Shown: positions 1 through 64,000 of the stretch, one piece after another
Layout: the number at the start of each line of letters is the position of its first letter
How positions within the stretch are numbered: the stretch's first letter is position 1
Assembly (NCBI RefSeq): GCF_013410345.1
Contig: NZ_JACCFJ010000001.1
Span: 3,943,001 to 4,007,000, forward strand
DNA length: 64,000 nucleotides
Direction of reading: 5' to 3'
From: Saccharopolyspora hordei
GTDB taxonomy: Bacteria > Actinomycetota > Actinomycetes > Mycobacteriales > Pseudonocardiaceae
Translations under genes and position numbers: made by a program
Notes under the pieces: model-generated
What the model was told of the DNA's origin: nothing
Seen by the model: the letters and a program-made list of their open reading frames with translations, nothing else
Databases searched by the model: none

Positions 1-303
1 CCGTACCCCAGCCCGGCGGAGGCGGCCGCGTTCCCGTGGACCGACCAGGACCGGGAGCTGGTGGCCGACCGGGTGGCCACCCAGTTCGTGGGCGCGCCGG
101 AGACGGTGGTGCGCGGGCTGGCGACGCTGCGCGACGTCACCGGGGCCGACGAGCTGGTGGTCACCACGATCACCCACGACCACGCCGACCGGGTGCGGTC
201 CTACGAGCTGCTCGCCGAGGCCTGGCAGGCGTCAGCCGCGGCCGATGAAGGGCATGGCGGTGGCGGTGATGGTGAGGAACTGGACGTTCGCCGACAGCGG
301 TAG
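1..303 (+). CDS. Luciferase-like (LLM) flavin-dependent monooxygenase, C-terminal fragment
   Basis: Only the last ~100 codons lie in the window; the 5' part is upstream of base 1. Reading from base 1 gives [14 protein letters not shown]..., then residues like [12 protein letters not shown] and [26 protein letters not shown]. This is the usual C-terminal pattern of bacterial LLM oxidoreductases ('VGSPETV' followed by 'DELMVTT...[10 protein letters not shown]'). These enzymes use reduced flavin and oxygen; the substrate cannot be inferred. The frame runs to a TAG at 301-303 and overlaps the end of the convergent SDR gene by ~70 bases, so the last ~25 residues are low-complexity read-through of antisense sequence. 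Family assignment is fairly secure; function is not known. Confidence 0.7.
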
Positions 304-747
304 CCCGGCCATGTAGAGCACGGCCTCGGCGACGTGCCGCGCGTCGAAGGTGGGTTCCGGGCGGACCGTGCCGTCCGCCTGGGCCGCGCCGGTGGCGATG
401 CCCGCGGTCATCTCGGTGGCGGCGTTGCCGATGTCGATCTGCCCGCAGGCGATGTCGTACGGGCGGCCGTCCAGCGAGATCGACTTGGTCAGGCCGGTGA
501 TCGCGTGCTTGGTCGCGGTGTAGGCGACGCTGCGTGGCCGCGGGCTGTGCGCGGAGATCGAACCGTTGTTGATGATCCGCCCGCCCTGCGGGCGCTGCTC
601 CTTCATGACGCGGAAGGCCTGCTGCGCGCAGAGGAACGAGCCGGTGAGGTTGACCTGCACGGCGGCCTGCCAGTCCGCGGGCGACAGCTCGCCGACGTCC
701 CCGGCCGTGCCGAAGGTGCCCGCGTTGTTCACCAGCAGGCTCGGGTT
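232..747 (-). pseudogene. Short-chain dehydrogenase, C-terminal part, separated by an IS30 element
   Basis: This is the downstream two thirds of a classical SDR (NAD(P)-dependent oxidoreductase). Visible family marks are LLVNNAG, then the catalytic Ser in NGSISAH and the Y-x3-K pair in AYTATKH. The reading frame is open from the stop at 232-234 back to a TAG at 748-750 that belongs to the inserted element. A GTG at 732 could in principle start translation at VNNAG, but the product would lack the cofactor-binding glycine motif. The missing N-terminus lies beyond the insertion at 2047-2286. Removing the element with one target copy gives ...RLDLLVNNAG in frame, so the gene was probably intact until a recent insertion. 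Confidence 0.85.
736..739. repeat. Target-site duplication of the IS30 element, left copy
   Basis: CAGG (or CAG) directly abuts the left end of the element and recurs at 2047-2050. The size cannot be fixed between 3 and 4 bases because the next base is ambiguous. One copy is needed to rebuild the SDR codons. Confidence 0.65.
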
Positions 748-756
748 CTAGCGGTG

Positions 757-766
757 GTTGCAACGC
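757..766. repeat. Inner terminal inverted repeat of the IS30 element, left
   Basis: GTTGCAACGC, exactly inverted at 2021-2030. The first eight bases, GTTGCAAC, are themselves palindromic. It is the only perfectly conserved block shared by the two ends. Confidence 0.8.
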
Positions 767-787
767 CTGATTTGTTCAGGGGTTGCG

Positions 788-2014
788 GTGTTCGAGATCC
801 GTCAGGACAGGTCGCCTCAGGGGTGTAAGAAGTTGCTTGCTGAGCGCGAGGTCTATTTTGATCTTGTGGCGCGGGGTGTGGGCACGGTTGAGGCATGCCG
901 GATCGTGGGGGTCAGCCGCACGACCGGGTATCGGTGGCGATTCGGCCGACGGGCGGGGCGTGGGACCACGTGTTCTTGCGCCCCGCCGTCACCTCCGGCT
1001 CGTGCCCGGCCCGAGGTGTCGTCCCGGTTTTTGTCTCAGGACGAGCGGCTGGTGATCGCTGACCTGCGTCGGGCCGGCCTGGGTGTGCGGGCCATCGCAG
1101 GCGAGCTGGGGCGTGATCCTGGCACGATCAGCCGGGAGCTGCGGCGCAACAGTCATCCCGGTAGCGGTGACTACCGGCCCTATGCCGCTCAGGCTCGCGC
1201 CGAGGCGCGCCGCGCCCGGCCGAAGACCGGCAAGATCGCCGCCCATCCCGAATTGCGTGAACGGGTGCAGGGCATGCTCGACGACCGGTACAGCCCGGAG
1301 CAGATCAGCCATCGGCTGCGCCGGGACCATCCCGACCGCCCGGAGCTGCACGTGACCCACGAGACGATCTACCAGGCCCTTTATGTCCAAGGTCGCGGCG
1401 GACTGCGTCGTGAACTGGCCCGGGCGCTGCGCACCGGCCGTACGGTGCGCCGACCCCGCCGGACCACCGAGCAACGCCAGTCCCGCTTCACCGCACCGAT
1501 GCTGATGATCAGCGACCGCCCGGCCGAGGTCGCGGACCGGGCCGTGCCCGGCCACTGGGAAGGTGACCTGATCCTCGGTGCCGGCGGGGCATCCGCGATC
1601 GGCACACTGGTCGAGCGCACCACCCGCTACGTGCTGCTGGTCCACCTGCCAGAACGACACGACGCCGAAACCGTCCGCGACGGCCTCATCACCACCATCC
1701 AGACACTGCCCACCCACCTGAAACGGTCCCTGACCTGGGACCAAGGCGCTGAGATGAGCCGCCACCACGAGTTCACCCTCGCCACCAACATCCCGGTCTA
1801 CTTCTGCGACCCTCACTCGCCCTGGCAACGCGGCAGCAACGAAAACACCAACGGCCTGCTCCGCCAGTACTTCCCCAAAGGCAGCGACCTCTCTGTCCAC
1901 ACCCCCGACGACCTCGCCGCCGTCGCCGCCCAACTCAACCGCCGACCACGCAAAACGCTCGGCTGGGACACCCCAGCCGAGCGCCTGACTAAACTCCTGA
2001 CCCAAACCAATTGA
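788..2014 (+). CDS. IS30-family transposase (DDE)
   Basis: DDE transposase that cuts and joins the ends of its own element. After a short N-terminal helix-turn-helix (VEACRIVGVSRTTGY) comes the second IS30-type helix-turn-helix (IAGELGRDPGTISRELRRN), then YSPEQISHRL and THETIYQALY. The catalytic domain shows the first Asp in GHWEGDLI, the second in LTWDQGAEM and the Glu in SNENTNGLLRQYFPKG, all standard for IS30. I place the start at GTG 788. An open frame reaches a TTG at 758, but that lies inside the terminal repeat and has no ribosome-binding site. About 408 residues, no internal stop, so the element may still be active. Confidence 0.93.
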   Translation: MFEIRQDRSPQGCKKLLAEREVYFDLVARGVGTVEACRIVGVSRTTGYRWRFGRRAGRGTTCSCAPPSPPARARPEVSSRFLSQDERLVIADLRRAGLGVRAIAGELGRDPGTISRELRRNSHPGSGDYRPYAAQARAEARRARPKTGKIAAHPELRERVQGMLDDRYSPEQISHRLRRDHPDRPELHVTHETIYQALYVQGRGGLRRELARALRTGRTVRRPRRTTEQRQSRFTAPMLMISDRPAEVADRAVPGHWEGDLILGAGGASAIGTLVERTTRYVLLVHLPERHDAETVRDGLITTIQTLPTHLKRSLTWDQGAEMSRHHEFTLATNIPVYFCDPHSPWQRGSNENTNGLLRQYFPKGSDLSVHTPDDLAAVAAQLNRRPRKTLGWDTPAERLTKLLTQTN

Positions 2015-2020
2015 TCAACC

Positions 2021-2030
2021 GCGTTGCAAC
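2021..2030. repeat. Inner terminal inverted repeat of the IS30 element, right
   Basis: GCGTTGCAAC, the exact inverse of 757-766. It lies 6 bases after the transposase stop codon. Confidence 0.8.
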
Positions 2031-2046
2031 GACCCCCCGAAACCGC

Positions 2047-2050
2047 CAGG
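2047..2050. repeat. Target-site duplication of the IS30 element, right copy
   Basis: CAGG matching 736-739. SDR coding sequence resumes immediately to the right (on the minus strand it ends GAC CTG here). Confidence 0.65.
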
Positions 2051-2286
2051 TCGAGGCGGCCCCACTCGTCGCGCACGCGGTCGAACAGCGCGGCGACCGA
2101 GTCGGGGTCGCCGACGTCGGTGGGCACCGCGAGCGCGGTCGCGGCTCCCCGCGCGGTCTCCTGCAGCGGTTCGGGGCGTCGCCCGGCCAGCGCCACCCGG
2201 TAGCCGGCGTCGAGCAGCGCCCGTGCGATCTCCCGGCCCAGCCCGGAACCCGCACCGGTCACCACCGCGGTCCGCTCCTCGCCCAT
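2047..2286 (-). pseudogene. Short-chain dehydrogenase, N-terminal part
   Basis: The first 80 codons of the split SDR. It begins with ATG at 2286 (MGEERTAVVTG), shows the NAD(P)-binding TGAGSGLG motif, and continues through PTDVGDPDSV to DEWGRLDL, where the IS30 element interrupts it. A longer frame reaching 2322 exists, but MGEERTAVV is the natural SDR start. Translation of this piece alone would run into the element and stop, giving a Rossmann half without catalytic residues. With the distal piece (232-747) it makes a 247-residue SDR, the usual family length. The substrate is unknown. Confidence 0.85.
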
Positions 2287-2352
2287 CTGCCCTCCCGTCG
2301 TGGATGTCGGCGGCCCGCCCATTGATACCTGAGCGGGCCGCCGGCGTCCGCG

Positions 2353-3181
2353 TCAGGCCCCGGCTTCGCGCAGCAGGACGTCCACCGCCGCGCCGTTGCG
2401 GGCGGTCTCGCGCTCGATCACCTCGTCCGGCGGGGAGAAGCCGTCGATGCCGCCGCTGGACGGGTACGTCTCGGCGGGGAACGACAGGATCTCGTGCTCG
2501 GCCCACATCCCGTCGTTGACGCTGCCGTCGGTGATGCACAGGTCGCTGGACTGCTGCGGGGTGCAGCCGTTGGTCTCGGCCATCTCGGTGCCGACCCGCA
2601 CGAAGCGGTCGTGCTCCTGCTGCGTCATGCCCTCGGCGGGGTCGTCGTGGGTGCAGCCGTAGGGCCACAGCACGAGCTCGGAGAAGGTGTGGAAGTCGAT
2701 GTGCGCGGTGATCTGCTGCCTGCCGTCGACCACCCGGGAGTCGGTGAACTCCGCCAGCGCCGTCGACTCCGGCGCGGAGAACGGCGCGCTGCCGCGGTAG
2801 GTCTCGGAGCCCGGGTCACCGCTGGAGCCGCCGCAGCAGCCCCACCAGTAATCCCAGTTGCGGTTGACGTCGGTGCCGGTGTCCTGCCGGTCCTTCCGCC
2901 AGCCCCGGTACTGCCCGGACTCCACGCCGAAGACGGAGCCGTCCGGGTTGACCACCGGCACGACCCAGATCTCGCGACTGTCGACCACCTCCCGGATGGC
3001 CGGGTCGGAGGCGTCGCCGTCGGTGAACCGGCCGATGGTGTGCAGGCACACCTCAGTGGTCAGGTGCTCCCGGGCGTGCTGGTTGCAGCGGAACAGCACC
3101 TCGGGCTCAACCTTCGTCCTGGGCGACGTCGCCGCTGATCTTCAGCACCGGGATGTCCCGGCCCCCGAAGGACTTCCCGCT
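2353..3181 (-). pseudogene. Zinc carboxypeptidase (peptidase M14) relic, catalytic part
   Basis: M14 metallocarboxypeptidases remove C-terminal residues from peptides and are usually secreted. The catalytic region is recognisable: HAREHLTTE supplies the HxxE zinc ligands, VVNPDG, DVNRNWDYWWG with the substrate-binding Arg, the third zinc His in ITAHIDFHT, then ELVLWPYG and a late Glu region (ILSFPAETYP). Upstream, codons for GKSFGGRDIPVLKISGDVAQDEG are in a different frame. One extra T near 3110 breaks the frame, and without it the text reads DEGEPEVLFRCNQH. Before GKSFGG the similarity stops, and the preceding part of the protein is found on the other strand (3188-3383). There is no signal peptide on this strand. 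I call it a pseudogene; an assembly error is the alternative. Confidence 0.75.
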
Positions 3182-3187
3182 TCGCCG

Positions 3188-3383
3188 CGGCTGCGGGCCG
3201 GCGGGTTCGCGCTGCAGCTCCGGCAGAACGCCACCGGGGCGCTCGACGCGCTCGACCGCGACCGGCACGACGGCCTTCGCGCCGGACGACCAAGGCTACC
3301 ACGACTGCGACGAGGTCGACCAGGGACTCGACCAGGCCGTCGCCGACCACCCCGACACCTACCGCCGGAAGTGGGCGATCGCG
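3188..3383 (+). pseudogene. Inverted N-terminal fragment of the M14 carboxypeptidase
   Basis: On the plus strand one frame reads LRAGGFALQLRQNATGALDALD and a second frame reads FAPDDQGYHDCDEVDQGL, then QAVADHPDTYRRKWAIA. The second block matches the region that normally stands directly before 'GKSFEGRD' in M14 carboxypeptidases (GYHxYxE...AVADHPD...IGKS). GKSFGGRD itself sits on the minus strand ending at 3178. So ~200 bases between the two junctions (about 3182 and 3383) are inverted relative to the rest of the gene, and the fragment carries at least one further frameshift near 3260. Part of the rest of the N-terminus, including any signal peptide, is absent. Confidence 0.65.
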
Positions 3384-3402
3384 AGGCCGCCGTCCGCCCG
3401 TC

Positions 3403-4731
3403 CTACCGCCGCGCCCGGGCGCGTTCTTCCCGCGCCAGCACGAAGTCGCACTCGTCGACCCGCCCGCTGCGCACCGACACCCGGTCCACCGCGGGCCGCA
3501 TCCGAGGCGCCGACGCGACGACGGTGACGTACTGCCGCGGCAGGTCGTGCACCTCGTACCGCCCGTCGCTGCTGGTCAGCAGGTGCGCCAGCTGCATCCC
3601 GCCGGAGTCGGTCACGGTGACGACGGCCCCGGGCACCGGACGCCCGTCGGCGTCGCGGACCGTGCCGGTGAGCGTGTGGTGGTGCTTCGGCTTCGGCGCC
3701 TCCAGCACCGGGTCGACGACGACGTCGCTGTCGTCCTCGTGCTCGTAGGTCCCGGCGGTGGTCGCCGCCTCCGGGTCGTCGGCCTGCTTCCGCGAGGCCC
3801 GCACCTGGTTGAACACCACCAGCGCCACGCCGAGCGCGCACCACACGCACAACCCGAGGACGCCGGGCAGGGCACCCGCCCCGTCGAAGTACAGGACCCC
3901 GCGCATGGAGTCGACGGCCTGCCCGAGCGGCAGGAACCGGTGCAGCGACTGGAAGAACGGCGGCACCAGCTCCTTCGGGATGGCCCCGCTGCTGGACGGC
4001 ATGCTCAGCAGCACGAAGAGCCCCATCGCCACCCCGGGGATGAACTGCTTGAAGTACGGCACCAGACCGAAGGTCACCCAGCCCACCGCCTGGGTGAGCA
4101 GGAACCCGATGAGCATGAGCACCGGCTGGTTGTGGATGACGTCCATGGACAGCGCGGCGACGTAGCACACGACCGAGTCGAACGCGCCCACACCGACGAG
4201 GGCCAGCAGCTTCTGCCGGGTGCTCAGCTCGGCCCGCAGCAGCATCATCACCGTGATGTAGGGCGGGATGTTCATCGCGAGCAAGCAGTAGAACAGCCCG
4301 GTGCCCATCACGTCGCCGGGCGCCGACGGGGCCAGGTCGGTCAGCACCAGCTGGTGCCCGGCCGCCGACGCGACCGGGGTGAACAGCTGCTGCAGCACCA
4401 TCAGCAGCGCCGAGCCGTTCGCCTTGGCGTAGAACAGCTCGCCGTGCGCGGGGTCGTAGGCGGCGACGGCCTCGCGCTCGGTGATCGACTCCCGCGCCGC
4501 CTGGGCGTCCGGGACGGCGGTGACGTCGACGCCGCCGGGCAGCTGCTGCTCGAAGGCCGCCCCGAGCTGGTGCGCGGCCTGCTCCCCGACCACCGCGACC
4601 GGCATGTCGTGCGGTGCCGGGGCGTGGAACGGCAGCAGGTAGCAGACCATGAACCCGACGATGAAGAACATCGGGAACCACAGCGCCGATGCCAGGGTGC
4701 GCACCAGCGAGCTCGGTTGTGCCTCGGTCAA
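3403..4731 (-). CDS. ABC-2/YhgE-like membrane protein with carboxypeptidase-regulatory-like C-terminal domain
   Basis: 442 residues. An N-terminal membrane segment (ALWFPMFFIVGFMVCYLLPF) is followed by an extracytoplasmic stretch of ~120 residues, then five or so hydrophobic segments (roughly residues 155-345), as in YhgE/Pip and ABC-2 permease-like proteins. A hydrophilic, acidic linker leads to a beta-rich tail (LTGTVRDADGRPVPGAVVTVTDSGG, GRYEVHDLP) typical of the carboxypeptidase regulatory-like fold. Start is TTG at 4731, chosen because GGAGG sits 6-7 bases before it and the N-terminal helix follows directly; the frame stays open much further upstream. It diverges from a TetR gene, which suggests drug- or lipid-responsive control. 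Transport substrate unknown. Confidence 0.7.
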   Translation of the reverse strand: MTEAQPSSLVRTLASALWFPMFFIVGFMVCYLLPFHAPAPHDMPVAVVGEQAAHQLGAAFEQQLPGGVDVTAVPDAQAARESITEREAVAAYDPAHGELFYAKANGSALLMVLQQLFTPVASAAGHQLVLTDLAPSAPGDVMGTGLFYCLLAMNIPPYITVMMLLRAELSTRQKLLALVGVGAFDSVVCYVAALSMDVIHNQPVLMLIGFLLTQAVGWVTFGLVPYFKQFIPGVAMGLFVLLSMPSSSGAIPKELVPPFFQSLHRFLPLGQAVDSMRGVLYFDGAGALPGVLGLCVWCALGVALVVFNQVRASRKQADDPEAATTAGTYEHEDDSDVVVDPVLEAPKPKHHHTLTGTVRDADGRPVPGAVVTVTDSGGMQLAHLLTSSDGRYEVHDLPRQYVTVVASAPRMRPAVDRVSVRSGRVDECDFVLAREERARARR

Positions 4732-4824
4732 GGAACCTCCTCGCGAGCAGGACGGGAACGGGGCGCGACGTCGCGCGCGGTTCGCACCGTCCAGGGCCAT
4801 CCGGACGGGAACCCTCCGGTTGAT

Positions 4825-4839
4825 GTTAGCGAGGCTAAC
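4825..4839. promoter_or_regulatory. Palindromic operator candidate for the TetR regulator
   Basis: GTTAGC-GAG-GCTAAC, perfect 6-base arms with a 3-base centre, in the 208-base gap between the divergent membrane-protein and TetR genes. Its place and symmetry fit a TetR site acting on both promoters. It is one of very few AT-containing stretches here. Confidence 0.6.
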
Positions 4840-4855
4840 GTATTCCTTGCAGTCC

Positions 4856-4876
4856 GTGCAAAAATGCACGTGTGCA
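4856..4876. promoter_or_regulatory. Overlapping inverted repeats in the TetR intergenic region
   Basis: GTGCA-AAAA-TGCAC (4856-4869) overlaps the second palindrome TGCACGTGTGCA (4865-4876). Both lie 64-84 bases before the tetR start. They may be a second operator or promoter elements. Confidence 0.4.
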
Positions 4877-4939
4877 ACGTCGATTCGTCGCCCGTGCCCG
4901 GTTCCGGGCCGGGCGGCCGGACGGGAACGGACGATCCGG

Positions 4940-5542
4940 ATGAGCGAGGCCGCCACCGCGGAGACCTGCGGGCTGCGCGAGCGCAAGAAGCGCGCCACCC
5001 GGCAGGCGTTGCAGCGCGCCGCCGTCGGCCTGTTCCTGGAGCGCGGGGTCGAGGCGGTCACCGTCGAGGACATCTGCGCCCGCGCCGAGGTCTCCCCGCG
5101 CACGTTCTTCAACTACTTCACCGCCAAGGAAGAAGTGCTGGTGCCGTGGAGCGCCGAGGTCGTGGAGCGCACCGCCCAGCACGTCGTGGAGCAGCCGGCC
5201 GAGCGCCCGCCGCTGCAGGTGGCCCACACCGTGCTCGCCACCGCGATCGACACCGCCATGACCGCCCCGACCTGGCGCGACCAGGCACGGGTGCTGCGCG
5301 ACCACCCCGAGCTGCTGCCCCGGGTCGTGGCCGCCTCGCGCGCGCTGGAGGCGGCGCTGGCCGAGGGGCTGGCGCGGCGCCTCGGTCGCGAGGACCTCTA
5401 CGTGCGACTGCTGGCGAGCACCGCCATCACCGCGATGCGCACCGCCATCCAGTCCTGGCACCAGGCCGGCCCGGACGCCGACCCGCACGAGTTCCTGGAC
5501 CGGGCGTTCGACCTGCTCGGCCGCGGCCTGCCGCCCTCCTGA
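4940..5542 (+). CDS. TetR-family transcriptional regulator
   Basis: 200 residues. The N-terminal helix-turn-helix domain is standard TetR: RERKKRATRQALQRAAVGLFLERG, then VTVEDICARAEVSPRTFFNYFTAKEEVL. 'SPRTFFNYF' is the recognition helix. The rest is an all-helical ligand domain without a family-specific mark I can name. The ATG at 4940 matches the usual distance to the helix-turn-helix. It diverges from the YhgE/ABC-2-like membrane gene across palindromes, so it probably represses that gene and itself. The next gene (Nudix) starts only 22 bases downstream and may be co-transcribed. Confidence 0.9.
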   Translation: MSEAATAETCGLRERKKRATRQALQRAAVGLFLERGVEAVTVEDICARAEVSPRTFFNYFTAKEEVLVPWSAEVVERTAQHVVEQPAERPPLQVAHTVLATAIDTAMTAPTWRDQARVLRDHPELLPRVVAASRALEAALAEGLARRLGREDLYVRLLASTAITAMRTAIQSWHQAGPDADPHEFLDRAFDLLGRGLPPS

Positions 5543-5564
5543 CCCGCCGACCGAGAGGACCGCG

Positions 5565-6188
5565 ATGTCCGACCCGCTGCCCACCGACCCCGGAGAGGCC
5601 CGCCGCCGCGTCGCCGACCGGCTGGGCCGGTTCCCGGCCGTGGAGATCCCGCCGCAGGACCGCCGCCCGGCCTCGGTGGTGGTCGCGCTGGCCAGCGAGG
5701 ACGGCACGCTCGGGGTCTGGGTGACCCGGCGGGCCGCCACGCTGCGCGCGCACGCGGGGCAGTTCGCGCTGCCCGGCGGCCGGGTGGACCCGGGCGAGGA
5801 CGTGCGGAGCGCCGGGCTGCGCGAGCTGCGGGAGGAGCTGGGCGTGACCACCGCCGAGAGCGACGTGCTCGGGCGACTGGACGACTACGCGACCCGGTCC
5901 GGCTACGTGATCACGCCGATCGTGGTGTGGGTGGGCGAGGCACCCCGGCTGGCCCCGAACCCCGCCGAGGTGGCCGGGGTGGACCTGGTGCCGCTGGCCG
6001 ACCTGGACGTCGAGCCGCGGTTCGTGCGGATCCCCGAGTCCGACCGGCCGGTGATCCAGCTGCCGCTGCTGGACACCCTCATCCACGCGCCCACCGCGGC
6101 CGTGCTGCACCAGTTCCGCGAGGTCGTGCTGCGCGACCGGCACACCAGGGTGGCGGACCTGGAGCAGCCGGTCTTCGCCTGGCGCTGA
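5565..6188 (+). CDS. Nudix hydrolase, CoA pyrophosphatase-like
   Basis: 207 residues. A complete Nudix box is visible: GGRVDPGEDVRSAGLRELREELG (G-x5-E-x7-REx2EExG pattern). Just before it stands LRAHAGQFALPGG, the LxxHxGQxxFPGG block that characterises the CoA-diphosphatase subgroup. Those enzymes split CoA or acyl-CoA into phosphopantetheine and 3',5'-ADP. The start ATG at 5565 is 22 bases after the TetR stop with GAGAGGA before it. Substrate is inferred from the subgroup signature only. Confidence 0.85.
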   Translation: MSDPLPTDPGEARRRVADRLGRFPAVEIPPQDRRPASVVVALASEDGTLGVWVTRRAATLRAHAGQFALPGGRVDPGEDVRSAGLRELREELGVTTAESDVLGRLDDYATRSGYVITPIVVWVGEAPRLAPNPAEVAGVDLVPLADLDVEPRFVRIPESDRPVIQLPLLDTLIHAPTAAVLHQFREVVLRDRHTRVADLEQPVFAWR

Positions 6189-6233
6189 GCGACCGGCGTA
6201 GCCTGGGGACGAGTGGAGCCCAGGGAGCCTCTG

Positions 6234-7205
6234 ATGCCGCGCGGACTGCTGCGCGCGTTGTTCGCCGCAGCCGTGGTCGTGCTCGCGGTGCTCGGTGGGG
6301 TTGCGTGCAGCCCGTCCGAGCCGCCGCGCGCGCCGGTCCCCCCGCGCGCCCCGCCGCCACCGGCGAGCGGTGCCGCAGGGGGCGGCGCTACCGCGACCGG
6401 CCCCCAGCCGGTGCTCGCCGTGAAGATCGACAACGTGCCGGACGCGCGGCCACCGGTCGGCATCGCCGCGGCGGACTTGGTCTACGTCGAGCCGGTCGAG
6501 GGCGGCTTCAGTCGGCTGCTGACCATCTTCGCCGGGGACCTGCCACCGCTGGTGGGGCCGGTGCGCAGCGCCCGCGAGACCGATGCCGAGCTGCTCCCCC
6601 AGTTCGGCCACCCGACCTTGGCCTACTCCGGTGCCGCACCCGAGCTGCTCCCGCGGATCGACGCGGCCCCGCTGACCGACGCCTCCGATTCCCACCAGCC
6701 CGCCGCCTACTCGCGCGACGGGGCGCGCCCGGTGCCGCACAACCTGTTCCTGCACCCGGCCGAGCTGCCGCCCGGCGCGGACTGGCCCGCGCAGAACCGG
6801 CCCGTCGTCGGGCCGACCCCGGCCGGTGGGACGCCGACCGACCACTACGAGGTCCGCTACCCCTCCGCCACCGTGGCGTTCCACTGGTCGCCGGAGCAGC
6901 AGCGCTGGCAGGTGTCGATGGACGGGGACCCGTACGCGGCGGTGGACACCGGCCGGCTCGGCACCTCGACCGTGGTGGTCCAGCGGGTGCGGGAGCGCGA
7001 GTCGGCCATCCGCGACACGAAGGGCAACCCGTCGCCGATCGCGGAGACCGTCGGCAGCGGCCCGGTCGAGGTGCTGCGCGACGGGCGTGCCTTCGAGGGC
7101 ACCTGGTCCCGCCCGGCACCGGACGCCGCGGCGGCCTACACCGGCCCCTCGGGCGAGCCGCTGCCGGTCGGACCGGGTCAGGTGTGGATCGTCCTCGCGC
7201 CATGA
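6234..7205 (+). CDS. DUF3048-domain lipoprotein (YerB-like)
   Basis: 323 residues, exported lipoprotein. The signal sequence LLRALFAAAVVVLAVLGGVAC ends in a lipobox, with Cys at residue 24, followed by a Pro/Ala-rich spacer (PPRAPVPPRAPPPPAS). The folded part shows the DUF3048 pattern: VLAVKIDNVPDARPPVGIAAADLVYVEPVEGG, GPVRSARETD, HNLFLHP, and a C-terminal GQVWIVLAP. The molecular role of the family is not established; members are extracytoplasmic. The ATG at 6234 is preferred over an in-frame GTG at 6213 because a GGAG lies before it and the signal peptide begins there. Its stop overlaps the next start (ATGA), implying translational coupling with the CapA-like gene. Confidence 0.8.
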   Translation: MPRGLLRALFAAAVVVLAVLGGVACSPSEPPRAPVPPRAPPPPASGAAGGGATATGPQPVLAVKIDNVPDARPPVGIAAADLVYVEPVEGGFSRLLTIFAGDLPPLVGPVRSARETDAELLPQFGHPTLAYSGAAPELLPRIDAAPLTDASDSHQPAAYSRDGARPVPHNLFLHPAELPPGADWPAQNRPVVGPTPAGGTPTDHYEVRYPSATVAFHWSPEQQRWQVSMDGDPYAAVDTGRLGTSTVVVQRVRERESAIRDTKGNPSPIAETVGSGPVEVLRDGRAFEGTWSRPAPDAAAAYTGPSGEPLPVGPGQVWIVLAP

Positions 7206-8290
7206 AGCTGTTCCTGTGCGGCGACGTGATGCTGGGTCGCGGGGTGGACCAGATCCTGCCGCACCCCGGCGATCCTGAGCTCCGCGAGTCCCACGTGCGG
7301 GACGCGCGCCACTACGTCGCCGCCGCCGAGGCCCGCAACGGCCCGATCCGCAGCCCGGTGGGCCACGCCTGGCCGTGGGGCAGCGCGCTGCGCGTCGTCG
7401 AGGAGGCCGCGCCGGACGTGCGGGTGGTCAACCTCGAGACCAGCATCACGCACGACGGGCGCTTCGCCGCGGACAAGGGTGTGCACTACCGGATGAGCCC
7501 GTCCAACGTGGACTGCGTGCGCGCGGGACGGCCGGACGTGTGCACCCTGGCGAACAACCACGTGCTGGACTTCGGCCGCCGGGGCCTGGTCGACACGCTC
7601 GAGGCGCTGTCCGCCGCCGGGCTGCGGTGGGCGGGTGCCGGGCGCGACGCGGCCGAAGCGCACCGACCGGCGCTGGTGGAGACCCCGCGCGGGCGCGTCG
7701 CGGTGTTCGGCTGCGGGGCCGAGTCCAGCGGGATCCCGCCCAGCTGGGCGGCGACCGCGCACCGGCCGGGCGTGCGCTTCCTGCCGGACCTGTCCGACCG
7801 GTGCGCGGACGAGCTCGTCGCGGAGGTCCGCGAGCACACCCGGCCCGGCGACGTCGTGGTGGTCTCGGTGCACTGGGGCAGCAACTGGCAGTACCGCGTG
7901 CCCCCGGAGCAGGTCCGCTTCGCGCACCGGCTGGTCGACGGCGGGGTGCACGTGGTGCACGGCCACTCCTCGCACCACCCGCGACCGATCGAGGTCCACC
8001 ACGGCCGGCTGGTGCTCTACGGGTGCGGCGACTTCATCGACGACTACGAGGGCATCCCCGGCTACGAGCGCTACCGTGACGACCTGCGCCTGCTGCACTT
8101 CGCCTCGCTGACGCCGACCGGCGAGCTGGCCGACCTGCGCATGGTCCCGATGCAGGCCCGACGCATGCGCCTGCACCCGGCCTCCCCCACCGACACCCGG
8201 TGGCTGCACGACACCCTCTCCCGGATCAGCGCCGGCTTCGGCACCGAGATCACCCTCACCAACGGCGACCTGCACGCCCACCACCGGTAG
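7202..8290 (+). CDS. CapA/PgsA-family metallophosphoesterase-like protein
   Basis: 362 residues. The family core is clear: LFLCGDVMLGRGVDQ (metal-binding Asp), VRVVNLETSITH, YRMSPSNV, CTLANNHVLDFG (Asn-His of the metallophosphatase fold), VVSVHWGSNWQY, VVHGHSSHHPRPIE and LVLYGCGDFIDDY. CapA proteins take part in poly-gamma-glutamate or capsule assembly in some bacteria, but many actinobacterial members stand alone and their role is unknown. No signal peptide is seen. It overlaps the DUF3048 gene by 4 bases. With no other capsule gene nearby, a phosphoesterase acting on an unidentified substrate is the safer description. Confidence 0.85.
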   Translation: MKLFLCGDVMLGRGVDQILPHPGDPELRESHVRDARHYVAAAEARNGPIRSPVGHAWPWGSALRVVEEAAPDVRVVNLETSITHDGRFAADKGVHYRMSPSNVDCVRAGRPDVCTLANNHVLDFGRRGLVDTLEALSAAGLRWAGAGRDAAEAHRPALVETPRGRVAVFGCGAESSGIPPSWAATAHRPGVRFLPDLSDRCADELVAEVREHTRPGDVVVVSVHWGSNWQYRVPPEQVRFAHRLVDGGVHVVHGHSSHHPRPIEVHHGRLVLYGCGDFIDDYEGIPGYERYRDDLRLLHFASLTPTGELADLRMVPMQARRMRLHPASPTDTRWLHDTLSRISAGFGTEITLTNGDLHAHHR

Positions 8291-8337
8291 GTCGTGAGTG
8301 CGCAGACCGGCTGGAGGCGGCTCACGCACTCACGACC
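8290..8337. terminator. Long perfect hairpin after the CapA-like gene
   Basis: GGTCGTGAGTGCG (8290-8302) pairs perfectly with CGCACTCACGACC (8325-8337), a 13-base stem and 22-base loop starting at the last base of the stop codon. No T-run follows, as is common in high-GC terminators. ACCGGT blocks border both outer sides. Confidence 0.65.
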
Positions 8338-8502
8338 GGTCCCGGACAGCCCCGGCGGACCCGCAGTGAACTGAACCGGTTCCGGGTCGTGATCTGCGGT
8401 CTCGGCCCGGAACCCCCCGCGGTGAGCGCGCGGCGATACCGCCTTCCTGAGGTTCGCTCGGTTAAGGTGATCTTCCGCAGCGCCGTGGGGAGGGGTGCAC
8501 CG

Positions 8503-8988
8503 ATGCCCAAGTTCAGCTGGCACACCTGTGCCGTGCCCGAGGGCCTGCCGGTGCGGCAGGTGTACGGGTTCCTGTTCGTGACCGACGGGCGGGTGCTGCT
8601 GCGGGTGGACGGCAAGAAGCACACCCTGCCCGGTGGGCGTCCCGAGCCCGGCGAGGTCGAGTACCGCGACATCCTGCGGCGGGAGTCCATGGAAGAGGTC
8701 ACCGTCGACATCGACGAGCCGCACTACCTGGGCTACCAGTGCGTCGACGACGGGATCTCGCCGTACGCGCAGGTGCGGATGGCCGCCGTCATCAGCAAGG
8801 TGCACCCGCCCGCACCGGACCCGGACAGCGGCCGCACCTACCGCCGCCTGCTGGTGCACCCGGGCAAGGTCGGCGACCTGCTGGCCTGGGGCGAGACCGG
8901 GTACCTGCAGGCGACCGCCGCCGCCGAAGCCGCGGTCGAGGTCTTCGGCTTGCCCTCCGACGGACTGCCCGACACCGGCGACCTCTGA
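8503..8988 (+). CDS. Nudix hydrolase
   Basis: 161 residues. The Nudix box reads GGRPEPGEVEYRDILRRESMEEV, keeping the Gly, the spaced Glu and the RExxEE core. The N-terminus VRQVYGFLFVTDGRVLLRVDGKKHTLPGG is the usual first beta-hairpin. These enzymes hydrolyse nucleoside diphosphate-linked compounds; the substrate cannot be predicted. Start ATG 8503 has GGGGAGGGG 8-15 bases upstream. It is a separate transcription unit, with the hairpin at 8290-8337 before it and 331 non-coding bases after it. Confidence 0.85.
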   Translation: MPKFSWHTCAVPEGLPVRQVYGFLFVTDGRVLLRVDGKKHTLPGGRPEPGEVEYRDILRRESMEEVTVDIDEPHYLGYQCVDDGISPYAQVRMAAVISKVHPPAPDPDSGRTYRRLLVHPGKVGDLLAWGETGYLQATAAAEAAVEVFGLPSDGLPDTGDL

Positions 8989-9236
8989 CGACCCCGCCCC
9001 CGGGACTGAGCGACTGATGCCGGACCGCGACGGCACCGCGCCGTTCGCGGCGACCCCGCGCGCCCACGACACCCGGCTCCCCGAGCGCGCACCGCGTCGA
9101 CCACGGCCTGCACGCGGGCGCTGCAGCGCTCCGGCGTGCCCGCGACACGAGCTCGCCTGACGCTCCGAGCAGCCCCCACCAGACCCCGGGCACAAGAGCG
9201 CGCCCGCGGGCCTGGGCACGCTCCTCCGGCTCTCCC
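8989..9236. other. Non-coding stretch before the pca operon
   Basis: I see no convincing gene. An ATG at 9017 opens a 47-codon Arg/Pro-rich frame without a ribosome-binding site. No repeat stands out until the promoter region at 9237. Confidence 0.5.
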
Positions 9237-9266
9237 TTGACCACCTCCGGCACACCCGCATATCGT
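9237..9266 (+). promoter_or_regulatory. Candidate sigma-A-type promoter of the pca operon
   Basis: TTGACC at 9237-9242 and, 16-18 bases later, CATATC/TATCGT (9259-9266). It stands ~55-80 bases before the first gene of the operon. Confidence 0.5.
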
Positions 9267-9277
9267 TCGCAGACAGC

Positions 9278-9285
9278 ACAGCTGT
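9278..9285. promoter_or_regulatory. Palindrome ACAGCTGT near the expected pca transcription start
   Basis: A perfect 8-base palindrome a dozen bases after the candidate -10 box, embedded in GACAGCACAGCTGTTC. It could be part of the binding site of the IclR regulator encoded at the operon end. Assignment is by position only. Confidence 0.35.
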
Positions 9286-9319
9286 TCACTATGCGCACAA
9301 GACACGAGGAGTGTTCGGG

Positions 9320-10138
9320 GTGGCACGCATCCTGCAGCTCGACGAGGCGATCGCGGAGCTCGTCCACGACGGCGACTCGATCGCCCTGGAGGGCTTCACC
9401 CACCTGATCCCGGTCGCCGCCGGGCACGAGATCATCCGGCAGGGGCGCAAGGACCTCACCCTGATCCGGATGACCCCCGACATCGTCTACGACCAGCTCA
9501 TCGGCGCCGGGTGCGCGCGCAAGCTGGTCTTCTCCTGGGGCGGCAACCCGGGGGTCGGCTCGCTGCACCGGTTCCGCGACGCCATCCAGAACTCCTGGCC
9601 GGTCCCGCTGGAGATCGAGGAGCACAGCCACGCCGGGATGGCCAACCGCTACGCCGCCGGGGCCGCCGGGCTGCCGTTCGCGGTGCTGCGCGGCTACCGT
9701 GGCACCGACCTGCCCGCGCAGACCGACACGATCAAGCCGATCGAGTGCCCGTTCACCGGTGAGCAGCTCACCGCCGTGCCCGCGCTCAACCCGGACGTGG
9801 GCATCATCCACGCCCAGCAGGCCGACCGGGCGGGCAACGTGCAGATGTGGGGCATCACCGGCGTGCAGAAGGAGACCGTGCTCGCGTCGAAGCGCTCGCT
9901 GGTCACCGTCGAGGAGGTCGTCGACGAGCTGACCCCGCGCCCGGGCTCGGTGGTGCTGCCGCAGTGGGTGGTCACCGCGGTCGCCGAGGTCCCGGGAGGC
10001 GCGCGCCCGTCCTACGCACAGGGCTACTACGACCGCGACAACGCCTACTACCAGCAGTGGGACCCGATCAGCCGGGACCGCGGAAAGTTCGCGCAGTGGC
10101 TGGAGACCGAGGTGCAGCGGGAGAGGAGCGCTCGATGA
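9320..10138 (+). CDS. pcaI: CoA-transferase subunit A (3-oxoadipate CoA-transferase type)
   Basis: 272 residues. Alpha subunit of a class I CoA-transferase; with subunit B it would activate 3-oxoadipate with CoA from succinyl-CoA, the penultimate step of protocatechuate breakdown. LQLDEAIAELVHDGDSIALEGFTHLIPVAAGHEII is the N-terminal family pattern, followed by GNPGVGSLHRFRDA and EEHSHAGMANRYAAGA. The sequence type is the actinobacterial CatI/PcaI one that also resembles glutaconate CoA-transferase, so substrate rests on context (pcaHGBDC follow). The start GTG 9320 has GAGGAG ten bases upstream; an earlier in-frame GTG at 9311 is too close to it. It overlaps subunit B by 4 bases. Confidence 0.8.
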   Translation: MARILQLDEAIAELVHDGDSIALEGFTHLIPVAAGHEIIRQGRKDLTLIRMTPDIVYDQLIGAGCARKLVFSWGGNPGVGSLHRFRDAIQNSWPVPLEIEEHSHAGMANRYAAGAAGLPFAVLRGYRGTDLPAQTDTIKPIECPFTGEQLTAVPALNPDVGIIHAQQADRAGNVQMWGITGVQKETVLASKRSLVTVEEVVDELTPRPGSVVLPQWVVTAVAEVPGGARPSYAQGYYDRDNAYYQQWDPISRDRGKFAQWLETEVQRERSAR

Positions 10139-10902
10139 CCACCGAGTACACCGCGGACGAGATGATGACCGTCGGGGCGGCCCGCTCGCTGCGCGACGAG
10201 GCGGTCTGCTTCGTCGGCATCGGCCTGCCCAGCACCGCGGCCAACCTGGCGCGGCGCACGCACGCCCCCGGCCTGGTGCTGGTCTACGAGTCCGGCACGC
10301 TGGGCGCCAAGCCCGACCGGCTGCCGCTGTCCATCGGCGACGGCGTGCTGGCCGACACCGCCGACTCGGTGGTCAGCGTGCCGGAGATCTTCAACTACTG
10401 GTTGCAGCCCGGCCGCATCGACATCGGCTTCCTCGGTGGTGCGCAGGTCGACCGGTTCGGCAACATCAACACCACCGTGATCGGCGGCGACTACGCCAAC
10501 CCGAAGGTCCGGCTGCCCGGCGCCGGCGGCGCTCCGGAGATCGCCGCGTCCTGCCGGGAGGTGCTCATCGTGATGCGGATGAGCCCGCGCAGCTTCGTCG
10601 ACCGGCTCGACTTCGTCACCTCCCTCGGCTACGGCACCGGCAAGGGCGACCGGGAGGCGCTCGGCCTGCGCGGGCGGGGCCCGGTCAAGGTGATCACCGA
10701 CCTGGGCGTGCTGGAACCCGACCCCGACACCTGCGAACTCACCCTCACCCAGCTCGCCCCGGGCGCGACGGTCGAGCAAGCCCGGGACGCCGTCGGGTGG
10801 CCGCTCGAGGTCGCCGACTCCCCCGGTGAGCTGGAGCCGCCGACCGAGACCGAACTGGCGGTGCTGAGGGAGCTGAAGGCCACCGTCGGAGGCGCGAAGT
10901 GA
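10135..10902 (+). CDS. pcaJ: CoA-transferase subunit B (3-oxoadipate CoA-transferase type)
   Basis: 255 residues, beta subunit partner of the preceding gene (ATGA overlap). It contains VCFVGIGLPSTAANLARRTHAPG, the catalytic-Glu motif YESGTLGAKP, GFLGGAQVDRFGNINTTVIG and LPGAGGAPEIAASC, all typical of the CoA-transferase beta subunit. ITDLGVLEPDPDTCELTL forms the C-terminal part. No thiolase gene (pcaF) follows, so the last step must be encoded elsewhere. As for subunit A, 3-oxoadipate is the substrate suggested by neighbours. Confidence 0.8.
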   Translation: MTTEYTADEMMTVGAARSLRDEAVCFVGIGLPSTAANLARRTHAPGLVLVYESGTLGAKPDRLPLSIGDGVLADTADSVVSVPEIFNYWLQPGRIDIGFLGGAQVDRFGNINTTVIGGDYANPKVRLPGAGGAPEIAASCREVLIVMRMSPRSFVDRLDFVTSLGYGTGKGDREALGLRGRGPVKVITDLGVLEPDPDTCELTLTQLAPGATVEQARDAVGWPLEVADSPGELEPPTETELAVLRELKATVGGAK

Positions 10903-10937
10903 GCGGCCCCGGCCGCTCGGAGCACGAGGAGCTTGCC

Positions 10938-11690
10938 ATGACCACGCACGAAACCCGGTCACCCTCAGGGCTGATCCTGCCCCGCTACCAGACCGACGAG
11001 CAGTCCCACCCGGCGCTGGACACCCCGGAGTACCGCTCGTCGGCGCTGCGCCACCCCAAGAAGCCGCTGCAGTACCTGCCGCAGTACCTCACCGAGGTCA
11101 CCGGCCCGCTGCTGGGCCAGGACCGCTGCGGCGAGCACGACCACGACCTGACCGTCCAGCACGACGGCGAGCCGCTGGGCGAGCGGATCATCGTCAGCGG
11201 CCGGGTGCTGGACTCCGACGGCCGGCCGGTGCCCAACACGCTGGTGGAGATCTGGCAGGCCAACGCCGCGGGCCGCTACCGGCACCAGGGCGACCGGCAC
11301 CCGGCGCCGCTGGACCCGAACTTCTCCGGCACCGGCCGGTGCATGACCGACTCCGAGGGCAACTACGAGTTCATCACCATCAAGCCCGGCGCCTACCCGT
11401 GGCGCAACCACGACAACGCCTGGCGCCCGGCGCACATCCACTTCTCGCTGTTCGGGCAGGCGTTCACCCAGCGGCTGATCACCCAGATGTACTTCCCGGG
11501 CGACCCGCTGTTCCACCAGGACCCGATCTTCAACTCGGTGCGCGACGAGAAGGCGCGCGAGCGCATGATCGCCCGCTTCGACCTCGACACCACGGTGCCG
11601 GAGTGGGCGTTGAGCTACAAGTGGGACATCGTGCTGCGCGGGCCGCAGGCCACCGTGTTCGAGGACGACGACGAGGAGGACGACGACTGA
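10938..11690 (+). CDS. pcaH: Protocatechuate 3,4-dioxygenase beta subunit
   Basis: 250 residues. Intradiol ring-cleaving dioxygenase subunit carrying the catalytic non-haem Fe(III). The four iron ligands are recognisable: Tyr in GRYRHQGD, Tyr in PGAYPWRNHD, and the two His of RPAHIHFSLFG. SGRVLDSDGRPVPNTLVEIWQANAAG is the classical intradiol signature. Start ATG 10938 has GAGGA upstream; the open frame before it is read-through. Oddity: the C-terminus ends in an almost purely acidic tail, EDDDEEDDD, beyond the usual end of the fold. It overlaps pcaG by one base. Confidence 0.95.
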   Translation: MTTHETRSPSGLILPRYQTDEQSHPALDTPEYRSSALRHPKKPLQYLPQYLTEVTGPLLGQDRCGEHDHDLTVQHDGEPLGERIIVSGRVLDSDGRPVPNTLVEIWQANAAGRYRHQGDRHPAPLDPNFSGTGRCMTDSEGNYEFITIKPGAYPWRNHDNAWRPAHIHFSLFGQAFTQRLITQMYFPGDPLFHQDPIFNSVRDEKARERMIARFDLDTTVPEWALSYKWDIVLRGPQATVFEDDDEEDDD

Positions 11691-12262
11691 TGGGCGCTCC
11701 CACTCCCCCGGCCACGACGCCGTCGCAGACCGTGGGGCCGTTCTTCGGCCTGCCGGGCGGGATCCTCTGGGACGACGGCCCGGAGGTCGTCGCCGAGGGC
11801 ACCCCCGGATCGTTCGTGCTGCGCGGCCGGCTCCTCGACGGTGCCGGCGAGCCCGTCCCGGACGGCGTGGTCGAGATCTGGCAGGCCGACGAGCAGGGTC
11901 GCTTCGACCACCCCAACGACCCGCGCCCGGAGTCGGCCTCCTGGCAGGGCTTCGGCCGCTGCCCCACCAGCCCCGACGGCGAGTTCTGGTTCCGCACCGT
12001 CAAGCCCGGCCCGCTGCCCACCCCGACCGGGGAGGCCGAGGCGCCGCACATCGACGTGACGGTGCTGGCCCGCGGCATGCTCAACCGGGTGGTGACCCGC
12101 ATCTACTTCCCGGACGAGGAACAGGCGAACGCGGCCGACCCAGTGCTGTCCGCAGTGGACCCCGAGCGGCGGCACACGCTGATCGCCACCCCGGAGCAGG
12201 AGGGCTACCGCTTCGACATCAGGATCCAGGGCGATGACGAAACCGTCTTCTTCGCGGTCTGA
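11690..12262 (+). CDS. pcaG: Protocatechuate 3,4-dioxygenase alpha subunit
   Basis: 190 residues. Non-catalytic partner of pcaH that helps form the active site pocket. It has the family beginning TPSQTVGPFFGLPG, the intradiol core LDGAGEPVPDGVVEIWQADEQGRFDHP, WQGFGRCPTSPDGEFWFRTVKPG, and the C-terminal HIDVTVLARGMLNRVVTRIYF. The PcaH iron Tyr and His positions are not all kept, as expected for an alpha subunit. ATG 11690 overlaps the pcaH stop by one base; its end overlaps pcaB by 29 bases. Confidence 0.95.
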   Translation: MGAPTPPATTPSQTVGPFFGLPGGILWDDGPEVVAEGTPGSFVLRGRLLDGAGEPVPDGVVEIWQADEQGRFDHPNDPRPESASWQGFGRCPTSPDGEFWFRTVKPGPLPTPTGEAEAPHIDVTVLARGMLNRVVTRIYFPDEEQANAADPVLSAVDPERRHTLIATPEQEGYRFDIRIQGDDETVFFAV

Positions 12263-13592
12263 CAGCCCGTTCGGGTCGATGTTCAGCACCCCGGAGGCCA
12301 CCGAGCGGACCTCCGCCGCGGCGTGGGTGCAGGCGATGCTGGACTTCGAGTCGGCGCTGGCGGTCGCGCAGGCGGTGGCGGGCGTCGTCCCGCCCGCGGC
12401 CGCCCGGGAGATCGCCCGGCACTGCCGCGCCGAGCTGTTCGACGCCGACTCGATCGCCGAGCGCGCGGTGTCCTCGGCCACGCCGGTGATCGCGCTGGTG
12501 CGCGACCTCACCGCGCTGGTGGGCGAGGACGCGCGGCCGCACGTGCACCGCGGTGCCACCAGCCAGGACGTGGTGGACACCGCCGCGATGCTCATCGCGC
12601 GCGACGTGCTCGACCTGGTCCTGGCCGACCTGCGCGCGGCGGCCGATGAGTGCGCGCGGCTGGCTGAGGAGCACCGCGGCACCGTGATGATCGGCCGCTC
12701 GCTGCTGCAGCAGGCGCTGCCCACCACCTTCGGCAGCCGCTGCGCCACCTGGCTGACCTCGCTCGACGCGGCCACCACCGCGCTGGAGCGGATCCGCCAC
12801 GAGCGGTTGGCCGTGCAGTTCGGCGGTGCGGCGGGCACGCTCGCCGCGCTCGGCGCCGACGGCGTCCGGGTGGTCCGGCTGCTCGCCGCCGAGCTCGGCT
12901 TGCCCGAACCGGTGGTGCCGTGGCACACCGACCGCACCCGCGTCGCCGAGCTGGCCGGGGCGCTCGGGACAGCCGCCGGAGCCCTCGGCAAGATCGCCCT
13001 GGACGTCGAGCTGCACGCGCAGACCGAGGTCGGCGAGCTCTCCGACGCCGAAGCCGGGGGCTCCTCGGCCATGCCGCACAAGCGGAACCCGGTGTCGGCC
13101 GTCCTGGTCACCGCCGCCGCCCGGCGCGCGCCCGGCCTGGTCGCGACGCTGCTGTCGGCGATGCCCCAGGAGCACGAACGCGCCGCCGGCGCCTGGCAGT
13201 CCGAGTGGGAGCCGCTGACCGAGCTGCTGCGCCTGGTCGCCGCGGCGGCCGCGCGGACCCGGCGGCTGCTCGCCGGGCTCCAGGTGCACCCGGAGCGGAT
13301 GGCCGCCAACCTCGACCTGACCCGCGGGCTGGTGATGGCCGAGAGCGCCTCGGGAGCGCTGCTGGAGGCGCTCGGCCGCACCGAGGCACAGGACCTGGTC
13401 GCGCAGGTGTGCCGCCGCGCGGTGCAGCAGGGCACGACGCTGCGCGCCGAACTGCTGGCCGACGCGCGGGTCCGCCAGGTGCTGTCCGAGGAGCAGGTCA
13501 TCGCGGCCACCGAACCGGGCGACTACCTCGGCTCCGCGCCCGCCTTCGTCGACCGAGCACTGACCGCACACGCCGAACTGGAGAAGCGGTGA
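12234..13592 (+). CDS. pcaB: 3-Carboxy-cis,cis-muconate cycloisomerase
   Basis: 452 residues, fumarase/adenylosuccinate-lyase superfamily. It converts 3-carboxymuconate to 4-carboxymuconolactone. The superfamily signature GGSSAMPHKRNPVSAVLV is complete, and HRGATSQDVVDTAAML and GRSLLQQALPTTFG correspond to the two other conserved blocks. The first ATG (12234) overlaps the pcaG end by 29 bases; an internal ATG at 12279 (MFSTPEATERTS) may be the real start, since the first 15 residues are hydrophilic and unlike the family. Confidence 0.93.
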   Translation: MTKPSSSRSDSPFGSMFSTPEATERTSAAAWVQAMLDFESALAVAQAVAGVVPPAAAREIARHCRAELFDADSIAERAVSSATPVIALVRDLTALVGEDARPHVHRGATSQDVVDTAAMLIARDVLDLVLADLRAAADECARLAEEHRGTVMIGRSLLQQALPTTFGSRCATWLTSLDAATTALERIRHERLAVQFGGAAGTLAALGADGVRVVRLLAAELGLPEPVVPWHTDRTRVAELAGALGTAAGALGKIALDVELHAQTEVGELSDAEAGGSSAMPHKRNPVSAVLVTAAARRAPGLVATLLSAMPQEHERAAGAWQSEWEPLTELLRLVAAAAARTRRLLAGLQVHPERMAANLDLTRGLVMAESASGALLEALGRTEAQDLVAQVCRRAVQQGTTLRAELLADARVRQVLSEEQVIAATEPGDYLGSAPAFVDRALTAHAELEKR

Positions 13593-14350
13593 ACGTCCAC
13601 TACGAACTGACCGGGCCCGACGGCGCCCCGGTCGTGGTGCTGTCCAACTCGCTGGGCACCGACCTGGCGCTGTGGGACGCGCAGGTCCCGGCACTGGCGC
13701 AGCAGTTCCAGGTGCTGCGCTACGACCAGCGCGGCCACGGGCGCACCCCGGGCCGACCCGGCCCCTACACCCTCGAGCAGCTCGGCCGCGACGTGCTCGC
13801 GCTGCTGGACACCCTGGGCGTCCGTCGGGCGCACTTCGCCGGGGTGTCGCTGGGCGGCATGACCGGCATGTGGCTGGCCGAGCACGCACCCGAGCGCATC
13901 GACCGGCTCGCGCTGATCTGCACCTCGGCCGCCCTCGGCCCAGCGTCGATGTGGCGGGACCGCGCCGCCCTGGTGCGCCAGCAGGGCACCGCGGCGATGG
14001 TCGAGCCGTCGCTGCCGAAGTGGTTCACCCCGCGGCTGGCCGAGCGGGAGGACGTCGTCGCGAAGTTCGGCGGCATGCTCACCGCCGCCGACGACGAGGG
14101 CTACGCGGGGTGCTGCGAGGCCATCGCGGAGATGGACCTGCTGGACGGGCTGGGCGGGATCAGCGCGCCGACGCTGGTCATCGCCGGTGCCGAGGACCCG
14201 GCCACGCCCCCGTCGCACGCCGAGCAGATCGTCGCCGGCGTCCCGGGCGCCCGCCTGGAGGTGCTGTCGCCCGCCGCGCACCTGGCCAACGCGGAGCAGC
14301 CCGAGGCGGTCAACCGGCTGCTGCTGGACCACTTCACGAGGAGCCTGTGA
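13589..14350 (+). CDS. pcaD: 3-Oxoadipate enol-lactonase
   Basis: 253 residues, alpha/beta-hydrolase. It opens 3-oxoadipate enol-lactone. The nucleophile elbow is GVSLGGMTGMW, the oxyanion region VVLSNSLGTDLALWD, the acid lies in IAGAEDPATPP and the His in SPAAHLANAEQP. The GTG start overlaps the pcaB stop (GTGA). In many actinomycetes pcaD and pcaC are fused as pcaL; here a TGA and a fresh ATG separate them. Confidence 0.92.
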   Translation: MNVHYELTGPDGAPVVVLSNSLGTDLALWDAQVPALAQQFQVLRYDQRGHGRTPGRPGPYTLEQLGRDVLALLDTLGVRRAHFAGVSLGGMTGMWLAEHAPERIDRLALICTSAALGPASMWRDRAALVRQQGTAAMVEPSLPKWFTPRLAEREDVVAKFGGMLTAADDEGYAGCCEAIAEMDLLDGLGGISAPTLVIAGAEDPATPPSHAEQIVAGVPGARLEVLSPAAHLANAEQPEAVNRLLLDHFTRSL

Positions 14351-14739
14351 TGTCCCTGGACGACGACACCCGCCGCGAGCAGGGGATGGGCGTGCGCCGG
14401 CAGGTGCTCGGCGACGAGCACGTGGACCGCGCGATCGCCCGCACCACCCCCTTCACCGAGGGCTTCCAGGACTTCATCACCCGCTACGCGTGGGGCGAGC
14501 TGTGGAGCGGCGACGGCGTGGACCGGCGCACCCGCAGCATGCTGACGCTGGCGATCCTGGCCGCGGTGGGCTGCGAGGAGGAGTTCGCCATGCACGTCAA
14601 GGCCGCGCGCCGCAACGGGGTCCCGCCGGAGCACATCCGCGAGGTGCTCATGCACGTGGCCGTCTACGCCGGGGTACCCCGCGCCAACCGCGCCTTCGCG
14701 ATCGCCAATACGATCCTGGGTGACGAGCAGTCCGACTGA
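14350..14739 (+). CDS. pcaC: 4-Carboxymuconolactone decarboxylase
   Basis: 129 residues, the usual length. It decarboxylates 4-carboxymuconolactone to the enol-lactone used by PcaD. Family text: GMGVRRQVLGDEHVDRA, FITRYAWGELWS, RSMLTLAILAAVGCEEEFAMHVKAARRNGV and VYAGVPRANRAFAIA. The ATG overlaps the pcaD stop by one base (TGATG). Confidence 0.95.
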   Translation: MSLDDDTRREQGMGVRRQVLGDEHVDRAIARTTPFTEGFQDFITRYAWGELWSGDGVDRRTRSMLTLAILAAVGCEEEFAMHVKAARRNGVPPEHIREVLMHVAVYAGVPRANRAFAIANTILGDEQSD

Positions 14740-14754
14740 GCAGGAGAGATCGCC

Positions 14755-15555
14755 ATGGAGCCGGTGTCCGACCCGAGCGGCGGCTACGTGCAGTCGCTGG
14801 CCCGCGGGCTCATGGTGATCCGCGCCTTCGACGAGTCGAACCCCGAGATGACGCTGTCCGAGGTCGCCCGCGCGACCGACCTGTCGCGCGCGGCGGCCCG
14901 GCGCTTCCTGCACACCCTGGTGCACCTCGGCTACGTGTGGACCGACGGCCGGGTGTTCGCGCTGACACCGCGGGTGCTGGAGCTGGGGTTCGCCTACCTG
15001 TCCAGCATCTCGCTGCCGGAGATCGCCCAGCCCTACCTGGAGCGGCTGGTCGCCGAGGTGCACGAGTCGGCGTCGGTGTCGGTGCTGGACGGCCCGGACA
15101 TCGTCTACGTGGCCCGCGTGCCCACCTCGCGGATCATGACCGTGTCGATCAACATCGGCACCCGCTTCCCCGCCTACGCCACCTCGATGGGCCGGGTCCT
15201 GCTGGCCGACCTGCCGACGTCCGAGCTGGACGCCTACCTGTCCGACGTGGACCTGGAGCCGCTCGGACCGCACACCATCACCACCCCGGTGGAACTGCGG
15301 GAGGAGCTGGCGCGCATCCGCGAGCAGGGCTGGGCGCTGGTGGACCAGGAGCTGGAAGCGGGGCTGCGGTCGATCGCGGCACCGATCCGCGACCGGTCCG
15401 GCAAGGTGGTGGCGGCGGTGAACATCTCCTCGCACGCCTCCCGCACCAGCCCGGAGGACGCCCGCCGCGACCTGCTGCCCCCGCTGCTGGAGACGGCGCA
15501 GCGCATCGCCGCCGACCTGGCGGTGGCCCCGGCCTCCCGCGCGGTCTCGCGCTGA
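14755..15555 (+). CDS. pcaR: IclR-family regulator of protocatechuate catabolism
   Basis: 266 residues. The N-terminal winged helix (QSLARGLMVIRAFDE, LSEVARATDLSRAAARRFLHTLVHLGYV) is followed by the IclR effector domain (SASVSVLDGPDIVYVAR, FPAYATSMGRVLLADL, ALVDQELEAGLRSIAAPIRD). IclR regulators of the PcaR/PcaU/CatR type respond to beta-ketoadipate-pathway intermediates. The gene closes the operon 15 bases after pcaC with its own AGGAGA, so it is probably co-transcribed and autoregulated through the promoter region near 9240-9290. The symbol follows from context. Confidence 0.85.
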   Translation: MEPVSDPSGGYVQSLARGLMVIRAFDESNPEMTLSEVARATDLSRAAARRFLHTLVHLGYVWTDGRVFALTPRVLELGFAYLSSISLPEIAQPYLERLVAEVHESASVSVLDGPDIVYVARVPTSRIMTVSINIGTRFPAYATSMGRVLLADLPTSELDAYLSDVDLEPLGPHTITTPVELREELARIREQGWALVDQELEAGLRSIAAPIRDRSGKVVAAVNISSHASRTSPEDARRDLLPPLLETAQRIAADLAVAPASRAVSR

Positions 15556-15558
15556 GCC

Positions 15559-16296
15559 TCAGTCGACGTCCTGGCGCCATGCGCTGCGGTAGAAGCTGCG
15601 GATGTGCCGCTCGACCTGGGCCTCGGCGTCCGCTGCGTCACCGGCGAGGAGGGCCTTGTGGATCTGCCGGTGGTCGTGGCGCAGGCCCTCGGCGATCGGG
15701 TACCACTCGTCGCCGAGCTCGTCGAAGGCGGCCAGCAGCGGCCGGCGCAGCGACTCCCGGATGGCGATCGTCATGTCCGCCACCAGCCGGTTGCCGCCGG
15801 CCTCGGCGATGGCGACGTGGAACCGGGTGTCGAGGTCGTTGAACCGCTCCCGGTCGCAGTCCGGCGCGTCCATCTCGTCCAGCAGCGCCCGCATCTCGTC
15901 GAGCTCCGCCTCGGTGGCGCGCTGCGCGGCGTTGCGCGCGCTCTCCCGCTCCAGCATGATCCGCGCCCGCACCACGTCGGCGATCGGGAAGTTCGCCAGC
16001 GCCACGTGCAGCCGGAGCAGCCGGTTCAGGGCCTGGCTGGGCAGCGCGGCGACCGTCGTGCCGGAGTCCGGGCCGGTGCCCACCGCCATCCGCAGCACGC
16101 CCTGGGCCTCCAGCGCGCGGAAGGCCTCGCGCACCGCCGCGCGGCTCACCCCGAGCATCTGCGCCAGGTCCCGCTCCGGCGGCAGCCGGTCCCCCACACC
16201 GAGCTGACCGCTGACGATCTGCTCCTCGACCCGATCGATGACCAGCTCGTAGGTGCGCGCTCGGGTGACCGGGCGCCAACCTGCGCGTTCGTCCAT
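15559..16296 (-). CDS. lldR: GntR/FadR-family regulator, LldR type
   Basis: 245 residues. The winged helix is ERDLAQMLGVSRAAVREAFRALEAQGVL; the all-helical FCD effector domain contains RARIMLERESARNAAQRA, DLDTRFHVAIAEAGGN and LRHDHRQIHKALLAGD, with the Asp/His metal-site residues typical of this domain. FCD regulators of the LldR/LutR group sense L-lactate. The gene diverges from the lactate permease, and a perfect FadR-type site (16361-16375) lies between them, 65 bases before its start. It ends 4 bases from the convergent pcaR. Confidence 0.88.
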   Translation of the reverse strand: MDERAGWRPVTRARTYELVIDRVEEQIVSGQLGVGDRLPPERDLAQMLGVSRAAVREAFRALEAQGVLRMAVGTGPDSGTTVAALPSQALNRLLRLHVALANFPIADVVRARIMLERESARNAAQRATEAELDEMRALLDEMDAPDCDRERFNDLDTRFHVAIAEAGGNRLVADMTIAIRESLRRPLLAAFDELGDEWYPIAEGLRHDHRQIHKALLAGDAADAEAQVERHIRSFYRSAWRQDVD

Positions 16297-16360
16297 CCCG
16301 GAACCGGTCACCAAGCCCCCTTTACAAACCCCACGAGCGATCTCTATGGTACCGCCAGCT

Positions 16361-16375
16361 TTTGGTCTGACCAAA
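16361..16375. promoter_or_regulatory. LldR operator
   Basis: TTTGGTC-T-GACCAAA, perfect 7-base arms around one base. It fits the GntR/FadR subfamily pattern (TNGTnnnACNA) and sits between lldR and the lactate permease start at 16408. Confidence 0.85.
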
Positions 16376-16407
16376 CAAAGGTCAACGACACAGAGAGGTG
16401 TCGCCTC

Positions 16408-18036
16408 GTGTACCAGCCGCTCACCGCGCCCATCGCGGACAGCCTCGGCCTCTCGGCGCTGGTGGCCGCGATCCCGCTGCTCGTCGTGTTCGTGCTGCTC
16501 GGCGTCCTGCGCGTCAAGGCGCACTGGGCCGGGCTCTCCGGTCTCGCCGCCGCCCTGCTCATCGCCGTGCTCGGCTACGGGATGCCCACCGGGTACGCGC
16601 TGCTCTCCGCGGGGCAGGGCGCCGCGTTCGGCCTGCTGCCGATCGTGTGGATCGTCCTCACCGCGATCTGGCTCTACCAGCTGACCGTGCGCAGCGGTCG
16701 CTTCGAGGACCTGCGGGCCGCCTTCGCGCTGCTCTCCCCGGACCCGCGGATCCAGGCCATGGTCATCGCCTTCTGCTTCGGCGGCCTGCTCGAGGCCCTC
16801 GCCGGCTTCGGCGCCCCGGTCGCGATCACCGGCATGATGCTCGTGGCCATCGGCTTCCCGCCGCTGCGCGCCGCCGTGACGGTGCTGCTGGCCAAAACCG
16901 CCCCGGTCGCCTTCGGCGCGCTGAGCACGCCGATCATCGCCGCCGGCGAGCTCACCGGCATCCCCTACGAGCACATCGGCGCCGTCGTCGGGCGGCAGAC
17001 CCCGCTCCTGGCGCTGCTGGTCCCGGTTCTGCTGGTGCTGGTGGTCGACGGCTGGCGCGGCGTGCGGCAGACCTGGCCCGCGGCGCTGGTCACCGGGCTG
17101 GCCTTCGCGCTCGCGCAGTTCGCCTGCGCCAACTACGTCTCGGTACCGCTGACCGACATCATCTCGGCGCTGGTGGGCGCGGTGGCGCTGCTCGTGCTGC
17201 TGCGGTTCTGGCAGCCCGCGGGCAGCGCCGAGGCGCGTGCCGAGCTCACCGGCGCCACCACCGACGACACCCGTGAGGCCCGGTTGAGCGCCGGCCGCAT
17301 CCTCCTCTCGCTGTTCCCCTACCTGCTGGTCATCGCGGTGTTCTCGGTCGTCAAGCTGTGGGGCGCGGCCGAGGACGCGCTGGCCGCCACCGACGTCGAG
17401 ATCCCCTGGCCCGGCCTGGACGGGCACCTGCTCACCGCGTCCGGCGAGCCGTCCGACAGCACGGTGTTCACGCTGAGCTGGCTGTCCACCCCCGGCAGCC
17501 TGCTGCTGCTGTGCGGTGTCGGGGTCGCGCTGGTCTACCGGATCAAGCCCGCGGAGGCGCTGGCCGAGTTCGGCCGCACCGTGGTGACGATGCGCTGGTC
17601 CGGCCTGACGATCATCAGCGTGCTGGCCCTGGCGTACGTCATGAACCAGTCCGGGCAGACCACCACGATCGGCACCGCCATCGCCGGCATCGGTCCCGCG
17701 TTCGCGTTCCTCTCCCCCGTGCTGGGGTGGCTCGGCGTCGCGATCACCGGCTCGGACACCAGCGCCAACGCCCTGTTCTCGAGCCTGCAGCAGGTTGCCG
17801 CCGAGAAGGTCGGCGTCGACCCGTCGCTGCTGGTCGCGGCCAACACCTCGGGCGGGGTCATGGGCAAGATGATCAGCCCGCAGAACCTGGCCATCGTGGC
17901 CACCGCGGTCGGCCTGGCCGGCGGCGAGGCCACGATCCTGCGCAGTGTGCTGAAGTGGAGCGTCGGACTGCTGCTCGTCCTGTGCGCACTGGTCTTCCTG
18001 CAGTCCAACGTCCTGTCGTGGATGCTCCCACGGTGA
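16408..18036 (+). CDS. lldP: L-lactate permease
   Basis: 542 residues, LctP family integral membrane transporter (about 12-14 hydrophobic segments). Family marks are LLEALAGFGAPVAITGMMLVAIGFPPLRAAV, TAPVAFGALSTPIIAAGELTG, ITGSDTSANALFSSLQQVAAEKVGVDPSLLVAANTSGGVMGKMISPQNLAIVA. Lactate or glycolate uptake by proton symport is the known role. I chose GTG 16408: it has GAGAGG ten bases before it and the first membrane helix follows. The open frame upstream overlaps the divergent regulator and is not coding. It heads a unit with lutABC. Confidence 0.93.
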   Translation: MYQPLTAPIADSLGLSALVAAIPLLVVFVLLGVLRVKAHWAGLSGLAAALLIAVLGYGMPTGYALLSAGQGAAFGLLPIVWIVLTAIWLYQLTVRSGRFEDLRAAFALLSPDPRIQAMVIAFCFGGLLEALAGFGAPVAITGMMLVAIGFPPLRAAVTVLLAKTAPVAFGALSTPIIAAGELTGIPYEHIGAVVGRQTPLLALLVPVLLVLVVDGWRGVRQTWPAALVTGLAFALAQFACANYVSVPLTDIISALVGAVALLVLLRFWQPAGSAEARAELTGATTDDTREARLSAGRILLSLFPYLLVIAVFSVVKLWGAAEDALAATDVEIPWPGLDGHLLTASGEPSDSTVFTLSWLSTPGSLLLLCGVGVALVYRIKPAEALAEFGRTVVTMRWSGLTIISVLALAYVMNQSGQTTTIGTAIAGIGPAFAFLSPVLGWLGVAITGSDTSANALFSSLQQVAAEKVGVDPSLLVAANTSGGVMGKMISPQNLAIVATAVGLAGGEATILRSVLKWSVGLLLVLCALVFLQSNVLSWMLPR

Positions 18037-18062
18037 ACCGGTACGAACGGGGTGATGTGGCG

Positions 18063-18797
18063 ATGAGGGTGGCGCTGTTCGCGACCTGTCTCGGGGACAC
18101 CATGTTCCCAGCGGCGCCGAAGGCGACCGTGCAGGTCCTGGAGCGGCTCGGCTGCGAGGTGGAGTTCCCCGCCGCGCAGACCTGTTGCGGGCAGATGCAC
18201 ACCAACACGGGGTACCGCAAGCAGGCGAAGTCGTCGGTGCGGACCTTCGTGGACGCCTTCGCCGACTACGACGCCGTCGTCGCCCCGTCCGGGTCCTGCG
18301 TGGCCTCGGTGCGCCACCAGCACGCCATGGTGGCCGACGGCGACCGCACGCTCAGCCGCGCGGTCGAGCGCATCGCCCCGCACGTGCACGAGCTGTCGGA
18401 GTTCCTGGTGGACGTGCTCGGGGTGACCGACGTCGGGGCCTACTTCCCGCACCGGGTCACCTACCACCCGACCTGCCACTCCGCCCGGCTGCTCCGGGTC
18501 GGCGACCGCCCGCTGCGGCTGCTGCGGGCGGTGCGCTCGCTGGAGCTGGTCGAGCTGCCCGCCGCCGAGCAGTGCTGCGGGTTCGGCGGCACGTTCGCGC
18601 TGAAGAACCCGGACGTGTCGGTGGCGATGGGCGCCGACAAGGCGCGGCACGTCCGGGAGACCGGTGCCGAGGTGCTCTGCGCCGGGGACAGCTCGTGCCT
18701 GATGCACATCGGCGGGTTGCTCTCCCGGCAGCGCTCCGGGGTCCGGGTGATGCACCTCGCCGAGATCCTGGCCGCCACGGAAGGAGCCGACCGGTGA
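18063..18797 (+). CDS. lutA: LutA-type L-lactate oxidation subunit (Cys-rich CCG domains)
   Basis: 244 residues. Two CCG-type Cys-rich domains: TCCGQMHTNTGY ... SGSCVASVRHQH and TYHPTCHSARLL ... QCCGFGGTFALK ... AGDSSCLMHIGG. LutA is one of three subunits of a cytosolic, Fe-S dependent L-lactate dehydrogenase, described as LutABC in Bacillus subtilis and LldEFG in Shewanella. The ATG at 18063 is preferred over an in-frame GTG two codons earlier. Its stop overlaps the lutB start (GTGA). Confidence 0.9.
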   Translation: MRVALFATCLGDTMFPAAPKATVQVLERLGCEVEFPAAQTCCGQMHTNTGYRKQAKSSVRTFVDAFADYDAVVAPSGSCVASVRHQHAMVADGDRTLSRAVERIAPHVHELSEFLVDVLGVTDVGAYFPHRVTYHPTCHSARLLRVGDRPLRLLRAVRSLELVELPAAEQCCGFGGTFALKNPDVSVAMGADKARHVRETGAEVLCAGDSSCLMHIGGLLSRQRSGVRVMHLAEILAATEGADR

Positions 18798-20245
18798 GCA
18801 ACACCTACCTGGGCATGCCCGCGTTCCCGCAGGCCGCCAAGCAGCAGCTGGCCAACGCGCAGCTGCGGCACAACCTCGCCGACGCGACCTCCACGATCCG
18901 CCGCAAGCGGGCGGACGTGGTCGGCGAGCTGGACGACTGGGCCCAGCTGCGCGAGGCCGGTGCCGCGATCAAGACCCACACCCTGTCCAACCTGGACACC
19001 TACCTGGAGCAGTTCGAGGCGGCGGTCACCGCCGCCGGCGGCACGGTGCACTGGGCGCGCGACGCCGAGGAGGCCAACCGCATCGTGGTGGACCTGGTGC
19101 GCGCCACCGGAGAACGCGAGGTGGTCAAGGTCAAGTCGATGGCCACCCAGGAGATCGAGCTCAACGACGCGCTCCGGGCGGCAGGCATCGACGCCTGGGA
19201 GACCGACCTGGCGGAGCTGATCGTCCAGCTCGGACACGACGCGCCCAGCCACATCCTGGTGCCCGCGATCCACCGCAACCGCGCGGAGATCAGGGACATC
19301 TTCCGGCGGGAGATGGGCGAGGTCGGCACCCCCGCCCCGGACGACCTCACCGACGATCCCGCCCGGCTGGCCGAGGCGGCCCGCCGCCACCTGCGGGAGA
19401 AGTTCCTGCGCGCCAAGGTCGCCGTCTCCGGCGCGAACTTCGCGGTCGCTGAGACCGGCACCCTGGTCGTGGTGGAGTCCGAGGGCAACGGCCGGATGTG
19501 CCTGACGCTGCCGGAGACGCTGATCAGCGTGGTCGGCATCGAGAAGCTGGTGCCGCGATGGGAGGACCTGGAGGTCTTCCTGCAGCTGCTGCCGCGGTCC
19601 AGCACCGGTGAGCGGATGAACCCCTACACCTCGACCTGGACCGGCGTGACGCCCGGCGACGGGCCGCAGTCGTTCCACGTGGTGCTGCTGGACAACGGGC
19701 GCACCAACGCCCTCGCCGACGAGGTCGGCCGCCAGGCGCTGCGCTGCATCCGCTGCTCGGCCTGCCTCAACGTGTGCCCGGTGTACGAGCGGACCGGCGG
19801 GCACGCCTACGGCTCGGTCTACCCCGGACCGATCGGGGCGGTGCTGACGCCCCAGCTGCGCGGGACCACGTCCGAAGTGGACAAGGCGCTGCCCTACGCC
19901 TCCTCGCTGTGCGGGGCCTGCTACGACGTGTGCCCGGTCGCGATCAACATCCCGGACCTGCTGGTGCACCTGCGCACCCGCGTGGTCGAGCAGGACCGCG
20001 GCTGGCGGTCCACGCCGGTGGACGTGCTGATGTCCCTGGCGTCCTGGGTGTTCGGGGACGCCAAGCGGCTGGCCGCCGCGCAGCGGGTGGCGTCGTGGAG
20101 CCGGAAGGTGATCGGGCGGAAGGGCACCATCGGCCGGCTGCCTCCGCCGCTGTCCCGGTGGACCGACGCGCGCGACGCGCCGGCCCCGGCCGAGGAGAGT
20201 TTCCGGACCTGGTGGGAGCGCAACCGAGGAGGAGGGGCGCGATGA
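18794..20245 (+). CDS. lutB: LutB-type Fe-S protein of L-lactate oxidation
   Basis: 483 residues. The N-terminal LUD domain (GAAIKTHTLSNLDTYLEQFE, VVKVKSMATQEIELNDAL, SGANFAVAETGTLVVVESEGNGR) is followed by two ferredoxin-type Cys clusters, CIRCSACLNVCP and CGACYDVCPVAIN, each C-x2-C-x2-C-x3-CP. It passes electrons from lactate in the LutABC complex. It overlaps lutA and lutC by 4 bases each, indicating coupled translation and equal subunit supply. Confidence 0.93.
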   Translation: MSNTYLGMPAFPQAAKQQLANAQLRHNLADATSTIRRKRADVVGELDDWAQLREAGAAIKTHTLSNLDTYLEQFEAAVTAAGGTVHWARDAEEANRIVVDLVRATGEREVVKVKSMATQEIELNDALRAAGIDAWETDLAELIVQLGHDAPSHILVPAIHRNRAEIRDIFRREMGEVGTPAPDDLTDDPARLAEAARRHLREKFLRAKVAVSGANFAVAETGTLVVVESEGNGRMCLTLPETLISVVGIEKLVPRWEDLEVFLQLLPRSSTGERMNPYTSTWTGVTPGDGPQSFHVVLLDNGRTNALADEVGRQALRCIRCSACLNVCPVYERTGGHAYGSVYPGPIGAVLTPQLRGTTSEVDKALPYASSLCGACYDVCPVAINIPDLLVHLRTRVVEQDRGWRSTPVDVLMSLASWVFGDAKRLAAAQRVASWSRKVIGRKGTIGRLPPPLSRWTDARDAPAPAEESFRTWWERNRGGGAR

Positions 20246-20883
20246 GCGCGGGCAGTTCGGCGCGCGAGGTGGTCCTGGGCCGGGTGCGCTCGGCCCTCAG
20301 GGGCGCCGAGCGCACGTCCTGGGAGGACGTGCCGAGGCACTACCGGCGGCACCGGCCGGCTCCCGACGTCGTGGAGCTGTTCTGCGAGCGGGTCGCCGAC
20401 TACCGGGCCACTGTGGACCGGGTCCCGGCCGACGGGGTGGGCGCGGCGGTCGTGGCCGCCGCGCGCCGCACTGGCGCGCGCCGGGTGCTCGCCCCGGCTG
20501 GGGTACCACAGCAGTGGTGCGAGCTGCTGCGCGCGGAGTTCGAGCTCGTGTCCGACGAGGACGGCATCGGCACGGCCGAGCTGGAGCAGGTCGACGCGGT
20601 GGTCACCACGGCCGTGGTGGGCATCGCGTCCACCGGCACGATCGTGCTCGACCACGGGCCCGGGCAGGGGCACCGGGCGGTGACCCTGGTCCCGGACGTG
20701 CACGTCTGCGTGGTCACCGAGTCGCAGGTCGCCGACGACGTCCCGGACGCGCTGCGGCGGCTCGACCCCGCGCGGCCGATGACCTTCATCAGCGGCCCGT
20801 CCGCGACCAGCGACATCGAGCTCAAGCGCGTCGAGGGCGTGCACGGGCCGCGCACCCTGCACGTCCTGGTCGTCCCCGACTGA
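20242..20883 (+). CDS. lutC: LutC-type subunit of L-lactate oxidation
   Basis: 213 residues, LUD (YkgG-like) domain. It shows GARRVLAPAGVP, VDAVVTTAVVGIASTGTIVLDHGPGQGHRAVTLVPDVHVCVV and the C-terminal MTFISGPSATSDIELKRVEGVHGPRTLHVLVV, which is the LutC hallmark ending. Third subunit of the lactate-oxidising complex. ATG at 20242 is preceded by GAGGAGG. Confidence 0.93.
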   Translation: MSAGSSAREVVLGRVRSALRGAERTSWEDVPRHYRRHRPAPDVVELFCERVADYRATVDRVPADGVGAAVVAAARRTGARRVLAPAGVPQQWCELLRAEFELVSDEDGIGTAELEQVDAVVTTAVVGIASTGTIVLDHGPGQGHRAVTLVPDVHVCVVTESQVADDVPDALRRLDPARPMTFISGPSATSDIELKRVEGVHGPRTLHVLVVPD

Positions 20884-20943
20884 GAAGCTCGATCAGCACA
20901 CCTCCCGCCCGGCGAGCAGGCACACTGATCACCAGGAGGGGCG

Positions 20944-22128
20944 ATGGTGGAGGTGCCGATGGTCGAGGCCCACGCGCCGGGGCCGGACGTCGTCGCGCGC
21001 GCGGCGGCGCTGCGCGACGAGCTGGCGTCACACCGCGACGAGGGCGAGCGGGAGCGTCGGCTGCCCGACGCCGCGGTCGCGGCGCTGGAGGGGGCGGGGT
21101 TGTTCCACGCGTGGGTGCCGCGCCGCTTCGGCGGCGCGGAGCTCAGCTTGCGCACGATGGTGGACGCCACCGTCGAGGTCACCAAGGGCGACGCCTCGGC
21201 CGGCTGGCTGGTCATGATCCTCGGCTGCGGCGACTGGCTGACCGGGCTGTTCCCGGACAAGGCGCAGCAAGAGGTCTTCGGCCCCGACCCGGACACCAAG
21301 GTCTGCCAGGTCCTCGCGCCGAAGGGCACCGCCCGGCGGGTCGAGGGCGGCTGGCTGGTCAGCGGGCGGTGGGCACCGGCCTCCGGCTGCCTGCACGCGG
21401 AGTGGGCGATGGTGGGCGTGTCGCTGCCGGCGGAGGGCGCCGCGTTCGTCCTGGTGCCGATGCGCGACCTGACCGTCGAGGACACCTGGTTCACCCTCGG
21501 CATGCGCGCGACCGGCAGCAACATGCTCGTCGGCGAGGACGTGTTCGTCCCGGACCACCGGGTGGTGCTGCGCGGTCCGGCGACGCGCGGGGAGTTCCCC
21601 ACCACCGAGAACGACTCCCCGCGGTTCCGGGCCGCGCTGGTGCCCACGCTGGCCACCTTCCTCATCGCGCCGATGCTGGGGATGGCCGAGCGCGCGCTGG
21701 AGCACGTCGTCGGGCAGGCCGGCCGCCGGGGCATCGCGTTCACCAGCTACCAGCACCAGCTCGACTCGACCGGCTTCCAGGTGGCGGTGGCCGAGGCGGC
21801 CACCAAGGTGGACGTGGCGCGGCTGGTCGCGCACGGGTCGGCCGACGCCGTCGACGGGCACGCGCACGCCGGGACGCACCCGGGCCTGCTGGAGCGCGCC
21901 CGGCTCCGGCAGCGCTCCAGCCACGCCGTGCAGCAGTGCCGGGAGGCCGTCGACCTGCTGGTCAACGCCTACGGTGCCGCGGCCCTGTCGGAGCGGGACC
22001 CGCTGCACGCCGTGGTGCGCGACATCCAGACGGCGTCCCGGCACGCCCTCGCCCACCCGCCGTCCAACGCCGAGGTGTTCGGCCGCGCGCTGCTCGGCGT
22101 CGACCCGGGCATCACCGAGATGGTCTGA
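20944..22128 (+). CDS. Acyl-CoA dehydrogenase-fold flavin oxidase or hydroxylase
   Basis: 394 residues. The N-terminal helical domain has RERRLPDAAVAALEGAGLFHAWVPRRFGGAEL; the middle beta domain has GGWLVSGRWAPASGC and TWFTLGMRATGSNMLVGEDVFVP; the C-terminal bundle has LGMAERALEHVVGQAG and a late HAVVRDIQTASRHAL. This is the pattern of the flavin-dependent hydroxylase branch of the acyl-CoA dehydrogenase superfamily (HsaA/DszC-like), which oxidises small aromatic or other substrates, rather than of true acyl-CoA dehydrogenases. ATG 20944 has AGGAGGGG just upstream; an in-frame ATG at 20959 is less likely. It stands alone; substrate unknown. Confidence 0.75.
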   Translation: MVEVPMVEAHAPGPDVVARAAALRDELASHRDEGERERRLPDAAVAALEGAGLFHAWVPRRFGGAELSLRTMVDATVEVTKGDASAGWLVMILGCGDWLTGLFPDKAQQEVFGPDPDTKVCQVLAPKGTARRVEGGWLVSGRWAPASGCLHAEWAMVGVSLPAEGAAFVLVPMRDLTVEDTWFTLGMRATGSNMLVGEDVFVPDHRVVLRGPATRGEFPTTENDSPRFRAALVPTLATFLIAPMLGMAERALEHVVGQAGRRGIAFTSYQHQLDSTGFQVAVAEAATKVDVARLVAHGSADAVDGHAHAGTHPGLLERARLRQRSSHAVQQCREAVDLLVNAYGAAALSERDPLHAVVRDIQTASRHALAHPPSNAEVFGRALLGVDPGITEMV

Positions 22129-22223
22129 CCTCCCCGCGCGCCACCCGATCAAGTGACCTGCGGAACCGCGGCCCGCCCGCACCGGTCGAAGTGGTGTCGA
22201 TCACCATCGGGAGGGAGTTCTCG

Positions 22224-22436
22224 TTGCCAGACATCAGGGTTCGGTTGCGGGGCGGACCGCGGGACGGGGCCGAGATCACCGTGCCCGCGGACGGTTCGGG
22301 AAAACCGGTCCCGCGGATCACGCTCCCCGCGCGCGCCCGCAACGCCCACGCCGTGCCGCCCCAGCTGGCCTACGAACGCGGCCGGCGCGGCCCGGACGGC
22401 ACGTGGGAGTTCCACTACGTCGGGGCCGAGACGTGA
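22224..22436 (+). CDS. Small conserved-looking protein of unknown function (RGGPxDG motif)
   Basis: 70 residues, starting at TTG 22224 with GGAGGGAG about 7-13 bases before it. The sequence opens PDIRVRLRGGPRDGAEITVPADGSG and ends GPDGTWEFHYVG. I do not recognise a named family, but the RGGPxDG block and the terminal 'G-TWxxHYxG' recur in short actinobacterial hypothetical proteins as I remember them. There are no membrane segments or Cys residues. It stands alone between the oxidase gene and a convergent GNAT gene, and a strong bidirectional hairpin follows it. Confidence 0.65.
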   Translation: MPDIRVRLRGGPRDGAEITVPADGSGKPVPRITLPARARNAHAVPPQLAYERGRRGPDGTWEFHYVGAET

Positions 22437-22444
22437 CGCCCCGG

Positions 22445-22493
22445 CCCCGTCGCCTGGTCCCCGACCGTCGTCGGCGGGGATCAGGCGGCGGGG
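22445..22493. terminator. Bidirectional terminator hairpin
   Basis: CCCCGTCGCCTGGTCCCCG (22445-22463) pairs with CGGGGATCAGGCGGCGGGG (22475-22493): a 19-base stem with two wobble pairs and an 11-base loop. It lies between two convergent genes and overlaps the end of the GNAT gene. Confidence 0.75.
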
Positions 22494-23050
22494 TCGCGCC
22501 ACATCGGGTACATGGTGGGACCGTCGTGCGGCAGCACCATCGGGCTGCCGATGTCGCGGAACCCCAGGCGCAGGTACAGGTTCCGGCTGCGGGCGGTGCT
22601 GGCCTCCAAGTAGGACGGCAGGCCCTCGGCGTCCCACTTCCGCAGCGCCGCGCCCAGCTCGCGGCCACCGACCCCGGTGGACTGCACCGACGGGTCGACC
22701 GCGATCATCGCGAGGTACTGGTGCGGTTCCGCGGGGTGGTGCTCGGCGCAGAGCTCGCCGAACTCCCGGAAGCGCTCCACCCGCGGTCCGGCGAGCTCGG
22801 CCAGCCGCCGCTCGCCCGCCTCGTCGAGCAGGCTCGGCGGCCCGTCGCGACCGGACAGCCAGACCTGCACCGCGAGCCCGTCGGCGCCGACGATCACCTC
22901 GCCGAGCCGCTCCGCGCGCGGCACCACCATGCCGAACCACTCGCGGTACACCCGGTGGCGGTGCTCCCGGTCGGGCAGCAGCCAGCGGGCGAACTCGTCG
23001 TCGCCGAAGGCCCGCAGCAGGGTGCGGACGCGCACGTCGTCACCGGACAC
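22481..23050 (-). CDS. GNAT-family N-acetyltransferase
   Basis: 189 residues. The acetyl-CoA binding core reads HQYLAMIAVDPSVQSTGVGGRELGAAL (the 'V-P-xx-QxxGVG' motif A), followed by YLEASTARSRNLYLRLGFRDIG. The N-terminal half is adaptable substrate-binding sequence; the acceptor is unknown. The start is GTG 23050 with AAGGAGA upstream. The start overlaps the end of the APC permease gene by 11 bases, so the two are translated together. Confidence 0.88.
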   Translation of the reverse strand: MSGDDVRVRTLLRAFGDDEFARWLLPDREHRHRVYREWFGMVVPRAERLGEVIVGADGLAVQVWLSGRDGPPSLLDEAGERRLAELAGPRVERFREFGELCAEHHPAEPHQYLAMIAVDPSVQSTGVGGRELGAALRKWDAEGLPSYLEASTARSRNLYLRLGFRDIGSPMVLPHDGPTMYPMWRDPAA

Positions 23051-24518
23051 CGACCGTCTCCTTCCCCGGTTGCAGCTCCGTGGCCCGCGCTCCCAGGCCG
23101 ATGCGCGCGTACGCCCAGGGCCGGACGCGCTTGAGGGCCGCTCCCCAGACCAGGCCGAGCACGAACACCGCGAGGAAGCCCAGCGGGATCGCCCAGGCCG
23201 CCGGATCGCCCTCCGCCACGCCGAGCACCGTGCCGAACGAGCTCACGGTCAGCAGCAGGACCACGGCCAGCACCGCCGCCGCGACCGCGGGCGCGACCAC
23301 GGTCCGCCAGCGGCTGTGCCCGTGGTCGCGGTGGTGCAGGAAGTAGCCGACGACCGCCACCGAGGTCAGCAGCACCAGCGACAGCACCCCGAGCGCCCCG
23401 GCCGAGGCGCCCCAGAAGAACAGGTAGGTGATCGGGTCGATCCCGGTCACCGCCACCAGCGCCACCACGAGGAACGACACGACGGTGGTGGTCAGCGACC
23501 CCGCCGCGGGCGCGGCGGTGCGCGGGCTCGTGGTGCCCCACCAGCCCAGGCCGACGCCCTCACGCCCCAGCGCGAACAGGTAGCGGGAGCAGACGTGGTG
23601 GAACGACAGCATCGCGGCGAACAGGCTCGTGACGTACAGCGCCGACCCGATGGTCACCAGCACGCCCGGCAACCGCTGCCCGGCGAGCACGAAGAGCAGC
23701 TCGGTGGAGTGGGTCTGGGCCTGCTCCACGATGTGGTCCGGGCCGGTGGCCACGGTCATCGCCCAGGTCGACAGCGAGTAGAGGCCGCCGATGACCACCA
23801 GCGAGACGTAGGTCGCGTAGATGACGGTGCGCGGGTTCTTCGCCTCCTCGGCCAGGACCGTGGAGTTTTCGAAGCCGATGAACCCGGTGAAGGAGATCAC
23901 CAGGAACACCCCGGCCGCCCCGGTCATCAGCTGCGCCGGGTTGAGCGTGTCGAACACCACGCCGACCGGGGACGGCTGGGAGACGAACGACGCGTCGAAG
24001 GTGAGGATGACCGCCACCTCGGCCAGCAGGAGCACGCCGAGCACCCGGCCGTTGACGTCGATGCGCAGCACGCCGAGGACCGCGACCACGGCCAGGCCGA
24101 GGCCGGAGAACACCCACCACGGCACGGTCGCGCCGCTGACCTGCCGCACGAAGTCGGCGGCCCCGACGCCGAGACCACCGGCGAGGCTGACCAGGATCAG
24201 CACGTAGGAGACCAGCGCGACCGCGCCGGCCCCGGTGCCGGTCGCCCGCCCCAGCCCCTTGGCGATGTAGGCGTAGAAGGCACCGGCGTTCTCCACGTGC
24301 CGCGACATCGTGACGTAGCCGATCGCGAACAGCCCGAGGACCACCGCGATCGCCAGGTAGCCGAGCGGGATGCCGGTCACCCCGGAGACCGCGAAACCGC
24401 TGACCGCTCCGCCACCGACGACCGTTTCCGGTGCCGCGGCGGCGACCGTGAAGAAGACGATCGACGTGACGCCCAGCCGAGCGCGGGCGAGAGCGGCGGA
24501 CACTTTGGACGGTGGCAA
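23040..24518 (-). CDS. APC-superfamily amino acid/polyamine permease
   Basis: 492 residues, about 12-14 membrane helices. The first helix region SIVFFTVAAAAPETVVGGGAVSGFAVSG, the helix VTMSRHVENAGAFYAYIAKGLGR and FTGFIGFENSTVLAEEAKNPRTVIYATYVS are the canonical APC blocks (half-helix 1, 'AGAFYAYI', and 'GFExxxxLAEEAKNPR'). It probably imports an amino acid or amine; the substrate cannot be read. TTG 24518 is chosen because AAGGAG stands 8-13 bases before it. Neighbours on the same strand are a GPP34 gene upstream and a coupled GNAT gene downstream. Confidence 0.88.
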   Translation of the reverse strand: MPPSKVSAALARARLGVTSIVFFTVAAAAPETVVGGGAVSGFAVSGVTGIPLGYLAIAVVLGLFAIGYVTMSRHVENAGAFYAYIAKGLGRATGTGAGAVALVSYVLILVSLAGGLGVGAADFVRQVSGATVPWWVFSGLGLAVVAVLGVLRIDVNGRVLGVLLLAEVAVILTFDASFVSQPSPVGVVFDTLNPAQLMTGAAGVFLVISFTGFIGFENSTVLAEEAKNPRTVIYATYVSLVVIGGLYSLSTWAMTVATGPDHIVEQAQTHSTELLFVLAGQRLPGVLVTIGSALYVTSLFAAMLSFHHVCSRYLFALGREGVGLGWWGTTSPRTAAPAAGSLTTTVVSFLVVALVAVTGIDPITYLFFWGASAGALGVLSLVLLTSVAVVGYFLHHRDHGHSRWRTVVAPAVAAAVLAVVLLLTVSSFGTVLGVAEGDPAAWAIPLGFLAVFVLGLVWGAALKRVRPWAYARIGLGARATELQPGKETVGVR

Positions 24519-24548
24519 CTGCTCGCTCCTTCGCAGGTCGTGCGGTGG

Positions 24549-25247
24549 TCAGCGTCTCGGGGTGATGGCCGACTGACCGCGCGCGGCGGCGACCTCGGCG
24601 ATGAGGTTGCGCAGCGGGCCCGGGATGCGCTTCTGCCAGGACTTCATCCGGAACTCCCCCTGCCGCGCGACGTTCTTGGCCAGCCGCACCTGGCGGACCA
24701 CCCCGGTCTCCCGCGCCAGCAGCGCGCAGGTGATCTCGGCGAGCCGCTCCGGCACCGTGATCATGCCGTTGCCGGTGGCGGTCTCGGCACTGGTGAACAG
24801 CAGCTCCAACGTGGTTTCCGGGCTGGTCACGCTGGTGTCGGCCAACCGCCACGCGGCGGCCGCCCCGCCGCGCCAGCCGGCCGAGACCGGCACTTCGCGC
24901 AGCACGTCGATGATGACCAGCCGGGCGCGGACCTTCTCGGTGGCGGCCTGGCCCAGGTAGTCCAGCCAGGTGCGCAGGTCGTGGCCGGGCTCCTCGCGGA
25001 TCTCCCGCAGGATCGCCCAGGACAGGAAGTCCGGGCAGCGTCCCCGTCCACTGGGCCGGACGCTGGGTGTGACCGCGATCTCCTCCTCGAGGATCAGCTC
25101 CGCCAGCAGGCCCGCGGCGCACCCCAGCGACACCAGCTCGCTGTCCACCCGGGGTGAGAGCCGCTGTCCCCCGGTGTGCGCTGCCAGGAAGAACCGATCC
25201 GCCACCCGCAGCGGGATGCGCGAGGCACCCAGCTCGGAAACCGTCAC
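24549..25247 (-). CDS. GPP34 family protein (GOLPH3/VPS74-like fold)
   Basis: 232 residues. Bacterial relatives of the eukaryotic Golgi phosphoprotein 3 are small helical proteins. The pattern here is VADRFFLAAHTGGQRLSPRVDSELVSLGCAAGLLAELIL, then a disordered loop, REIREEPGHDLRTWLDYLGQ and RLAEITCALLARETGVVRQ, which matches the actinobacterial GPP34 layout. Eukaryotic members bind PI4P on membranes; the bacterial role is unknown. The start is GTG 25247. It precedes the APC permease by 30 bases, so co-transcription is likely. Confidence 0.8.
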   Translation of the reverse strand: MTVSELGASRIPLRVADRFFLAAHTGGQRLSPRVDSELVSLGCAAGLLAELILEEEIAVTPSVRPSGRGRCPDFLSWAILREIREEPGHDLRTWLDYLGQAATEKVRARLVIIDVLREVPVSAGWRGGAAAAWRLADTSVTSPETTLELLFTSAETATGNGMITVPERLAEITCALLARETGVVRQVRLAKNVARQGEFRMKSWQKRIPGPLRNLIAEVAAARGQSAITPRR

Positions 25248-25525
25248 CGGCCACCCCCGGCCGACGTGCCGATCAACACCCAGTCGCTCCCATCCGAGCC
25301 GTTGCCGTACCCGAACCGATCACCCGCCGAGTTCGGAAAGTGCCCGAGACAGCGCACAGAGTAACGTACGCGAAGGTTTCTTCAAGTTCTGCTGCCGCGC
25401 GCCGCTGCGACGGCCGGGTGATCTCCGCTCGGGAAGCGGGGCGCGGCCGGGGGTGTTGACTTCGAGCGAGGACGAGGTCCGAGGATGACGACGTCCGTTC
25501 GGCGCACATCCGGAGGAGCGTGGAC
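25248..25525. other. Divergent intergenic region between GPP34 and ABC exporter
   Basis: 278 bases with both promoters facing outwards. I see no tRNA, long repeat or clear palindrome. A locally AT-richer piece (around 25360-25395, AACGTACGCGAAGGTTTCTT) may hold promoter elements. Confidence 0.4.
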
Positions 25526-27403
25526 ATGACGGTGACCTGGGAGACGATGCGCTCCTTCACCCGTGACGGATCGGTGACCCGGCAACGGCTCTCCCCCGGG
25601 CTGGCCCGGCGCATCGCGCGCTACGCCCGGCCGTACCTGCGCGACATCGTGCCGTTCCTGCTCCTGGTGGTGCTCGCCGCAGTCCTCGGCATCGTCAACC
25701 CGCTGCTGTTCAAGGCCATCATCGACGACGGGATCGTGCCGCGGGACGTCTCCGTGGTGGTCTGGCTGTCGGTCGCCGTCGCCGGGGTCGCGGTGCTGGA
25801 CGCCGCGCTGTCGCTGCTGCAGCGCTGGTACTCCGCCCGCCTCGGCGAGGGGCTGATCTACGACCTGCGCGCGGAGGTCTTCGACCACGTGCAGCGGATG
25901 CCGATCGCGTTCTTCGTGCGCGCCCAGACCGGGGCCCTGGTCAGCCGGCTCAACAACGACGTCATCGGCGCCCAGCGGGCGCTGACCAGCACGCTGTCCT
26001 CGGTGGTGTCCAACGCGCTGAGCCTGGTGCTGGTGCTGGCCACCATGTTCACGCTGTCCTGGCAGATCACCCTCATCGCGCTGGCGCTGCTGCCGCTGTT
26101 CCTGCTGCCCGTGCGCTGGATCGGGCGGCGGCTGCAGCGGATCACCCGGGAGCAGATGACGGTCGACGCCGAGATGAGCTCGCTGATGACCGAGCGGTTC
26201 GGGGTGGCCGGGGCGATGCTGGCCAAGCTGTACGGCCGCGCCGACGAGGAGTCCGCGCGGTTCTCCGAGCGGGCCGCGCGGGTGCGCGACATGGGCGTGG
26301 TCTCGGCGATGTACAGCCGGGTCTTCTTCGTCGCGCTCACCCTGCTGGCCGCGCTGGCCACCGCGGTGGTGTACGGGCTGGGCGGCACCCTGGTGGTGAC
26401 CGGCGCGTTCGAGCTCGGCACCCTGGTCGCGCTGGCCACGCTGCTCACCCGGCTCTACGGCCCGCTGACCGCGCTGTCCAACGTGCACGTGGACGTGATG
26501 ACCGCGCTGGTCAGCTTCGACCGGGTCTTCGAGGTGCTGGACCTGCACCCGATGGTGCGGGAGGAGCCGGACGCCGCGGAGCTGCCCGCGGGCGCTGCCG
26601 ACATCGAGTTCGACCACGTGTCGTTCCGCTACCCGGCCTCCAGCGAGGTGTCGCTGGCGTCACTGGAGTCGGTCGCCCGGCAGGACAACGCGCCCGCGCA
26701 CCAGGTGCTGCACGACATCTCCTTCCGCGCCGAGCCGGGGCAGACCGTCGCGCTGGTCGGGCACTCGGGCGCGGGCAAGACGACCATCACCCACCTGGCC
26801 GGGCGGCTCTACGACGTCGACTCCGGCGCGGTGCGCATCGGGGGCGTCGACGTCCGGGACGTCACGCTGGCCTCGCTGTACCGCACCGTCGGCGTGGTCA
26901 CCCAGGAAGCGCACATGTTCCACGACACGATCCGCGCCAACCTGGCCTTCGCCCGGCCCGACGCCACCGACGCCGAGCTCGTGGACGCGCTGCGCACCGC
27001 GCAGCTGGGCCACCTCCTGGAGGCGTTGCCGGAGGGGCTGGACACCGTGGTCGGCGACCGCGGCTACCGGCTCTCCGGCGGCGAGAAGCAGCGGCTGGCG
27101 ATCGCGCAGCTGCTGCTCAAGGCGCCGCCGATCGTGGTGCTGGACGAGGCGACCGCGCACCTGGACTCGGAGTCCGAGGCGGCGGTGCAGGAAGCGCTGC
27201 GCACCGCGCTGTCCGGGCGGACCGCGCTGGTCATCGCGCACCGGCTGGCCACCATCCGCGAGGCGGACCGGATCCTGGTCATCTCCGACGGGCGCATCGC
27301 CGAGGAGGGCACGCACACCGAGCTGCTGGACCGCGACGGCCTTTACGCCGAGCTCTACCGGACCCAGTTCGCGCCGCAGCGCGACACCGAGCACGCCGCG
27401 TGA
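25526..27403 (+). CDS. ABC exporter, fused membrane and ATPase domains
   Basis: 625 residues. Residues ~30-330 form a six-helix type IV exporter domain (IVPFLLLVVLAAVLGIVNPLLFKAIIDDGI at the start). The ATPase has Walker A GHSGAGKTT, signature LSGGEKQRLAIAQ, Walker B PIVVLDEATAHLD and the H-loop VIAHRLATI. Between the domains is an unusual insertion, ASSEVSLASLESVARQD, inside the first strands of the ATPase, seen in a distinct actinobacterial subgroup of such exporters. Export of lipid, peptide or drug is possible. The ATG at 25526 has GGAGGA eight bases before; a GTG at 25520 is too close. A MarR gene converges 7 bases after its end. Confidence 0.9.
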   Translation: MTVTWETMRSFTRDGSVTRQRLSPGLARRIARYARPYLRDIVPFLLLVVLAAVLGIVNPLLFKAIIDDGIVPRDVSVVVWLSVAVAGVAVLDAALSLLQRWYSARLGEGLIYDLRAEVFDHVQRMPIAFFVRAQTGALVSRLNNDVIGAQRALTSTLSSVVSNALSLVLVLATMFTLSWQITLIALALLPLFLLPVRWIGRRLQRITREQMTVDAEMSSLMTERFGVAGAMLAKLYGRADEESARFSERAARVRDMGVVSAMYSRVFFVALTLLAALATAVVYGLGGTLVVTGAFELGTLVALATLLTRLYGPLTALSNVHVDVMTALVSFDRVFEVLDLHPMVREEPDAAELPAGAADIEFDHVSFRYPASSEVSLASLESVARQDNAPAHQVLHDISFRAEPGQTVALVGHSGAGKTTITHLAGRLYDVDSGAVRIGGVDVRDVTLASLYRTVGVVTQEAHMFHDTIRANLAFARPDATDAELVDALRTAQLGHLLEALPEGLDTVVGDRGYRLSGGEKQRLAIAQLLLKAPPIVVLDEATAHLDSESEAAVQEALRTALSGRTALVIAHRLATIREADRILVISDGRIAEEGTHTELLDRDGLYAELYRTQFAPQRDTEHAA

Positions 27404-27410
27404 GCGACGC

Positions 27411-27902
27411 TCACTGCCGGCGGGGCGGGGCGGTGGTGAGCGTGCCCTCGGGGTCGAGGTGCGCCAGCATCGCGGTGCAGAGCTCGTCGAGCTGGCGCAC
27501 CTGGTCCGGGGTGAGCCCGTCGAAGACCAGGTCGCGGACCTTCGCCACGTGGCCCGGGGCGCTGCGCACCACCTTCTCGTACCCGGCGTCGGTGAGCTCG
27601 GCGACGTTGCCCCGGCCGTCGCTGCTGGCCCGCTGCCTGCGCACCCAGCCCTGCTCCTCCAGCCGGGCCACCACGTGCGAGACCCGCGACGGCGAGGCGT
27701 TGGCCCGCGCGGCCAGGTCGCTCATCCGCAGCGCGCGGTCGGGGTCCTCGGAGAGCATCGCCAGCACCCAGTAGCCGAAGTGGGTCAGCCCGGCGTCCCG
27801 CTGCAGCTGCGCGTCGAGCGCGGCGGGGACGACCGTCAGCAGCGCGGCGAACTTGCGCCAGGCGCACTGCTCCTCGTCGCTGAGCCATCGGGGTTCGGTC
27901 AC
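27411..27902 (-). CDS. MarR-family transcriptional regulator
   Basis: 163 residues. The winged helix reads RMSDLAARANASPSRVSHVVARLEEQGWVRRQRASSDGRGNVAELTDAG, a textbook MarR recognition helix and wing. Helix 1-2 (WRKFAALLTVVPAALDAQLQRDAGLTHFGYWVLAML) is the dimer region. The GTG start at 27902 leaves 26 bases to a palindrome at 27926-27935 that could be its own operator. It converges on the ABC exporter gene 7 bases away, but the arrangement gives no direct evidence that it regulates it. Confidence 0.9.
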   Translation of the reverse strand: MTEPRWLSDEEQCAWRKFAALLTVVPAALDAQLQRDAGLTHFGYWVLAMLSEDPDRALRMSDLAARANASPSRVSHVVARLEEQGWVRRQRASSDGRGNVAELTDAGYEKVVRSAPGHVAKVRDLVFDGLTPDQVRQLDELCTAMLAHLDPEGTLTTAPPRRQ

Positions 27903-27925
27903 CGCCCCAGCATACGCCCGTTGCT

Positions 27926-27935
27926 TGAAGCTTCA
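27926..27935. promoter_or_regulatory. Palindrome TGAAGCTTCA upstream of the MarR gene
   Basis: A perfect 10-base palindrome within CTTGAAGCTTCAG, 24 bases before the MarR start. 'TTGAA(G)CTTCAA'-like sites are common MarR targets, so autoregulation is plausible. Confidence 0.6.
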
Positions 27936-27960
27936 GTCACCTTGGCTGATCAGGCCGCCG

Positions 27961-28950
27961 TCACCGGCGGGCCAGCAGCTCCTCGGCGGTGCGGGTGTTG
28001 ACCACCTGCTCCGGCGTCACCCCGCACTCCTCGGCGCGGGCGCAGCCGTGCGCCAGCCAGTCCAGCTGGCCGGGAGCGTGCGCGTCGGAGTCGATGCTGA
28101 ACAGGCAGCCGGTGTCGCGGGCCAGGCGGATCAGCTCGCGCGGCGGGTCCAGCCGGTCCGGCCGCGAGTTGATCTCGACGGCGACGCCGTGGTCCCGGCA
28201 CGCCTGGAAGACCGCGGTCGCGTCGAACGTCGACTGCGGGCGCTTCTTCGCCCCGATCAGCCGGCCGGTGCAGTGCCCGAGCACGTCCACGTGCGGGTTG
28301 GCCACCGCCGCGCACAGCCGGCGGGTCATCTGCGCGGCGGGCATCCGCAGCTCGGAGTGCGCGCTGGCCACCACCACGTCGAGCTGCGCCAGCAGCTCCT
28401 CCTCCTGGTCCAGCGAGCCGTCCGCGAGGATGTCGACCTCGATGCCGGTGAGCACGCGGAACGGCGCGAGCCGCCGGTTGAGCTCGGCGACGACCTCCAG
28501 CTGCTCGCGCAGGCGCTGCGCTGACAGGCCGCGGGCCACCTTCAGCCGTGGCGAGTGGTCGGTGAGCGCCACCCACTCGTGGCCGAGGTCGCGGGCGGTG
28601 GTGGCCATCTCGACGACCGGGCTGCCGCCGTCGGACCAGTCCGAGTGGGTGTGGCAGTCGCCGCGCAGCGCGGCCCGCAGCTGCGCACCGTGCTCCGGGA
28701 CGTCCGCTTCGGAGCGGAGCCGGGCCAGGTACTCGGGAGTGCGGCCCCGGTGCGCGGCGTCGATGACGGCCGCGGTGGTCCTCCCGATGCCGTCCAGCTC
28801 GGTCAGCCGCCCCGCGCGCACCCGTTCGTCGAGGTCGGGCAGCTCGTCGACGACCGCGGCGGCCCGCCGGAACGCCCGGACCCGGTAGGTCGGCGCACCG
28901 GCCCGCTCCAGCCAGAAGGCGATCTCGCGCAGCGCCCGTGCCGCATCCAC
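27961..28950 (-). CDS. PHP-domain phosphoesterase with N-terminal helix-hairpin-helix (PolX-like without polymerase)
   Basis: 329 residues. The N-terminal ~85 residues look like the PolX leading domain (REIAFWLERAGAPTYRVRAFRRAA) with a helix-hairpin-helix TELDGIGRTTAAVI. The PHP domain follows: metal motif GDCHTHSDWSDGG, VALTDHSP, TGIEVDIL, VVASAHS, DVLGHCTGRL, and the closing DSDAH. PolX proteins have a nucleotidyltransferase between these parts; it is absent here. PHP domains hydrolyse phosphoesters, and a proofreading or DNA-repair-related role is one guess. Start GTG 28950. Confidence 0.8.
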   Translation of the reverse strand: MDAARALREIAFWLERAGAPTYRVRAFRRAAAVVDELPDLDERVRAGRLTELDGIGRTTAAVIDAAHRGRTPEYLARLRSEADVPEHGAQLRAALRGDCHTHSDWSDGGSPVVEMATTARDLGHEWVALTDHSPRLKVARGLSAQRLREQLEVVAELNRRLAPFRVLTGIEVDILADGSLDQEEELLAQLDVVVASAHSELRMPAAQMTRRLCAAVANPHVDVLGHCTGRLIGAKKRPQSTFDATAVFQACRDHGVAVEINSRPDRLDPPRELIRLARDTGCLFSIDSDAHAPGQLDWLAHGCARAEECGVTPEQVVNTRTAEELLARR

Positions 28951-29074
28951 GGGGTCCTTCGTAGTCGCTGCGGGCCCGCGGCGCCACCGCGATCGTCACC
29001 CGGGCCTTGGCCGCGGCCCGGGGCAGGGCGTTAGATGGCCAGCGGGAACGCGACCCCGAAGGATGAGGTGGAGA

Positions 29075-30142
29075 GTGCAGCAGTACGAACTCGCGGTGCT
29101 GCCCGGTGACGGGATCGGCAACGAGGTCATGCCCGAGGCGTTGCGCGTGCTCGACGTGGTCGGCGCGAAGCACGGCGTGCGGTTCGAGTACCGGCACTTC
29201 GACTGGAGCTGCGAGACCTACAAGCGCACCGGGGCGATGATGCCCGCCGACGGGCTGGCGCGGTTGCGCGACCACGACGCGATCCTGCTCGGCGCGGTGG
29301 GCTGGCCCGGCGTGCCCGACCACATCTCGCTGTGGGGGCTGCTGCTGCCCATCCGGCGCGAGTTCGACCAGTACGTCAACCTCCGCCCGGTGCGGCTGCT
29401 GCCGGGCGTGACGCCCCCGGTGCGGGACAAGCAGCCGGGCGACATCGACTTCTGGGTGGTCCGGGAGAACACCGAGGGCGAGTACTCCCAGCTGGGCGGC
29501 AGGCAGGGCGAGGGCACCCCGACGGAGATGGTGCTGCAGACCGCGGCCTTCACCCGGCGCGGCACCGACCGGATCATGCGCTACGCCTTCGAGCTGGCCC
29601 GCAAGCTGGGCAAGCCGCACGTGACCTCGGCGACCAAGTCCAACGGCATCTACCACTCGATGCCGTACTGGGACGAGCGGTTCGCCGCGATCGCCGCCGA
29701 GTACCCGGACGTCACCGTCGACCAGGACCACATCGACATCCTGTGCGCCCGGTTCGTGATGTCCCCGGAGCGCTTCGACGTGGTGGTGGCCAGCAACCTC
29801 TTCGGCGACATCCTCTCCGACCTGGGCCCGGGCGTGACCGGCACGATCGGGGTGGCGCCGTCGGGCAACATCAACCCCGAGCGCGAGTGCCCGTCGACGT
29901 TCGAGCCGGTGCACGGGTCGGCGCCGGACATCGCCGGGCGCGGCATCGCCAACCCGATCGGCCAGATCTGGTCGGCGGCGATGATGCTGGACCACCTCGG
30001 GCTCGCGGAGGCGGGTGCGGACGTGGTCGGCGCGATCGAGCGGGTGCTCGCCGACCCGTCGGCGCCGCGCACCCCGGACCTCGGTGGCCGGGCGACCACC
30101 GCGGACCTGGGCGGGGCGATCGCCGACGCGGTCAAGGGCTGA
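29075..30142 (+). CDS. Tartrate dehydrogenase-like decarboxylating dehydrogenase
   Basis: 355 residues, isocitrate/isopropylmalate dehydrogenase superfamily. ELAVLPGDGIGNEVMPEALRVLDVV is the N-terminus, LLLPIRREFDQYVNLRPVRLLPG the substrate loop, FWVVRENTEGEYSQLGG the phospho-loop, and VVASNLFGDILSDLGPGVTGTIGVAPSGNINPE the superfamily signature. The spacing and 'SLWGLLLPIRR' match the tartrate dehydrogenase (TtuC/D-malate) subgroup better than LeuB. It would use NAD and Mn2+. I place the start at GTG 29075 after AGGTGGAGA; ATG 29063 remains possible. Confidence 0.8.
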   Translation: MQQYELAVLPGDGIGNEVMPEALRVLDVVGAKHGVRFEYRHFDWSCETYKRTGAMMPADGLARLRDHDAILLGAVGWPGVPDHISLWGLLLPIRREFDQYVNLRPVRLLPGVTPPVRDKQPGDIDFWVVRENTEGEYSQLGGRQGEGTPTEMVLQTAAFTRRGTDRIMRYAFELARKLGKPHVTSATKSNGIYHSMPYWDERFAAIAAEYPDVTVDQDHIDILCARFVMSPERFDVVVASNLFGDILSDLGPGVTGTIGVAPSGNINPERECPSTFEPVHGSAPDIAGRGIANPIGQIWSAAMMLDHLGLAEAGADVVGAIERVLADPSAPRTPDLGGRATTADLGGAIADAVKG

Positions 30143-30147
30143 GGCGG

Positions 30148-30175
30148 CGGGGGCGCGGTGACCGCCGCGCCCCCG
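30148..30175. terminator. Bidirectional terminator hairpin
   Basis: CGGGGGCGCGG (30148-30158), loop TGACCG, CCGCGCCCCCG (30165-30175): a perfect 11-base GC stem filling the 34-base gap between the convergent dehydrogenase and amidase genes. Confidence 0.85.
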
Positions 30176-30176
30176 C

Positions 30177-31514
30177 TCAGCCGACGATCCGGTCGGCGAC
30201 GGCCAGCAGGAGGTCCTCCCGGCCGGGTCGGCCGATGAGCTGGAGGCCGACCGGCAGCCCGCCGAGGTGTCCCGCGGGCACGGACACGGCGGGAACGCCC
30301 GCGAGGTTCCACGGTTTGGTCAGCGCGATGAGCGCGCCGCGGACGTTGGCGTCGGTCCCGGCCACGGTGACCTCGCGCCGGCCGAGTTCGGTGGCGACGA
30401 CGCAGGTGGTCGGCATGGCCAGCAGGTCGACCTCGGACAGCAGCTCGTGGACCTCGCGCCGCCACCGGTCGCGGGCGGCCAGCGCGCGCACGTGCTGCCA
30501 CCCGGCGGTCCGCCCGGCCTCGCGCAGCCGCTCCAGGACGTCGTCGGTGTACCGCTCCGGGTGCTCCGCGACGCGCTCGGCGTGGTTGGCGTAGGCCTCG
30601 CTGAACTGGATGCCGAGGAAACCCCGGTGCACGTCCTTCGGGTCCCGCAGGGCGATGTCGCGGACGGCGAGCCCGTCGACCTCCAGGGCGGCGCGGGCGG
30701 TCCGGGTGAGCTCCGGGTCCGTCGGGTGCAGCGACTCCGGCGCCACCCACCCGACGGTCGCGGTCTCCCCGGTCTCGCCGCTGGGCTCGGGGTCCAGCCC
30801 GGCCAGCACGCGGTAGGCGGCGCGGCAGTCCTGCGCGCTGCGGGCGAGCACCCCGACGTGGTCCAGCGACTGCGACAGCGGGAACACCCCGTCGGTCGGG
30901 ACCGCGCCGAAGGCCGGTTTGAACCCCACCACGCCGCACAGCGCCGCCGGGATGCGCACCGAGCCCCCGGTGTCGGTGCCCAGCGCCAGCGGCACCATGC
31001 CGGCCGCGACCGCCGCACCGCTGCCGCCGCTGGACCCACCGGTGATCCGCGTGGGGTCGTGCGGGTTGCGGGACGGACCGCGGTGCGCGCTGTCCCCGGT
31101 GGGGCCGAAGGCGAACTCGTGCGTGGTGGTCTTGCCGACCAGCACCGCGCCGCCGGCGCGCAGCCGCCGCACGCACTCGGCGTCCGAAGTGGACACGTGG
31201 CCGGCGAAGTGCGCCGAGCCCATCTCGCAGGGCAGCCCGGCGACGTCGATGATGTCCTTGACCGCGACCGGGATCCCGTGCAGCGGCCCGCGGTCCGTCC
31301 CTCCCGCCAGCTCGGCGTCGGCCTTCTCCGCCGCCTGCAGCGCGCCGTCGCGGTCGACCGCGGTGAAGGCGTTCAGCCCGGCGTCGAACTCCTCGACGGC
31401 GCTCAACGCGGCTCGGGTGAGCGCGACGGCGCTGGTCTCACCGGCGCGCAGTCGCTGTGCGAGTTCGGTCGTCGTGCGGTCGTGGAAGAACCCCGCGGGG
31501 CTGTGCCGGGTCAA
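30177..31514 (-). CDS. Amidase signature (AS) family hydrolase
   Basis: 445 residues. The Ser-cisSer-Lys triad is readable: Lys in [12 protein letters not shown], and the two Ser in [46 protein letters not shown] closes the domain. These enzymes hydrolyse amides of varied size; no hint to the substrate. The frame is open to 31565, but TTG 31514 (LTRHSPAG) fits the family start and has GAGAGG upstream. The 3' end of cydC overlaps its first ~77 bases on the same strand, so it may belong to the cyd transcript. Confidence 0.85.
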
Positions 31515-33213
31515 CGTTCGCGCACCCCTCTCCCGGTGATCGCCGCGGCGCGGCTGTGCGATCATCCTGGGCTCGCACCGCGGGATCCGTCAACGCTTCC
31601 GCCTCCCACAGGTCCCGGAACGGTCCCGGCGTCGCGACGAGCGCGCGGTGCGGTCCGCGCTGCACGATCCGGCCCTCGTCCAGCACCACGACCTCGTCGA
31701 ACCGCGGGAGGCAGGCCAGGCGGTGGGTCACCACGAGCGTGGTCCGCCCGGCCCGGGCGCGCAGGACGCGGGTGAGGACCTCGTCGGCCAGCCGGGGCTC
31801 CAGCGCTTCGGTCGGCTCGTCGAGCAGCAGCACGTCCGGGTCGGCCAGCAGCGCCCGCGCCAGCACCAGCCGTTGCCGCTGGCCGCCGGAGAGGGGCCGG
31901 CCGGCGGCGCCGACGGCGGTGTCGAGGCCCGCGGGCTGGCGGCGGACCCAGTCCAGCAGCCCGGCCTGCTCGAGGGCCCGCTCCAGGCGTGCCTCGTCGG
32001 CGTCAGGCGCGGCCAGCAGCAGGTTGTCGCGGACGGTGGCGCTGAAGACGTGCGCGTCCTGCGTCACCGCGCGGGTCTCCGGTCGGTCCACGCGCCCCGC
32101 GGTGGGAGTCACGAGGCCGGCCAGCACGTCGAGCAGGGTGCTCTTGCCCGCTCCGCTGGCACCGACGACGGCGACCGCCCGGCCCGGCTCGACGGTCAGG
32201 TCGACGCCGTCGAGCGCCGGCCGGTCGTAGCGCACCGAGACGTCGTGGAGCGCGAGGACGTCGGAGCCCGCGCGCGGCGGCGCGGGGACCGGGGCGGCCA
32301 GCAGCTCGGTGACCCGGCGCAGCGCCGGCAGCTGCTCGGTCCAGCGGCGCGCGGCGTCGGTCAGCGGCAGGACCGCCTCGAACGCCGCGAGCGCGAGGAA
32401 GCCCGCCACCGCAGCGCCCGTCTGCGCCTCCCCGGCGCGCAGCGCCGACCACGTCACCGCCGCGGCGGTGAGGCCCTGCACCGCGATGCCGCACGCCAGC
32501 AGCGCACGGGCGGTGCGGGCGGAGGCGTCGTCGCTGCGCCGCAGCCGTGCCGCGTGCTGCTCGGCGCGCGCCACCGCGGCGGGGAGCGCGCCGAACGCGG
32601 CGAGTTCCCGGGCGCCGTCCACGAGCTCGGCGGCGGCGACGGCCAGGTCGGCCCGGTCGGCCGCGGTCCGGTCCCGGCGGTGGGTCAGGGCTGCGCACGC
32701 CGGCAGCACCACCGCGGCGGCCAGCAGGCCCCCGGCCAGCACCGGCCCGGCGGCCGGGACCACCGCGGCGCAGGCGAGGGTCGACGCGGTGGCGACGACG
32801 AGCGCGATCGCGGCCGGGAACAGCCCGCGCAGCAGCAGCTCCTGCACGCTGTCGACGTCGGAGACCAAGCGGGACAAGGCGTCTCCGTCGCGCAGCGCCG
32901 GTCGTCCCGACCTCGCCCGGAACACCACCGGCCGCAGCTCCGCCACCACCCGCAGCGCGGCGTCGTGCCCGGCCAAGCGCTCCAGGTAGCGGAACGCGCC
33001 GCGGGCCAGCGCGCACGCGCGCACACCGACGATGGCGAGGCTCAACGCCGACAGCGCGGGCTGGTCCGCTGCGCGGGTGAGGAGCCAGGCCGCCAGCGCC
33101 ATGAGCCCCACCGCGCACAGCTCGGCCAGCACCCCGGCGGACACCGCGGCCAGCAGCCGGGGCCAGCGGAACAGCGCCAGCAGCCTCCGCGTCCCGCCGC
33201 CCGTGGCGCTCAT
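31438..33213 (-). CDS. cydC: CydC-type subunit of the cysteine/glutathione (heterodimeric) ABC exporter
   Basis: 591 residues. Six-helix exporter domain ([29 protein letters not shown] onward) plus ATPase: Walker [14 protein letters not shown], signature [15 protein letters not shown], Walker [13 protein letters not shown]-loop VVTHRLACL. CydC with CydD forms a heterodimer required for cytochrome bd assembly; export of reduced thiols and haem-dependent stimulation are known for E. coli. The last ~55 residues after the ATPase (Arg/Pro-rich) have no counterpart and overlap the amidase start. It overlaps cydD by 4 bases. Confidence 0.88.
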
Positions 33214-34799
33214 GCCGCCACCTCCACGGAACCGCTGCGCAGTCCGACGACGCGGTCCACCGCCCGCAGCAGCGCCGGTCGGTGCGCGACCACGATGGCG
33301 GTCCGCCCGCGCAGCACCTCGGCGGCCGAGGCGGTCAACGCCGCTTCGGAGTGCAGGTCCAGCCGCGCCGTCGGCTCGTCGAGCAGCACGACCGGTGCGT
33401 CCTTGAGGTAGGCGCGGGCGAGCGCGACGCGTTGCCGCTGCCCGGCGGAGAGCCCGGCACCGCGGTCGCCGAGCCGGGCCTGGTAGCCGCCGGGGCGCTG
33501 CTCGATGAACTCCGCGGCGTGCGCCGCGCGGGCCGCGCGCCGGACGTCGATCGTGGACGCCCCGGCCGCGCCGAGGCGGACGTTGTCCGCGATCGTCCCG
33601 GCGAACAGGTGCGGGTGCTGCGGCACCCACGCGACCTGGCGGCGCCAGTCCTCGAGGTCCACCTCCCGCAGGTCGACGCCGTCGACGAGCACCCGGCCGG
33701 ACGTCGGCTCGACGAACCCGAGCAGCAGGTGCAGGACCGTGGACTTGCCCGCACCGCTGGGGCCCACCAGCGCGACCCGTTCCCCCGGGCGGACCACGAA
33801 GGACACGCGGTCCAGCACCGGCTCCTCCTGGCCCGGGAAGTGCACGGTGACGTCGTCGAAGCGGAGCTCGCCCGCGCGGGCCCGCCGCCTCCCGCCCGTC
33901 CCGGGGGCCGGGACGTCCAGGACCTCGAAGACCTGCTCGGCGGCCGCCATCCCCTCGGCGGCGGCGTGGAACCGGGTGCCCAGCGCCCGCAGCGGCAGCA
34001 GCGCCTCCGGCGTCAGCAGCAGCACCACCAGCGCCGTGGTCAGGTCCATCCCGCCGGCCAGCAGGCGCAGTCCCACCGGCACCGCGACCAGCGCGACCAC
34101 CAGCGACGACACCAGCTCCAGCGCGAAGCCGGACAGGAAGGCCACCCGCAGCGCCCGCATCGTCGCCGACCGGTGCTCGTCGGCCATCCGCCCGATCACC
34201 GCTTCCTGGTGCTCGACGCGGCCGAACACGCGGAGCGTGCTCAACCCCGCCAGCACGTCCCGGAAGTGCCCGCCGAGCCGCTGCAGGTGCGCCCACTGCC
34301 GCGCGGTCACCTCCCGGGTCCGCATCCCGATCAGCGCCCCGAACAACGGGACGAGCGGAGCGGTCAGCACGACGACCAGCGCCGACGGCCAGTCGGCCAG
34401 CCCCAACCGCACGAGCACGACCGGCGGCACCAGCACCGCGAGCGCCACCTGCGGCACGACCCCGGTGATCGCCGGCACCAGGGCGTCGACGCCCTTGGTC
34501 ACCAGCGTGCTGAACGCCCCGCTCGACCGCTGTGCCGCCGCGCGGGCGAACAGCGCGCTGCGCAGGTCCGCCGCGACGTCCGCCGCCGCGCGGTGCGCGA
34601 CCGCCTCGCTGCACCACGCGGCGCCCGCCCGCAGCAGCACCGCACCGGCGAGCCACGGCAGGGGCCGGGCGTCGAGCAGCGCGATGGCGCGGGCGAGCAG
34701 GTCCGCCTGCACGACCACCAGCCCGGCCCGCACCAGCGCGAGCACCGCGAGCGCGGCCCGGGCTCGCCGCGGAACCCTGCTCAGCAGCCGCCGGTTCAC
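33210..34799 (-). CDS. cydD: CydD-type subunit of the heterodimeric ABC exporter
   Basis: 529 residues. Exporter helices are followed by an ATPase with Walker [18 protein letters not shown], signature [16 protein letters not shown], Walker [13 protein letters not shown] and VVAHRPALL. Partner of CydC in cytochrome bd biogenesis. The signature has Ala in place of the second Gly (LSAGQ), as often seen in CydD. GTG 34799 overlaps the cydB stop (GTGA). Confidence 0.88.
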
Positions 34800-35572
34800 A
34801 GGTACAGCGGCCCTTCCGCGCGTGCCCGGAAGACCCACCACACGCAGGCCTGGGCGGCGACCAGGACCGGGGTGAGCACCAGCGCCGCGGGCAGCAGCAG
34901 ACCGAGCGTGCCCGGGTCGGCGGCGTGCTCGCGCAGCGGCAGCTGGAACCCGACGGCCAGGCACAACAACGCCATCGCACCGGAGGTGAGCGCCAGCCCC
35001 GGCCACTCGCCGAAGCGCCCGAACAGCGCGGCCGCGCGCTGGTGCAGCGTCCCGGCCAGCCGGAGCCGGGCGAAGGCGAGGCCGTGCACGGCGAACAGCG
35101 TCGCCACCGCGGCCGCGGCCGGCAGCGCTCCCGGACCCGTGGCCACCGCGTCGACCTGGCCCGCGAGCAGCCCGGCGAACATCCAGCCCCAGCTCAACGC
35201 CACGCCCCAGCTGCCCGCGGTGGTCGCCGCGTCGCACACCGCCCACCAGGCGCGCGCCTCCGCCCGCCCGCGCAGCCACAGGCCCATGTCGCGCACCACC
35301 CAGGAGGCCAGCAGCGCCACCACGGCGGGCAGCAGTCCGGTCAGCAACCGGCCTTCCAGCTCGGGGAACGCACCGACCAGGAACGCCGCGGTGGCCACCA
35401 GCCACACCTCGTTGCCGAGGAAGAACGGCGCGATGGAGGTGACCACCAGGTGGCGCTGGTGGGCGTCGCGTCCCAGTGCGGGCAGCAGCATGCCCACGCC
35501 GATGTCGGCTCCGCCCAGCAGGAAGTAGCCGAGGGCGAACACGCCCAGCACCGCGATCGCCAGCAGTTCCAC
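34796..35572 (-). CDS. cydB: Cytochrome bd oxidase subunit II, unusually short
   Basis: 258 residues; family members are usually 330-380. The N-terminal half is readable ([75 protein letters not shown]), and the last helix ([24 protein letters not shown]) matches the usual C-terminus. About 80 residues (probably two helices) between them are missing, without a frameshift. The conserved GFDxGVGML is GADIGVGML. Start GTG 35572, after AGGAGCG. It should be non-haem-binding partner of CydA. Confidence 0.82.
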
Positions 35573-35582
35573 GACTCGCTCC

Positions 35583-36839
35583 TCAGAAGGTGGGGGACAG
35601 CGGACGGGTCTCCTCGGGCATCCGGCCCAGCGCGACGGCACCTGGCCCGCGGAGCGCCTGGCGGAGCAGCAGCCACCAGTTCACCACCAGCAACAGTCCG
35701 AAGAGGACGGTGAAGACCAGCAGGGAGGTGCGCATGGCGGCCGCCGACACGTCGGAGACCGCGTCCTCGACGCGCAGCACCCCGTCGATCACCCACGGCT
35801 GGCGGCCCATCTCGCGGAACACCCATCCTGCGAGCATCGCGACGTAGGGCAGCGGCACCGCGGCCACCAACACCAGGTGCCACAACCGGAAACGCCGCAC
35901 CACCGGGGTGATCAGCGCCAGCAGCGCGCTCGGGAGCAGCAGGTAGAGCAGCAGCGCGAAGGCCAGCAGCATCACGATCGCGCCCCCGCGGGTCCAGGCG
36001 TCCGGGGGCACGTAGTCACCGGGCCCGAAGCGGGCCGTCTGCGCCGCCTGCAACGCGGCGACCTCGGCGTCGTCCTGGCCGAAGACCGCCGCCTTCATCG
36101 GCTGGAGCTGGCTGAACTGGATCCCGCCGGCCACCACCGTCACGAACAGCGCGGGCAGCGCGGTGAGCACGCCGAGGCGCAGCGACGCGGTGAACAGCTT
36201 CACCTCGGGGGTCCGGCGGAACAGGTGCAGCGCGCTGACGCCCGCCACGAAGACCCCCGCGGTGACCAGGGATCCGCCCAGGACGTGCCAGAACGCGGTC
36301 GTCGCGGTGGGGTTGGTCAGCACCGCCCAGGCGTCGGTGAGCCGCAGCTGCCCGCCGGACCGCTCGAAACCCACCGGGTGCTGCAGGAACCCGTTGGACA
36401 CCAGGATCCAGTACGCCGAGGCGTAGGCGGTGAGCACGACGACCCAGATCAGCCCCAGGTGCACCCAGCGGTTCAGCCGTCCCCAGCCGAAGATCCACAG
36501 TCCCAGGAACGTCGCCTCGACGACGAACGCGACCAGCGCCTCCATCGCCAGCGACGCGCCGATGACGTTCCCGGCGGCGTGCATCAGCCCGCTCCACGCC
36601 AGCCCGAACTGGAACTCCATCACCAGCCCGGTGACGATGCCCACCGCGTAGTTGATCACGTAGAGCTGGCCCCAGAACCGGGTCATCCGCTCGTGCACCG
36701 GGTTCCCGGTCAGCGTCGCCGCGGTCTGCACGCAGGCGACCAACGTCGCGAGCCCGATGGTGAGGGCGACGAACAGGAAGTGACCACCGGCGGTCAGCGC
36801 GAACTGCAGGCGCGCCAACTCGAGGGTGTCCGGATCCAT
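35583..36839 (-). CDS. cydA: Cytochrome bd oxidase subunit I
   Basis: 418 residues, shorter than E. coli CydA. Haem-binding and signature parts are kept: LQFALTAGGHFLFVALT (axial His), VMEFQFGLAW, AMEALVAFVVEATFLGLWIFGW (the two buried Glu), FWHVLGGSLVT, and GWVFREMGRQPWVIDGVLR. The periplasmic Q-loop is short, and after QPMK the sequence is AAVFGQDD, so the Glu normally five residues after the Lys (E257 in E. coli) is absent. That Lys/Glu pair is important for quinol oxidation. ATG 36839 preferred over GTG 36845. First gene of cydABDC. Confidence 0.9.
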   Translation of the reverse strand: MDPDTLELARLQFALTAGGHFLFVALTIGLATLVACVQTAATLTGNPVHERMTRFWGQLYVINYAVGIVTGLVMEFQFGLAWSGLMHAAGNVIGASLAMEALVAFVVEATFLGLWIFGWGRLNRWVHLGLIWVVVLTAYASAYWILVSNGFLQHPVGFERSGGQLRLTDAWAVLTNPTATTAFWHVLGGSLVTAGVFVAGVSALHLFRRTPEVKLFTASLRLGVLTALPALFVTVVAGGIQFSQLQPMKAAVFGQDDAEVAALQAAQTARFGPGDYVPPDAWTRGGAIVMLLAFALLLYLLLPSALLALITPVVRRFRLWHLVLVAAVPLPYVAMLAGWVFREMGRQPWVIDGVLRVEDAVSDVSAAAMRTSLLVFTVLFGLLLVVNWWLLLRQALRGPGAVALGRMPEETRPLSPTF

Positions 36840-36948
36840 GCCCACCAGCCTGGCGCCGCGGGGCGCGGCGGTCGTCGGGCTGCGGTGGGCACTTCGCGTA
36901 CCCCGGCGGTCGTCCCCTAGGGGCGCTCCCCTACACCCGCAGTCGCGG

Positions 36949-37614
36949 TCACGCCATCCAGCCCGGGGTGATCAGCGCGGACTCGTAGGCCAGCACCACC
37001 AGTTGCGCCCGGTCGCGCACGCCGAGCTTGGTCATGATCCGGCTGACGTGGGTCTTGGCCGTCGCCGGGCTGAGCACCAGCCGCTGGGCGATCTCGTGGT
37101 TGGACAGACCGTGCGCCACCAGCACCAGCACCTCGCGCTCGCGGTCGGTGAGCGCGGCCAGCCGCGGGCTGGGCTCCGGCCGGTCGCTGCGCGCGGCGAA
37201 CTCCGCGATGAGCCGCCGGGTGATCGACGGCGCCAGCAGCGCGTCCCCGCGCGCCACCACCCGGACCGCGTGGATCAGCTCGGTCGGCTCGGTGTCCTTG
37301 ACCAGGAACCCGCTCGCCCCGGCGCGCAGCGCCGCGTAGACGTGGTCGTCCACGTCGAAGGTGGTCAGGATGACGACCTTGACCGCGGACAACCCCGGGT
37401 CGCCGCAGATCCGCCGGGTCGCCTCCAGCCCGTCCAGCTCCGGCATCCGGATGTCCATGAGCACGACGTCCGGCTGCAGCGCGGCGGCGCGGTGCACCGC
37501 CTCCGCGCCGTCGGCGGCCTCCCCCACCACCTCGACGTCGTCCTCACCCTCCAAGATGGACCGGAACCCAGCGCGCACCAGCGTCTGGTCGTCGGCCAGC
37601 AGCACCCGGATCAC
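36949..37614 (-). CDS. NarL/LuxR-type response regulator
   Basis: 221 residues. Receiver domain: acidic pair VLLADDQ, phospho-acceptor Asp in VVLMDIRMPELDG, Thr/Lys in VVILTTFDVDDHVYAALRAGASGFLVKD. LuxR helix-turn-helix: LTDREREVLVLVAHGLSNHEIAQRLVLSPATAKTHVSRIMTKLGVRDRAQLV. Its GTG start overlaps the kinase stop (GTGA), so the pair is co-translated. Target genes unknown; the divergently placed cydABDC lies 110 bases away but reads the same direction, so no shared promoter is implied. Confidence 0.93.
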   Translation of the reverse strand: MIRVLLADDQTLVRAGFRSILEGEDDVEVVGEAADGAEAVHRAAALQPDVVLMDIRMPELDGLEATRRICGDPGLSAVKVVILTTFDVDDHVYAALRAGASGFLVKDTEPTELIHAVRVVARGDALLAPSITRRLIAEFAARSDRPEPSPRLAALTDREREVLVLVAHGLSNHEIAQRLVLSPATAKTHVSRIMTKLGVRDRAQLVVLAYESALITPGWMA

Positions 37615-38765
37615 GGCACCTCCCGCAGCGGCAGGCGGGCCCGCACCTGGAAGCCGCCGCTCTCCCGCGGGCCGGCGGAGAACTCGCCGCCCAGCGCCCG
37701 AGCGCGCTCCTCCATGCCGCGGATCCCGTTGCCCCGACCGGCTTCGCGCCCCGGCGCGCCGGTCCCGTCGTCGTCGATCTGCACCCCCACATCGTGGCCG
37801 GTGTAGCTGATGCGCACGCACGCGGTGCGCGCCCCGGCGTGCCGGGTCACGTTGGTCAGCGCCTCCTGCACGATCCGGTACCCGGCGAGGTCCACCTCCG
37901 GCGGCAGCGGCCGGGCCTCGCCGTCGGTCTGGACGTGCACCGCCAGCCCGGTGGCGCGGGCCTGCGCGACGAGGTCGTCGACCCGGGCCAGCCCCGGCGC
38001 GGGGGCGGTGGGTGCCGCCTCGTCGACCTGGCGCAGCACGCCGATGGTGGCGCGCAGGTCCTGCAGCGCTTCCTTGCTGGCCTGCTTGATGGAGCTCAGC
38101 GCCGAGCGGGCCTGCGCGGGGTCGGCGTCGATCCGGTGCAGCGCGGCACCGGCCTGCACGTTGATGAGCGAGAGGTGGTGGCCGAGCACGTCGTGCAGCT
38201 CCCGCGCGATGCGCAGCCGCTCCTCCCCGGCGCGCGAGCGCGCTTCCTCCTCCTTCTCCCGCGCCACCGCCCGCATCCGTTGCTCCGCCTCGTTCAGGTA
38301 GGCGCGCCGGTTGCGCACGAGACCGCCGATGGCCACCGCCGCGACCAGCCAGCCGGCGAACAGGTAGAGCGAGGTGTCGTCCAGGTGCCGCTGCCCGCTG
38401 CCGACCTCGCCGTAGCCGACGAGCAGCATCGCCACCACCGCGAGCAGCACCGCGACGGCCGTGCGCCCCTCGGCCGCCACCGTGCACAGCGCCACTGCGA
38501 ACGCCAGCAGCAGCGGACCGTCCGCCGCGCTGAGCGGGTAGTAGACGGCGCAGCCCAGCAGCGCCAGCAGCGCGACGGGAACCGGGAACCGCCGGCGCAG
38601 CACCAGCACCGCGCAGGTGCCGAGGACCACCAGCACGTCGAACGGGCGCAGGGCGTGCTGCTCGACCGCGGAGCTGAGCAGCACCGACAGCAGCACCGCG
38701 GCCGCGACCAGCACGGCCAGCGCCACGTCGACCGCAGCGCTGGGCAACCGCCGCAGAACCGTCAT
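37611..38765 (-). CDS. NarL-type sensor histidine kinase
   Basis: 384 residues. An N-terminal domain of about five to six membrane helices (residues ~10-155) without a large outside loop is followed by a coiled segment and the HisKA_3 dimerisation helix ERLRIARELHDVLGHHLSLINVQAG, with the phosphorylated His in ELHDVLGH. The ATPase shows LVQEALTNVTRHAGA, DDGTG and GNGIRGMEERARALGG. Partner of the overlapping response regulator. The signal is not known; the membrane-buried sensor suggests an envelope stimulus. Start ATG 38765. Confidence 0.92.
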   Translation of the reverse strand: MTVLRRLPSAAVDVALAVLVAAAVLLSVLLSSAVEQHALRPFDVLVVLGTCAVLVLRRRFPVPVALLALLGCAVYYPLSAADGPLLLAFAVALCTVAAEGRTAVAVLLAVVAMLLVGYGEVGSGQRHLDDTSLYLFAGWLVAAVAIGGLVRNRRAYLNEAEQRMRAVAREKEEEARSRAGEERLRIARELHDVLGHHLSLINVQAGAALHRIDADPAQARSALSSIKQASKEALQDLRATIGVLRQVDEAAPTAPAPGLARVDDLVAQARATGLAVHVQTDGEARPLPPEVDLAGYRIVQEALTNVTRHAGARTACVRISYTGHDVGVQIDDDGTGAPGREAGRGNGIRGMEERARALGGEFSAGPRESGGFQVRARLPLREVP

Positions 38766-38790
38766 GCCGCCGAGGATAGGCGGCACCGGA

Positions 38791-39744
38791 TCAGCGCGGG
38801 CTGTCCAGCAGCTCCTCGGGCTCGGTGATCACGTCCACCAGCGCCCCGTTGCGGGTCACCGTGATCTGCAGCGGGCGGCCGATGGCCTCGGCGAACATCA
38901 GCCGCTGCAGCCCCTGGGCGTCGCGCACCGGGGTGCCGCCCGCGGTGAGCACCAGGTCGCCGCGGTGCAGGCCGGCGCGCGCGGCCGGACTCCCGCGGAC
39001 CACGTCCACCACGCGCAGCCCGGTCTGCTGCCCGGTGCGCTCGACCAGGTCGTCGGGCAGCGGCGCCGGGGTGGTCACCAGGCCCAGGTAGGCGCGGCGG
39101 ACCCGGCCGTCGCGGACGAGCGTCGCGATGATGCGGCGGGTGGTGGCGTTGATCGGGATCGCCAGCCCGAGCCCCACCCCGGCGACCGCGGTGTTGATCC
39201 CCACCACCACGCCGCGCGCGTCGGCCAACGCGCCCCCGGAGTTGCCGGGGTTGAGCGCCGCGTCGGTCTGGATGACGTCCTCGATGATCCGGGCGGCCTG
39301 TCCGCTGCGCGCGGGCAACGACCGGCCGAGCCCGCTGACCACGCCCGCGGTGACCGACCCGGCCAAGCCGAGCGGGGTGCCGACCGCGACCACGAGCTGG
39401 CCGACCACCAACCGGTCGCTGTCGCCGAGCCGCACCGGGGGCGGCGTCTCCCCCACCGTGCGCACCACCGCCAGGTCGGACAGCGGGTCGGCGCCGACCA
39501 CGGCGAACGGCGCGTCGGAGCCGTCGGCGAAGCGCGCGGTGCCGCCGTCGGAGCGGCCGACGACGTGCGCGTTGGTGAGCAGGTACCCGTCGTCGGTGAA
39601 CACCACCGCCGAACCGGTCCCCTCGCCCCGCTCCCCCGTCGTCTGCAGGCTCGCCACGCTGGGCGTGAGCGTGCGGGCGACCTGGGCGACGGTGCGCGAG
39701 TAACCGTCCAGGGCGTCGAACGGGTCGTGCGGGTCCTCGACCAT
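38791..39744 (-). CDS. HtrA/DegP-like serine protease with PDZ domain, no export signal
   Basis: 317 residues. The trypsin-like triad is readable: His in YLLTNAHVVGR, Asp in DPLSDLAVVR, Ser in ALNPGNSGGALAD. A PDZ domain follows (GLRVVDVVRGSPAARAGLHRGDLVLTAGGTPV). Unlike most HtrA proteins there is no signal peptide or membrane anchor; the sequence begins MVEDPHDPFDALDGYSRTVA, so it should be cytosolic. ATG 39744 has GGGAGG seven bases before; the GTG directly before it is less well placed. It is followed by the two-component genes 25 bases downstream. Confidence 0.88.
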   Translation of the reverse strand: MVEDPHDPFDALDGYSRTVAQVARTLTPSVASLQTTGERGEGTGSAVVFTDDGYLLTNAHVVGRSDGGTARFADGSDAPFAVVGADPLSDLAVVRTVGETPPPVRLGDSDRLVVGQLVVAVGTPLGLAGSVTAGVVSGLGRSLPARSGQAARIIEDVIQTDAALNPGNSGGALADARGVVVGINTAVAGVGLGLAIPINATTRRIIATLVRDGRVRRAYLGLVTTPAPLPDDLVERTGQQTGLRVVDVVRGSPAARAGLHRGDLVLTAGGTPVRDAQGLQRLMFAEAIGRPLQITVTRNGALVDVITEPEELLDSPR

Positions 39745-39822
39745 CACAGCCTCCCAGCGTCGCGTGCCTGCTCGAACGTCGCGGCACGACGCGGGATTCC
39801 TGGCGTTCGCCCTGGGCGTAGC

Positions 39823-40165
39823 TCACGGCCGGCGCACGGCGGTGACGGTGCCCAGCACGGCCACCGCCGCGAGCACGCCGAGCGCCAGCACCACGACCTG
39901 CGGGTCGTGCACCGGTCCGGCTCCGGCCGGCCCGGCCAGCACCGACCGCACGCCGAGGAACACCAGCACCACGGCCAGCCCGACCGAGGCGTCCGGCACG
40001 CGGGCGAGCAGGTCGGGCAGCAGCCCGAACACGTGGCGGACACCGACCAGCGCGAGCACGCCCGCCAGCAGGGACAGCGACGGGGAGCCGGTCGTGCCCC
40101 GCGTGGCCGAGGCGGACAGCACGGCGACCGCGAGCGCGGCGAGCACGGCGGGCGCCGGTGGCCAG
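39823..40165 (-). pseudogene. Membrane-protein remnant, TerC-like C-terminal part
   Basis: The minus-strand frame ending at 39823 reads LLAGVLALVGVRHVFGLLPDLLARV, then VGLAVVLVFLGVRSVL and VVVLALGVLAAVAVLGTVTAV. The order 'A-LVGLR-L...LLDRV-YGLAVVL-FIGVK-L' is what I expect from the C-terminal helices of TerC/Alx family proteins. No start codon, N-terminal helices or ribosome-binding site belong to it, and at ~40165 it abuts a broken MFS gene on the other strand. I call it a gene fragment. The family assignment is only moderately secure. Confidence 0.42.
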
Positions 40166-40176
40166 CTGCGGGGGAA

Positions 40177-41094
40177 GCGAGCGGGGTGCTGTGCCTGGCG
40201 CACGCACCTGCCGCACCCGGCCTGCTCGTCGGCTACGCGGTGCTGGGCGGGACCGGCGCCCGGCTGGTCTACGCCGCGTGCACCTCGACCACGGGCACGT
40301 GGTTCCCGGAGCGCGCCGCGGCGCGGATCGGCTTCCTCACCGGCGCCTTCGCCTACGGTTCCGCGCCGCTGGTGCTGGCGCTGCTCGTCGCTCCGGTGGA
40401 CCTCGTCGCGTTGGACGTCTTCGCGGTGGTGCTGTGCGCGGCGGTGCTCGGGTGCGGTCTGCTGCTGGCCGACCCGCCGCAGCACTGGTGACCGGCGCAC
40501 GTGGCCCCGCGCCGGTGGGCGCTGACCCGGCCGGACCCGCCCGCCGCGCGGGAGTTCTCGGTGCTCGAGGGCGCTGCGCACGCCCACGCTGGTGATGGCC
40601 ACGTGCTTGTCGTGCGCCGCGACCGTGTCGCTGTTCGACGCCGCGTTCCTCGCGCTGTTCGCGGGCGCGCCGGCCGCGGTGGTCTTCCTCGCCACCAACG
40701 GAGCGGGCCGGGCACGCTGCGGTGGGTGGTGGCGGTCCAGGCGGTCGGGCAGGTCGTGCTGCTGGTCGCGGTCGGGCATGGTTCCCCCGCGCTGCTGTTC
40801 CTCGGGGCCGCCGTGGCGGGGGTCGGTGGCGGTGCCTTCTACCCGCTGTTCGCGGCGTTGGCCCGCGCGTACTTCGGTGAGCAGAGCGTCGAGGTGCACG
40901 GGCTGGTCTACAGCGCGAAGGCGGTCAGCGGGGTGGCCGCGGTGCTCACCACGCGGCGGGGCTTCCCCGTCGCGCTGCTGGCGGCAGCCGCGCTGTCCCT
41001 GTTCGCCGCGGCCCTCTGAAGGGCGTTGCGCCGACCGGGACTGCCGAAGACGCTGCCCTCCCCCGACCGGCGAGCCGGTGCCGGCGGCGTGTAG
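40177..41094 (+). pseudogene. Broken MFS transporter (oxalate/formate antiporter type)
   Basis: Pieces of one MFS protein lie in order but out of frame. Piece 1 (to 40491) has GLLVGYAVLGGTGARLVYAACTSTTGTWFPERAAARIGF, typical of the OFA family, and ends HW-stop where 'HWWPAHV' would be expected, so a Trp codon became TGA. The same frame continues PAHVAPRRWALTRPDPPAAREFSVLEG. Near 40570 the frame shifts to LRTPTLVMATCL and SLFDAAFLALF; near 40705 it shifts again to TLRWVVAVQAVGQVVLL, FLGAAVAGVGGGAFYPLFAALARAYFG and VYSAKAVSG, with apparent internal deletions. LRRPGLPKTLPSPDRR to a TAG at 41092-41094 is the old C-terminus. The N-terminal third is missing. Confidence 0.75.
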
Positions 41095-41233
41095 CCGCTC
41101 GGCCGGTGGCCCGTCGTCGACAGTGGACGCTCACGGAGCTCCGCAGCGGTGCGAGCACGTCAGCGGATCCACTGCTGTAGAAGGGTTTTCGCGTTCGCGC
41201 CCGCATTGATCACCGGATCGTGCGACCGATGTT
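41095..41233. other. Non-coding stretch after the MFS relic
   Basis: No gene or repeat recognised. Together with 41441-41570 it is a long gene-poor gap; the small ORF and inverted repeat inside it are listed separately. Confidence 0.4.
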
Positions 41234-41255
41234 CGCTCGAAATCTTGTTCGAGCG
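41234..41255. promoter_or_regulatory. Inverted repeat, possible operator
   Basis: CGCTCGAA (41234-41241), six bases, then TTCGAGCG (41248-41255): perfect 8-base arms with an AT-rich centre. It lies 18 bases before the ATG of a 55-codon ORF. Either a regulator site or a small RNA hairpin. Confidence 0.45.
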
Positions 41256-41272
41256 CTGGGAAGATGTGTGGC

Positions 41273-41440
41273 ATGGGATCGACGACCACCGCCACGCACG
41301 AACACCGCCTCCGCTACCCGACCGAGCACGGCGACCTCCACCGGCGTCACGCCCCGAGCCCACCCTGCACCGGACCGCGGAGCGGACCGCCCGGTCGCCG
41401 GCGCACCGACGCAGGCACGGGGCTGCCACGACCACCGTGA
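41273..41440 (+). CDS. Possible small ORF of unknown function
   Basis: 55 codons from ATG 41273 to TGA 41438-41440, with GGGAAG about 9-14 bases before the start and an inverted repeat just upstream. It begins GSTTTATHEHRLRYPTEHGDLHRR and then becomes Pro/Arg/Gly-rich, which in this GC content is often non-coding. I recognise no family. It could equally be a truncated gene start in a decayed region. Confidence 0.25.
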   Translation: MGSTTTATHEHRLRYPTEHGDLHRRHAPSPPCTGPRSGPPGRRRTDAGTGLPRPP

Positions 41441-41570
41441 TCCGCGCGCCCCACCAGGCAGGGCCGACGCCCCCCAGACGGCCCCGCACCGCGACCCGAC
41501 ACGTGACGCACCTTGACAACTCCACAGTGGACACGGCTCCGCGACCGCCCCGCTGGGCGCGACCGGTCGC

Positions 41571-42458
41571 TCAGGTCGCGGCCGGGCAGCCCCGGGCCTG
41601 CCGCCGGGCCCGGGACCGGTGGAAGGACTCCGGGCCGAGCTCGGCGATCCGGTAACCGTCGGGGTAGCTCCTCGGCTCCGGCACGGCGGGCCGGGAACCG
41701 GGTCGGACCGGACCGACCCGGACCAGCTGGGCCCGCAGCTTGAGCGCGGCCTCGGCGACCTTCCGCCCGAGGTCGGAGACCTGCGGGAACCCGAAGGCGG
41801 CCAGCAGGTGCGGCTCCATCAGGAACCGCGCGGCCCGGACCACGGCCGACGACAGCAGCGACGGGTACCAGCTGCCGAACAGCTCCAGCGTGGCGTCGGC
41901 GACGCGGCGACCACCCGGGTCGAAGGCGAAGCGCTCGCGCTCGTAGTCGTCGAGGAACCGCTCGAACTCGGCGTAGGTCTCGGGGATGCCGGAGAACCGC
42001 ATCCCCGCTCCCATGCGGCGCATGGTGTTCGTCAGCGCCGCGACCTCGTGCGGGTGCAACCGGCGCCAGCCGAACCGCTCGATCCACCGCACCGGCGTCA
42101 CCACGAACGTCGACAGGGTGTAGAGGTGGTCGTCGTTGCTGATCCGGTACCGGCCGTGGATGGCGTTGAGCTGGTCCAGCGCCTCCCGGCCCCGCTCGCT
42201 GCCGGTCCCCCAGTGGAAGATCTCGTACAAGATCACCACGGTGTCGTCGTAGCGCTTCTGCGGGCGTTCGGCGAACTCGCCGGTCCGGTCCAGCAGGCGA
42301 CCGATGCTCGGCACCGCGTAGGTGCGGAAGAGCGCGAACTCCAGCGCCTTCGTGATGTCCCAGGGGAACTCGTGCTCGGCGAGCAGCCGGTAGATCTCCT
42401 CGCAGCCCCGCTCCGCGTCCAGGGCGAGGATCCGCGCCAAGCGGTCGAAACGCCTCAT
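41571..42458 (-). CDS. MpaB/rubber-oxygenase-type haem oxygenase (DUF2236)
   Basis: 295 residues. The pattern RYDDTVVILYEIFHWGTGSERGREALDQLNAIHGRYRISNDDHLYTLSTFVVTPVRWIERFGWRRL is typical of the MpaB/latex-clearing-protein catalytic domain: the 'NxxHxxY-I-N-D-YLYTLxTF' block contains the putative haem-ligand His. It continues FDPGGRRVADATLELFGSWYP. Members act as oxygenases on terpenoid side chains or polyisoprene; the substrate here is unknown. No signal peptide. Start ATG 42458. It stands alone. Confidence 0.75.
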   Translation of the reverse strand: MRRFDRLARILALDAERGCEEIYRLLAEHEFPWDITKALEFALFRTYAVPSIGRLLDRTGEFAERPQKRYDDTVVILYEIFHWGTGSERGREALDQLNAIHGRYRISNDDHLYTLSTFVVTPVRWIERFGWRRLHPHEVAALTNTMRRMGAGMRFSGIPETYAEFERFLDDYERERFAFDPGGRRVADATLELFGSWYPSLLSSAVVRAARFLMEPHLLAAFGFPQVSDLGRKVAEAALKLRAQLVRVGPVRPGSRPAVPEPRSYPDGYRIAELGPESFHRSRARRQARGCPAAT

Positions 42459-42597
42459 CGCTCACCTCGTCTCGGGCAGCGGGGACCCGGTGCCATGGAC
42501 AGGGCCTACACCACCGGGGGGATCGACCAGCGGACCGACAGACCGTGTCGGCGGTGGAACACCTGGTCGGCACGCGCCCCACCGGCCGACCCGGGTG

Positions 42598-43800
42598 TCA
42601 CCTCGCCGGCCCGTCCAACTGTTCGATCGTGGCGATCGACGGGCTCTCGGTGCGCTGCAGGTCGCGGGCCACGGCCTCCGCGTCCCGGAGCACCCGGACC
42701 GCGTTGCGCCAGGTCAGCTTGGCCAGGTCGGTCTCCGACCAGCCGCGGTCCAGCAGCTCGGCGACCAGGTTCGGGTAGCCCGCGACGTCCTCCAGCCCCT
42801 CCGGGGTGAAGGCGACGCCGTCGAAGTCGCCCCCGATGCCGATGTGGTCGATGCCCGCGACCTCGCGCATGTGGTCGAGGTGGTCCGCCACCGTCGCCAC
42901 CGTCGCGGTCGGCCTCGGGTGTGCCTCCTCGTGGGCCTGCAGCACCGCTTTCGCCTCCGGCGCGCTGGACAGCGGGTCGAAGCCGCGGTCGCGGAGCGCC
43001 GCCTCGGCCCCGCGCGCCCACTCGACCGCCTCCGGCAGGACGAACTTGGGCACGAAGGTCGCCATCGCCACCCCGCCGTTGGCGGGCAGCGCGGCCAGCA
43101 CGTCGTCCGGGACGTTGCGCGGGTGGTCGCAGACCGCCCGCGCGGAGGAGTGCGAGAAGATCACCGGGGCGCGGGTGGCCCGCAGCGCGTCGCGCATCGT
43201 GCTCGGCGCCACGTGCGACAGGTCCACCAGCATGCCCATCCGGTTCATCTCGCGCACCACCTCGACCCCGAAGGCGGTCAGGCCGTCCGCGGCCGGCTCG
43301 TCGGTCGCCGAGTCCGCCCACGGCACGTTGTCGTTGTGGGTGAGCGTCAGGTACCGGACACCCAGCCGGTGCAGCGCGCGCAGCGTCGCCAGCGAGCAGT
43401 TGATCGAGTGACCGCCCTCCGCCCCCAGCAGCGAAGCGATCCGGCCGTTCGCCCGGGCCGCCTCCACCTCGTCGGCGGTGCGCGCGAGCTGCAGCTCGTC
43501 CGGGTAGCGCGCGATGAGGGTGTGCACGCAGTCGACCTGCTCGAGGGTGGCGCTGACCGCGTCGTCCCCCTGGTGCTCGGTCGAGACGTACACCGACCAG
43601 AACTGGCCGCCGACCCCGCCGGCGCGCAACCGGGCCAGGTCGGTGTGCAACCGCGCGCTCTGGTCCTGCGCGATGTCGCAGCGCTCCAGGTCGTAGCCGA
43701 CCTTCTCCCGCAGCGCCCACGGCAGGTCGTTGTGCCCGTCGAGCACCGGGTTCTCGGCGAGCAGCTTCCGGGCCCGTTCCACGGCGGCCGCGTCGGTCAT
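42598..43800 (-). CDS. Membrane dipeptidase-type metallohydrolase (peptidase M19)
   Basis: 400 residues, amidohydrolase superfamily. Zinc-site motifs are visible: [12 protein letters not shown] (HxD), [10 protein letters not shown] (bridging Glu), [29 protein letters not shown] and [11 protein letters not shown]19 enzymes cleave dipeptides, including those with a D-residue at the C-terminal side. No signal peptide, so cytosolic. ATG 43800 is the natural start ([25 protein letters not shown]). It diverges from a small coiled-coil ORF. Confidence 0.93.
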
Positions 43801-43903
43801 CAGAACACCCCAATCGGCGAGATCAGCACCTGTCCGAGCATATCCGGCCACGTCAGGCGCTGATCGAATCGACGAATCCGGCCACCGGCCGCACCATCGG
43901 AGA

Positions 43904-44110
43904 ATGGACGACATCCCCAGGCAGCAGGTCGGCAGCGACCTGCCCAGCGTGCTCGCCGAGTACGGCCACCTGGCAGCGCAGCTGCCGGGCGCCTCCCGAC
44001 GGGGCGCCGAGGCGCTGCGCGCGCGCCTGGCCGAACTGGACGAGCTCATCGACCAGCACATCGCCCGCCTGTCCGAGACCCAGGAGTCCGACGAGATCAA
44101 CCGGTCGTAG
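43904..44110 (+). CDS. Small hydrophilic helical protein
   Basis: 68 residues, ATG 43904. Predicted mostly helical with heptad-like spacing ([37 protein letters not shown]). No family recognised. There is only a weak GGAG very close to the start. Its 3' end overlaps the MarR/OhrR-like gene by 14 bases head to head. A short coiled-coil protein is plausible; non-coding cannot be excluded. Confidence 0.5.
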
Positions 44111-44579
44111 CGGACGCGCCCGGCCCGTCCAGTGCCCTCTTCGTCGCCGCGATGACCTGGCCGAGGGCGGTGTTCAACCGCTCCAGGTCGGCCAGCTCCA
44201 TGCCCAGCAGCTCGACCACCCGGTAGGGGATCTTCTCGGCCTCCGCGCGCAGCGCGCGCCCGGCGTCGGTCAGGTCGACGGCCAGTTGGCGCTCGTCGGT
44301 GCGGCTGCGCGGGCGCACCACGTAGCCGATCGCCTCCAGCCGCTTGAGCAGCGGGGACAGCGTCGCCGCCTCGGCGTGCAGGGTCGCGCACAGGTCCTTC
44401 ACCGACCGCGGCGACCGCTCCCACAGCGCGAGCATCACCAGGTACTGGGGGTGGGTCAGCCCCATCGGCGCGAGCAACGGCCGGTAGAGGGCGATGACGT
44501 TCCGCGACGCCACCGACAGCGCGAAGCACACCTGGCGGTCGAGGGCCAGCGGGTCCTCTCCCAGGTCCACCGCTCCCAC
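44097..44579 (-). CDS. OhrR-like MarR-family regulator
   Basis: 160 residues. [43 protein letters not shown] is the OhrR/MgrA-type N-terminus, including the single peroxide-sensing Cys (CFAL). The winged helix is [48 protein letters not shown]. OhrR represses ohr until organic hydroperoxide or hypochlorite oxidises the Cys. No ohr gene is adjacent here. GTG 44579 is my choice (AGGAGG 12 bases before); GTG 44588 and CTG 44582 are alternatives. Confidence 0.82.
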
Positions 44580-44619
44580 CAGGACCACCCACCTCCTCGA
44601 CAGCGAAGTACAGGCGTTA

Positions 44620-44639
44620 ACAATTAGGGTACTAAGTGT
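44620..44639. promoter_or_regulatory. OhrR-box-like inverted repeat
   Basis: ACAATTAG-GGTA-CTAAGTGT: 8-base arms matching at 6 of 8 positions, in an AT-rich patch between the divergent ohrR-like and DUF5313 genes. OhrR boxes in Bacillus contain TACAATT. Confidence 0.55.
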
Positions 44640-44684
44640 TGTGCGGCGGTCGACGACGCGCCCCGAGAGAAAGGTGAGGTTGCT

Positions 44685-45089
44685 GTGACCGGCACCACGC
44701 CACCGCGCCCGAACCCGCTGCAGTGGATCTGGTACGCCTTCGGCGGGCGGCTCCCCGAGCGGTACCGCGAGTGGGTGCTGCACGACGTCACCTGCCGGAC
44801 CTGGGCGCTGCGGCACGTCAGCCGCACGCTGGTGCAGCTCTCCCCCGGCCTGCTGTTCCTGCTGCTGCCCGGGCCGCTGTGGATCCGCGGCATGGCGGTG
44901 CTCGGCGGGTACATCCTGGGCGTCTGGTACTCGATCTCCTACATGGAGCACACCACCGAGTACCGGCTCCACAAGCACGGCTACCCGATCGGCGCGGGCA
45001 AGGCCACGCGGGAGGAGGCCAAGGCCGAGCAGCGCGCCGCCGCGGCCTCCCGCTACGAGGAGATCTACCGCGACTCCGGGGAGAGCTGA
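44685..45089 (+). CDS. DUF5313 family small membrane protein
   Basis: 134 residues, GTG start 44685 with GAGG before it. PNPLQWIWYAFGGRLPERYREWVLHDVTCRTWALRHVSRTL is the family's N-terminus, then two membrane helices (PGLLFLLLPGPLWIRGMAVLGGYILGVWYSI) and a soluble tail HRLHKHGYPIG-type segment (EYRLHKHGYPIGAG). DUF5313 occurs in actinobacteria next to various genes; its role is unknown. It diverges from the OhrR-like regulator and shares the operator-like repeat, so it may be part of a thiol/peroxide response. Confidence 0.85.
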   Translation: MTGTTPPRPNPLQWIWYAFGGRLPERYREWVLHDVTCRTWALRHVSRTLVQLSPGLLFLLLPGPLWIRGMAVLGGYILGVWYSISYMEHTTEYRLHKHGYPIGAGKATREEAKAEQRAAAASRYEEIYRDSGES

Positions 45090-45113
45090 CCGCCCCGGGG
45101 CCTGCGCCGTGGT

Positions 45114-45129
45114 GCGCCCTCCAGGGCGC
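45114..45129. terminator. Short hairpin between convergent genes
   Basis: GCGCCCT-CC-AGGGCGC in the 83-base gap between the DUF5313 gene and the convergent hydrolase. A perfect 7-base palindrome; a terminator is likely but not certain. Confidence 0.45.
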
Positions 45130-45172
45130 GGCAGGACCCGGGCGCGGACCTCAGCCGTCCGGCCGAGCCGGG

Positions 45173-45910
45173 CTAGGACGTCGCCAGGTGCTCGGCGAAG
45201 AACGCCTCGATCCGCCGCCAGGCGTCGGCCGCGGCCTCCGGGTGCGGCCCCATGCCGGCGATCCGGGCCAGCGGCCGCAGCACCCGCGGTCCGGTCTCCG
45301 CGTCGTTGAGGAACGAGTGCCCCGCTTCCGGGTACTCCTTGACGTCGTGCGGCACGCCCGCCCGCTCCAGCGCCGCTTCGAGCTTCGCCGCGGCTCCCGT
45401 GAGCATGCGGTCGCGGCCACCGTAGCTGCCCACGACCGGGCAGGCCTCGGCCAGCGCGCGGTCGATGTCCTTCGGCAACTGCCCGTAGTTGGCCGAGGCC
45501 GCGTCAAACCTGCCCATCCCGGCGGCGACCAGGGCGAACGCGCCGCCCATGCAGAACCCGATGAGCCCGACCTTGCCGGTGCAGTCGGGCCGGTCCACCA
45601 GCGCGCCCCGCGCGGCTTCCAGGTCGGCGTAGGCGCGCCCGCGACCGGACAGCGCGGCGCGCATGGTGGGCACCAAGCAGCGCCGCGCACCACCGTCGGT
45701 GTAGAGGTCGGGCAGCAGTGCCAGGTACCCCGCCTCGGCGAGGCGTTCGGCCTGGCGCAGCATGACCTCGTCCACCCCGAAGGCCTCGTGGACGACCACG
45801 ACGCCGGGCCACGGCCCGGAGCCCTCGGGGACCGCGAGGTGACCGATCAGTTCGCGGGAACCACCGAGGGCGCTGCTGCGTGCGGTGAGCTTGACCGGGG
45901 TGGTGGGCAT
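45173..45910 (-). CDS. Dienelactone hydrolase family protein
   Basis: 245 residues, alpha/beta-hydrolase. The catalytic Cys is in IGFCMGGAFALVAA, the Asp region in GSYGGRDRML and the His in YPEAGHSFLND; the N-terminus has PGVVVVHEAFGVDEVM with the Glu that interacts with the Cys. Dienelactone hydrolases act in chlorocatechol breakdown, but this branch is widespread and often of unknown substrate. ATG 45910. It ends the block after the glycoside operon, in the same direction. Confidence 0.88.
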   Translation of the reverse strand: MPTTPVKLTARSSALGGSRELIGHLAVPEGSGPWPGVVVVHEAFGVDEVMLRQAERLAEAGYLALLPDLYTDGGARRCLVPTMRAALSGRGRAYADLEAARGALVDRPDCTGKVGLIGFCMGGAFALVAAGMGRFDAASANYGQLPKDIDRALAEACPVVGSYGGRDRMLTGAAAKLEAALERAGVPHDVKEYPEAGHSFLNDAETGPRVLRPLARIAGMGPHPEAAADAWRRIEAFFAEHLATS

Positions 45911-45970
45911 GGACTACCTCCGCGTCGGGTGATCACGACCCGACCAGCATGCCCCATGCCCCAACCCGGC

Positions 45971-47914
45971 TCAGCTCGTGCGCAGCTCGACCACGCGCAC
46001 GCCGTAGGCGGGCAGCACCACCTCGGCGAGCTCCTCGCCGGTGTGCAGGTCGTGCACCGCACGCCCCGGCGCGGTGGGGGTGACCGTGACCTCGTGGTCG
46101 TGCTGGCTGACCAGCCAGGCGAAGGTGCGCCCGTCCTCGTGCACCAGCGCGTCGGCGAACACCCGCGGGTCGTCGACGGTGACCAGCCGGTCGATCCCGG
46201 CGATGCGGGCCAGCGCCGAGTACAGGCGGTGGGTGTCCTCCGGGTTGACCCGCGCGGTGCGGGCCGCGAAGTGCTCGATCGGGTAGGTGCACAGGACCGC
46301 CTCCCCCTTGCCGGTCGGGTACCGGAGCAGGGCCGGGCGCCCGTGCGCGTCGGTGGCCACGACCTCGGCACCGCGCGGTCGCACCGGCAGGTAGGAGCGG
46401 CTGTGCTCGTTGCCGGCGACCGGGAAGCGCAGCACCTCGCCGGCGGCGATGTCACCGAAGTCCGCGGCGAAGGTCATCTCCACGACCTCGTCCACCACCT
46501 GGTCGACCACGCCGTAGGTGATCTGCTTCTCCACCCCGAACGTCTCGTCGAGGTACGGGATCCACGGCTGCCGGTGGTGGTCGACCTCGCCCGCGGTGTA
46601 GGACAGGTACAGCACCGCGCCGTCCGCGACCCGCTCGCGCAGCCGCTGCCAGGTGGGCCCCTGGATCTGCTTGACGCAGGGCAGCAGGTAGAGCGAGCAG
46701 TCGGGGTCGACGCCGTCACGTTCCCGGGTGAAGCCGACGGGCAGGTCCGCCTCGCGCGCCGCCACGTGCGCCTGCTCCAGGGAGGTGAAGATGAGCGGGC
46801 GGTCGTCGTCCTGGCTGAACGGGTAGCCCCGCTCCAGGTACTCGGTCACCACCAGCGCCGCCTGCGCGTCGGGCCGCTCGCAGCGGGCGAAGTCCACCGC
46901 GGACAGCGTGCGGGCGAACTCGTCGAGCTCGTGCAGCGGGGGCTTGGGGTTCCCGGCGCTGTCGGTGATGCCGAAGTGCATCTCGAACGGGTGGTGCGAG
47001 TACGGGCCCTGGGCGATCAGGTCGTCGTAGTCGGTGTTGTTCCAGGCGATCCACCCGGTGGCCCCGGCCAGCAGCGAGTTGTTCAGGGTCTGCCGGTAGT
47101 AGTGCGCGGCGTTCTCGGGCGAGACCTGGTCGCTGGACAGCCCGAACTCCTCCAGCACCACCGGTTTGCCCGCCACGGCGGACAGCTCGCAGAGGAACGC
47201 CGCCTTGAGGTGCTGGCGCACCGGGTCGCTGTCGATCCGGTACACGTGCGGTCCGACGAAGTCCACCAGGGCGCCGGTGTCGCGCACGGAGAAGCCGTTG
47301 TCGGAGCCGGTGACCTCGATGCCCCAGGCACCGTCGCCCAGCGACACCGGCTGGTGCCCGCCGCCGGCGCGCACCGCCTGCACCATGAGCTGCGCCCAGG
47401 CGGTGACCTGCTCGGTCGGAGCCTTCGGCTCGTGCCGCAGCCGGCCGTAGATCGGCATCTCGTTGCTGATCAGCCAGCCGGCGACCGCCGGGTGCGCGGC
47501 GAACCGCTCGGTCATGCGCTGCACGAACCAGGCCTGCCGGGACACCAGCCACACGTCGGCGTAGAGGTCGCGGCCGTCGCGCCAAGCCGGGTCCCAGTTG
47601 TCCCCGGACATGTGGCCGACGATGAAGGTCGGGATGGAGGTCATCCCGACCTCGTGGTGCGCGTCCAGGAAGTCGGCGAAGTGCTCGACCTTCTCCTCGT
47701 CGACGCGGTCCGGCTCGGGCATGAAGTCGGGCCAGTAGAAGAACGAGCGGGTCTGCCGCAGGCCGTGGTCGTGCAGCACCCGCAACTCGTCGCGCACCAC
47801 CTGCGGGGAGTAGTTCCGCCACATCAGCGGCCCGCCGGTGCGGGACCAGAAGTTCGCCCCGAGCCAGACCTGCGGTTCCCCGTCGACCAGCACCTTGGCC
47901 GAGTTGCGTCGCAT
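45971..47914 (-). CDS. Glycoside hydrolase, GH5-like TIM barrel with C-terminal glutamine-amidotransferase-like domain
   Basis: 647 residues, cytosolic (no signal peptide). The barrel shows GANFWSRTGGPLMW, YWPDFMPEP, HPAVAGWLISNEMPIYG with the acid/base Glu, and KPVVLEEFGLSSD with the nucleophile Glu. The C-terminal ~250 residues contain LIFTSLEQAHVAAREADLPVGFTRERDGVDPDCSLYLLPCVKQI and DGAVLYLSYTAGEVDHH, like the trimer-forming domain of GH42-type beta-glycosidases. Substrate unknown. ATG 47914 has GAGAGGAAT before it. It is the last gene of the LacI-controlled transport operon, so it would break down the imported glycoside. Confidence 0.82.
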   Translation of the reverse strand: MRRNSAKVLVDGEPQVWLGANFWSRTGGPLMWRNYSPQVVRDELRVLHDHGLRQTRSFFYWPDFMPEPDRVDEEKVEHFADFLDAHHEVGMTSIPTFIVGHMSGDNWDPAWRDGRDLYADVWLVSRQAWFVQRMTERFAAHPAVAGWLISNEMPIYGRLRHEPKAPTEQVTAWAQLMVQAVRAGGGHQPVSLGDGAWGIEVTGSDNGFSVRDTGALVDFVGPHVYRIDSDPVRQHLKAAFLCELSAVAGKPVVLEEFGLSSDQVSPENAAHYYRQTLNNSLLAGATGWIAWNNTDYDDLIAQGPYSHHPFEMHFGITDSAGNPKPPLHELDEFARTLSAVDFARCERPDAQAALVVTEYLERGYPFSQDDDRPLIFTSLEQAHVAAREADLPVGFTRERDGVDPDCSLYLLPCVKQIQGPTWQRLRERVADGAVLYLSYTAGEVDHHRQPWIPYLDETFGVEKQITYGVVDQVVDEVVEMTFAADFGDIAAGEVLRFPVAGNEHSRSYLPVRPRGAEVVATDAHGRPALLRYPTGKGEAVLCTYPIEHFAARTARVNPEDTHRLYSALARIAGIDRLVTVDDPRVFADALVHEDGRTFAWLVSQHDHEVTVTPTAPGRAVHDLHTGEELAEVVLPAYGVRVVELRTS

Positions 47915-48061
47915 CGGATTCCTCTCGTCGCACCAGTGTTTCCAGGTCGGCCCGCGCACGGGTGCCGGTGGCCGGGCCACCGTTTCCGCGCCCCGTGCAC
48001 GCCACTGCACCACGCCGGGGCGGTCCTCGCGCCAGGACGTCGCGCACGTCCTCCGGAGCGG

Positions 48062-48901
48062 TCACTTCACCGCACCGGCGGTGAGCCCCTGCGCCAGGTA
48101 CCGCTGCATGAACAGGAAGCCGATCACCACCGGGATGCTGACCACCAGGGAGGCGGCCATGACCTCGTTCCAGTACACCGACGTCTGGGTGGAGTACTCC
48201 CGCAGGCCGACCGCGAGAGTCCGCGACCCCGAGTCGGTCATGATCGAGGCGAACAGCGTCTCCCCCCACGCGGTCATGAACGAGTAGATGGCCACCGCCG
48301 CGATGCCGGGGCGGGCGGCGGGCAGCACCACCCGCACCAGCGCGCGCACCGGGCCCGCACCGTCGATGAGCGCCGCCTCGTCGAGGTCGCGCGGGATGGA
48401 GTCGAAGTAACCGACCAGCATCCAGATGGAGAACGGCAGCGAGAACGTCAGGTAGGTGATGATCAGCCCGATCTGGCTGCCGTGCAGCGCGATCCCGGTC
48501 ACCTGCCCGATCGTGGCGTAGAGCAGGTACAGCGGCAGCAGGAACAGGATGCCGGGGAACATCTGGGTGGACAGCACGACGATCCGGAAGGTGTCGCGTC
48601 CCCGGAACCGGTACCGGCTGATCGCGTAGGCGGCGAACACCGCGATCGCCACGGACAGCACCGCCGCACCGGTGGCCACCACGACGCTGTTGCGGAAGTA
48701 GGTCGCCAGCGACACGGTGGACCACATGTCCACGAACGGCTGGAGGGTGATCTCATCGGGGAACCACTCGAACCGGTCCTGGACGGCGGCGAGCGGTTTG
48801 ATCGACGAGGTCACCATGACGTAGAGCGGGACCAGCACGAACAGCGCCAGGCCGGTCAGCCCGACCACTCGCAGGACCCGGAACCAGCGCGGCTCAGACA
48901 T
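48062..48901 (-). CDS. Carbohydrate ABC transporter permease (MalG type)
   Basis: 279 residues, six membrane helices. The EAA loop that docks the ATPase is IPRDLDEAALIDGAGPVRALVRVVLPAARPGIAAVAI. N-terminal LVPLYVMVTSSIKP is the usual MalG first helix. It is the second permease of the operon and overlaps the first by 8 bases. No ATPase gene is present; a shared MsiK-type ATPase elsewhere is expected, as is known for Streptomyces sugar transporters. Confidence 0.93.
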   Translation of the reverse strand: MSEPRWFRVLRVVGLTGLALFVLVPLYVMVTSSIKPLAAVQDRFEWFPDEITLQPFVDMWSTVSLATYFRNSVVVATGAAVLSVAIAVFAAYAISRYRFRGRDTFRIVVLSTQMFPGILFLLPLYLLYATIGQVTGIALHGSQIGLIITYLTFSLPFSIWMLVGYFDSIPRDLDEAALIDGAGPVRALVRVVLPAARPGIAAVAIYSFMTAWGETLFASIMTDSGSRTLAVGLREYSTQTSVYWNEVMAASLVVSIPVVIGFLFMQRYLAQGLTAGAVK

Positions 48902-49829
48902 CCTTCACCTTCCGCGACGTGAACGCGAGGTACCCCGCGGTGACCAGCAGCAGGAACAGCAGCAGCAACGCGGACATCGCCGAGCCCAGGCCGAAGTTCC
49001 AGGTGAGGAACGAGCTGTTGTAGATGTGGATGGACAACAGGTTCGCCGCGCCCGGAACCGACTGGTCGAACAGCAGGTAGGGCACGTTGAAGTCGTTGAA
49101 CGTCCACAGGAACAGCACCAGGACCAGCACCTGGTTCACCGGGCGCAGCATCGGCAACGTGATCGAGCGGAACTGCTGCCACGGCCCGGCCCCGTCCACT
49201 GTGGCCGATTCGTGCACGTCGGCCGGGATGGACTGCATGCCGGCCATCAGCGCCAGGAACGCGAAGGGCCACAGCCGCCACACCGCGGTGACCACCAGGC
49301 TGAGGAACGCGTTGTCACCCAGCAACCAGAACGTGCCGCCGCCGACACCGAGGTCGTCGAGGACGGTGTTCACCATCCCGTCACTGCGGTCCAGCATGAA
49401 CTTCCAGATCAGCACCGCGGTGTAGACCGGCAGCGCGTAGGGCACCAGGAACAGCGCGCGCAGCAGTGCCCGGCCCGGGAAGGTCCGTTGCAGCAGCACG
49501 GCGGCGAACATGCCCAGCGCCCAGGACAGCGCCACGGTCAGCACCGCGAAGGCGCAGGTCACCAGGAAGGAGCGCAGCAGCTCGGCGCCGACCGCCCCGT
49601 TGAAGTCGATCGCGAACCGGTAGTTGTCCAGCCCGGCGAACGGCGCCTGCAGCCACGTGCGCAGGTGGAACTGCGTCAGCTCCAGCAGGCTCATCCACAG
49701 CCCGCCGAGCATCGGGACCAGGTGCACCAGCAGTTCGAAGAACAGCGCCGGAGCGAGCAGCAGGTACGGCAGCTTCCGGCTGTTGACCGTCCACCTGCGA
49801 CGGCCGGCGCTCGTCGGTGTCGTGCTCAT
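48894..49829 (-). CDS. Carbohydrate ABC transporter permease (MalF/UgpA type)
   Basis: 311 residues. LPYLLLAPALFFELLVHLVPMLGGLWMSL is the first helix; the EAA loop is IPADVHESATVDGAGPWQQFRSITLPMLRPV (the first Ala-Ala replaced by Ser-Ala). About six helices. ATG 49829 overlaps the stop of the binding-protein gene by 4 bases. Partner of the following MalG-type permease. Confidence 0.92.
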   Translation of the reverse strand: MSTTPTSAGRRRWTVNSRKLPYLLLAPALFFELLVHLVPMLGGLWMSLLELTQFHLRTWLQAPFAGLDNYRFAIDFNGAVGAELLRSFLVTCAFAVLTVALSWALGMFAAVLLQRTFPGRALLRALFLVPYALPVYTAVLIWKFMLDRSDGMVNTVLDDLGVGGGTFWLLGDNAFLSLVVTAVWRLWPFAFLALMAGMQSIPADVHESATVDGAGPWQQFRSITLPMLRPVNQVLVLVLFLWTFNDFNVPYLLFDQSVPGAANLLSIHIYNSSFLTWNFGLGSAMSALLLLFLLLVTAGYLAFTSRKVKDV

Positions 49830-51136
49830 CCGCCGCTCCCCCGCATCTTCAGCTCGGCGTCCGCCAACGCCTCGAGCACGTCCGCGTCCCCGATCCGCCG
49901 ACCGGTGGCGACCTCGGCGAACAGGTCGCGCATCGCCGCGCCCACGGTGGTCTCGAACTGCGCTTCGTTGGGGATCATGGGCACCGTCTCCGCCCCGGTG
50001 GCCAGCACGTCGCGGAACACCTGGTTCTTCGGCGTGTGGAACGCGGGGTGCCCGTAGGCGTCCTCGACGACCGGCAGCGTGCCGTACGCGTCGTTGAGGA
50101 TCGCCTGCTCCTCGGCGCTGGTCAGGAACTTCACCAGCTCCAGGGCCTGCTCGCGGCGCGGGCTGTCGGCGAAGACCGCGATGTTCGACCCGGCGACGTG
50201 GCTGCGCACCGCACGGCCGCCGGGCGGCAACGGCTCCGGCACCGGCAGCGGGACGACGCCGTAGGCCTCGTCGGGCATGCCGTTCTCCTCCAGCGTCGGG
50301 ATGACGCTGTTCTGCGCGACCAGCATCGCCGCCTTGCCGTTGGTGAAGTCGGCGGCGGCGCCGGAGGAGTTGCCCTCCTCGGCGGCGTCGGGACTCACCA
50401 CGCCGTCCACACCCATCAGGTCGATGTACTGCCGCACCGCGGCCACGGCCTCCGGCGAGGTGAACGTGGCGGTGCCGTGCTCGTCGATGAGGTGGGTGCC
50501 GTGCTGGCGGCTGAACATGAACGCGAAGTGCGCGTTCTCGGTGTAGCTCGCCCCGGCGATCGTCAGTCCCCAGCGGTCGCGCGCCGGGTCGGTCAACCGC
50601 TTGGCGACGTCGACGAACTCCTGCCAGGTCCGCGGGGGCTCGACACCGGCTTCGGCGAACCGCTGCTTGTCGTAGAACAGCCCGTAGGACAACCCGTACA
50701 GCGGCAGCGAGGACGGCGGTCGGCCGGGCATCCCGGTGGAGCTCATGCTGCTGTCCAGGAAGCGGTCCCGGCCGCCGAAGCGTTCCATCATCGCGTCGTC
50801 GAAGTCGACGAAGGCGCCGGTCGCCTGCAGCGAGGCGGCCCAGGTGTTGCCGAGGTTGACCACGTCCGGGGCCACACCCGAGGTCGCCGCGCCGAGGATC
50901 CGGTTGAGCAGGTCGGACCAGCCGATGACCTCGACGTCGACCTCGATCCCGGTGCGTTGGGTGAACTTCTCCAGTTCCGCGCCGAGGATCCGCAGGTCCT
51001 GTTCCGCGCTCTTGCCCTGGTTGCTGGCCCAGTACGTGATGCGGTGGGGGTCCTCGGCCGGACGTGAGCATCCGGTGAGCATGGCGGTGAGCAGCGTCGC
51101 GATCAACGACACCGCCGCGAGTGAGCGTTTGTCCAC
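49826..51136 (-). CDS. Extracellular sugar-binding lipoprotein of an ABC transporter
   Basis: 436 residues. Signal peptide AAVSLIATLLTAMLTGC, a lipobox with Cys at residue 23, then RITYWASNQGKSAEQDL and the MalE-type core (GVAPDVVNLGNTWAASLQATGAFVDFDDAM, PLYGLSYGLFYDKQRFAEAGVEPPRTWQEF). It captures the sugar outside the membrane and delivers it to the two permeases. GTG start 51136. The promoter region in front carries the TTAACCGGTTAA operator. Confidence 0.93.
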   Translation of the reverse strand: MDKRSLAAVSLIATLLTAMLTGCSRPAEDPHRITYWASNQGKSAEQDLRILGAELEKFTQRTGIEVDVEVIGWSDLLNRILGAATSGVAPDVVNLGNTWAASLQATGAFVDFDDAMMERFGGRDRFLDSSMSSTGMPGRPPSSLPLYGLSYGLFYDKQRFAEAGVEPPRTWQEFVDVAKRLTDPARDRWGLTIAGASYTENAHFAFMFSRQHGTHLIDEHGTATFTSPEAVAAVRQYIDLMGVDGVVSPDAAEEGNSSGAAADFTNGKAAMLVAQNSVIPTLEENGMPDEAYGVVPLPVPEPLPPGGRAVRSHVAGSNIAVFADSPRREQALELVKFLTSAEEQAILNDAYGTLPVVEDAYGHPAFHTPKNQVFRDVLATGAETVPMIPNEAQFETTVGAAMRDLFAEVATGRRIGDADVLEALADAELKMRGSGG

Positions 51137-51195
51137 GAAAACGACTCCTCGTGCTTCTCGGGCCCGTCGTTGGACCCGCCGCTCAAGCTAGGGAC

Positions 51196-51207
51196 TTAAC
51201 CGGTTAA
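51196..51207. promoter_or_regulatory. LacI-family operator
   Basis: TTAACCGGTTAA, a perfect 12-base palindrome with a central CCGG, 60 bases before the binding-lipoprotein start and 9 bases after the lacI-type stop. It has the size and symmetry of LacI/GalR-family sites. Confidence 0.8.
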
Positions 51208-51216
51208 CCAGAAGAG

Positions 51217-52257
51217 TCAGTTCTCGCCGTTATCGTTTTGTTGACTTCCGGGGGCGGCGGTGCTGGCCCGCGAGACGAGGCGCCGAGGGGAGAGTTCCCG
51301 GTCCTCCACCGCGCCGGTCTCGACGAGTTCCAGCAGCATGAGCGCCGCGGTCGCGGCGTCCTGCGCCACCCCGTGCGCGAAGGCGGTCACCGCGGGCCGC
51401 ACCACCCGGCACAGCATGGAGTCGTCCCACGCCACCACGGACAGGTCCGCAGGCACCCGGACCCCGAGGTCGTCGGCACTCGCCACGGCGGCCACCGCCA
51501 TGACGTCGTTGTCGTAGACGATCGCGGTCGGCCGGTCGCGGGCGGCGAGCAGCTGCCGGGTGGCCCGCACCCCGCCTTCCTCGGTGTAGCCGCCGGAGGC
51601 CTGGCTGAGCACGACGCCGTCGAACTCCTCGGCCGCTTCGCGCAACGCCTCCTCCCGCCGCACCGTGTGCTGCAGGTCGCGCGGTCCTTGCACGTGCCCG
51701 ATCCGCCGGTGCCCGAGCTGCGCGAGGTGCGCGAGCGCGGTCCGCGCGACGTCGTGCTCGTTGCCGCGCAGCACCGAACTGCCGGGCATCGGGTGCGCGA
51801 TCCCGAAGTAGACCGTGGGCGTGCCCAGTTCGCGCAGCAGCCGCGGGCGCGGGTCGGAGACCCGCAGGTCGGTGACCACCACGCCGTCCACCCGGCGCTC
51901 CGCCCACCAGTGCTGGTAGGTGGCCAGTTCGGTCGCGGTGTCGGTGGCCAGCGCGAGCTGCAGCGAGACCCCGTGCTCGGACAGGGTCCGCTCCAGTCCG
52001 GCGACCATCTGCATGAAGAACGGCTCGGTGTGCAGCACCTCGGGCGAGCGCGCCAGCACGATGCCCACGCTGGCCGCCCGGTCGCTGGAGAGCGCACGCG
52101 CGGCGCTGCTGGCCCGCCACCCCATCTCGGCGGCGACCTCGAGGATCCGCTGCCGGGTCCGCGCGGACACCCCGCCGCGCCCGTTGAGCGCGTAGGACAC
52201 GGCGGCCTTGGACACCCCGACCTCGCGGGCGATGTCGATGATCGTGGGCCGCTTCAC
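51217..52257 (-). CDS. LacI-family transcriptional regulator of the glycoside operon
   Basis: 346 residues. The N-terminal helix-turn-helix and hinge are TIIDIAREVGVSKAAVSYALNGRGGVSARTRQRILEVAAEMGWRASSAARALSSDRA, followed by the periplasmic-binding-protein-like sensor (VGIVLARSPEVLHTEPFFMQMVAGLE, TAIVYDNDVMAVAAVASADDLGVRVPADLSVVAWDDS). GTG start 52257 with GAGGAGA in front. It stands directly before the sugar operon, 80 bases from it, and likely represses at TTAACCGGTTAA until an inducing sugar binds. Confidence 0.93.
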   Translation of the reverse strand: MKRPTIIDIAREVGVSKAAVSYALNGRGGVSARTRQRILEVAAEMGWRASSAARALSSDRAASVGIVLARSPEVLHTEPFFMQMVAGLERTLSEHGVSLQLALATDTATELATYQHWWAERRVDGVVVTDLRVSDPRPRLLRELGTPTVYFGIAHPMPGSSVLRGNEHDVARTALAHLAQLGHRRIGHVQGPRDLQHTVRREEALREAAEEFDGVVLSQASGGYTEEGGVRATRQLLAARDRPTAIVYDNDVMAVAAVASADDLGVRVPADLSVVAWDDSMLCRVVRPAVTAFAHGVAQDAATAALMLLELVETGAVEDRELSPRRLVSRASTAAPGSQQNDNGEN

Positions 52258-52526
52258 GCCGGTCTCCTCCCCCGGCCACCTCGTCGGCAGCGCGGCACTT
52301 CCCGGCGCGCACGGGTCCCGAGCGGCGGCCTTGACCGACGCGATGATAACCACCCCGGTGACCGCAGAAGACCGGTCGACCGCCGGTGGCCGCGCGCCAC
52401 CGACCAGCGGCCGAGGACACGCGCCCCTGCCACGAGGCCGGGGCAGCGGGTCGTCGTGGCCCGCCGGGAGAACCGCTCGGCGCGGCGGAGACCTGGTGCG
52501 TCGCACCGAAGTTGGACCATCCGGCG
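52258..52526. other. Divergent intergenic region between the LacI and GH84 genes
   Basis: Non-coding; contains outward promoters and, at its right end, a DasR-like site listed separately. No repeat or RNA gene recognised. Confidence 0.4.
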
Positions 52527-52542
52527 GATTGTCCAGACCAGT
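52527..52542 (+). promoter_or_regulatory. DasR-responsive-element-like site
   Basis: GATTGTCCAGACCAGT. Against the known DasR consensus ACTGGTCTAGACCAGT, the right half AGACCAGT matches at all 8 positions and the left half at 4 of 8. It lies ~90 bases before the start of a secreted N-acetylglucosaminidase, a typical DasR target class. Confidence 0.6.
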
Positions 52543-52633
52543 CCGGCCCAGGTTGGGTGGTGTTCCGCGAGTGTGTCGCATACGTCCACACTGGACGCTC
52601 GCGCGCGACGCCCGGAACCCTGGAGGAGGCGAC

Positions 52634-54544
52634 GTGATCCGCTCCGTTCTCGGCCTGGCCAGCGCCGCGCTGCTCGCCGCCGGTGCGGCCGCACCGGCGA
52701 CCGCTGCCCCGGAGGCGCCACCGCCCCAGATCACCCCGCAGCCGCAGCAGGTCGAGCAGCTCGGTGCCGACGTCCCCGTGCCGGAGCGGGTGGCCGTGGT
52801 GGTGGATCCCGAGGTCGACCGGCCGACCCGCGACCTGCTCGTCGCGGTGCTGCGCAGCGCCGGCGCGCAGCAGGTGGACGTCGTCGAAGCCGGTCAGCAG
52901 CCGGACGCCCCGCTCGCGGTGCGGGTCGGCGGCCTCGCCACCGAGGACGTCGCCCGCGGACTGCGCGACGCGGGCGTCGAGGTGCCGCCCGACCTGCCCG
53001 CCGAAGGCTACGCACTGGCCGTCCAGGACGGCTCGGTGGTGCTCGGCGGGGTCGACTCCGACGGGACCTACTACGCCGCGCAGACGCTGCGCCAACTGGT
53101 GCGCGGGCACGCGATCGCCGCTGCGGGGATCGTCGACCACCCGCTGATGCCGCTGCGCGGCGCGATCGAAGGCTTCTACGGCAGCCCCTGGACCCACCAG
53201 GAACGCCTGGACCAGCTCGCCTTCTACGGCGACGTCAAGCTCAACACCTATGTCTACGCGCCCAAGGACGACCCCTACCACCGGGAGCAGTGGCGTGACC
53301 CCTACCCGGCGGACAAGCTGGCCGAGCTCGGCGAGCTGGTCGAGCAGGGCACCGCGCACCACGTCAGGTTCACCTTCGCCCTCTCCCCCGGGCTGTCCAT
53401 CTGCTACAGCAGCGAGCAGGACTGGCAGGCGCTGGTCGCGAAGCTGCAGGCGATGTACGACCTCGGGGTGCGCGCGTTCTCGCTGCCGCTGGACGACATC
53501 GACCACACCACGTGGAACTGCGCCGAGGACGAGGCGAAGTACGGCGCACCCTCCCCGGGTTCGGCGGGGCAGGCGCAGGTGGACCTGCTCAACCGGGTGC
53601 AGCGCGAGTTCATCGCCACCCACGAGGGCGCGAAGCCGCTGCAGACCGTGCCCACCGAGTACTCCGACACCGAGGACAGCCCGTACAAGAAGACCATCCG
53701 GGAGCAGCTCGCCCCGGCGGTGGTGATGATGTGGACCGGGGTCGGCGTGGTCCCGCCGGAGATCACCGTGCCGCAGGCCGAAGAGGCCGCCGCGGTGTGG
53801 GGCCGCAAGGTCTTCGTGTGGGACAACTACCCGGTCAACGACTACGACGCGACCGAGGGCCGGCTGCTGCTCGCGCCCTACGCCGAGCGGGAGCCCGGGT
53901 TGCACGACCAGCTGTCCGGGATCGTGCTCAACCCGATGAACCAGGCCTCGGCGAGCAAGGTCGCCGAGTTCGGCGCCGCCGACTTCACCTGGAACGACAC
54001 CGCGTACGACCCGCAGCGGGCCTGGCAGGAGGCCGCCCGCTACCTCGCCGGCGGGGACCCGGCCACCACCGAGGCGCTGCTGGCGTTCTTCGACCTGGAG
54101 CACCTCGCCCCGACCTCGAACGGACAGGTGTGGCAACCGCAGGCGCCGGAGCTGGCACGGCGGCTCGACGAGTTCCGCGCGACGTGGGCCGACGACAAGG
54201 GCGCGGCGATCGCGGCGCTGCGGCCCTACGCGGAGCTGATCGCCGCTGCGCCCCAGCGGATCCGCGACGGGGTGGCCGATCCGGCGTTCGCCGCCGACGC
54301 CGCGCCGTGGCTGGACGCCACCGACCTGTGGGGCGCCGCGCTGCTGGCCAGCCTGGACGGCCTGCAGGCCCGGGCGGACGGCGACGAGGGCGCCGCCGAG
54401 CGGGAGTTCGCCGAGGCCGCCGACCTGGCGCGCCGGGCGGGCGAGATCCAGACGATCCCCGGCGAGACGCGGCCGCAGGGACCGGTGCGGGTCGGCGACG
54501 GCGTCCTCGACACCTTCATCGCCGACGCGCCTGGCCTGCGCTGA
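52634..54544 (+). CDS. Secreted GH84 beta-N-acetylglucosaminidase
   Basis: 636 residues. Signal peptide SVLGLASAALLAAGAAAPATA (residues 4-24). The N-terminal alpha/beta domain (residues ~30-170) is followed by the GH84 barrel: LRGAIEGFYGSPWTHQERLDQLAFYGDVKLNTYVYAPKDDPYHREQWR is diagnostic, and the catalytic Asp-Asp pair is in FSLPLDDIDHT. VWDNYPVND and FTWNDTAYDPQRAWQEA follow. GH84 enzymes remove terminal beta-linked N-acetylglucosamine by substrate-assisted catalysis. GTG 52634 is preceded by GGAGGAGG. A DasR-like site lies upstream. Confidence 0.93.
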   Translation: MIRSVLGLASAALLAAGAAAPATAAPEAPPPQITPQPQQVEQLGADVPVPERVAVVVDPEVDRPTRDLLVAVLRSAGAQQVDVVEAGQQPDAPLAVRVGGLATEDVARGLRDAGVEVPPDLPAEGYALAVQDGSVVLGGVDSDGTYYAAQTLRQLVRGHAIAAAGIVDHPLMPLRGAIEGFYGSPWTHQERLDQLAFYGDVKLNTYVYAPKDDPYHREQWRDPYPADKLAELGELVEQGTAHHVRFTFALSPGLSICYSSEQDWQALVAKLQAMYDLGVRAFSLPLDDIDHTTWNCAEDEAKYGAPSPGSAGQAQVDLLNRVQREFIATHEGAKPLQTVPTEYSDTEDSPYKKTIREQLAPAVVMMWTGVGVVPPEITVPQAEEAAAVWGRKVFVWDNYPVNDYDATEGRLLLAPYAEREPGLHDQLSGIVLNPMNQASASKVAEFGAADFTWNDTAYDPQRAWQEAARYLAGGDPATTEALLAFFDLEHLAPTSNGQVWQPQAPELARRLDEFRATWADDKGAAIAALRPYAELIAAAPQRIRDGVADPAFAADAAPWLDATDLWGAALLASLDGLQARADGDEGAAEREFAEAADLARRAGEIQTIPGETRPQGPVRVGDGVLDTFIADAPGLR

Positions 54545-54548
54545 GGCC

Positions 54549-55694
54549 TCACCCGCGGTCGGCCAGCAGGTCGGTGACCAGCTGGCTGACCTGGTCGGTC
54601 TCGATCAGGAAGCCGTCGTGCCCGTGCGGCGAGGTGATGGTGGCGACCGGACCGGCTCCCGGGATCAGCTCGGCGAGCTGCCGCTGCTGCTCCAGCGGGA
54701 ACAACCGGTCGCTGTCCACCCCGGCGACCCGGGTGCGGGCCGTGACCCGGCGCAGCGCGGCCGCCACCCCGCCCCGGCCGCGACCCACGTCGTGCCCCGA
54801 CATGGCCTGTGCGAGCACCACGTAGCTGGCCGCGTCGAACCGGCGGGCGAGCTTGTCCGCGTGGTGGTCCAGGTAGGACTCGACCGCGTACCTGCCGCCG
54901 TACCAGGGGTGCTCGCCGTCCTGGTGCGCGGTGCCGAACCGCTGCTCCAGCTCGTGCGGGCTCCGGTAGGTGATGTGCGCGATCCGCCGCGCCACCCCCA
55001 GGCCCGCGTGCGGGCCGCGCCCGTCCGGCAGGTCGTGGTAGTGGCCGCCGAGCCAGTCCGGGTCGCTGCGGATCGCCTCGATCTGGGCCGCCGACCAGGC
55101 GATCTGCTCCGCGGAGGACACCGCGCAGCAGCACAGCAGCAGCGCGGCGGAGACCCGCTCCGGGTGTCCCGCCGCCCACTCCAGCGCCCGCATCCCGCCG
55201 AACGAGCCGCCCATCACCGCCGCCCAGCGCCGGATGCCGAGCGCGTCGGCGAGCCGCACCTCCGCCTGCACCGCGTCCCGCACCGTCACCGCTGGGAACC
55301 GCCCGCCCCACGGCCTGCCGTCGGGCGCGGTGCTCGCCGGGCCGGTGCTGCCCTGGCACCCGCCGAGGACGTTCGGGGCGACCACGAACCAGCGGTCGGT
55401 GTCCAGCGCCCGTCCGGGCCCGACGAGCCCGTCCCACCAGCCGGGGCTGGGGTGCCCCTCGTCCGCCGGGCCCGCCACGTGGCTGTCCCCGGTCAGGGCG
55501 TGCAGCACCAGCACGGCGTTGGACGCGTCCGCGTTGAGCTCGCCCCAGGTCTCGTAGGCCAGCTCGACCTGCGGGAGCACACCACCGGCTTCCAGCACCA
55601 GCGGTTCGGGCAGCCGGAACCAGCGCCGGCGACCGGCGGGGTTCCCCTCCCGCCACGCGCCGGTGGCGGGAGGGGAACCGTGCGTCCGGGTCAT
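54549..55694 (-). CDS. metX: Homoserine O-acetyltransferase
   Basis: 381 residues, alpha/beta-hydrolase fold acyltransferase; activates homoserine with acetyl-CoA. Family signatures: ELAYETWGELNADASNAVLVLHALTGDSHV, VVAPNVLGGCQGSTGP, nucleophile AVMGGSFGGMRALEW and the C-terminal His in TSPHGHDGFLIE. It directly follows and overlaps metY by 4 bases (ATGA), so the two methionine-pathway enzymes are made together. Confidence 0.95.
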   Translation of the reverse strand: MTRTHGSPPATGAWREGNPAGRRRWFRLPEPLVLEAGGVLPQVELAYETWGELNADASNAVLVLHALTGDSHVAGPADEGHPSPGWWDGLVGPGRALDTDRWFVVAPNVLGGCQGSTGPASTAPDGRPWGGRFPAVTVRDAVQAEVRLADALGIRRWAAVMGGSFGGMRALEWAAGHPERVSAALLLCCCAVSSAEQIAWSAAQIEAIRSDPDWLGGHYHDLPDGRGPHAGLGVARRIAHITYRSPHELEQRFGTAHQDGEHPWYGGRYAVESYLDHHADKLARRFDAASYVVLAQAMSGHDVGRGRGGVAAALRRVTARTRVAGVDSDRLFPLEQQRQLAELIPGAGPVATITSPHGHDGFLIETDQVSQLVTDLLADRG

Positions 55695-57016
55695 CGCTCC
55701 AGCTCGGCCTTTGCCGCTCGGAAACCGGCTTCGAGGTCGGCCTTGAGGTCCTCCACCGCCTCGATGCCCACCGACAGCCGCACCAGGCCGGGGGTCACGC
55801 CGGCCAGCCGCTGGTCGTGCTCGCTGAGCTGGCTGTGCGTGGTGCTCGCCGGGTGCGCGATGAGGCTGCGCACGTCACCGATGTTGACCAGGTGGCTGAA
55901 CAGCTCCACGCCGTCGACGAACGCCCGCCCGGCGTCGACGCCCCCGCGCAGCTCGAAGGAGACGATCGCACCGGCCCCGCCCGGCAGGTACTTCTGCGCG
56001 AGCCCGTGCCACGGGCTGCTGGGAAGCCCCGCGTAGTGCACGGATTCGACCTCGTCGCGGGTGCTCAGCCACTCGGCGAGCTGCTGGGCGTTGCGCACGT
56101 GCCGCTCGATGCGCAGCGACAGCGTCTCCAGGCCCTGCAGCAGCAGGAAGGCGTTGAACGGCGAGATCGCCGGTCCGATGTCGCGCAGGCCCTGCACCCG
56201 CAGCTTCGCGGCGAACGCGCCGTGGCCCAGGGCCGGCCAGTACTGCAGACCGTGGTAGCTGGGGTCGGGCTCGACGAAGCCCGGGAACCGCTCGCTGTGC
56301 GCGCCGAAGTCGAAGGTCCCGCCGTCCACGACGATCCCGCCGATGGCGGTGCCGTGCCCGCCGAGGTACTTGGTGGCCGAGTGCACCACGATGTCGGCAC
56401 CGTGCTCGATCGGCCGCAGCAGGTACGGGGTCGTCACCGTGTTGTCCACGACCAGCGGCACCCCGACCTCGTGCGCGAGGTCGGCGACGGCCCGCACGTC
56501 GAGCACGTTCGAGCGCGGGTTGCCCAGCGCTTCGCCGAAGAACAGCTTGGTGTTGGGCCGCACGGCCGCCCGCCACTGCTCGAGGTCGTCGGGGTCCTCG
56601 ACGAAGCTGACCTCGATGCCGAGCTTCGGCAGCGTGTGGTGGAACAGGTTGTGCGTGCCGCCGTACAGCGACGAGCTGGACACCACGTGGTCACCGGCCT
56701 GCGCGAGGGTCAGCACGGTGAGCGTCTCGGCGGCCTGCCCGGAGGCCAGGGCCACCGCCGCCACGCCGCCTTCCAGCGCCGCCACCCGGTTCTCCAGCAC
56801 CTCCTGGGTGGGGTTGTTGATCCGGGTGTAGATGTTGCCGGTCTCGCTGAGGTTGAACAGGTTGGCCGCGTGCTCGGTGTCCCGGAAGACGTAGGAGGTG
56901 GTCTGGTAGATCGGCACCGCCCGCGCCCCGGTGGTGGGGTCGGGCACGGCACCGGCGTGCACCTGGAGGGTGTCGAACGACCACGCGGAACGGTCGTTGG
57001 CAGCGTCAGCGCTCAC
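55691..57016 (-). CDS. metY: O-acetylhomoserine sulfhydrylase
   Basis: 441 residues, Cys/Met-metabolism PLP enzyme. It replaces the acetyl group with sulfide to form homocysteine. Signatures: [87 protein letters not shown] with the PLP Lys, and [27 protein letters not shown] 57016 is chosen for the GGAGAGAGA before it. A short leader peptide ending in Cys stands 146 bases upstream. Confidence 0.95.
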
Positions 57017-57161
57017 AGCTTCTCTCTCCTGGAGTGGGTACGGTCGTGCGGTGCGACCACGCGCTCGCACCTGTGGCGGTGTGCCGCAGGTCGCGGGAAC
57101 GTGCGGTCAGACCGCCACGGGGAGGTCACGGCCGCTGCGCTCCGCGCGCGGCAGAGGTGGA
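57017..57161 (-). other. Leader region between the Cys-ending peptide and metY
   Basis: 145 bases with GC-rich stem potential, for instance GCGG-TCTGA-CCGC around 57105-57119 (minus strand). No S-box, SAM-IV or other known methionine riboswitch pattern is seen. Probably the attenuator or spacer downstream of the leader peptide. Confidence 0.4.
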
Positions 57162-57224
57162 TCAACACGCCGAGGCGGTCACACGCACGAGGTCGACGTG
57201 CCGACGGGCAACCAAACGGATCAC
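57162..57224 (-). CDS. Putative cysteine/sulfur-responsive leader peptide upstream of metYX
   Basis: 20 codons from GTG 57224 (or 17 from TTG 57215) to TGA 57162-57164, minus strand, directly upstream of metY in the same direction. The peptide ends ARRHVDLVRVTASAC. The RRHVDL(x)RV core with Cys at the end is the pattern I know from short actinobacterial 'putative leader peptides' placed before sulfur-metabolism genes. A GGAG sits 3 bases before GTG and 12 before TTG. Translation near the Cys codon could couple metYX expression to cysteine supply. The feature type is a tiny ORF, so independent evidence is needed. Confidence 0.7.
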   Translation of the reverse strand: MIRLVARRHVDLVRVTASAC

Positions 57225-57330
57225 GCTCCGCAGCGTAACGACACGCGTGCTCTGCGCAACCCTTCCCATGATTCGGGAACCGCGCGGTCGGCAGGTCGCC
57301 GCGACTGTCCGCAGTGGAGCGCCGGACGGT

Positions 57331-57705
57331 TCAGCCGCGTTCCCCGAGGGAGCGCCAGCGCAGCTTCTCCCGCTCGCGCTTGGGGAGTCCGGCGACGACC
57401 AGGTCGTAGGAGTCCTCGACCAGCTCGAGGACCAGCTCGTCCGGCACCGAACCGTCGAGCACGACGGTGTTCCAGTGCCGCTTGTTCAGGTGGTAGCCGG
57501 GGGTGATGGCCGGGTAGCTCAGGCGCAGCTGCACGGCCAGGTCCGGATCGCACTTGAGCGAGACCCGCAGCGGCTCGGCGTCCAGCCGGCTGATCGCGAA
57601 GATCCTCCCGCCGACCTTGAACACGCTGTTGTGCTCGTCGAACGGGAACTCCTCGCGCGCGCCGGTCAGCGCCAGGCACGCGGCCTTGAGCTCGTGCGGT
57701 GTCAT
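57331..57705 (-). CDS. MmcQ/YjbR family protein (DNA-binding-like fold)
   Basis: 124 residues, whole length of the family. It contains MTPHELKAACLALTGAREEFPFDEHNSVFKVGGRIFAI, LRVSLKCDPDLAVQLRLSYPAITPGYHLNKRHWNTVVLDGSVPDELVLELVEDSYDLVVAGLPKR. YjbR proteins have a CyaY-like fold; DNA binding was suggested but the function is unknown. ATG 57705. It lies upstream of the metYX leader, same strand. Confidence 0.9.
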   Translation of the reverse strand: MTPHELKAACLALTGAREEFPFDEHNSVFKVGGRIFAISRLDAEPLRVSLKCDPDLAVQLRLSYPAITPGYHLNKRHWNTVVLDGSVPDELVLELVEDSYDLVVAGLPKREREKLRWRSLGERG

Positions 57706-57766
57706 GCCGAGAACCTAACCCGGACCACCGACACCGACGCGCCGGTGACCCGCGCGCGGGCGGGTG

Positions 57767-57772
57767 TAGCCT
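57767..57772 (+). promoter_or_regulatory. Candidate -10 element of the small-ORF region
   Basis: TAGCCT within GGGTGTAGCCTGG, a common actinobacterial -10 form. It stands 30 bases before the hairpin at 57802-57843. No good -35 can be named. Confidence 0.4.
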
Positions 57773-57801
57773 GGCCCCGCTGGCCGCGTGCCGAGGCACC
57801 T

Positions 57802-57843
57802 CCCCCCAGTGGCCGACGCACGCGGCCGGCTCTGACTGGGGGG
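57802..57843 (+). promoter_or_regulatory. Hairpin that would cover a ribosome-binding site
   Basis: CCCCCCAGT (57802-57810) pairs exactly with ACTGGGGGG (57835-57843); the loop has an inner GGCCG/CGGCC pairing. The right arm is the only purine-rich stretch in front of GTG 57850 (6 bases away), so folding would hide it. This is the layout of translation-controlling RNA elements, but the class is unknown. Confidence 0.45.
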
Positions 57844-57849
57844 CTCCTC

Positions 57850-57903
57850 GTGGCGATCACGCATCGTGCACCCGACCCCGCCGGTCGCTCCTCCCCGCGA
57901 TGA
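57850..57903 (+). CDS. Possible 17-codon leader ORF
   Basis: GTG 57850 to TGA 57901-57903, reading VAITHRAPDPAGRSSPR. The GGGGGG six bases before the start lies in the hairpin stem. It ends with an ATGA overlap to another open frame at 57900. Short leader ORF or chance; the RNA hairpin is the main reason to list it. Confidence 0.25.
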   Translation: MAITHRAPDPAGRSSPR

Positions 57904-58008
57904 TCGACCGGCGCGATCAGCCCACCGCGTTGGGCCGAACGGGTCAACGTCGTCGGTCGCGCGTCACCGCCCCCGCACGAAGCAGTCCCAGCTGCGGAGG
58001 TGGGGAGG

Positions 58009-58161
58009 ATGGGCCAACTCGGTCACCACGTGCGACCGGCCAGGCAGTGCCGGCCCGAGGCGCACCACGTGGACGCGCTGACCGCGACGCCGCGCCGGCG
58101 GTGGGTGGTCGCCGGGGCGGCTGCGCTGGTCCGCTCGCGCAGTCCGGAGCACACGTCATGA
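58009..58161 (+). CDS. Small ORF coupled to the next gene
   Basis: 50 codons from ATG 58009, with GGAGG eight bases before, reading GQLGHHVRPARQCRPEAHHVDALTATPRRRWVVAGAAALVRSRSPEHTS. It ends in an ATGA overlap with the 58158 gene, the arrangement of real translationally coupled genes. Rich in His and Arg with one Cys; no family recognised. Confidence 0.4.
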   Translation: MGQLGHHVRPARQCRPEAHHVDALTATPRRRWVVAGAAALVRSRSPEHTS

Positions 58162-58382
58162 GCCGCACCGTGGCGGTCCGGTTCGCCTCCGGGGTCACCA
58201 GCGAATCCCGCCGCGAGGCGCACCTGGCGACCTGGCCGGGCACGGGCGTCCCGGCCACCTGGCTGACGTTCTGCGGGATGGAGATCCCCGCGCACCAGGC
58301 CGAGGTCTTCGACAGACCGGCCGGCATGCCGTGCATGCGGTGCCTGACCGACGCCACCCCCTCGATCACGGGAGGGCCCTGA
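58158..58382 (+). CDS. Small Cys-containing protein of unknown function
   Basis: 74 residues. The C-terminal half has WLTFCGMEIPAHQAEVFDRPAGMPCMRCLTD: a Cys, then a C-x2-C pair about 21 residues later, with His and Asp between, which could bind a metal ion. The N-terminal half (RTVAVRFASGVTSESRREAHLATWPGTG) is a soluble region. I remember short Pseudonocardiaceae proteins with the same 'AGMPCMRCL' ending but no assigned role. It overlaps the upstream small ORF (ATGA), and a strong hairpin follows. Confidence 0.6.
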   Translation: MSRTVAVRFASGVTSESRREAHLATWPGTGVPATWLTFCGMEIPAHQAEVFDRPAGMPCMRCLTDATPSITGGP

Positions 58383-58425
58383 CGCTCCCGCCGCTCCCGG
58401 GATCGCCGACCGGCCCCGCACAGCG

Positions 58426-58466
58426 CGAGGGTCTGGACCCGGTGCACCACCAGACCCAGACCCTCG
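58426..58466. terminator. Terminator hairpin after the small Cys protein
   Basis: CGAGGGTCTGG (58426-58436) pairs exactly with CCAGACCCTCG (58456-58466), an 11-base stem. It stands between convergent genes (58382 and 58531). Confidence 0.75.
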
Positions 58467-58530
58467 CCACTGGATTCCCGATCAAGGGTTCCCAGACCCC
58501 GTCATCCCGGGGTGCCCTCCGGCAGCCGCG

Positions 58531-58869
58531 TCAGTCCACGAACAGCACGGAGCGCACCAGCACCCCGGGCGGCGCGGTCTCCCCCGCCCGCAGGACGAAG
58601 TAGGCGTCCGAGGCACAATCCGCGTCCGCGAAGGCGACCGCCGTCTCGGTCGTCCCGTTGTGCACCCGGTACGCCGAGGCGTCCACCGCGTCCAGCAGGT
58701 CCAGCCGGTGGCAGACGCGCCCCTCCGGGTCGTGGAGCGCGGTCCGGAACACCTGGCCCTCGCGCTGGAACGAGTAGGCGAAGTCGCCCTCCGCGGCCAG
58801 CGCGGAACCCGGCAGGGACAGCAGCACGCCGACCGCACCGAGAGCGGCGGCAGTAGCGCGAAGACGCAT
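58531..58869 (-). CDS. Small secreted protein of unknown function
   Basis: 112 residues, ATG 58869 with AAAGGA before it. The signal peptide LRATAAALGAVGVLLSLPGSALA is cleaved after ALA, leaving a ~87-residue exported domain, AEGDFAYSFQREGQVFRTALHDPEGRVCHRLDL ... AFADADCASDAYFVLRAGE ... VLVRSVLFVD. Two Cys (in GRVCHR and DADCAS) could form a disulfide. The composition resembles small secreted actinobacterial hypothetical proteins. No catalytic motif. It reads the same way as the egt genes 130 bases upstream but has its own signal. Confidence 0.7.
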   Translation of the reverse strand: MRLRATAAALGAVGVLLSLPGSALAAEGDFAYSFQREGQVFRTALHDPEGRVCHRLDLLDAVDASAYRVHNGTTETAVAFADADCASDAYFVLRAGETAPPGVLVRSVLFVD

Positions 58870-58999
58870 GGATCGTCCTTTCACCAGGAGGATTGCGGCA
58901 CGTGCAGGACAGATCCTCCGGCGCGCGGCACCCGCCGCCAGCCCGATCACCCTCCGGTGGGGTGGCCGAGCGCGAAGTTCACCGGTCAGCCGGACCCGT

Positions 59000-59971
59000 T
59001 CACCGCGCCACCGCCAGTGACACCGCGAAGTCGCCCGCGTCGTCGAGCCACCACTGCTGCAGCTCGAAACCGGCGGCGGCGAGCTCGTCGTCGACCCGCG
59101 CCCGCCGGAACTTCGCCGACACCTCGGTGCGGACCTCCTCGCCCTCGGCGAGCTCCGCGGTCAGCGCCAGCCCTGCCAACCGCACCCGCATCGGCCGCTC
59201 GGCGCGCAACCGCATCTCGATCCACTCCTGCTCGGCGTTCCACAGCGCCACGTGCTGGAACGCCTCGGGGACGAAGTCGGCCCCCAGCTCGCGGTTGAGC
59301 ACGCGCAGCACGTTGCGGTTGAACTCCGCGGTCACCCCCAGCGCGTCGTCGTAGGCGCGGACCAGCCGATCCGGGTCCTTCACCAGGTCGGTGCCCAGCA
59401 GCAGCCACTCCCCGGGCCGCAGCGCCGCGCGGACCGAGGCGAAGAAGCCCGCCCGTTCCGCGGGCAGCAGGTTGCCGATGGTGCCGCCGAGGAACGCCAC
59501 CAACCGGTCGGGACCCGCGTCGAGGGCGGCCATCCCGCTGGTGAAGTCGTCGACCACCCCGCGCACCAGCAGCTCCGGGTAGTCCAGTGCGATGGCGTCC
59601 ACCGCCGCGCGCAACGCCGATCCGGAGACGTCCAGCGGCACGAACCGGCGCAGCGTCCCGTGCTTGTGCAACGCGTCGAGCAGCAACCGGGTCTTCTCCG
59701 ACGACCCCGAGCCGAGCTCCACCAGGGTGGCCGCCCCGGTGGTCTCGGCGACGTCCATCGCGTGGCGCTGCAGGACCTGCTGCTCGGCCCGGGTCTGGTA
59801 GTACTCCGGCAAGGTGGTGATCCGCTCGAACAGCTCGCTGCCGGTCGCGTCGTAGAACCACTTGGGCGACAACCACTTCGGCCGCTCGGTCAGCCCCGCG
59901 CGGGCGTCGGCGCGCAGCTCGCGAGCCGCGTCCTCGTCGGTGAACCGCACGATCAGTTCCGGTTCGCTCAT
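59000..59971 (-). CDS. egtD: L-histidine N-alpha-methyltransferase
   Basis: 323 residues. It methylates histidine to hercynine with three SAM, the first step of ergothioneine synthesis. RPKWLSPKWFYDATGSELFERITTLPEYYQTRAE is the family beginning; the SAM site is LVELGSGSSEKTRLLLDAL, with the conserved FLGGTIGNLLP and EFNRNVLRVLNRELGADF. ATG 59971 overlaps the egtC stop by one base. Fourth and last gene of the cluster. Confidence 0.96.
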   Translation of the reverse strand: MSEPELIVRFTDEDAARELRADARAGLTERPKWLSPKWFYDATGSELFERITTLPEYYQTRAEQQVLQRHAMDVAETTGAATLVELGSGSSEKTRLLLDALHKHGTLRRFVPLDVSGSALRAAVDAIALDYPELLVRGVVDDFTSGMAALDAGPDRLVAFLGGTIGNLLPAERAGFFASVRAALRPGEWLLLGTDLVKDPDRLVRAYDDALGVTAEFNRNVLRVLNRELGADFVPEAFQHVALWNAEQEWIEMRLRAERPMRVRLAGLALTAELAEGEEVRTEVSAKFRRARVDDELAAAGFELQQWWLDDAGDFAVSLAVAR

Positions 59972-60723
59972 CACTCCCCCCTCTCGGCCAACGGCCGCAC
60001 CTGGACGTCGTGGACGGACGCCACGACCACGCTCCGGTCTGGCACGGCGCGCCATCCCTCCCGCGCGCCGAACGGTTCGGACGCCACCGTCACCGCGGCG
60101 GGCTCCTGGCGCACCCACAACGAGTGCGTCCACGTGGTGGCCACCAGCCGTGCGCCGTCGCTGTAGAGCAGGTTCAGCCGCGATCCCGGGGCGGCGTCGG
60201 CCACCTCGCCCACCAGCTCCGGCACCGCCACCTCCGGGTCGGCCCCGGCCAGCAGCCGCTGCCGCAGCAGCGCCCACAGCAGCGCCGAGTCGGTCACCGC
60301 CTCCAGGGACAGCAGGTCGACCACGTCCAACCGGGCGGCCGGCTTGGCCACCGAGTCCGGCCAGCCGGCGACCCGCCCGTTGTGGCTGAACAGCCGGGTG
60401 CCGTCGGTGAACGGCGCGCACGCCTCGGCCACCACCGGCATGCCGACCGTCGCCGAGCGCACCGCGGCGACCACCGCACCGCTGTGCACCTCACGTGCGA
60501 CGTCGCGGAAGGAGGTGTCGGTCCACATCGGAACGGCCGCCCGGTACCGGGCCGTGGTGCCGTCCGCGCGGTGCCAGCCGACGCCGAACCCGTCGGCGTT
60601 GACGGTGCCGCCGCCGCGCATGTCGGTGGGCGCCCACGTCTGCTCCAGCAGCGCGTGGTCGGGTTCCAGCAGCAGGTCGGCGAGCGCGACCTCCGGGCCC
60701 AGGTACCCCAGGTGTCGGCACAT
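59971..60723 (-). CDS. egtC: Gamma-glutamyl-hercynylcysteine sulfoxide amidohydrolase
   Basis: 250 residues, class II glutamine amidotransferase fold. The N-terminal Cys nucleophile (MCRHLGYLGP) follows Met removal. GTVNADGFGVGWH, SGAVVAAVRSAT and LFSHNGRVAGWPD are the family blocks. It removes the gamma-glutamyl group from the EgtB product. Overlaps egtD by one base; 3 bases separate it from egtB. Confidence 0.95.
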   Translation of the reverse strand: MCRHLGYLGPEVALADLLLEPDHALLEQTWAPTDMRGGGTVNADGFGVGWHRADGTTARYRAAVPMWTDTSFRDVAREVHSGAVVAAVRSATVGMPVVAEACAPFTDGTRLFSHNGRVAGWPDSVAKPAARLDVVDLLSLEAVTDSALLWALLRQRLLAGADPEVAVPELVGEVADAAPGSRLNLLYSDGARLVATTWTHSLWVRQEPAAVTVASEPFGAREGWRAVPDRSVVVASVHDVQVRPLAERGE

Positions 60724-60726
60724 GGG

Positions 60727-62070
60727 TCAGCCGAGCTCCTCGGCCCGCGGGGTGCGGGCGCAGCGGAACCCGGCGAAGATCTGCCTGCGGATCGGGAAGT
60801 CCCAGTTGCGGAAGGTGCCCCGGCAGGCGGCCCGGTCGGTGCCGAACGAGCCCCCGCGCAGCACCTTGTACTCGGACCCGAAGAACACCTCCGAGTACTC
60901 GCGGTACGGGAAGGCCGCGAACCCCGGGTACGGCAGGAAGTCGCTGGAGGTCCACTCCCACACGTCGCCGATGAGCTGCCGGGCGCCGCAGGGCGCGGCA
61001 CCTGCCCGGTAGGCCCCGGCGGGTGCCGGCTGCAGGTGCCGCTGGCCGAGGTTGGCGTGCTCCGGGCGCGGGTCGTCGTCGCCCCACGGGTAGCGGCGGG
61101 AGCGGCCGGTGGCCGGGTCGAAGCGGGCGGCCTTCTCCCACTCCTGCTCGGTGGGCAGCCGCTTGCCCGCCCACGCGGCGTAGGCCTCGGCCTCGAAGAA
61201 GCTGACGTGCACCACCGGTTCGGCTTCCGGCACCGGTTCGAGGTGGCCGAAGCGGCGGCGCAGCCACCGGTCCCCGTCGCGCTGCCAGAACCGGGGCGCC
61301 CGCAGGTCGGCGCGCTGGCGGTAGGCCCAGCCGGCCTCGCTCCACCAGCGCGGGTCGTCGTAGCCGCCGGCGTCGATGAACGCCAGGTACTGGCCGTTGG
61401 TGACCGGCGTGGTGTCCAGGTAGAAGTCGGCGACGTGCACCTGGTGCGCGGGGCGTTCGTTGTCCAGCGCCCAGGGTTCGGTGGAGGTGCCCATGGTGAA
61501 GGGGCCGCCGGGCACGAACACCTCGGGCGGCAGGACGTCGACGTCGGACGGGGGCGGCTCGGCGGCCAGCGCGGGCGGCCCCTTGCGCAGCTGGTGGGTG
61601 GCCAGCATCGTCTCGTCGTGCTGCTGCTCGTGCTGCACGATCATGCCGAAGGCAAAGCCCTGGTCGACCAGCCGACGCCCCTCCAGCGGGGTCCGCTCCA
61701 GCACGTCGAAGACCTTCTCGCGCACCGTGCCGACGTACTCGCGCGCCTCGGTCGGCCCGAGCAGCGGCAGCTGGGGACGGTCGGCGCGGGCGTGCTGGAA
61801 GGCGTCGTAGAGGTCGTCGATGTCCGGCCGGATCGCCTCGGCGCCACCGACGTCGCGCACCAGCCACAGCTCCTCCTGGCTGCCCACGTGCGCCAGGTCC
61901 CACACCAGCGGGGACATCAGCGGCGAGTGCTGCGTGACCAAGTCCTCGTCGTCGACGGCGTCGGTCAGCTCGGCGCTGCGCCGCCGGGTGCGCGCCAGCT
62001 CCGCCGCCACGTGCGCGCGCAGGTCGTCGTCGCTCAGCTCTGCCAGGTCCACCGCTACCTCCACGATCAA
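60727..62070 (-). CDS. egtB: Hercynine oxygenase (sulfoxide synthase)
   Basis: 447 residues. DinB-like domain with the iron ligands in GMIVQHEQQHDETML (HxxxHxE), then an FGE/sulfatase-modifying-type domain (VFVPGGPFTMGTST, VHVSFFEAEAYAAWAGKRLPTEQEWEKAAR, VWEWTSSDFLPYPGF, LRGGSFGTDRAACRGTFRNWDFP). It joins gamma-glutamylcysteine to hercynine as the sulfoxide. The start is TTG 62070, overlapping the egtA stop (TTGA). GTG 62052, with GGAGGT 5-10 bases before it, is an equally good alternative and would shorten the N-terminus by six residues. Confidence 0.94.
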   Translation of the reverse strand: MIVEVAVDLAELSDDDLRAHVAAELARTRRRSAELTDAVDDEDLVTQHSPLMSPLVWDLAHVGSQEELWLVRDVGGAEAIRPDIDDLYDAFQHARADRPQLPLLGPTEAREYVGTVREKVFDVLERTPLEGRRLVDQGFAFGMIVQHEQQHDETMLATHQLRKGPPALAAEPPPSDVDVLPPEVFVPGGPFTMGTSTEPWALDNERPAHQVHVADFYLDTTPVTNGQYLAFIDAGGYDDPRWWSEAGWAYRQRADLRAPRFWQRDGDRWLRRRFGHLEPVPEAEPVVHVSFFEAEAYAAWAGKRLPTEQEWEKAARFDPATGRSRRYPWGDDDPRPEHANLGQRHLQPAPAGAYRAGAAPCGARQLIGDVWEWTSSDFLPYPGFAAFPYREYSEVFFGSEYKVLRGGSFGTDRAACRGTFRNWDFPIRRQIFAGFRCARTPRAEELG

Positions 62071-63299
62071 CGATCACCGGCCGCGGCGATCCGCCGCGCC
62101 ACGAAGTCGGCCAGCTGCCCGGACAGTCCTGGCGGGACGTCCGGGCCCTGGAGCAGTTGGCACGCCAGGTCGAAGACGGACACGGCGACCCGCGCCAAGG
62201 TCCGGTCGAGCAGACCGTGCCGCGCCGCCTGCACCCAGCGGCCGACCGCCGGGGCCGTCAGCGTCAGCACCTCGTCCACGACGGACTCCTCGCGGAACAG
62301 GGCGATCAGGGCCGCGGCGGGCAGCATCCAGCCGTCGCCTGGCTGCGCGTCGAGGTAGCGGACCTCGAAGTAGCCGCGCGGCCGGACCGGGGGGAACACG
62401 GTGGTCAAGTGGTAGTCGAGGTCGTCGCGGGTGGGCGGGTCCGGCAGCGCCCCGCCGATCCACTCCGCGAAGCTGACGCCGCTGGGCGCGGTCCAGTCGT
62501 CGCCGTCGCGCCGCAGGCACACCACGGGGGTGTCCAGCACGCGCCGGGCCCAGCTCGTGGCCGGGTCGGCGGTGATCGAGCTCGGCCGGGTGCGCGGCGG
62601 GTCGGTGCGCAGCAGGACCCGGCTGCGGGTGGACGCCCAGCCGGTGCGCGCACCGAACAGCTGCGGCGAGTTGGCGAAGGCCGCCAGCATGACCGGTCCG
62701 AGCGCGTGCAGGGCGGCCCAGCGGGCCGCCACCCGGTGCGACTCCCCCGCGTCCAGGCACACCTGCACCCCGGCGGTGCTGCACATCATCAACCGGCCGT
62801 CCAGGCCGATGCGGTCGAAGGCGGTCTCCATCGCCGCGTAGCGCGGCACGCGCAGGATCCGGCGGGGGTGCCGCCACGGGTCGGTGCCGTGCTCGCCGAG
62901 CACCAGGCCCTCGCGGTCCAGGCGGCGCGCGACGTGCGCGGCGTCCGCGGCCACCACGGTGAACAGCGAGCGCATGGACGTGGTGGGGCGGCTGGACACC
63001 TCGACCTGGCCGCCGGGTTCGACGGTGAGCACCGAGCCGTTCGGCAGCGGCCGGTGCGGGCTGTCGGGGACCAGGGAGCGGGGGGCGTGCTCGCCGAGCG
63101 CGGTGATCAGCGCCGCGGTGTCGATCGGTCGCGTGGGGTCGTCCCGGTGGTGCACGGTCCATTCGAGCTCGATGCCCATCAGCTCCGGAGGGCCGTGCTT
63201 GAAGCACACCGACGCCACGTACGCCTCGGCCTCCGCCCGGGTCCGGACGCGGGAGGTCGGGAAGTTCGCGGCAGCAGGATCGGTCGACACCGGCAACAT
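62067..63299 (-). CDS. egtA: Glutamate-cysteine ligase of ergothioneine synthesis
   Basis: 410 residues. It makes gamma-glutamylcysteine for EgtB. GIELEWTVHHRDDP, VEPGGQVEVSSRPTTSMRSLF, MMCSTAGVQVCLDAG, HALGPVMLAAFANSPQLFGARTGWASTRSRVL and YFEVRYLDAQPG are the actinobacterial EgtA blocks of the GCS2-type ligases. ATG 63299 is preferred to GTG 63305. It opens the egtABCD operon and diverges from an AcnR-like gene. Confidence 0.95.
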   Translation of the reverse strand: MLPVSTDPAAANFPTSRVRTRAEAEAYVASVCFKHGPPELMGIELEWTVHHRDDPTRPIDTAALITALGEHAPRSLVPDSPHRPLPNGSVLTVEPGGQVEVSSRPTTSMRSLFTVVAADAAHVARRLDREGLVLGEHGTDPWRHPRRILRVPRYAAMETAFDRIGLDGRLMMCSTAGVQVCLDAGESHRVAARWAALHALGPVMLAAFANSPQLFGARTGWASTRSRVLLRTDPPRTRPSSITADPATSWARRVLDTPVVCLRRDGDDWTAPSGVSFAEWIGGALPDPPTRDDLDYHLTTVFPPVRPRGYFEVRYLDAQPGDGWMLPAAALIALFREESVVDEVLTLTAPAVGRWVQAARHGLLDRTLARVAVSVFDLACQLLQGPDVPPGLSGQLADFVARRIAAAGDR

Positions 63300-63447
63300 G
63301 ATCACCGCCCGTGATTGGCCGGTTACCGACGCTACCGCGCGCCCCCGATGGTCGCGACCCTTGTTCTCGCGCCCCGCAGCTGCTACCGGCGTGCGGGCTC
63401 CCGCGGTGCGGGCGGGACGTCCAGCAGGCGGGACGTGCGCAGCAAAA

Positions 63448-63457
63448 CGTACGTACG
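63448..63457. promoter_or_regulatory. Palindrome CGTACGTACG in the egtA/acnR intergenic region
   Basis: A perfect 10-base palindrome, 39 bases before the TetR gene start. Sites of the form CGTACGTACG are known TetR-family targets, so it may control the regulator and possibly egtA. Confidence 0.6.
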
Positions 63458-63495
63458 GATTGCACTCCCCCGGTGCGACCTGGGACGATCAGAGC

Positions 63496-64000
63496 ATGCC
63501 TCGGGTCAGCCAGGACCACCTCGACGCCCGGCGCCGTCAGATCCTCGACGGCTCCCGGTCGTGCTTCGCGCGCTACGGCTACGAAGGTGCCACCGTTCGC
63601 CGCTTGGAGGAAGCGACCGGGCTCTCCCGCGGTGCCATCTTCCACCACTTCAAGGACAAGGAGTCGCTGTTCCTCGCCCTCGCCGAGGACGACGCGACCC
63701 GGATGGCGGACGTGGTCGCCGAGCAGGGCCTGGTGCAGGTCATGCGCAACCTGCTCGACGCGTCGAGCTCCCCCGCCCTCGGCGCGGACTGGCTCGGCAC
63801 CCGGCTCGAGGTGTCCCGCCGGCTGCGCACCGACGAGGAGTTCCGGCAGCGCTGGGCGCAGCGGTCCGAGCAGCTGACCGCCGCCACCCGGGCGCGCCTG
63901 CAGCGCCAGGCCGAGGCGGGCAACCTCCGCGACGACATCGACATCGACGTGCTCACCGCCTACCTGGAACTGGTGCTCGAGGGCCTGCTGTCGCACCTGG
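63496..64000 (+). CDS. AcnR-like TetR-family regulator, truncated by the window end
   Basis: The first 168 codons; the 3' end is beyond the window. PRVSQDHLDARRRQILDGSRSCFARYGYEGATVRRLEEATGLSRGAIFHHFKDKESLFLALAEDD matches the AcnR group, the repressor of aconitase in Corynebacterium. ATG 63496 is natural. In Corynebacterium acnR lies next to acn; here the neighbour is the divergent egtA, and any aconitase gene would lie outside the window. Confidence 0.82.
   Translation, partial: MPRVSQDHLDARRRQILDGSRSCFARYGYEGATVRRLEEATGLSRGAIFHHFKDKESLFLALAEDDATRMADVVAEQGLVQVMRNLLDASSSPALGADWLGTRLEVSRRLRTDEEFRQRWAQRSEQLTAATRARLQRQAEAGNLRDDIDIDVLTAYLELVLEGLLSHL

Follow-up and report, generated by a model that had tools for sequence, protein, structure and literature searches.

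A short leader peptide with a conserved UGU codon precedes metYX in Saccharopolyspora hordei and may sense the cysteine supply

Main finding

We propose that the UGU codon at the end of a short leader peptide before metYX in Saccharopolyspora hordei is read as a sensor of the cysteine supply, and that a ribosome stalled there would license metYX. This is the best explanation we have and a likely one. It draws on comparison among related loci, which shows a conserved open reading frame (ORF), a promoter that fits leaderless transcription, a core conserved at the amino-acid level, selection on the Cys codon and an association with sulfur genes. The leader is very probably real and is a new metY-linked member of the already annotated family NF042934, whose function is putative. 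The fixed position (register) of the cysteine and the rule that it is written UGU, as they appear in the leaders compared, are the new part; no publication on the UGU rule or the peptide core was found in the literature searched (Canestrari 2020 lies outside it), which does not prove that they are unpublished. If the explanation holds, metYX, which fixes sulfide, would belong to a cysteine-read regulon and not stand under SAM-IV control, and the UGU rule with its fixed register would provide a simple, testable code for single-codon amino-acid sensing by very short leaders.

The leader ORF and its start

We analysed a window of 64,000 nucleotides of the S. hordei genome (contig NZ_JACCFJ010000001.1, positions 3,943,001 to 4,007,000). 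The original prediction placed a tiny minus-strand ORF before metY, and the frame is present where it was claimed, with 20 codons that end in a Cys codon followed by TGA (V(M)IRLVARRHVDLVRVTASAC-stop, minus strand 57224-57162, from GTG at 57224 to TGT TGA at 57162; Table 1). The earlier observation of a leader ORF before metYX is correct. Its length had been left open at 17-20 residues; 20 codons are favoured by the TACGCT box before GTG 57224. The ORF does lie directly before metY, at a distance of 145 nt instead of the 146 given.

Table 1. Features of the metYX leader region (window coordinates)
Feature	Position	Strand	Basis
-35-like hexamer TTGCGC, 16 nt before the -10	57254..57259	-	sequence
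-10-like box TACGCT, 7 nt before the leader start codon	57232..57237	-	sequence; TANNNT positions in relatives
Leader ORF, 20 codons + TGA, probably leaderless	57162..57224	-	sequence; NF042934 profile; promoter spacing
TGT Cys codon (codon 20), presumed sensor, 9 residues after the conserved Asp	57165..57167	-	codon comparisons
145-nt spacer, C > G (skew 0.16), without intrinsic terminator	57017..57161	-	composition; terminator scan; folding
metY Shine-Dalgarno AGGAG	57026..57030	-	sequence
metY, start GTG 57016	55691..57016	-	NF005872 match
metX, start overlapping the metY stop	54549..55694	-	NF047917 match; ORF list

The RRHVDL-RV core and terminal Cys had been likened to annotated "putative leader peptides", and the likeness stands up to scoring: against the NCBIfam profile of that name, NF042934, the peptide reached 30.6 bits (cut-off 27, E 1.8e-7), with a match that covers profile positions 2-19 (of 19) and runs in the peptide from residue 3 to its terminal Cys. 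In the whole-genome search with this profile the metY leader scored 27.8 bits (E 2.0e-5), and the cut-off was passed in none of 14 control genomes. The peptide missed the cut-off of NF042936 (Ms4527A family Cys-rich leader), with 26.4 bits against the 45 required.

The identities of the downstream genes were likewise borne out. metY matches NF005872 (bifunctional O-acetylhomoserine/O-acetylserine sulfhydrylase) at 804.9 bits vs a cut-off of 703, and metX matches NF047917 (MetX) at 545.7 bits vs 475. The closest named metY is that of Saccharopolyspora hirsuta (97% identity), and the next three also come from other Saccharopolyspora. The surroundings of metYX form a small sulfur neighbourhood, since the minus strand also carries the ergothioneine genes egtD (TIGR03438) and egtC (TIGR03442) close by (window 59003-60723).

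Signals upstream of the start codon were compared across relatives. Of 25 unique metY leaders, 13 have a TANNNT box whose first base is at -13 relative to the start codon and 3 have it at -14; TTG begins at -35 in 6. The start codon lies 10 codons upstream of the conserved Asp in 22 and 11 codons upstream of it in the other 3. Across the family, 30 of 121 leaders with a candidate start carry TANNNT at -13, and any other offset from -40 to +5 is occupied in 6 at most. A generic sigma-70 scan of the leader region called no promoter. Because the spacing of the -10 box before GTG peaks in the leader family, the metY leader mRNA, by this comparison alone, is probably leaderless and its leader 20 codons long.

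Conservation before metY

Eighty named metY loci were screened for the leader, first with a strict pattern and then with a relaxed one. The strict pattern found it at 20 loci and the relaxed pattern added L044; the leader-bearing loci are named Saccharopolyspora, Lentzea, Streptomyces and others. All 21 fall among the 28 loci with at least 74% metY identity (L023-L048, L055 and L056), which by their names we take to be mostly Pseudonocardiaceae and Streptomycetaceae, and the leader is absent at the other 7 of these 28. At the 52 distant loci (70% identity or less) the strict pattern found no leader, and 12 of them (12 of the 80 overall) carry a SAM-IV element. Leader and SAM-IV never occurred together at one of the 80 loci, the 12 SAM-IV loci having been screened by the strict pattern alone.

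Within the genus, metY was found at E<=1e-180 in 11 of 22 genomes (this one counted), and 9 of the 11 have an RRHVD leader before it. A further locus, L113, reached through metY orthology and a looser pattern, has a diverged leader seen by pattern only, with neither Arg residue and with TGC, TGT and TGC at +7, +9 and +11 from the Asp position. The original prediction had named loss of the frame in close relatives as counter-evidence, and the frame is mostly retained, in 10 of the 11 same-genus genomes with one of these diverged; the core is lost in the remaining one (L112, genome G020). What remains before metY in L112 is a similar promoter and an open frame that includes a Cys codon.

No Rfam family scored at or above its gathering threshold anywhere in the window. 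Known methionine and SAM riboswitches are thus not seen in it, which agrees with the earlier remark that no classical methionine riboswitch stands upstream of metY. Elsewhere this genome has one SAM-IV element, before a gene for a SufS-like cysteine desulfurase.

The leader family in this genome and across the class

A profile search of the S. hordei genome gave 22 matches at E<=10, 7 of them over the NF042934 cut-off. Fifteen were kept by eye as leaders and 7 (L016-L022) were judged non-leaders, so the genome holds about 15 leaders of this type. Four precede clear sulfur genes (metY, nitrite/sulfite reductase, cysteine dioxygenase and the TauE sulfite exporter). The genes after the others encode a DUF4395 protein, an NMT1-type binding protein, an FMN reductase, a winged-helix regulator, an MFS transporter, an amino-acid permease, an ABC permease, a dicarboxylate-type symporter and two luciferase-type monooxygenases; most of these could plausibly have a sulfur role, and several are enzymes or transporters that might serve sulfur uptake. 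In relatives, leaders precede genes for APS kinase, rhodanese, serine acetyltransferase and SBP56. These contexts, here and in relatives, support the claim that leaders of this family stand before sulfur genes. At E<=0.05 the family was found in 40 of 41 genomes (this one counted). Sampling 296 genomes of the class gave it in at least 199 at E<=0.001, and sampling 55 from other classes of the phylum gave it in none at E<=1e-4.

Several individual loci deserve mention. Cys leaders at L012, L163, L184 and L203 precede a gene for a winged-helix regulator (PF00486 in L012, the others assigned by sequence clustering), which would place a transcription factor itself under cysteine-read control. Four pairs of leaders face opposite ways at distances of about 0.2 to 0.9 kb (L002/L014, L182/L221, L121/L190 and L119/L204), and shared divergent control regions therefore exist. 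At L011 and L191 a Cys leader precedes a perhaps secreted protein of unknown family, the gene after L011 having no Pfam match at 1e-6. For the ORF that follows L005, the match to an amino-acid permease is limited to the permease's second half, which makes the start of the ORF uncertain; the gene is perhaps truncated or its start misplaced.

The cysteine codon is mostly UGU

Codon use was determined in 123 leaders, comprising 15 from this genome and 108 fetched from relatives among the matches listed; own-genome rows and, by our count, 34 same-genus near-duplicates were left out, chosen before codons were read. All 123 have a Cys nine residues after the conserved Asp (Asp+9), written TGT in 105 and TGC in 18. 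The other Cys codons of the same leaders comprise 58 TGC and 7 TGT (7/65). In the downstream genes, whose starts were picked by a script that also defines this background, the count is 165 TGC and 6 TGT (6/171), and in window stretches, picked for high third-base GC and thus slightly biased against TGT, it is 125 TGC and 10 TGT (10/135); the UGU share in ordinary genes is 3.5-7.4%. All 25 unique metY leaders have TGT. The share of G or C at the third base of Asp+9 is 0.15 vs an expected 0.96; the lowest values among other leader positions are those of Asp itself (0.62 vs 0.92) and of position -5 (0.67 vs 0.93), none of them close to the value at the Cys.

The same codon prevails in a second, class-wide set made up of the best 30 loci, with TGT at +9 in 30 of 30; many of these are polycysteine leaders of one genus, and L244 repeats locus L114 of the first set. 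Their other Cys codons are 61 TGC and 35 TGT, the TGT mostly within polycysteine runs.

Every one of the 18 TGC leaders precedes a nitrite/sulfite reductase gene in a genome of the window's own family (L001, L124-L126, L128-L130, L136, L137, L140, L142-L146, L216, L218 and L219). In that family such leaders have TGC at Asp+9 in 18 of 18 cases, and TGT is found in the set's 6 nitrite/sulfite-reductase leaders that come from other families. Because of these 18, UGU is not always needed. The rule holds across most of 26 downstream gene clusters, in genomes that are related and hence not independent. By these comparisons the Cys codon is under strong synonymous selection, which fits a codon-reading sensor. 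UGC pairs directly with the GCA anticodon of the single tRNA-Cys, whereas UGU depends on wobble, and any slower reading of UGU would be due to this wobble decoding. Codon choice in leaders can raise sensitivity, according to theory set out in PMC1183508 for amino acids that have multiple isoacceptors.

Retention of a third base may also be a sign of RNA structure, in which case the U would be retained for pairing and not for decoding. We consider this very improbable and rejected it: in the 105 leaders with UGU, the predicted pairing probability of the third base is 0.52 vs a mean of 0.69 at leader third positions, and changing U to C shifts the folding energy much as at control sites (-0.63 vs -0.74 kcal/mol), neither value resembling that of a paired site. 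Read-through near the Cys codon, another suggestion of the original prediction, found no support. The -1 frame, inspected by eye in the window and in L104, looked unconserved, and a frame shift or read-past at this codon was rejected on that ground.

Selection on the core seems to act on the peptide

Counting from the conserved Asp as position 0, Arg(-4) is invariant in the 123 leaders, yet it is encoded by five codons (CGC, CGT, AGG, CGA and CGG). Arg(+3), present in 121 of 123, uses four Arg codons, and the Asp codon is GAC in 76 and GAT in 47. Since codons vary at invariant residues, it is the peptide rather than the RNA that seems to be kept at this Arg/Asp core. The leaders were found by peptide profile or pattern, which inflates amino-acid conservation and leaves synonymous choice unaffected.

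How the leader could control metYX

In the mechanism that we favour, the metYX mRNA would begin at GTG 57224 with the leaderless 20-codon leader, and a ribosome would start on this leader immediately. The codon that does the sensing would be UGU, the last of the leader, which is probably decoded by wobble. Under a shortage of Cys-tRNA, the ribosome would wait at UGU with the conserved RRHVDLxRV peptide inside the exit tunnel, and this nascent peptide may prolong the wait; the waiting ribosome would cover the start of the spacer, and metYX would be made. When cysteine is plentiful, the ribosome would finish at UGA and depart, and the bare C-rich spacer would shut off metYX, perhaps through Rho-dependent termination like that at tnaC of E. 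coli. Stalling, the direction of control and the part played by Rho are what we infer from the comparisons. This explanation is weighed down by the single Cys of the metY leader, vs the runs in tested mycobacterial cases, by the absence of the leader at 7 of 28 close metY orthologues and the loss of its core in one same-genus genome, and by third-base GC below expectation at leader positions besides the Cys.

The leader might instead be a by-product of leaderless transcription, or an aid to basal translation, and sense no cysteine at all. A function that is still putative and a gap (145 nt here) that varies between species would suit such an origin, but the fixed register and the selected UGU, shared by many types of operon and present in 30 of 30 top matches of the class-wide set, speak against it; we consider it unlikely.

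Three ways in which a ribosome on the leader could act on metYX were compared. The first is Rho. The C-G skew of spacers was 0.21 for leaders of 41 genomes (n=110) vs 0.00 for upstream regions of this genome (n=69; P 2.5e-16); the spacer of one own leader, L013, has the opposite skew, -0.17. At -60 to -18 it was 0.21 (n=100), with own leaders at 0.17 (n=12) vs -0.01 in controls (n=81; P 0.002 for own leaders). Among metY orthologues, leaving out 7 of the 80 loci without a usable start, the skew was 0.31 with a leader (20 loci), 0.17 with SAM-IV (12) and 0.13 with neither (41). The leader loci differed from those with neither (P 0.006) and were not separated from SAM-IV loci (P 0.21), so the C-skew may merely mark transcribed 5' ends. 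The C-rich spacers thus fit Rho loading weakly, because some controls may be untranscribed and the difference from SAM-IV loci is not significant.

The second is attenuation of the classical kind, by an intrinsic terminator in the spacer, which we judge highly improbable. Several Saccharopolyspora metY loci have GC-rich hairpins in their spacers, but the terminator scan found no terminator in the window spacer, its single match overlapping the promoter and the leader start, and spacers range from 38 to 239 nt among the metY loci listed. The stretch from the leader stop to metY folds only weakly better than its shuffles (z -1.78), and leader and spacer together fold like theirs (z -0.21). An intrinsic-terminator attenuator was rejected, no GC hairpin with a T run having been found in the metY spacer.

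The third is translation attenuation, in which the leader end or spacer start would pair with the metY Shine-Dalgarno (SD) sequence and a stalled ribosome would free it. M. smegmatis cys leaders are cited as cases of translation attenuation (PMC13236596). In the predicted minimum-energy fold of the window spacer, CUCU and CUCC pair with the SD region, and at some loci masking the leader end raises predicted SD accessibility, from 0.00 to 0.28 at L024/L107 and from 0.00 to 0.56 at L002. Over 140 entries (some loci twice), however, masking moved accessibility from 0.302 to 0.320 (P 0.54), shuffling the leader end left it unchanged (P 0.99), and in the window it moved the wrong way, from 0.47 to 0.35. 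General masking of the SD by the leader end was therefore rejected for want of an overall effect, though L107 and L002 look like it. Pairing between leader end and SD was no better than with swapped partners (112 loci, P 0.82) or than for mid-spacer pieces of the same locus (-12.8 vs -13.4 kcal/mol, 85 loci), and locus-specific pairing was rejected as well. An anti-SD word lies within 30 nt downstream of the stop in 27% of leaders vs 10% of 69 control upstream stretches, but same-letter shuffles give 25% (0.27 vs 0.25), as expected from C-rich sequence. Control at the SD is on these counts doubtful.

Comparison with known systems

The metY leader scores above the curated cut-off of NF042934 (cis_reg_atten), and no tested trait separates it from that family, whose name is annotation only. 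E. coli TnaC, a 24-residue leader with a rut site after its stop codon, has critical residues Trp12, Asp16 and Ile19 that lie 12, 8 and 5 residues before Pro24 (PMC8429421). When the Cys codon of our leaders occupies the A site, their Arg(-4), Asp(0) and Arg(+3) would lie at the same distances before the P-site residue. Unlike them, TnaC senses free Trp at its stop codon, and only the Asp residue is the same; we claim no homology, and the spacing may be a coincidence.

If it is not, the whole family could be a register-locked sensor, a tentative idea that we put forward as possible and no stronger. One wobble-read UGU, always nine residues after the invariant Asp, would be read while Arg, Asp and Arg lie 12, 8 and 5 residues back in the exit tunnel, as the critical TnaC residues do, and the peptide would make the ribosome stall strongly at what is otherwise just one slow Cys codon. 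One cysteine signal would then govern as many as a dozen operons in a genome, or more, with no protein regulator involved; mycobacterial polycysteine runs would have been added around this UGU, and the nitrite/sulfite-reductase leaders of the window's own family, with UGC, would respond at a changed threshold.

The cysS uORFC-8-2 motif of Rhodobacterales also has a Cys-codon leader and presumed stalling, but with tandem Cys codons, UGC dominant and an intrinsic terminator (PMC8632094). The cys leaders of Seliverstov 2005 (PMC1262725) are actinobacterial, stand before sulfur genes and have no conserved terminator in the account given there, and Rho was proposed for the mycobacterial ones; they are described with runs of Cys codons. 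The passages of that paper on methionine operons report no conserved RNA regulatory structure before them.

At the polycysteine leaderless sORFs of mycobacteria (PMC9031893 and PMC9094748, citing Canestrari 2020), according to a review, the cysteine supply controls downstream translation (PMC9031893). Theirs are contiguous Cys codons, whereas the metY leader has a single TGT and falls below the NF042936 cut-off. Both have a terminal Cys codon and the RRxVDLxRV core, the promoter spacing of the metY leader would fit a leaderless start like theirs, and the polycysteine matches in our sets, which we take to be mycobacterial, likewise carry UGU at Asp+9.
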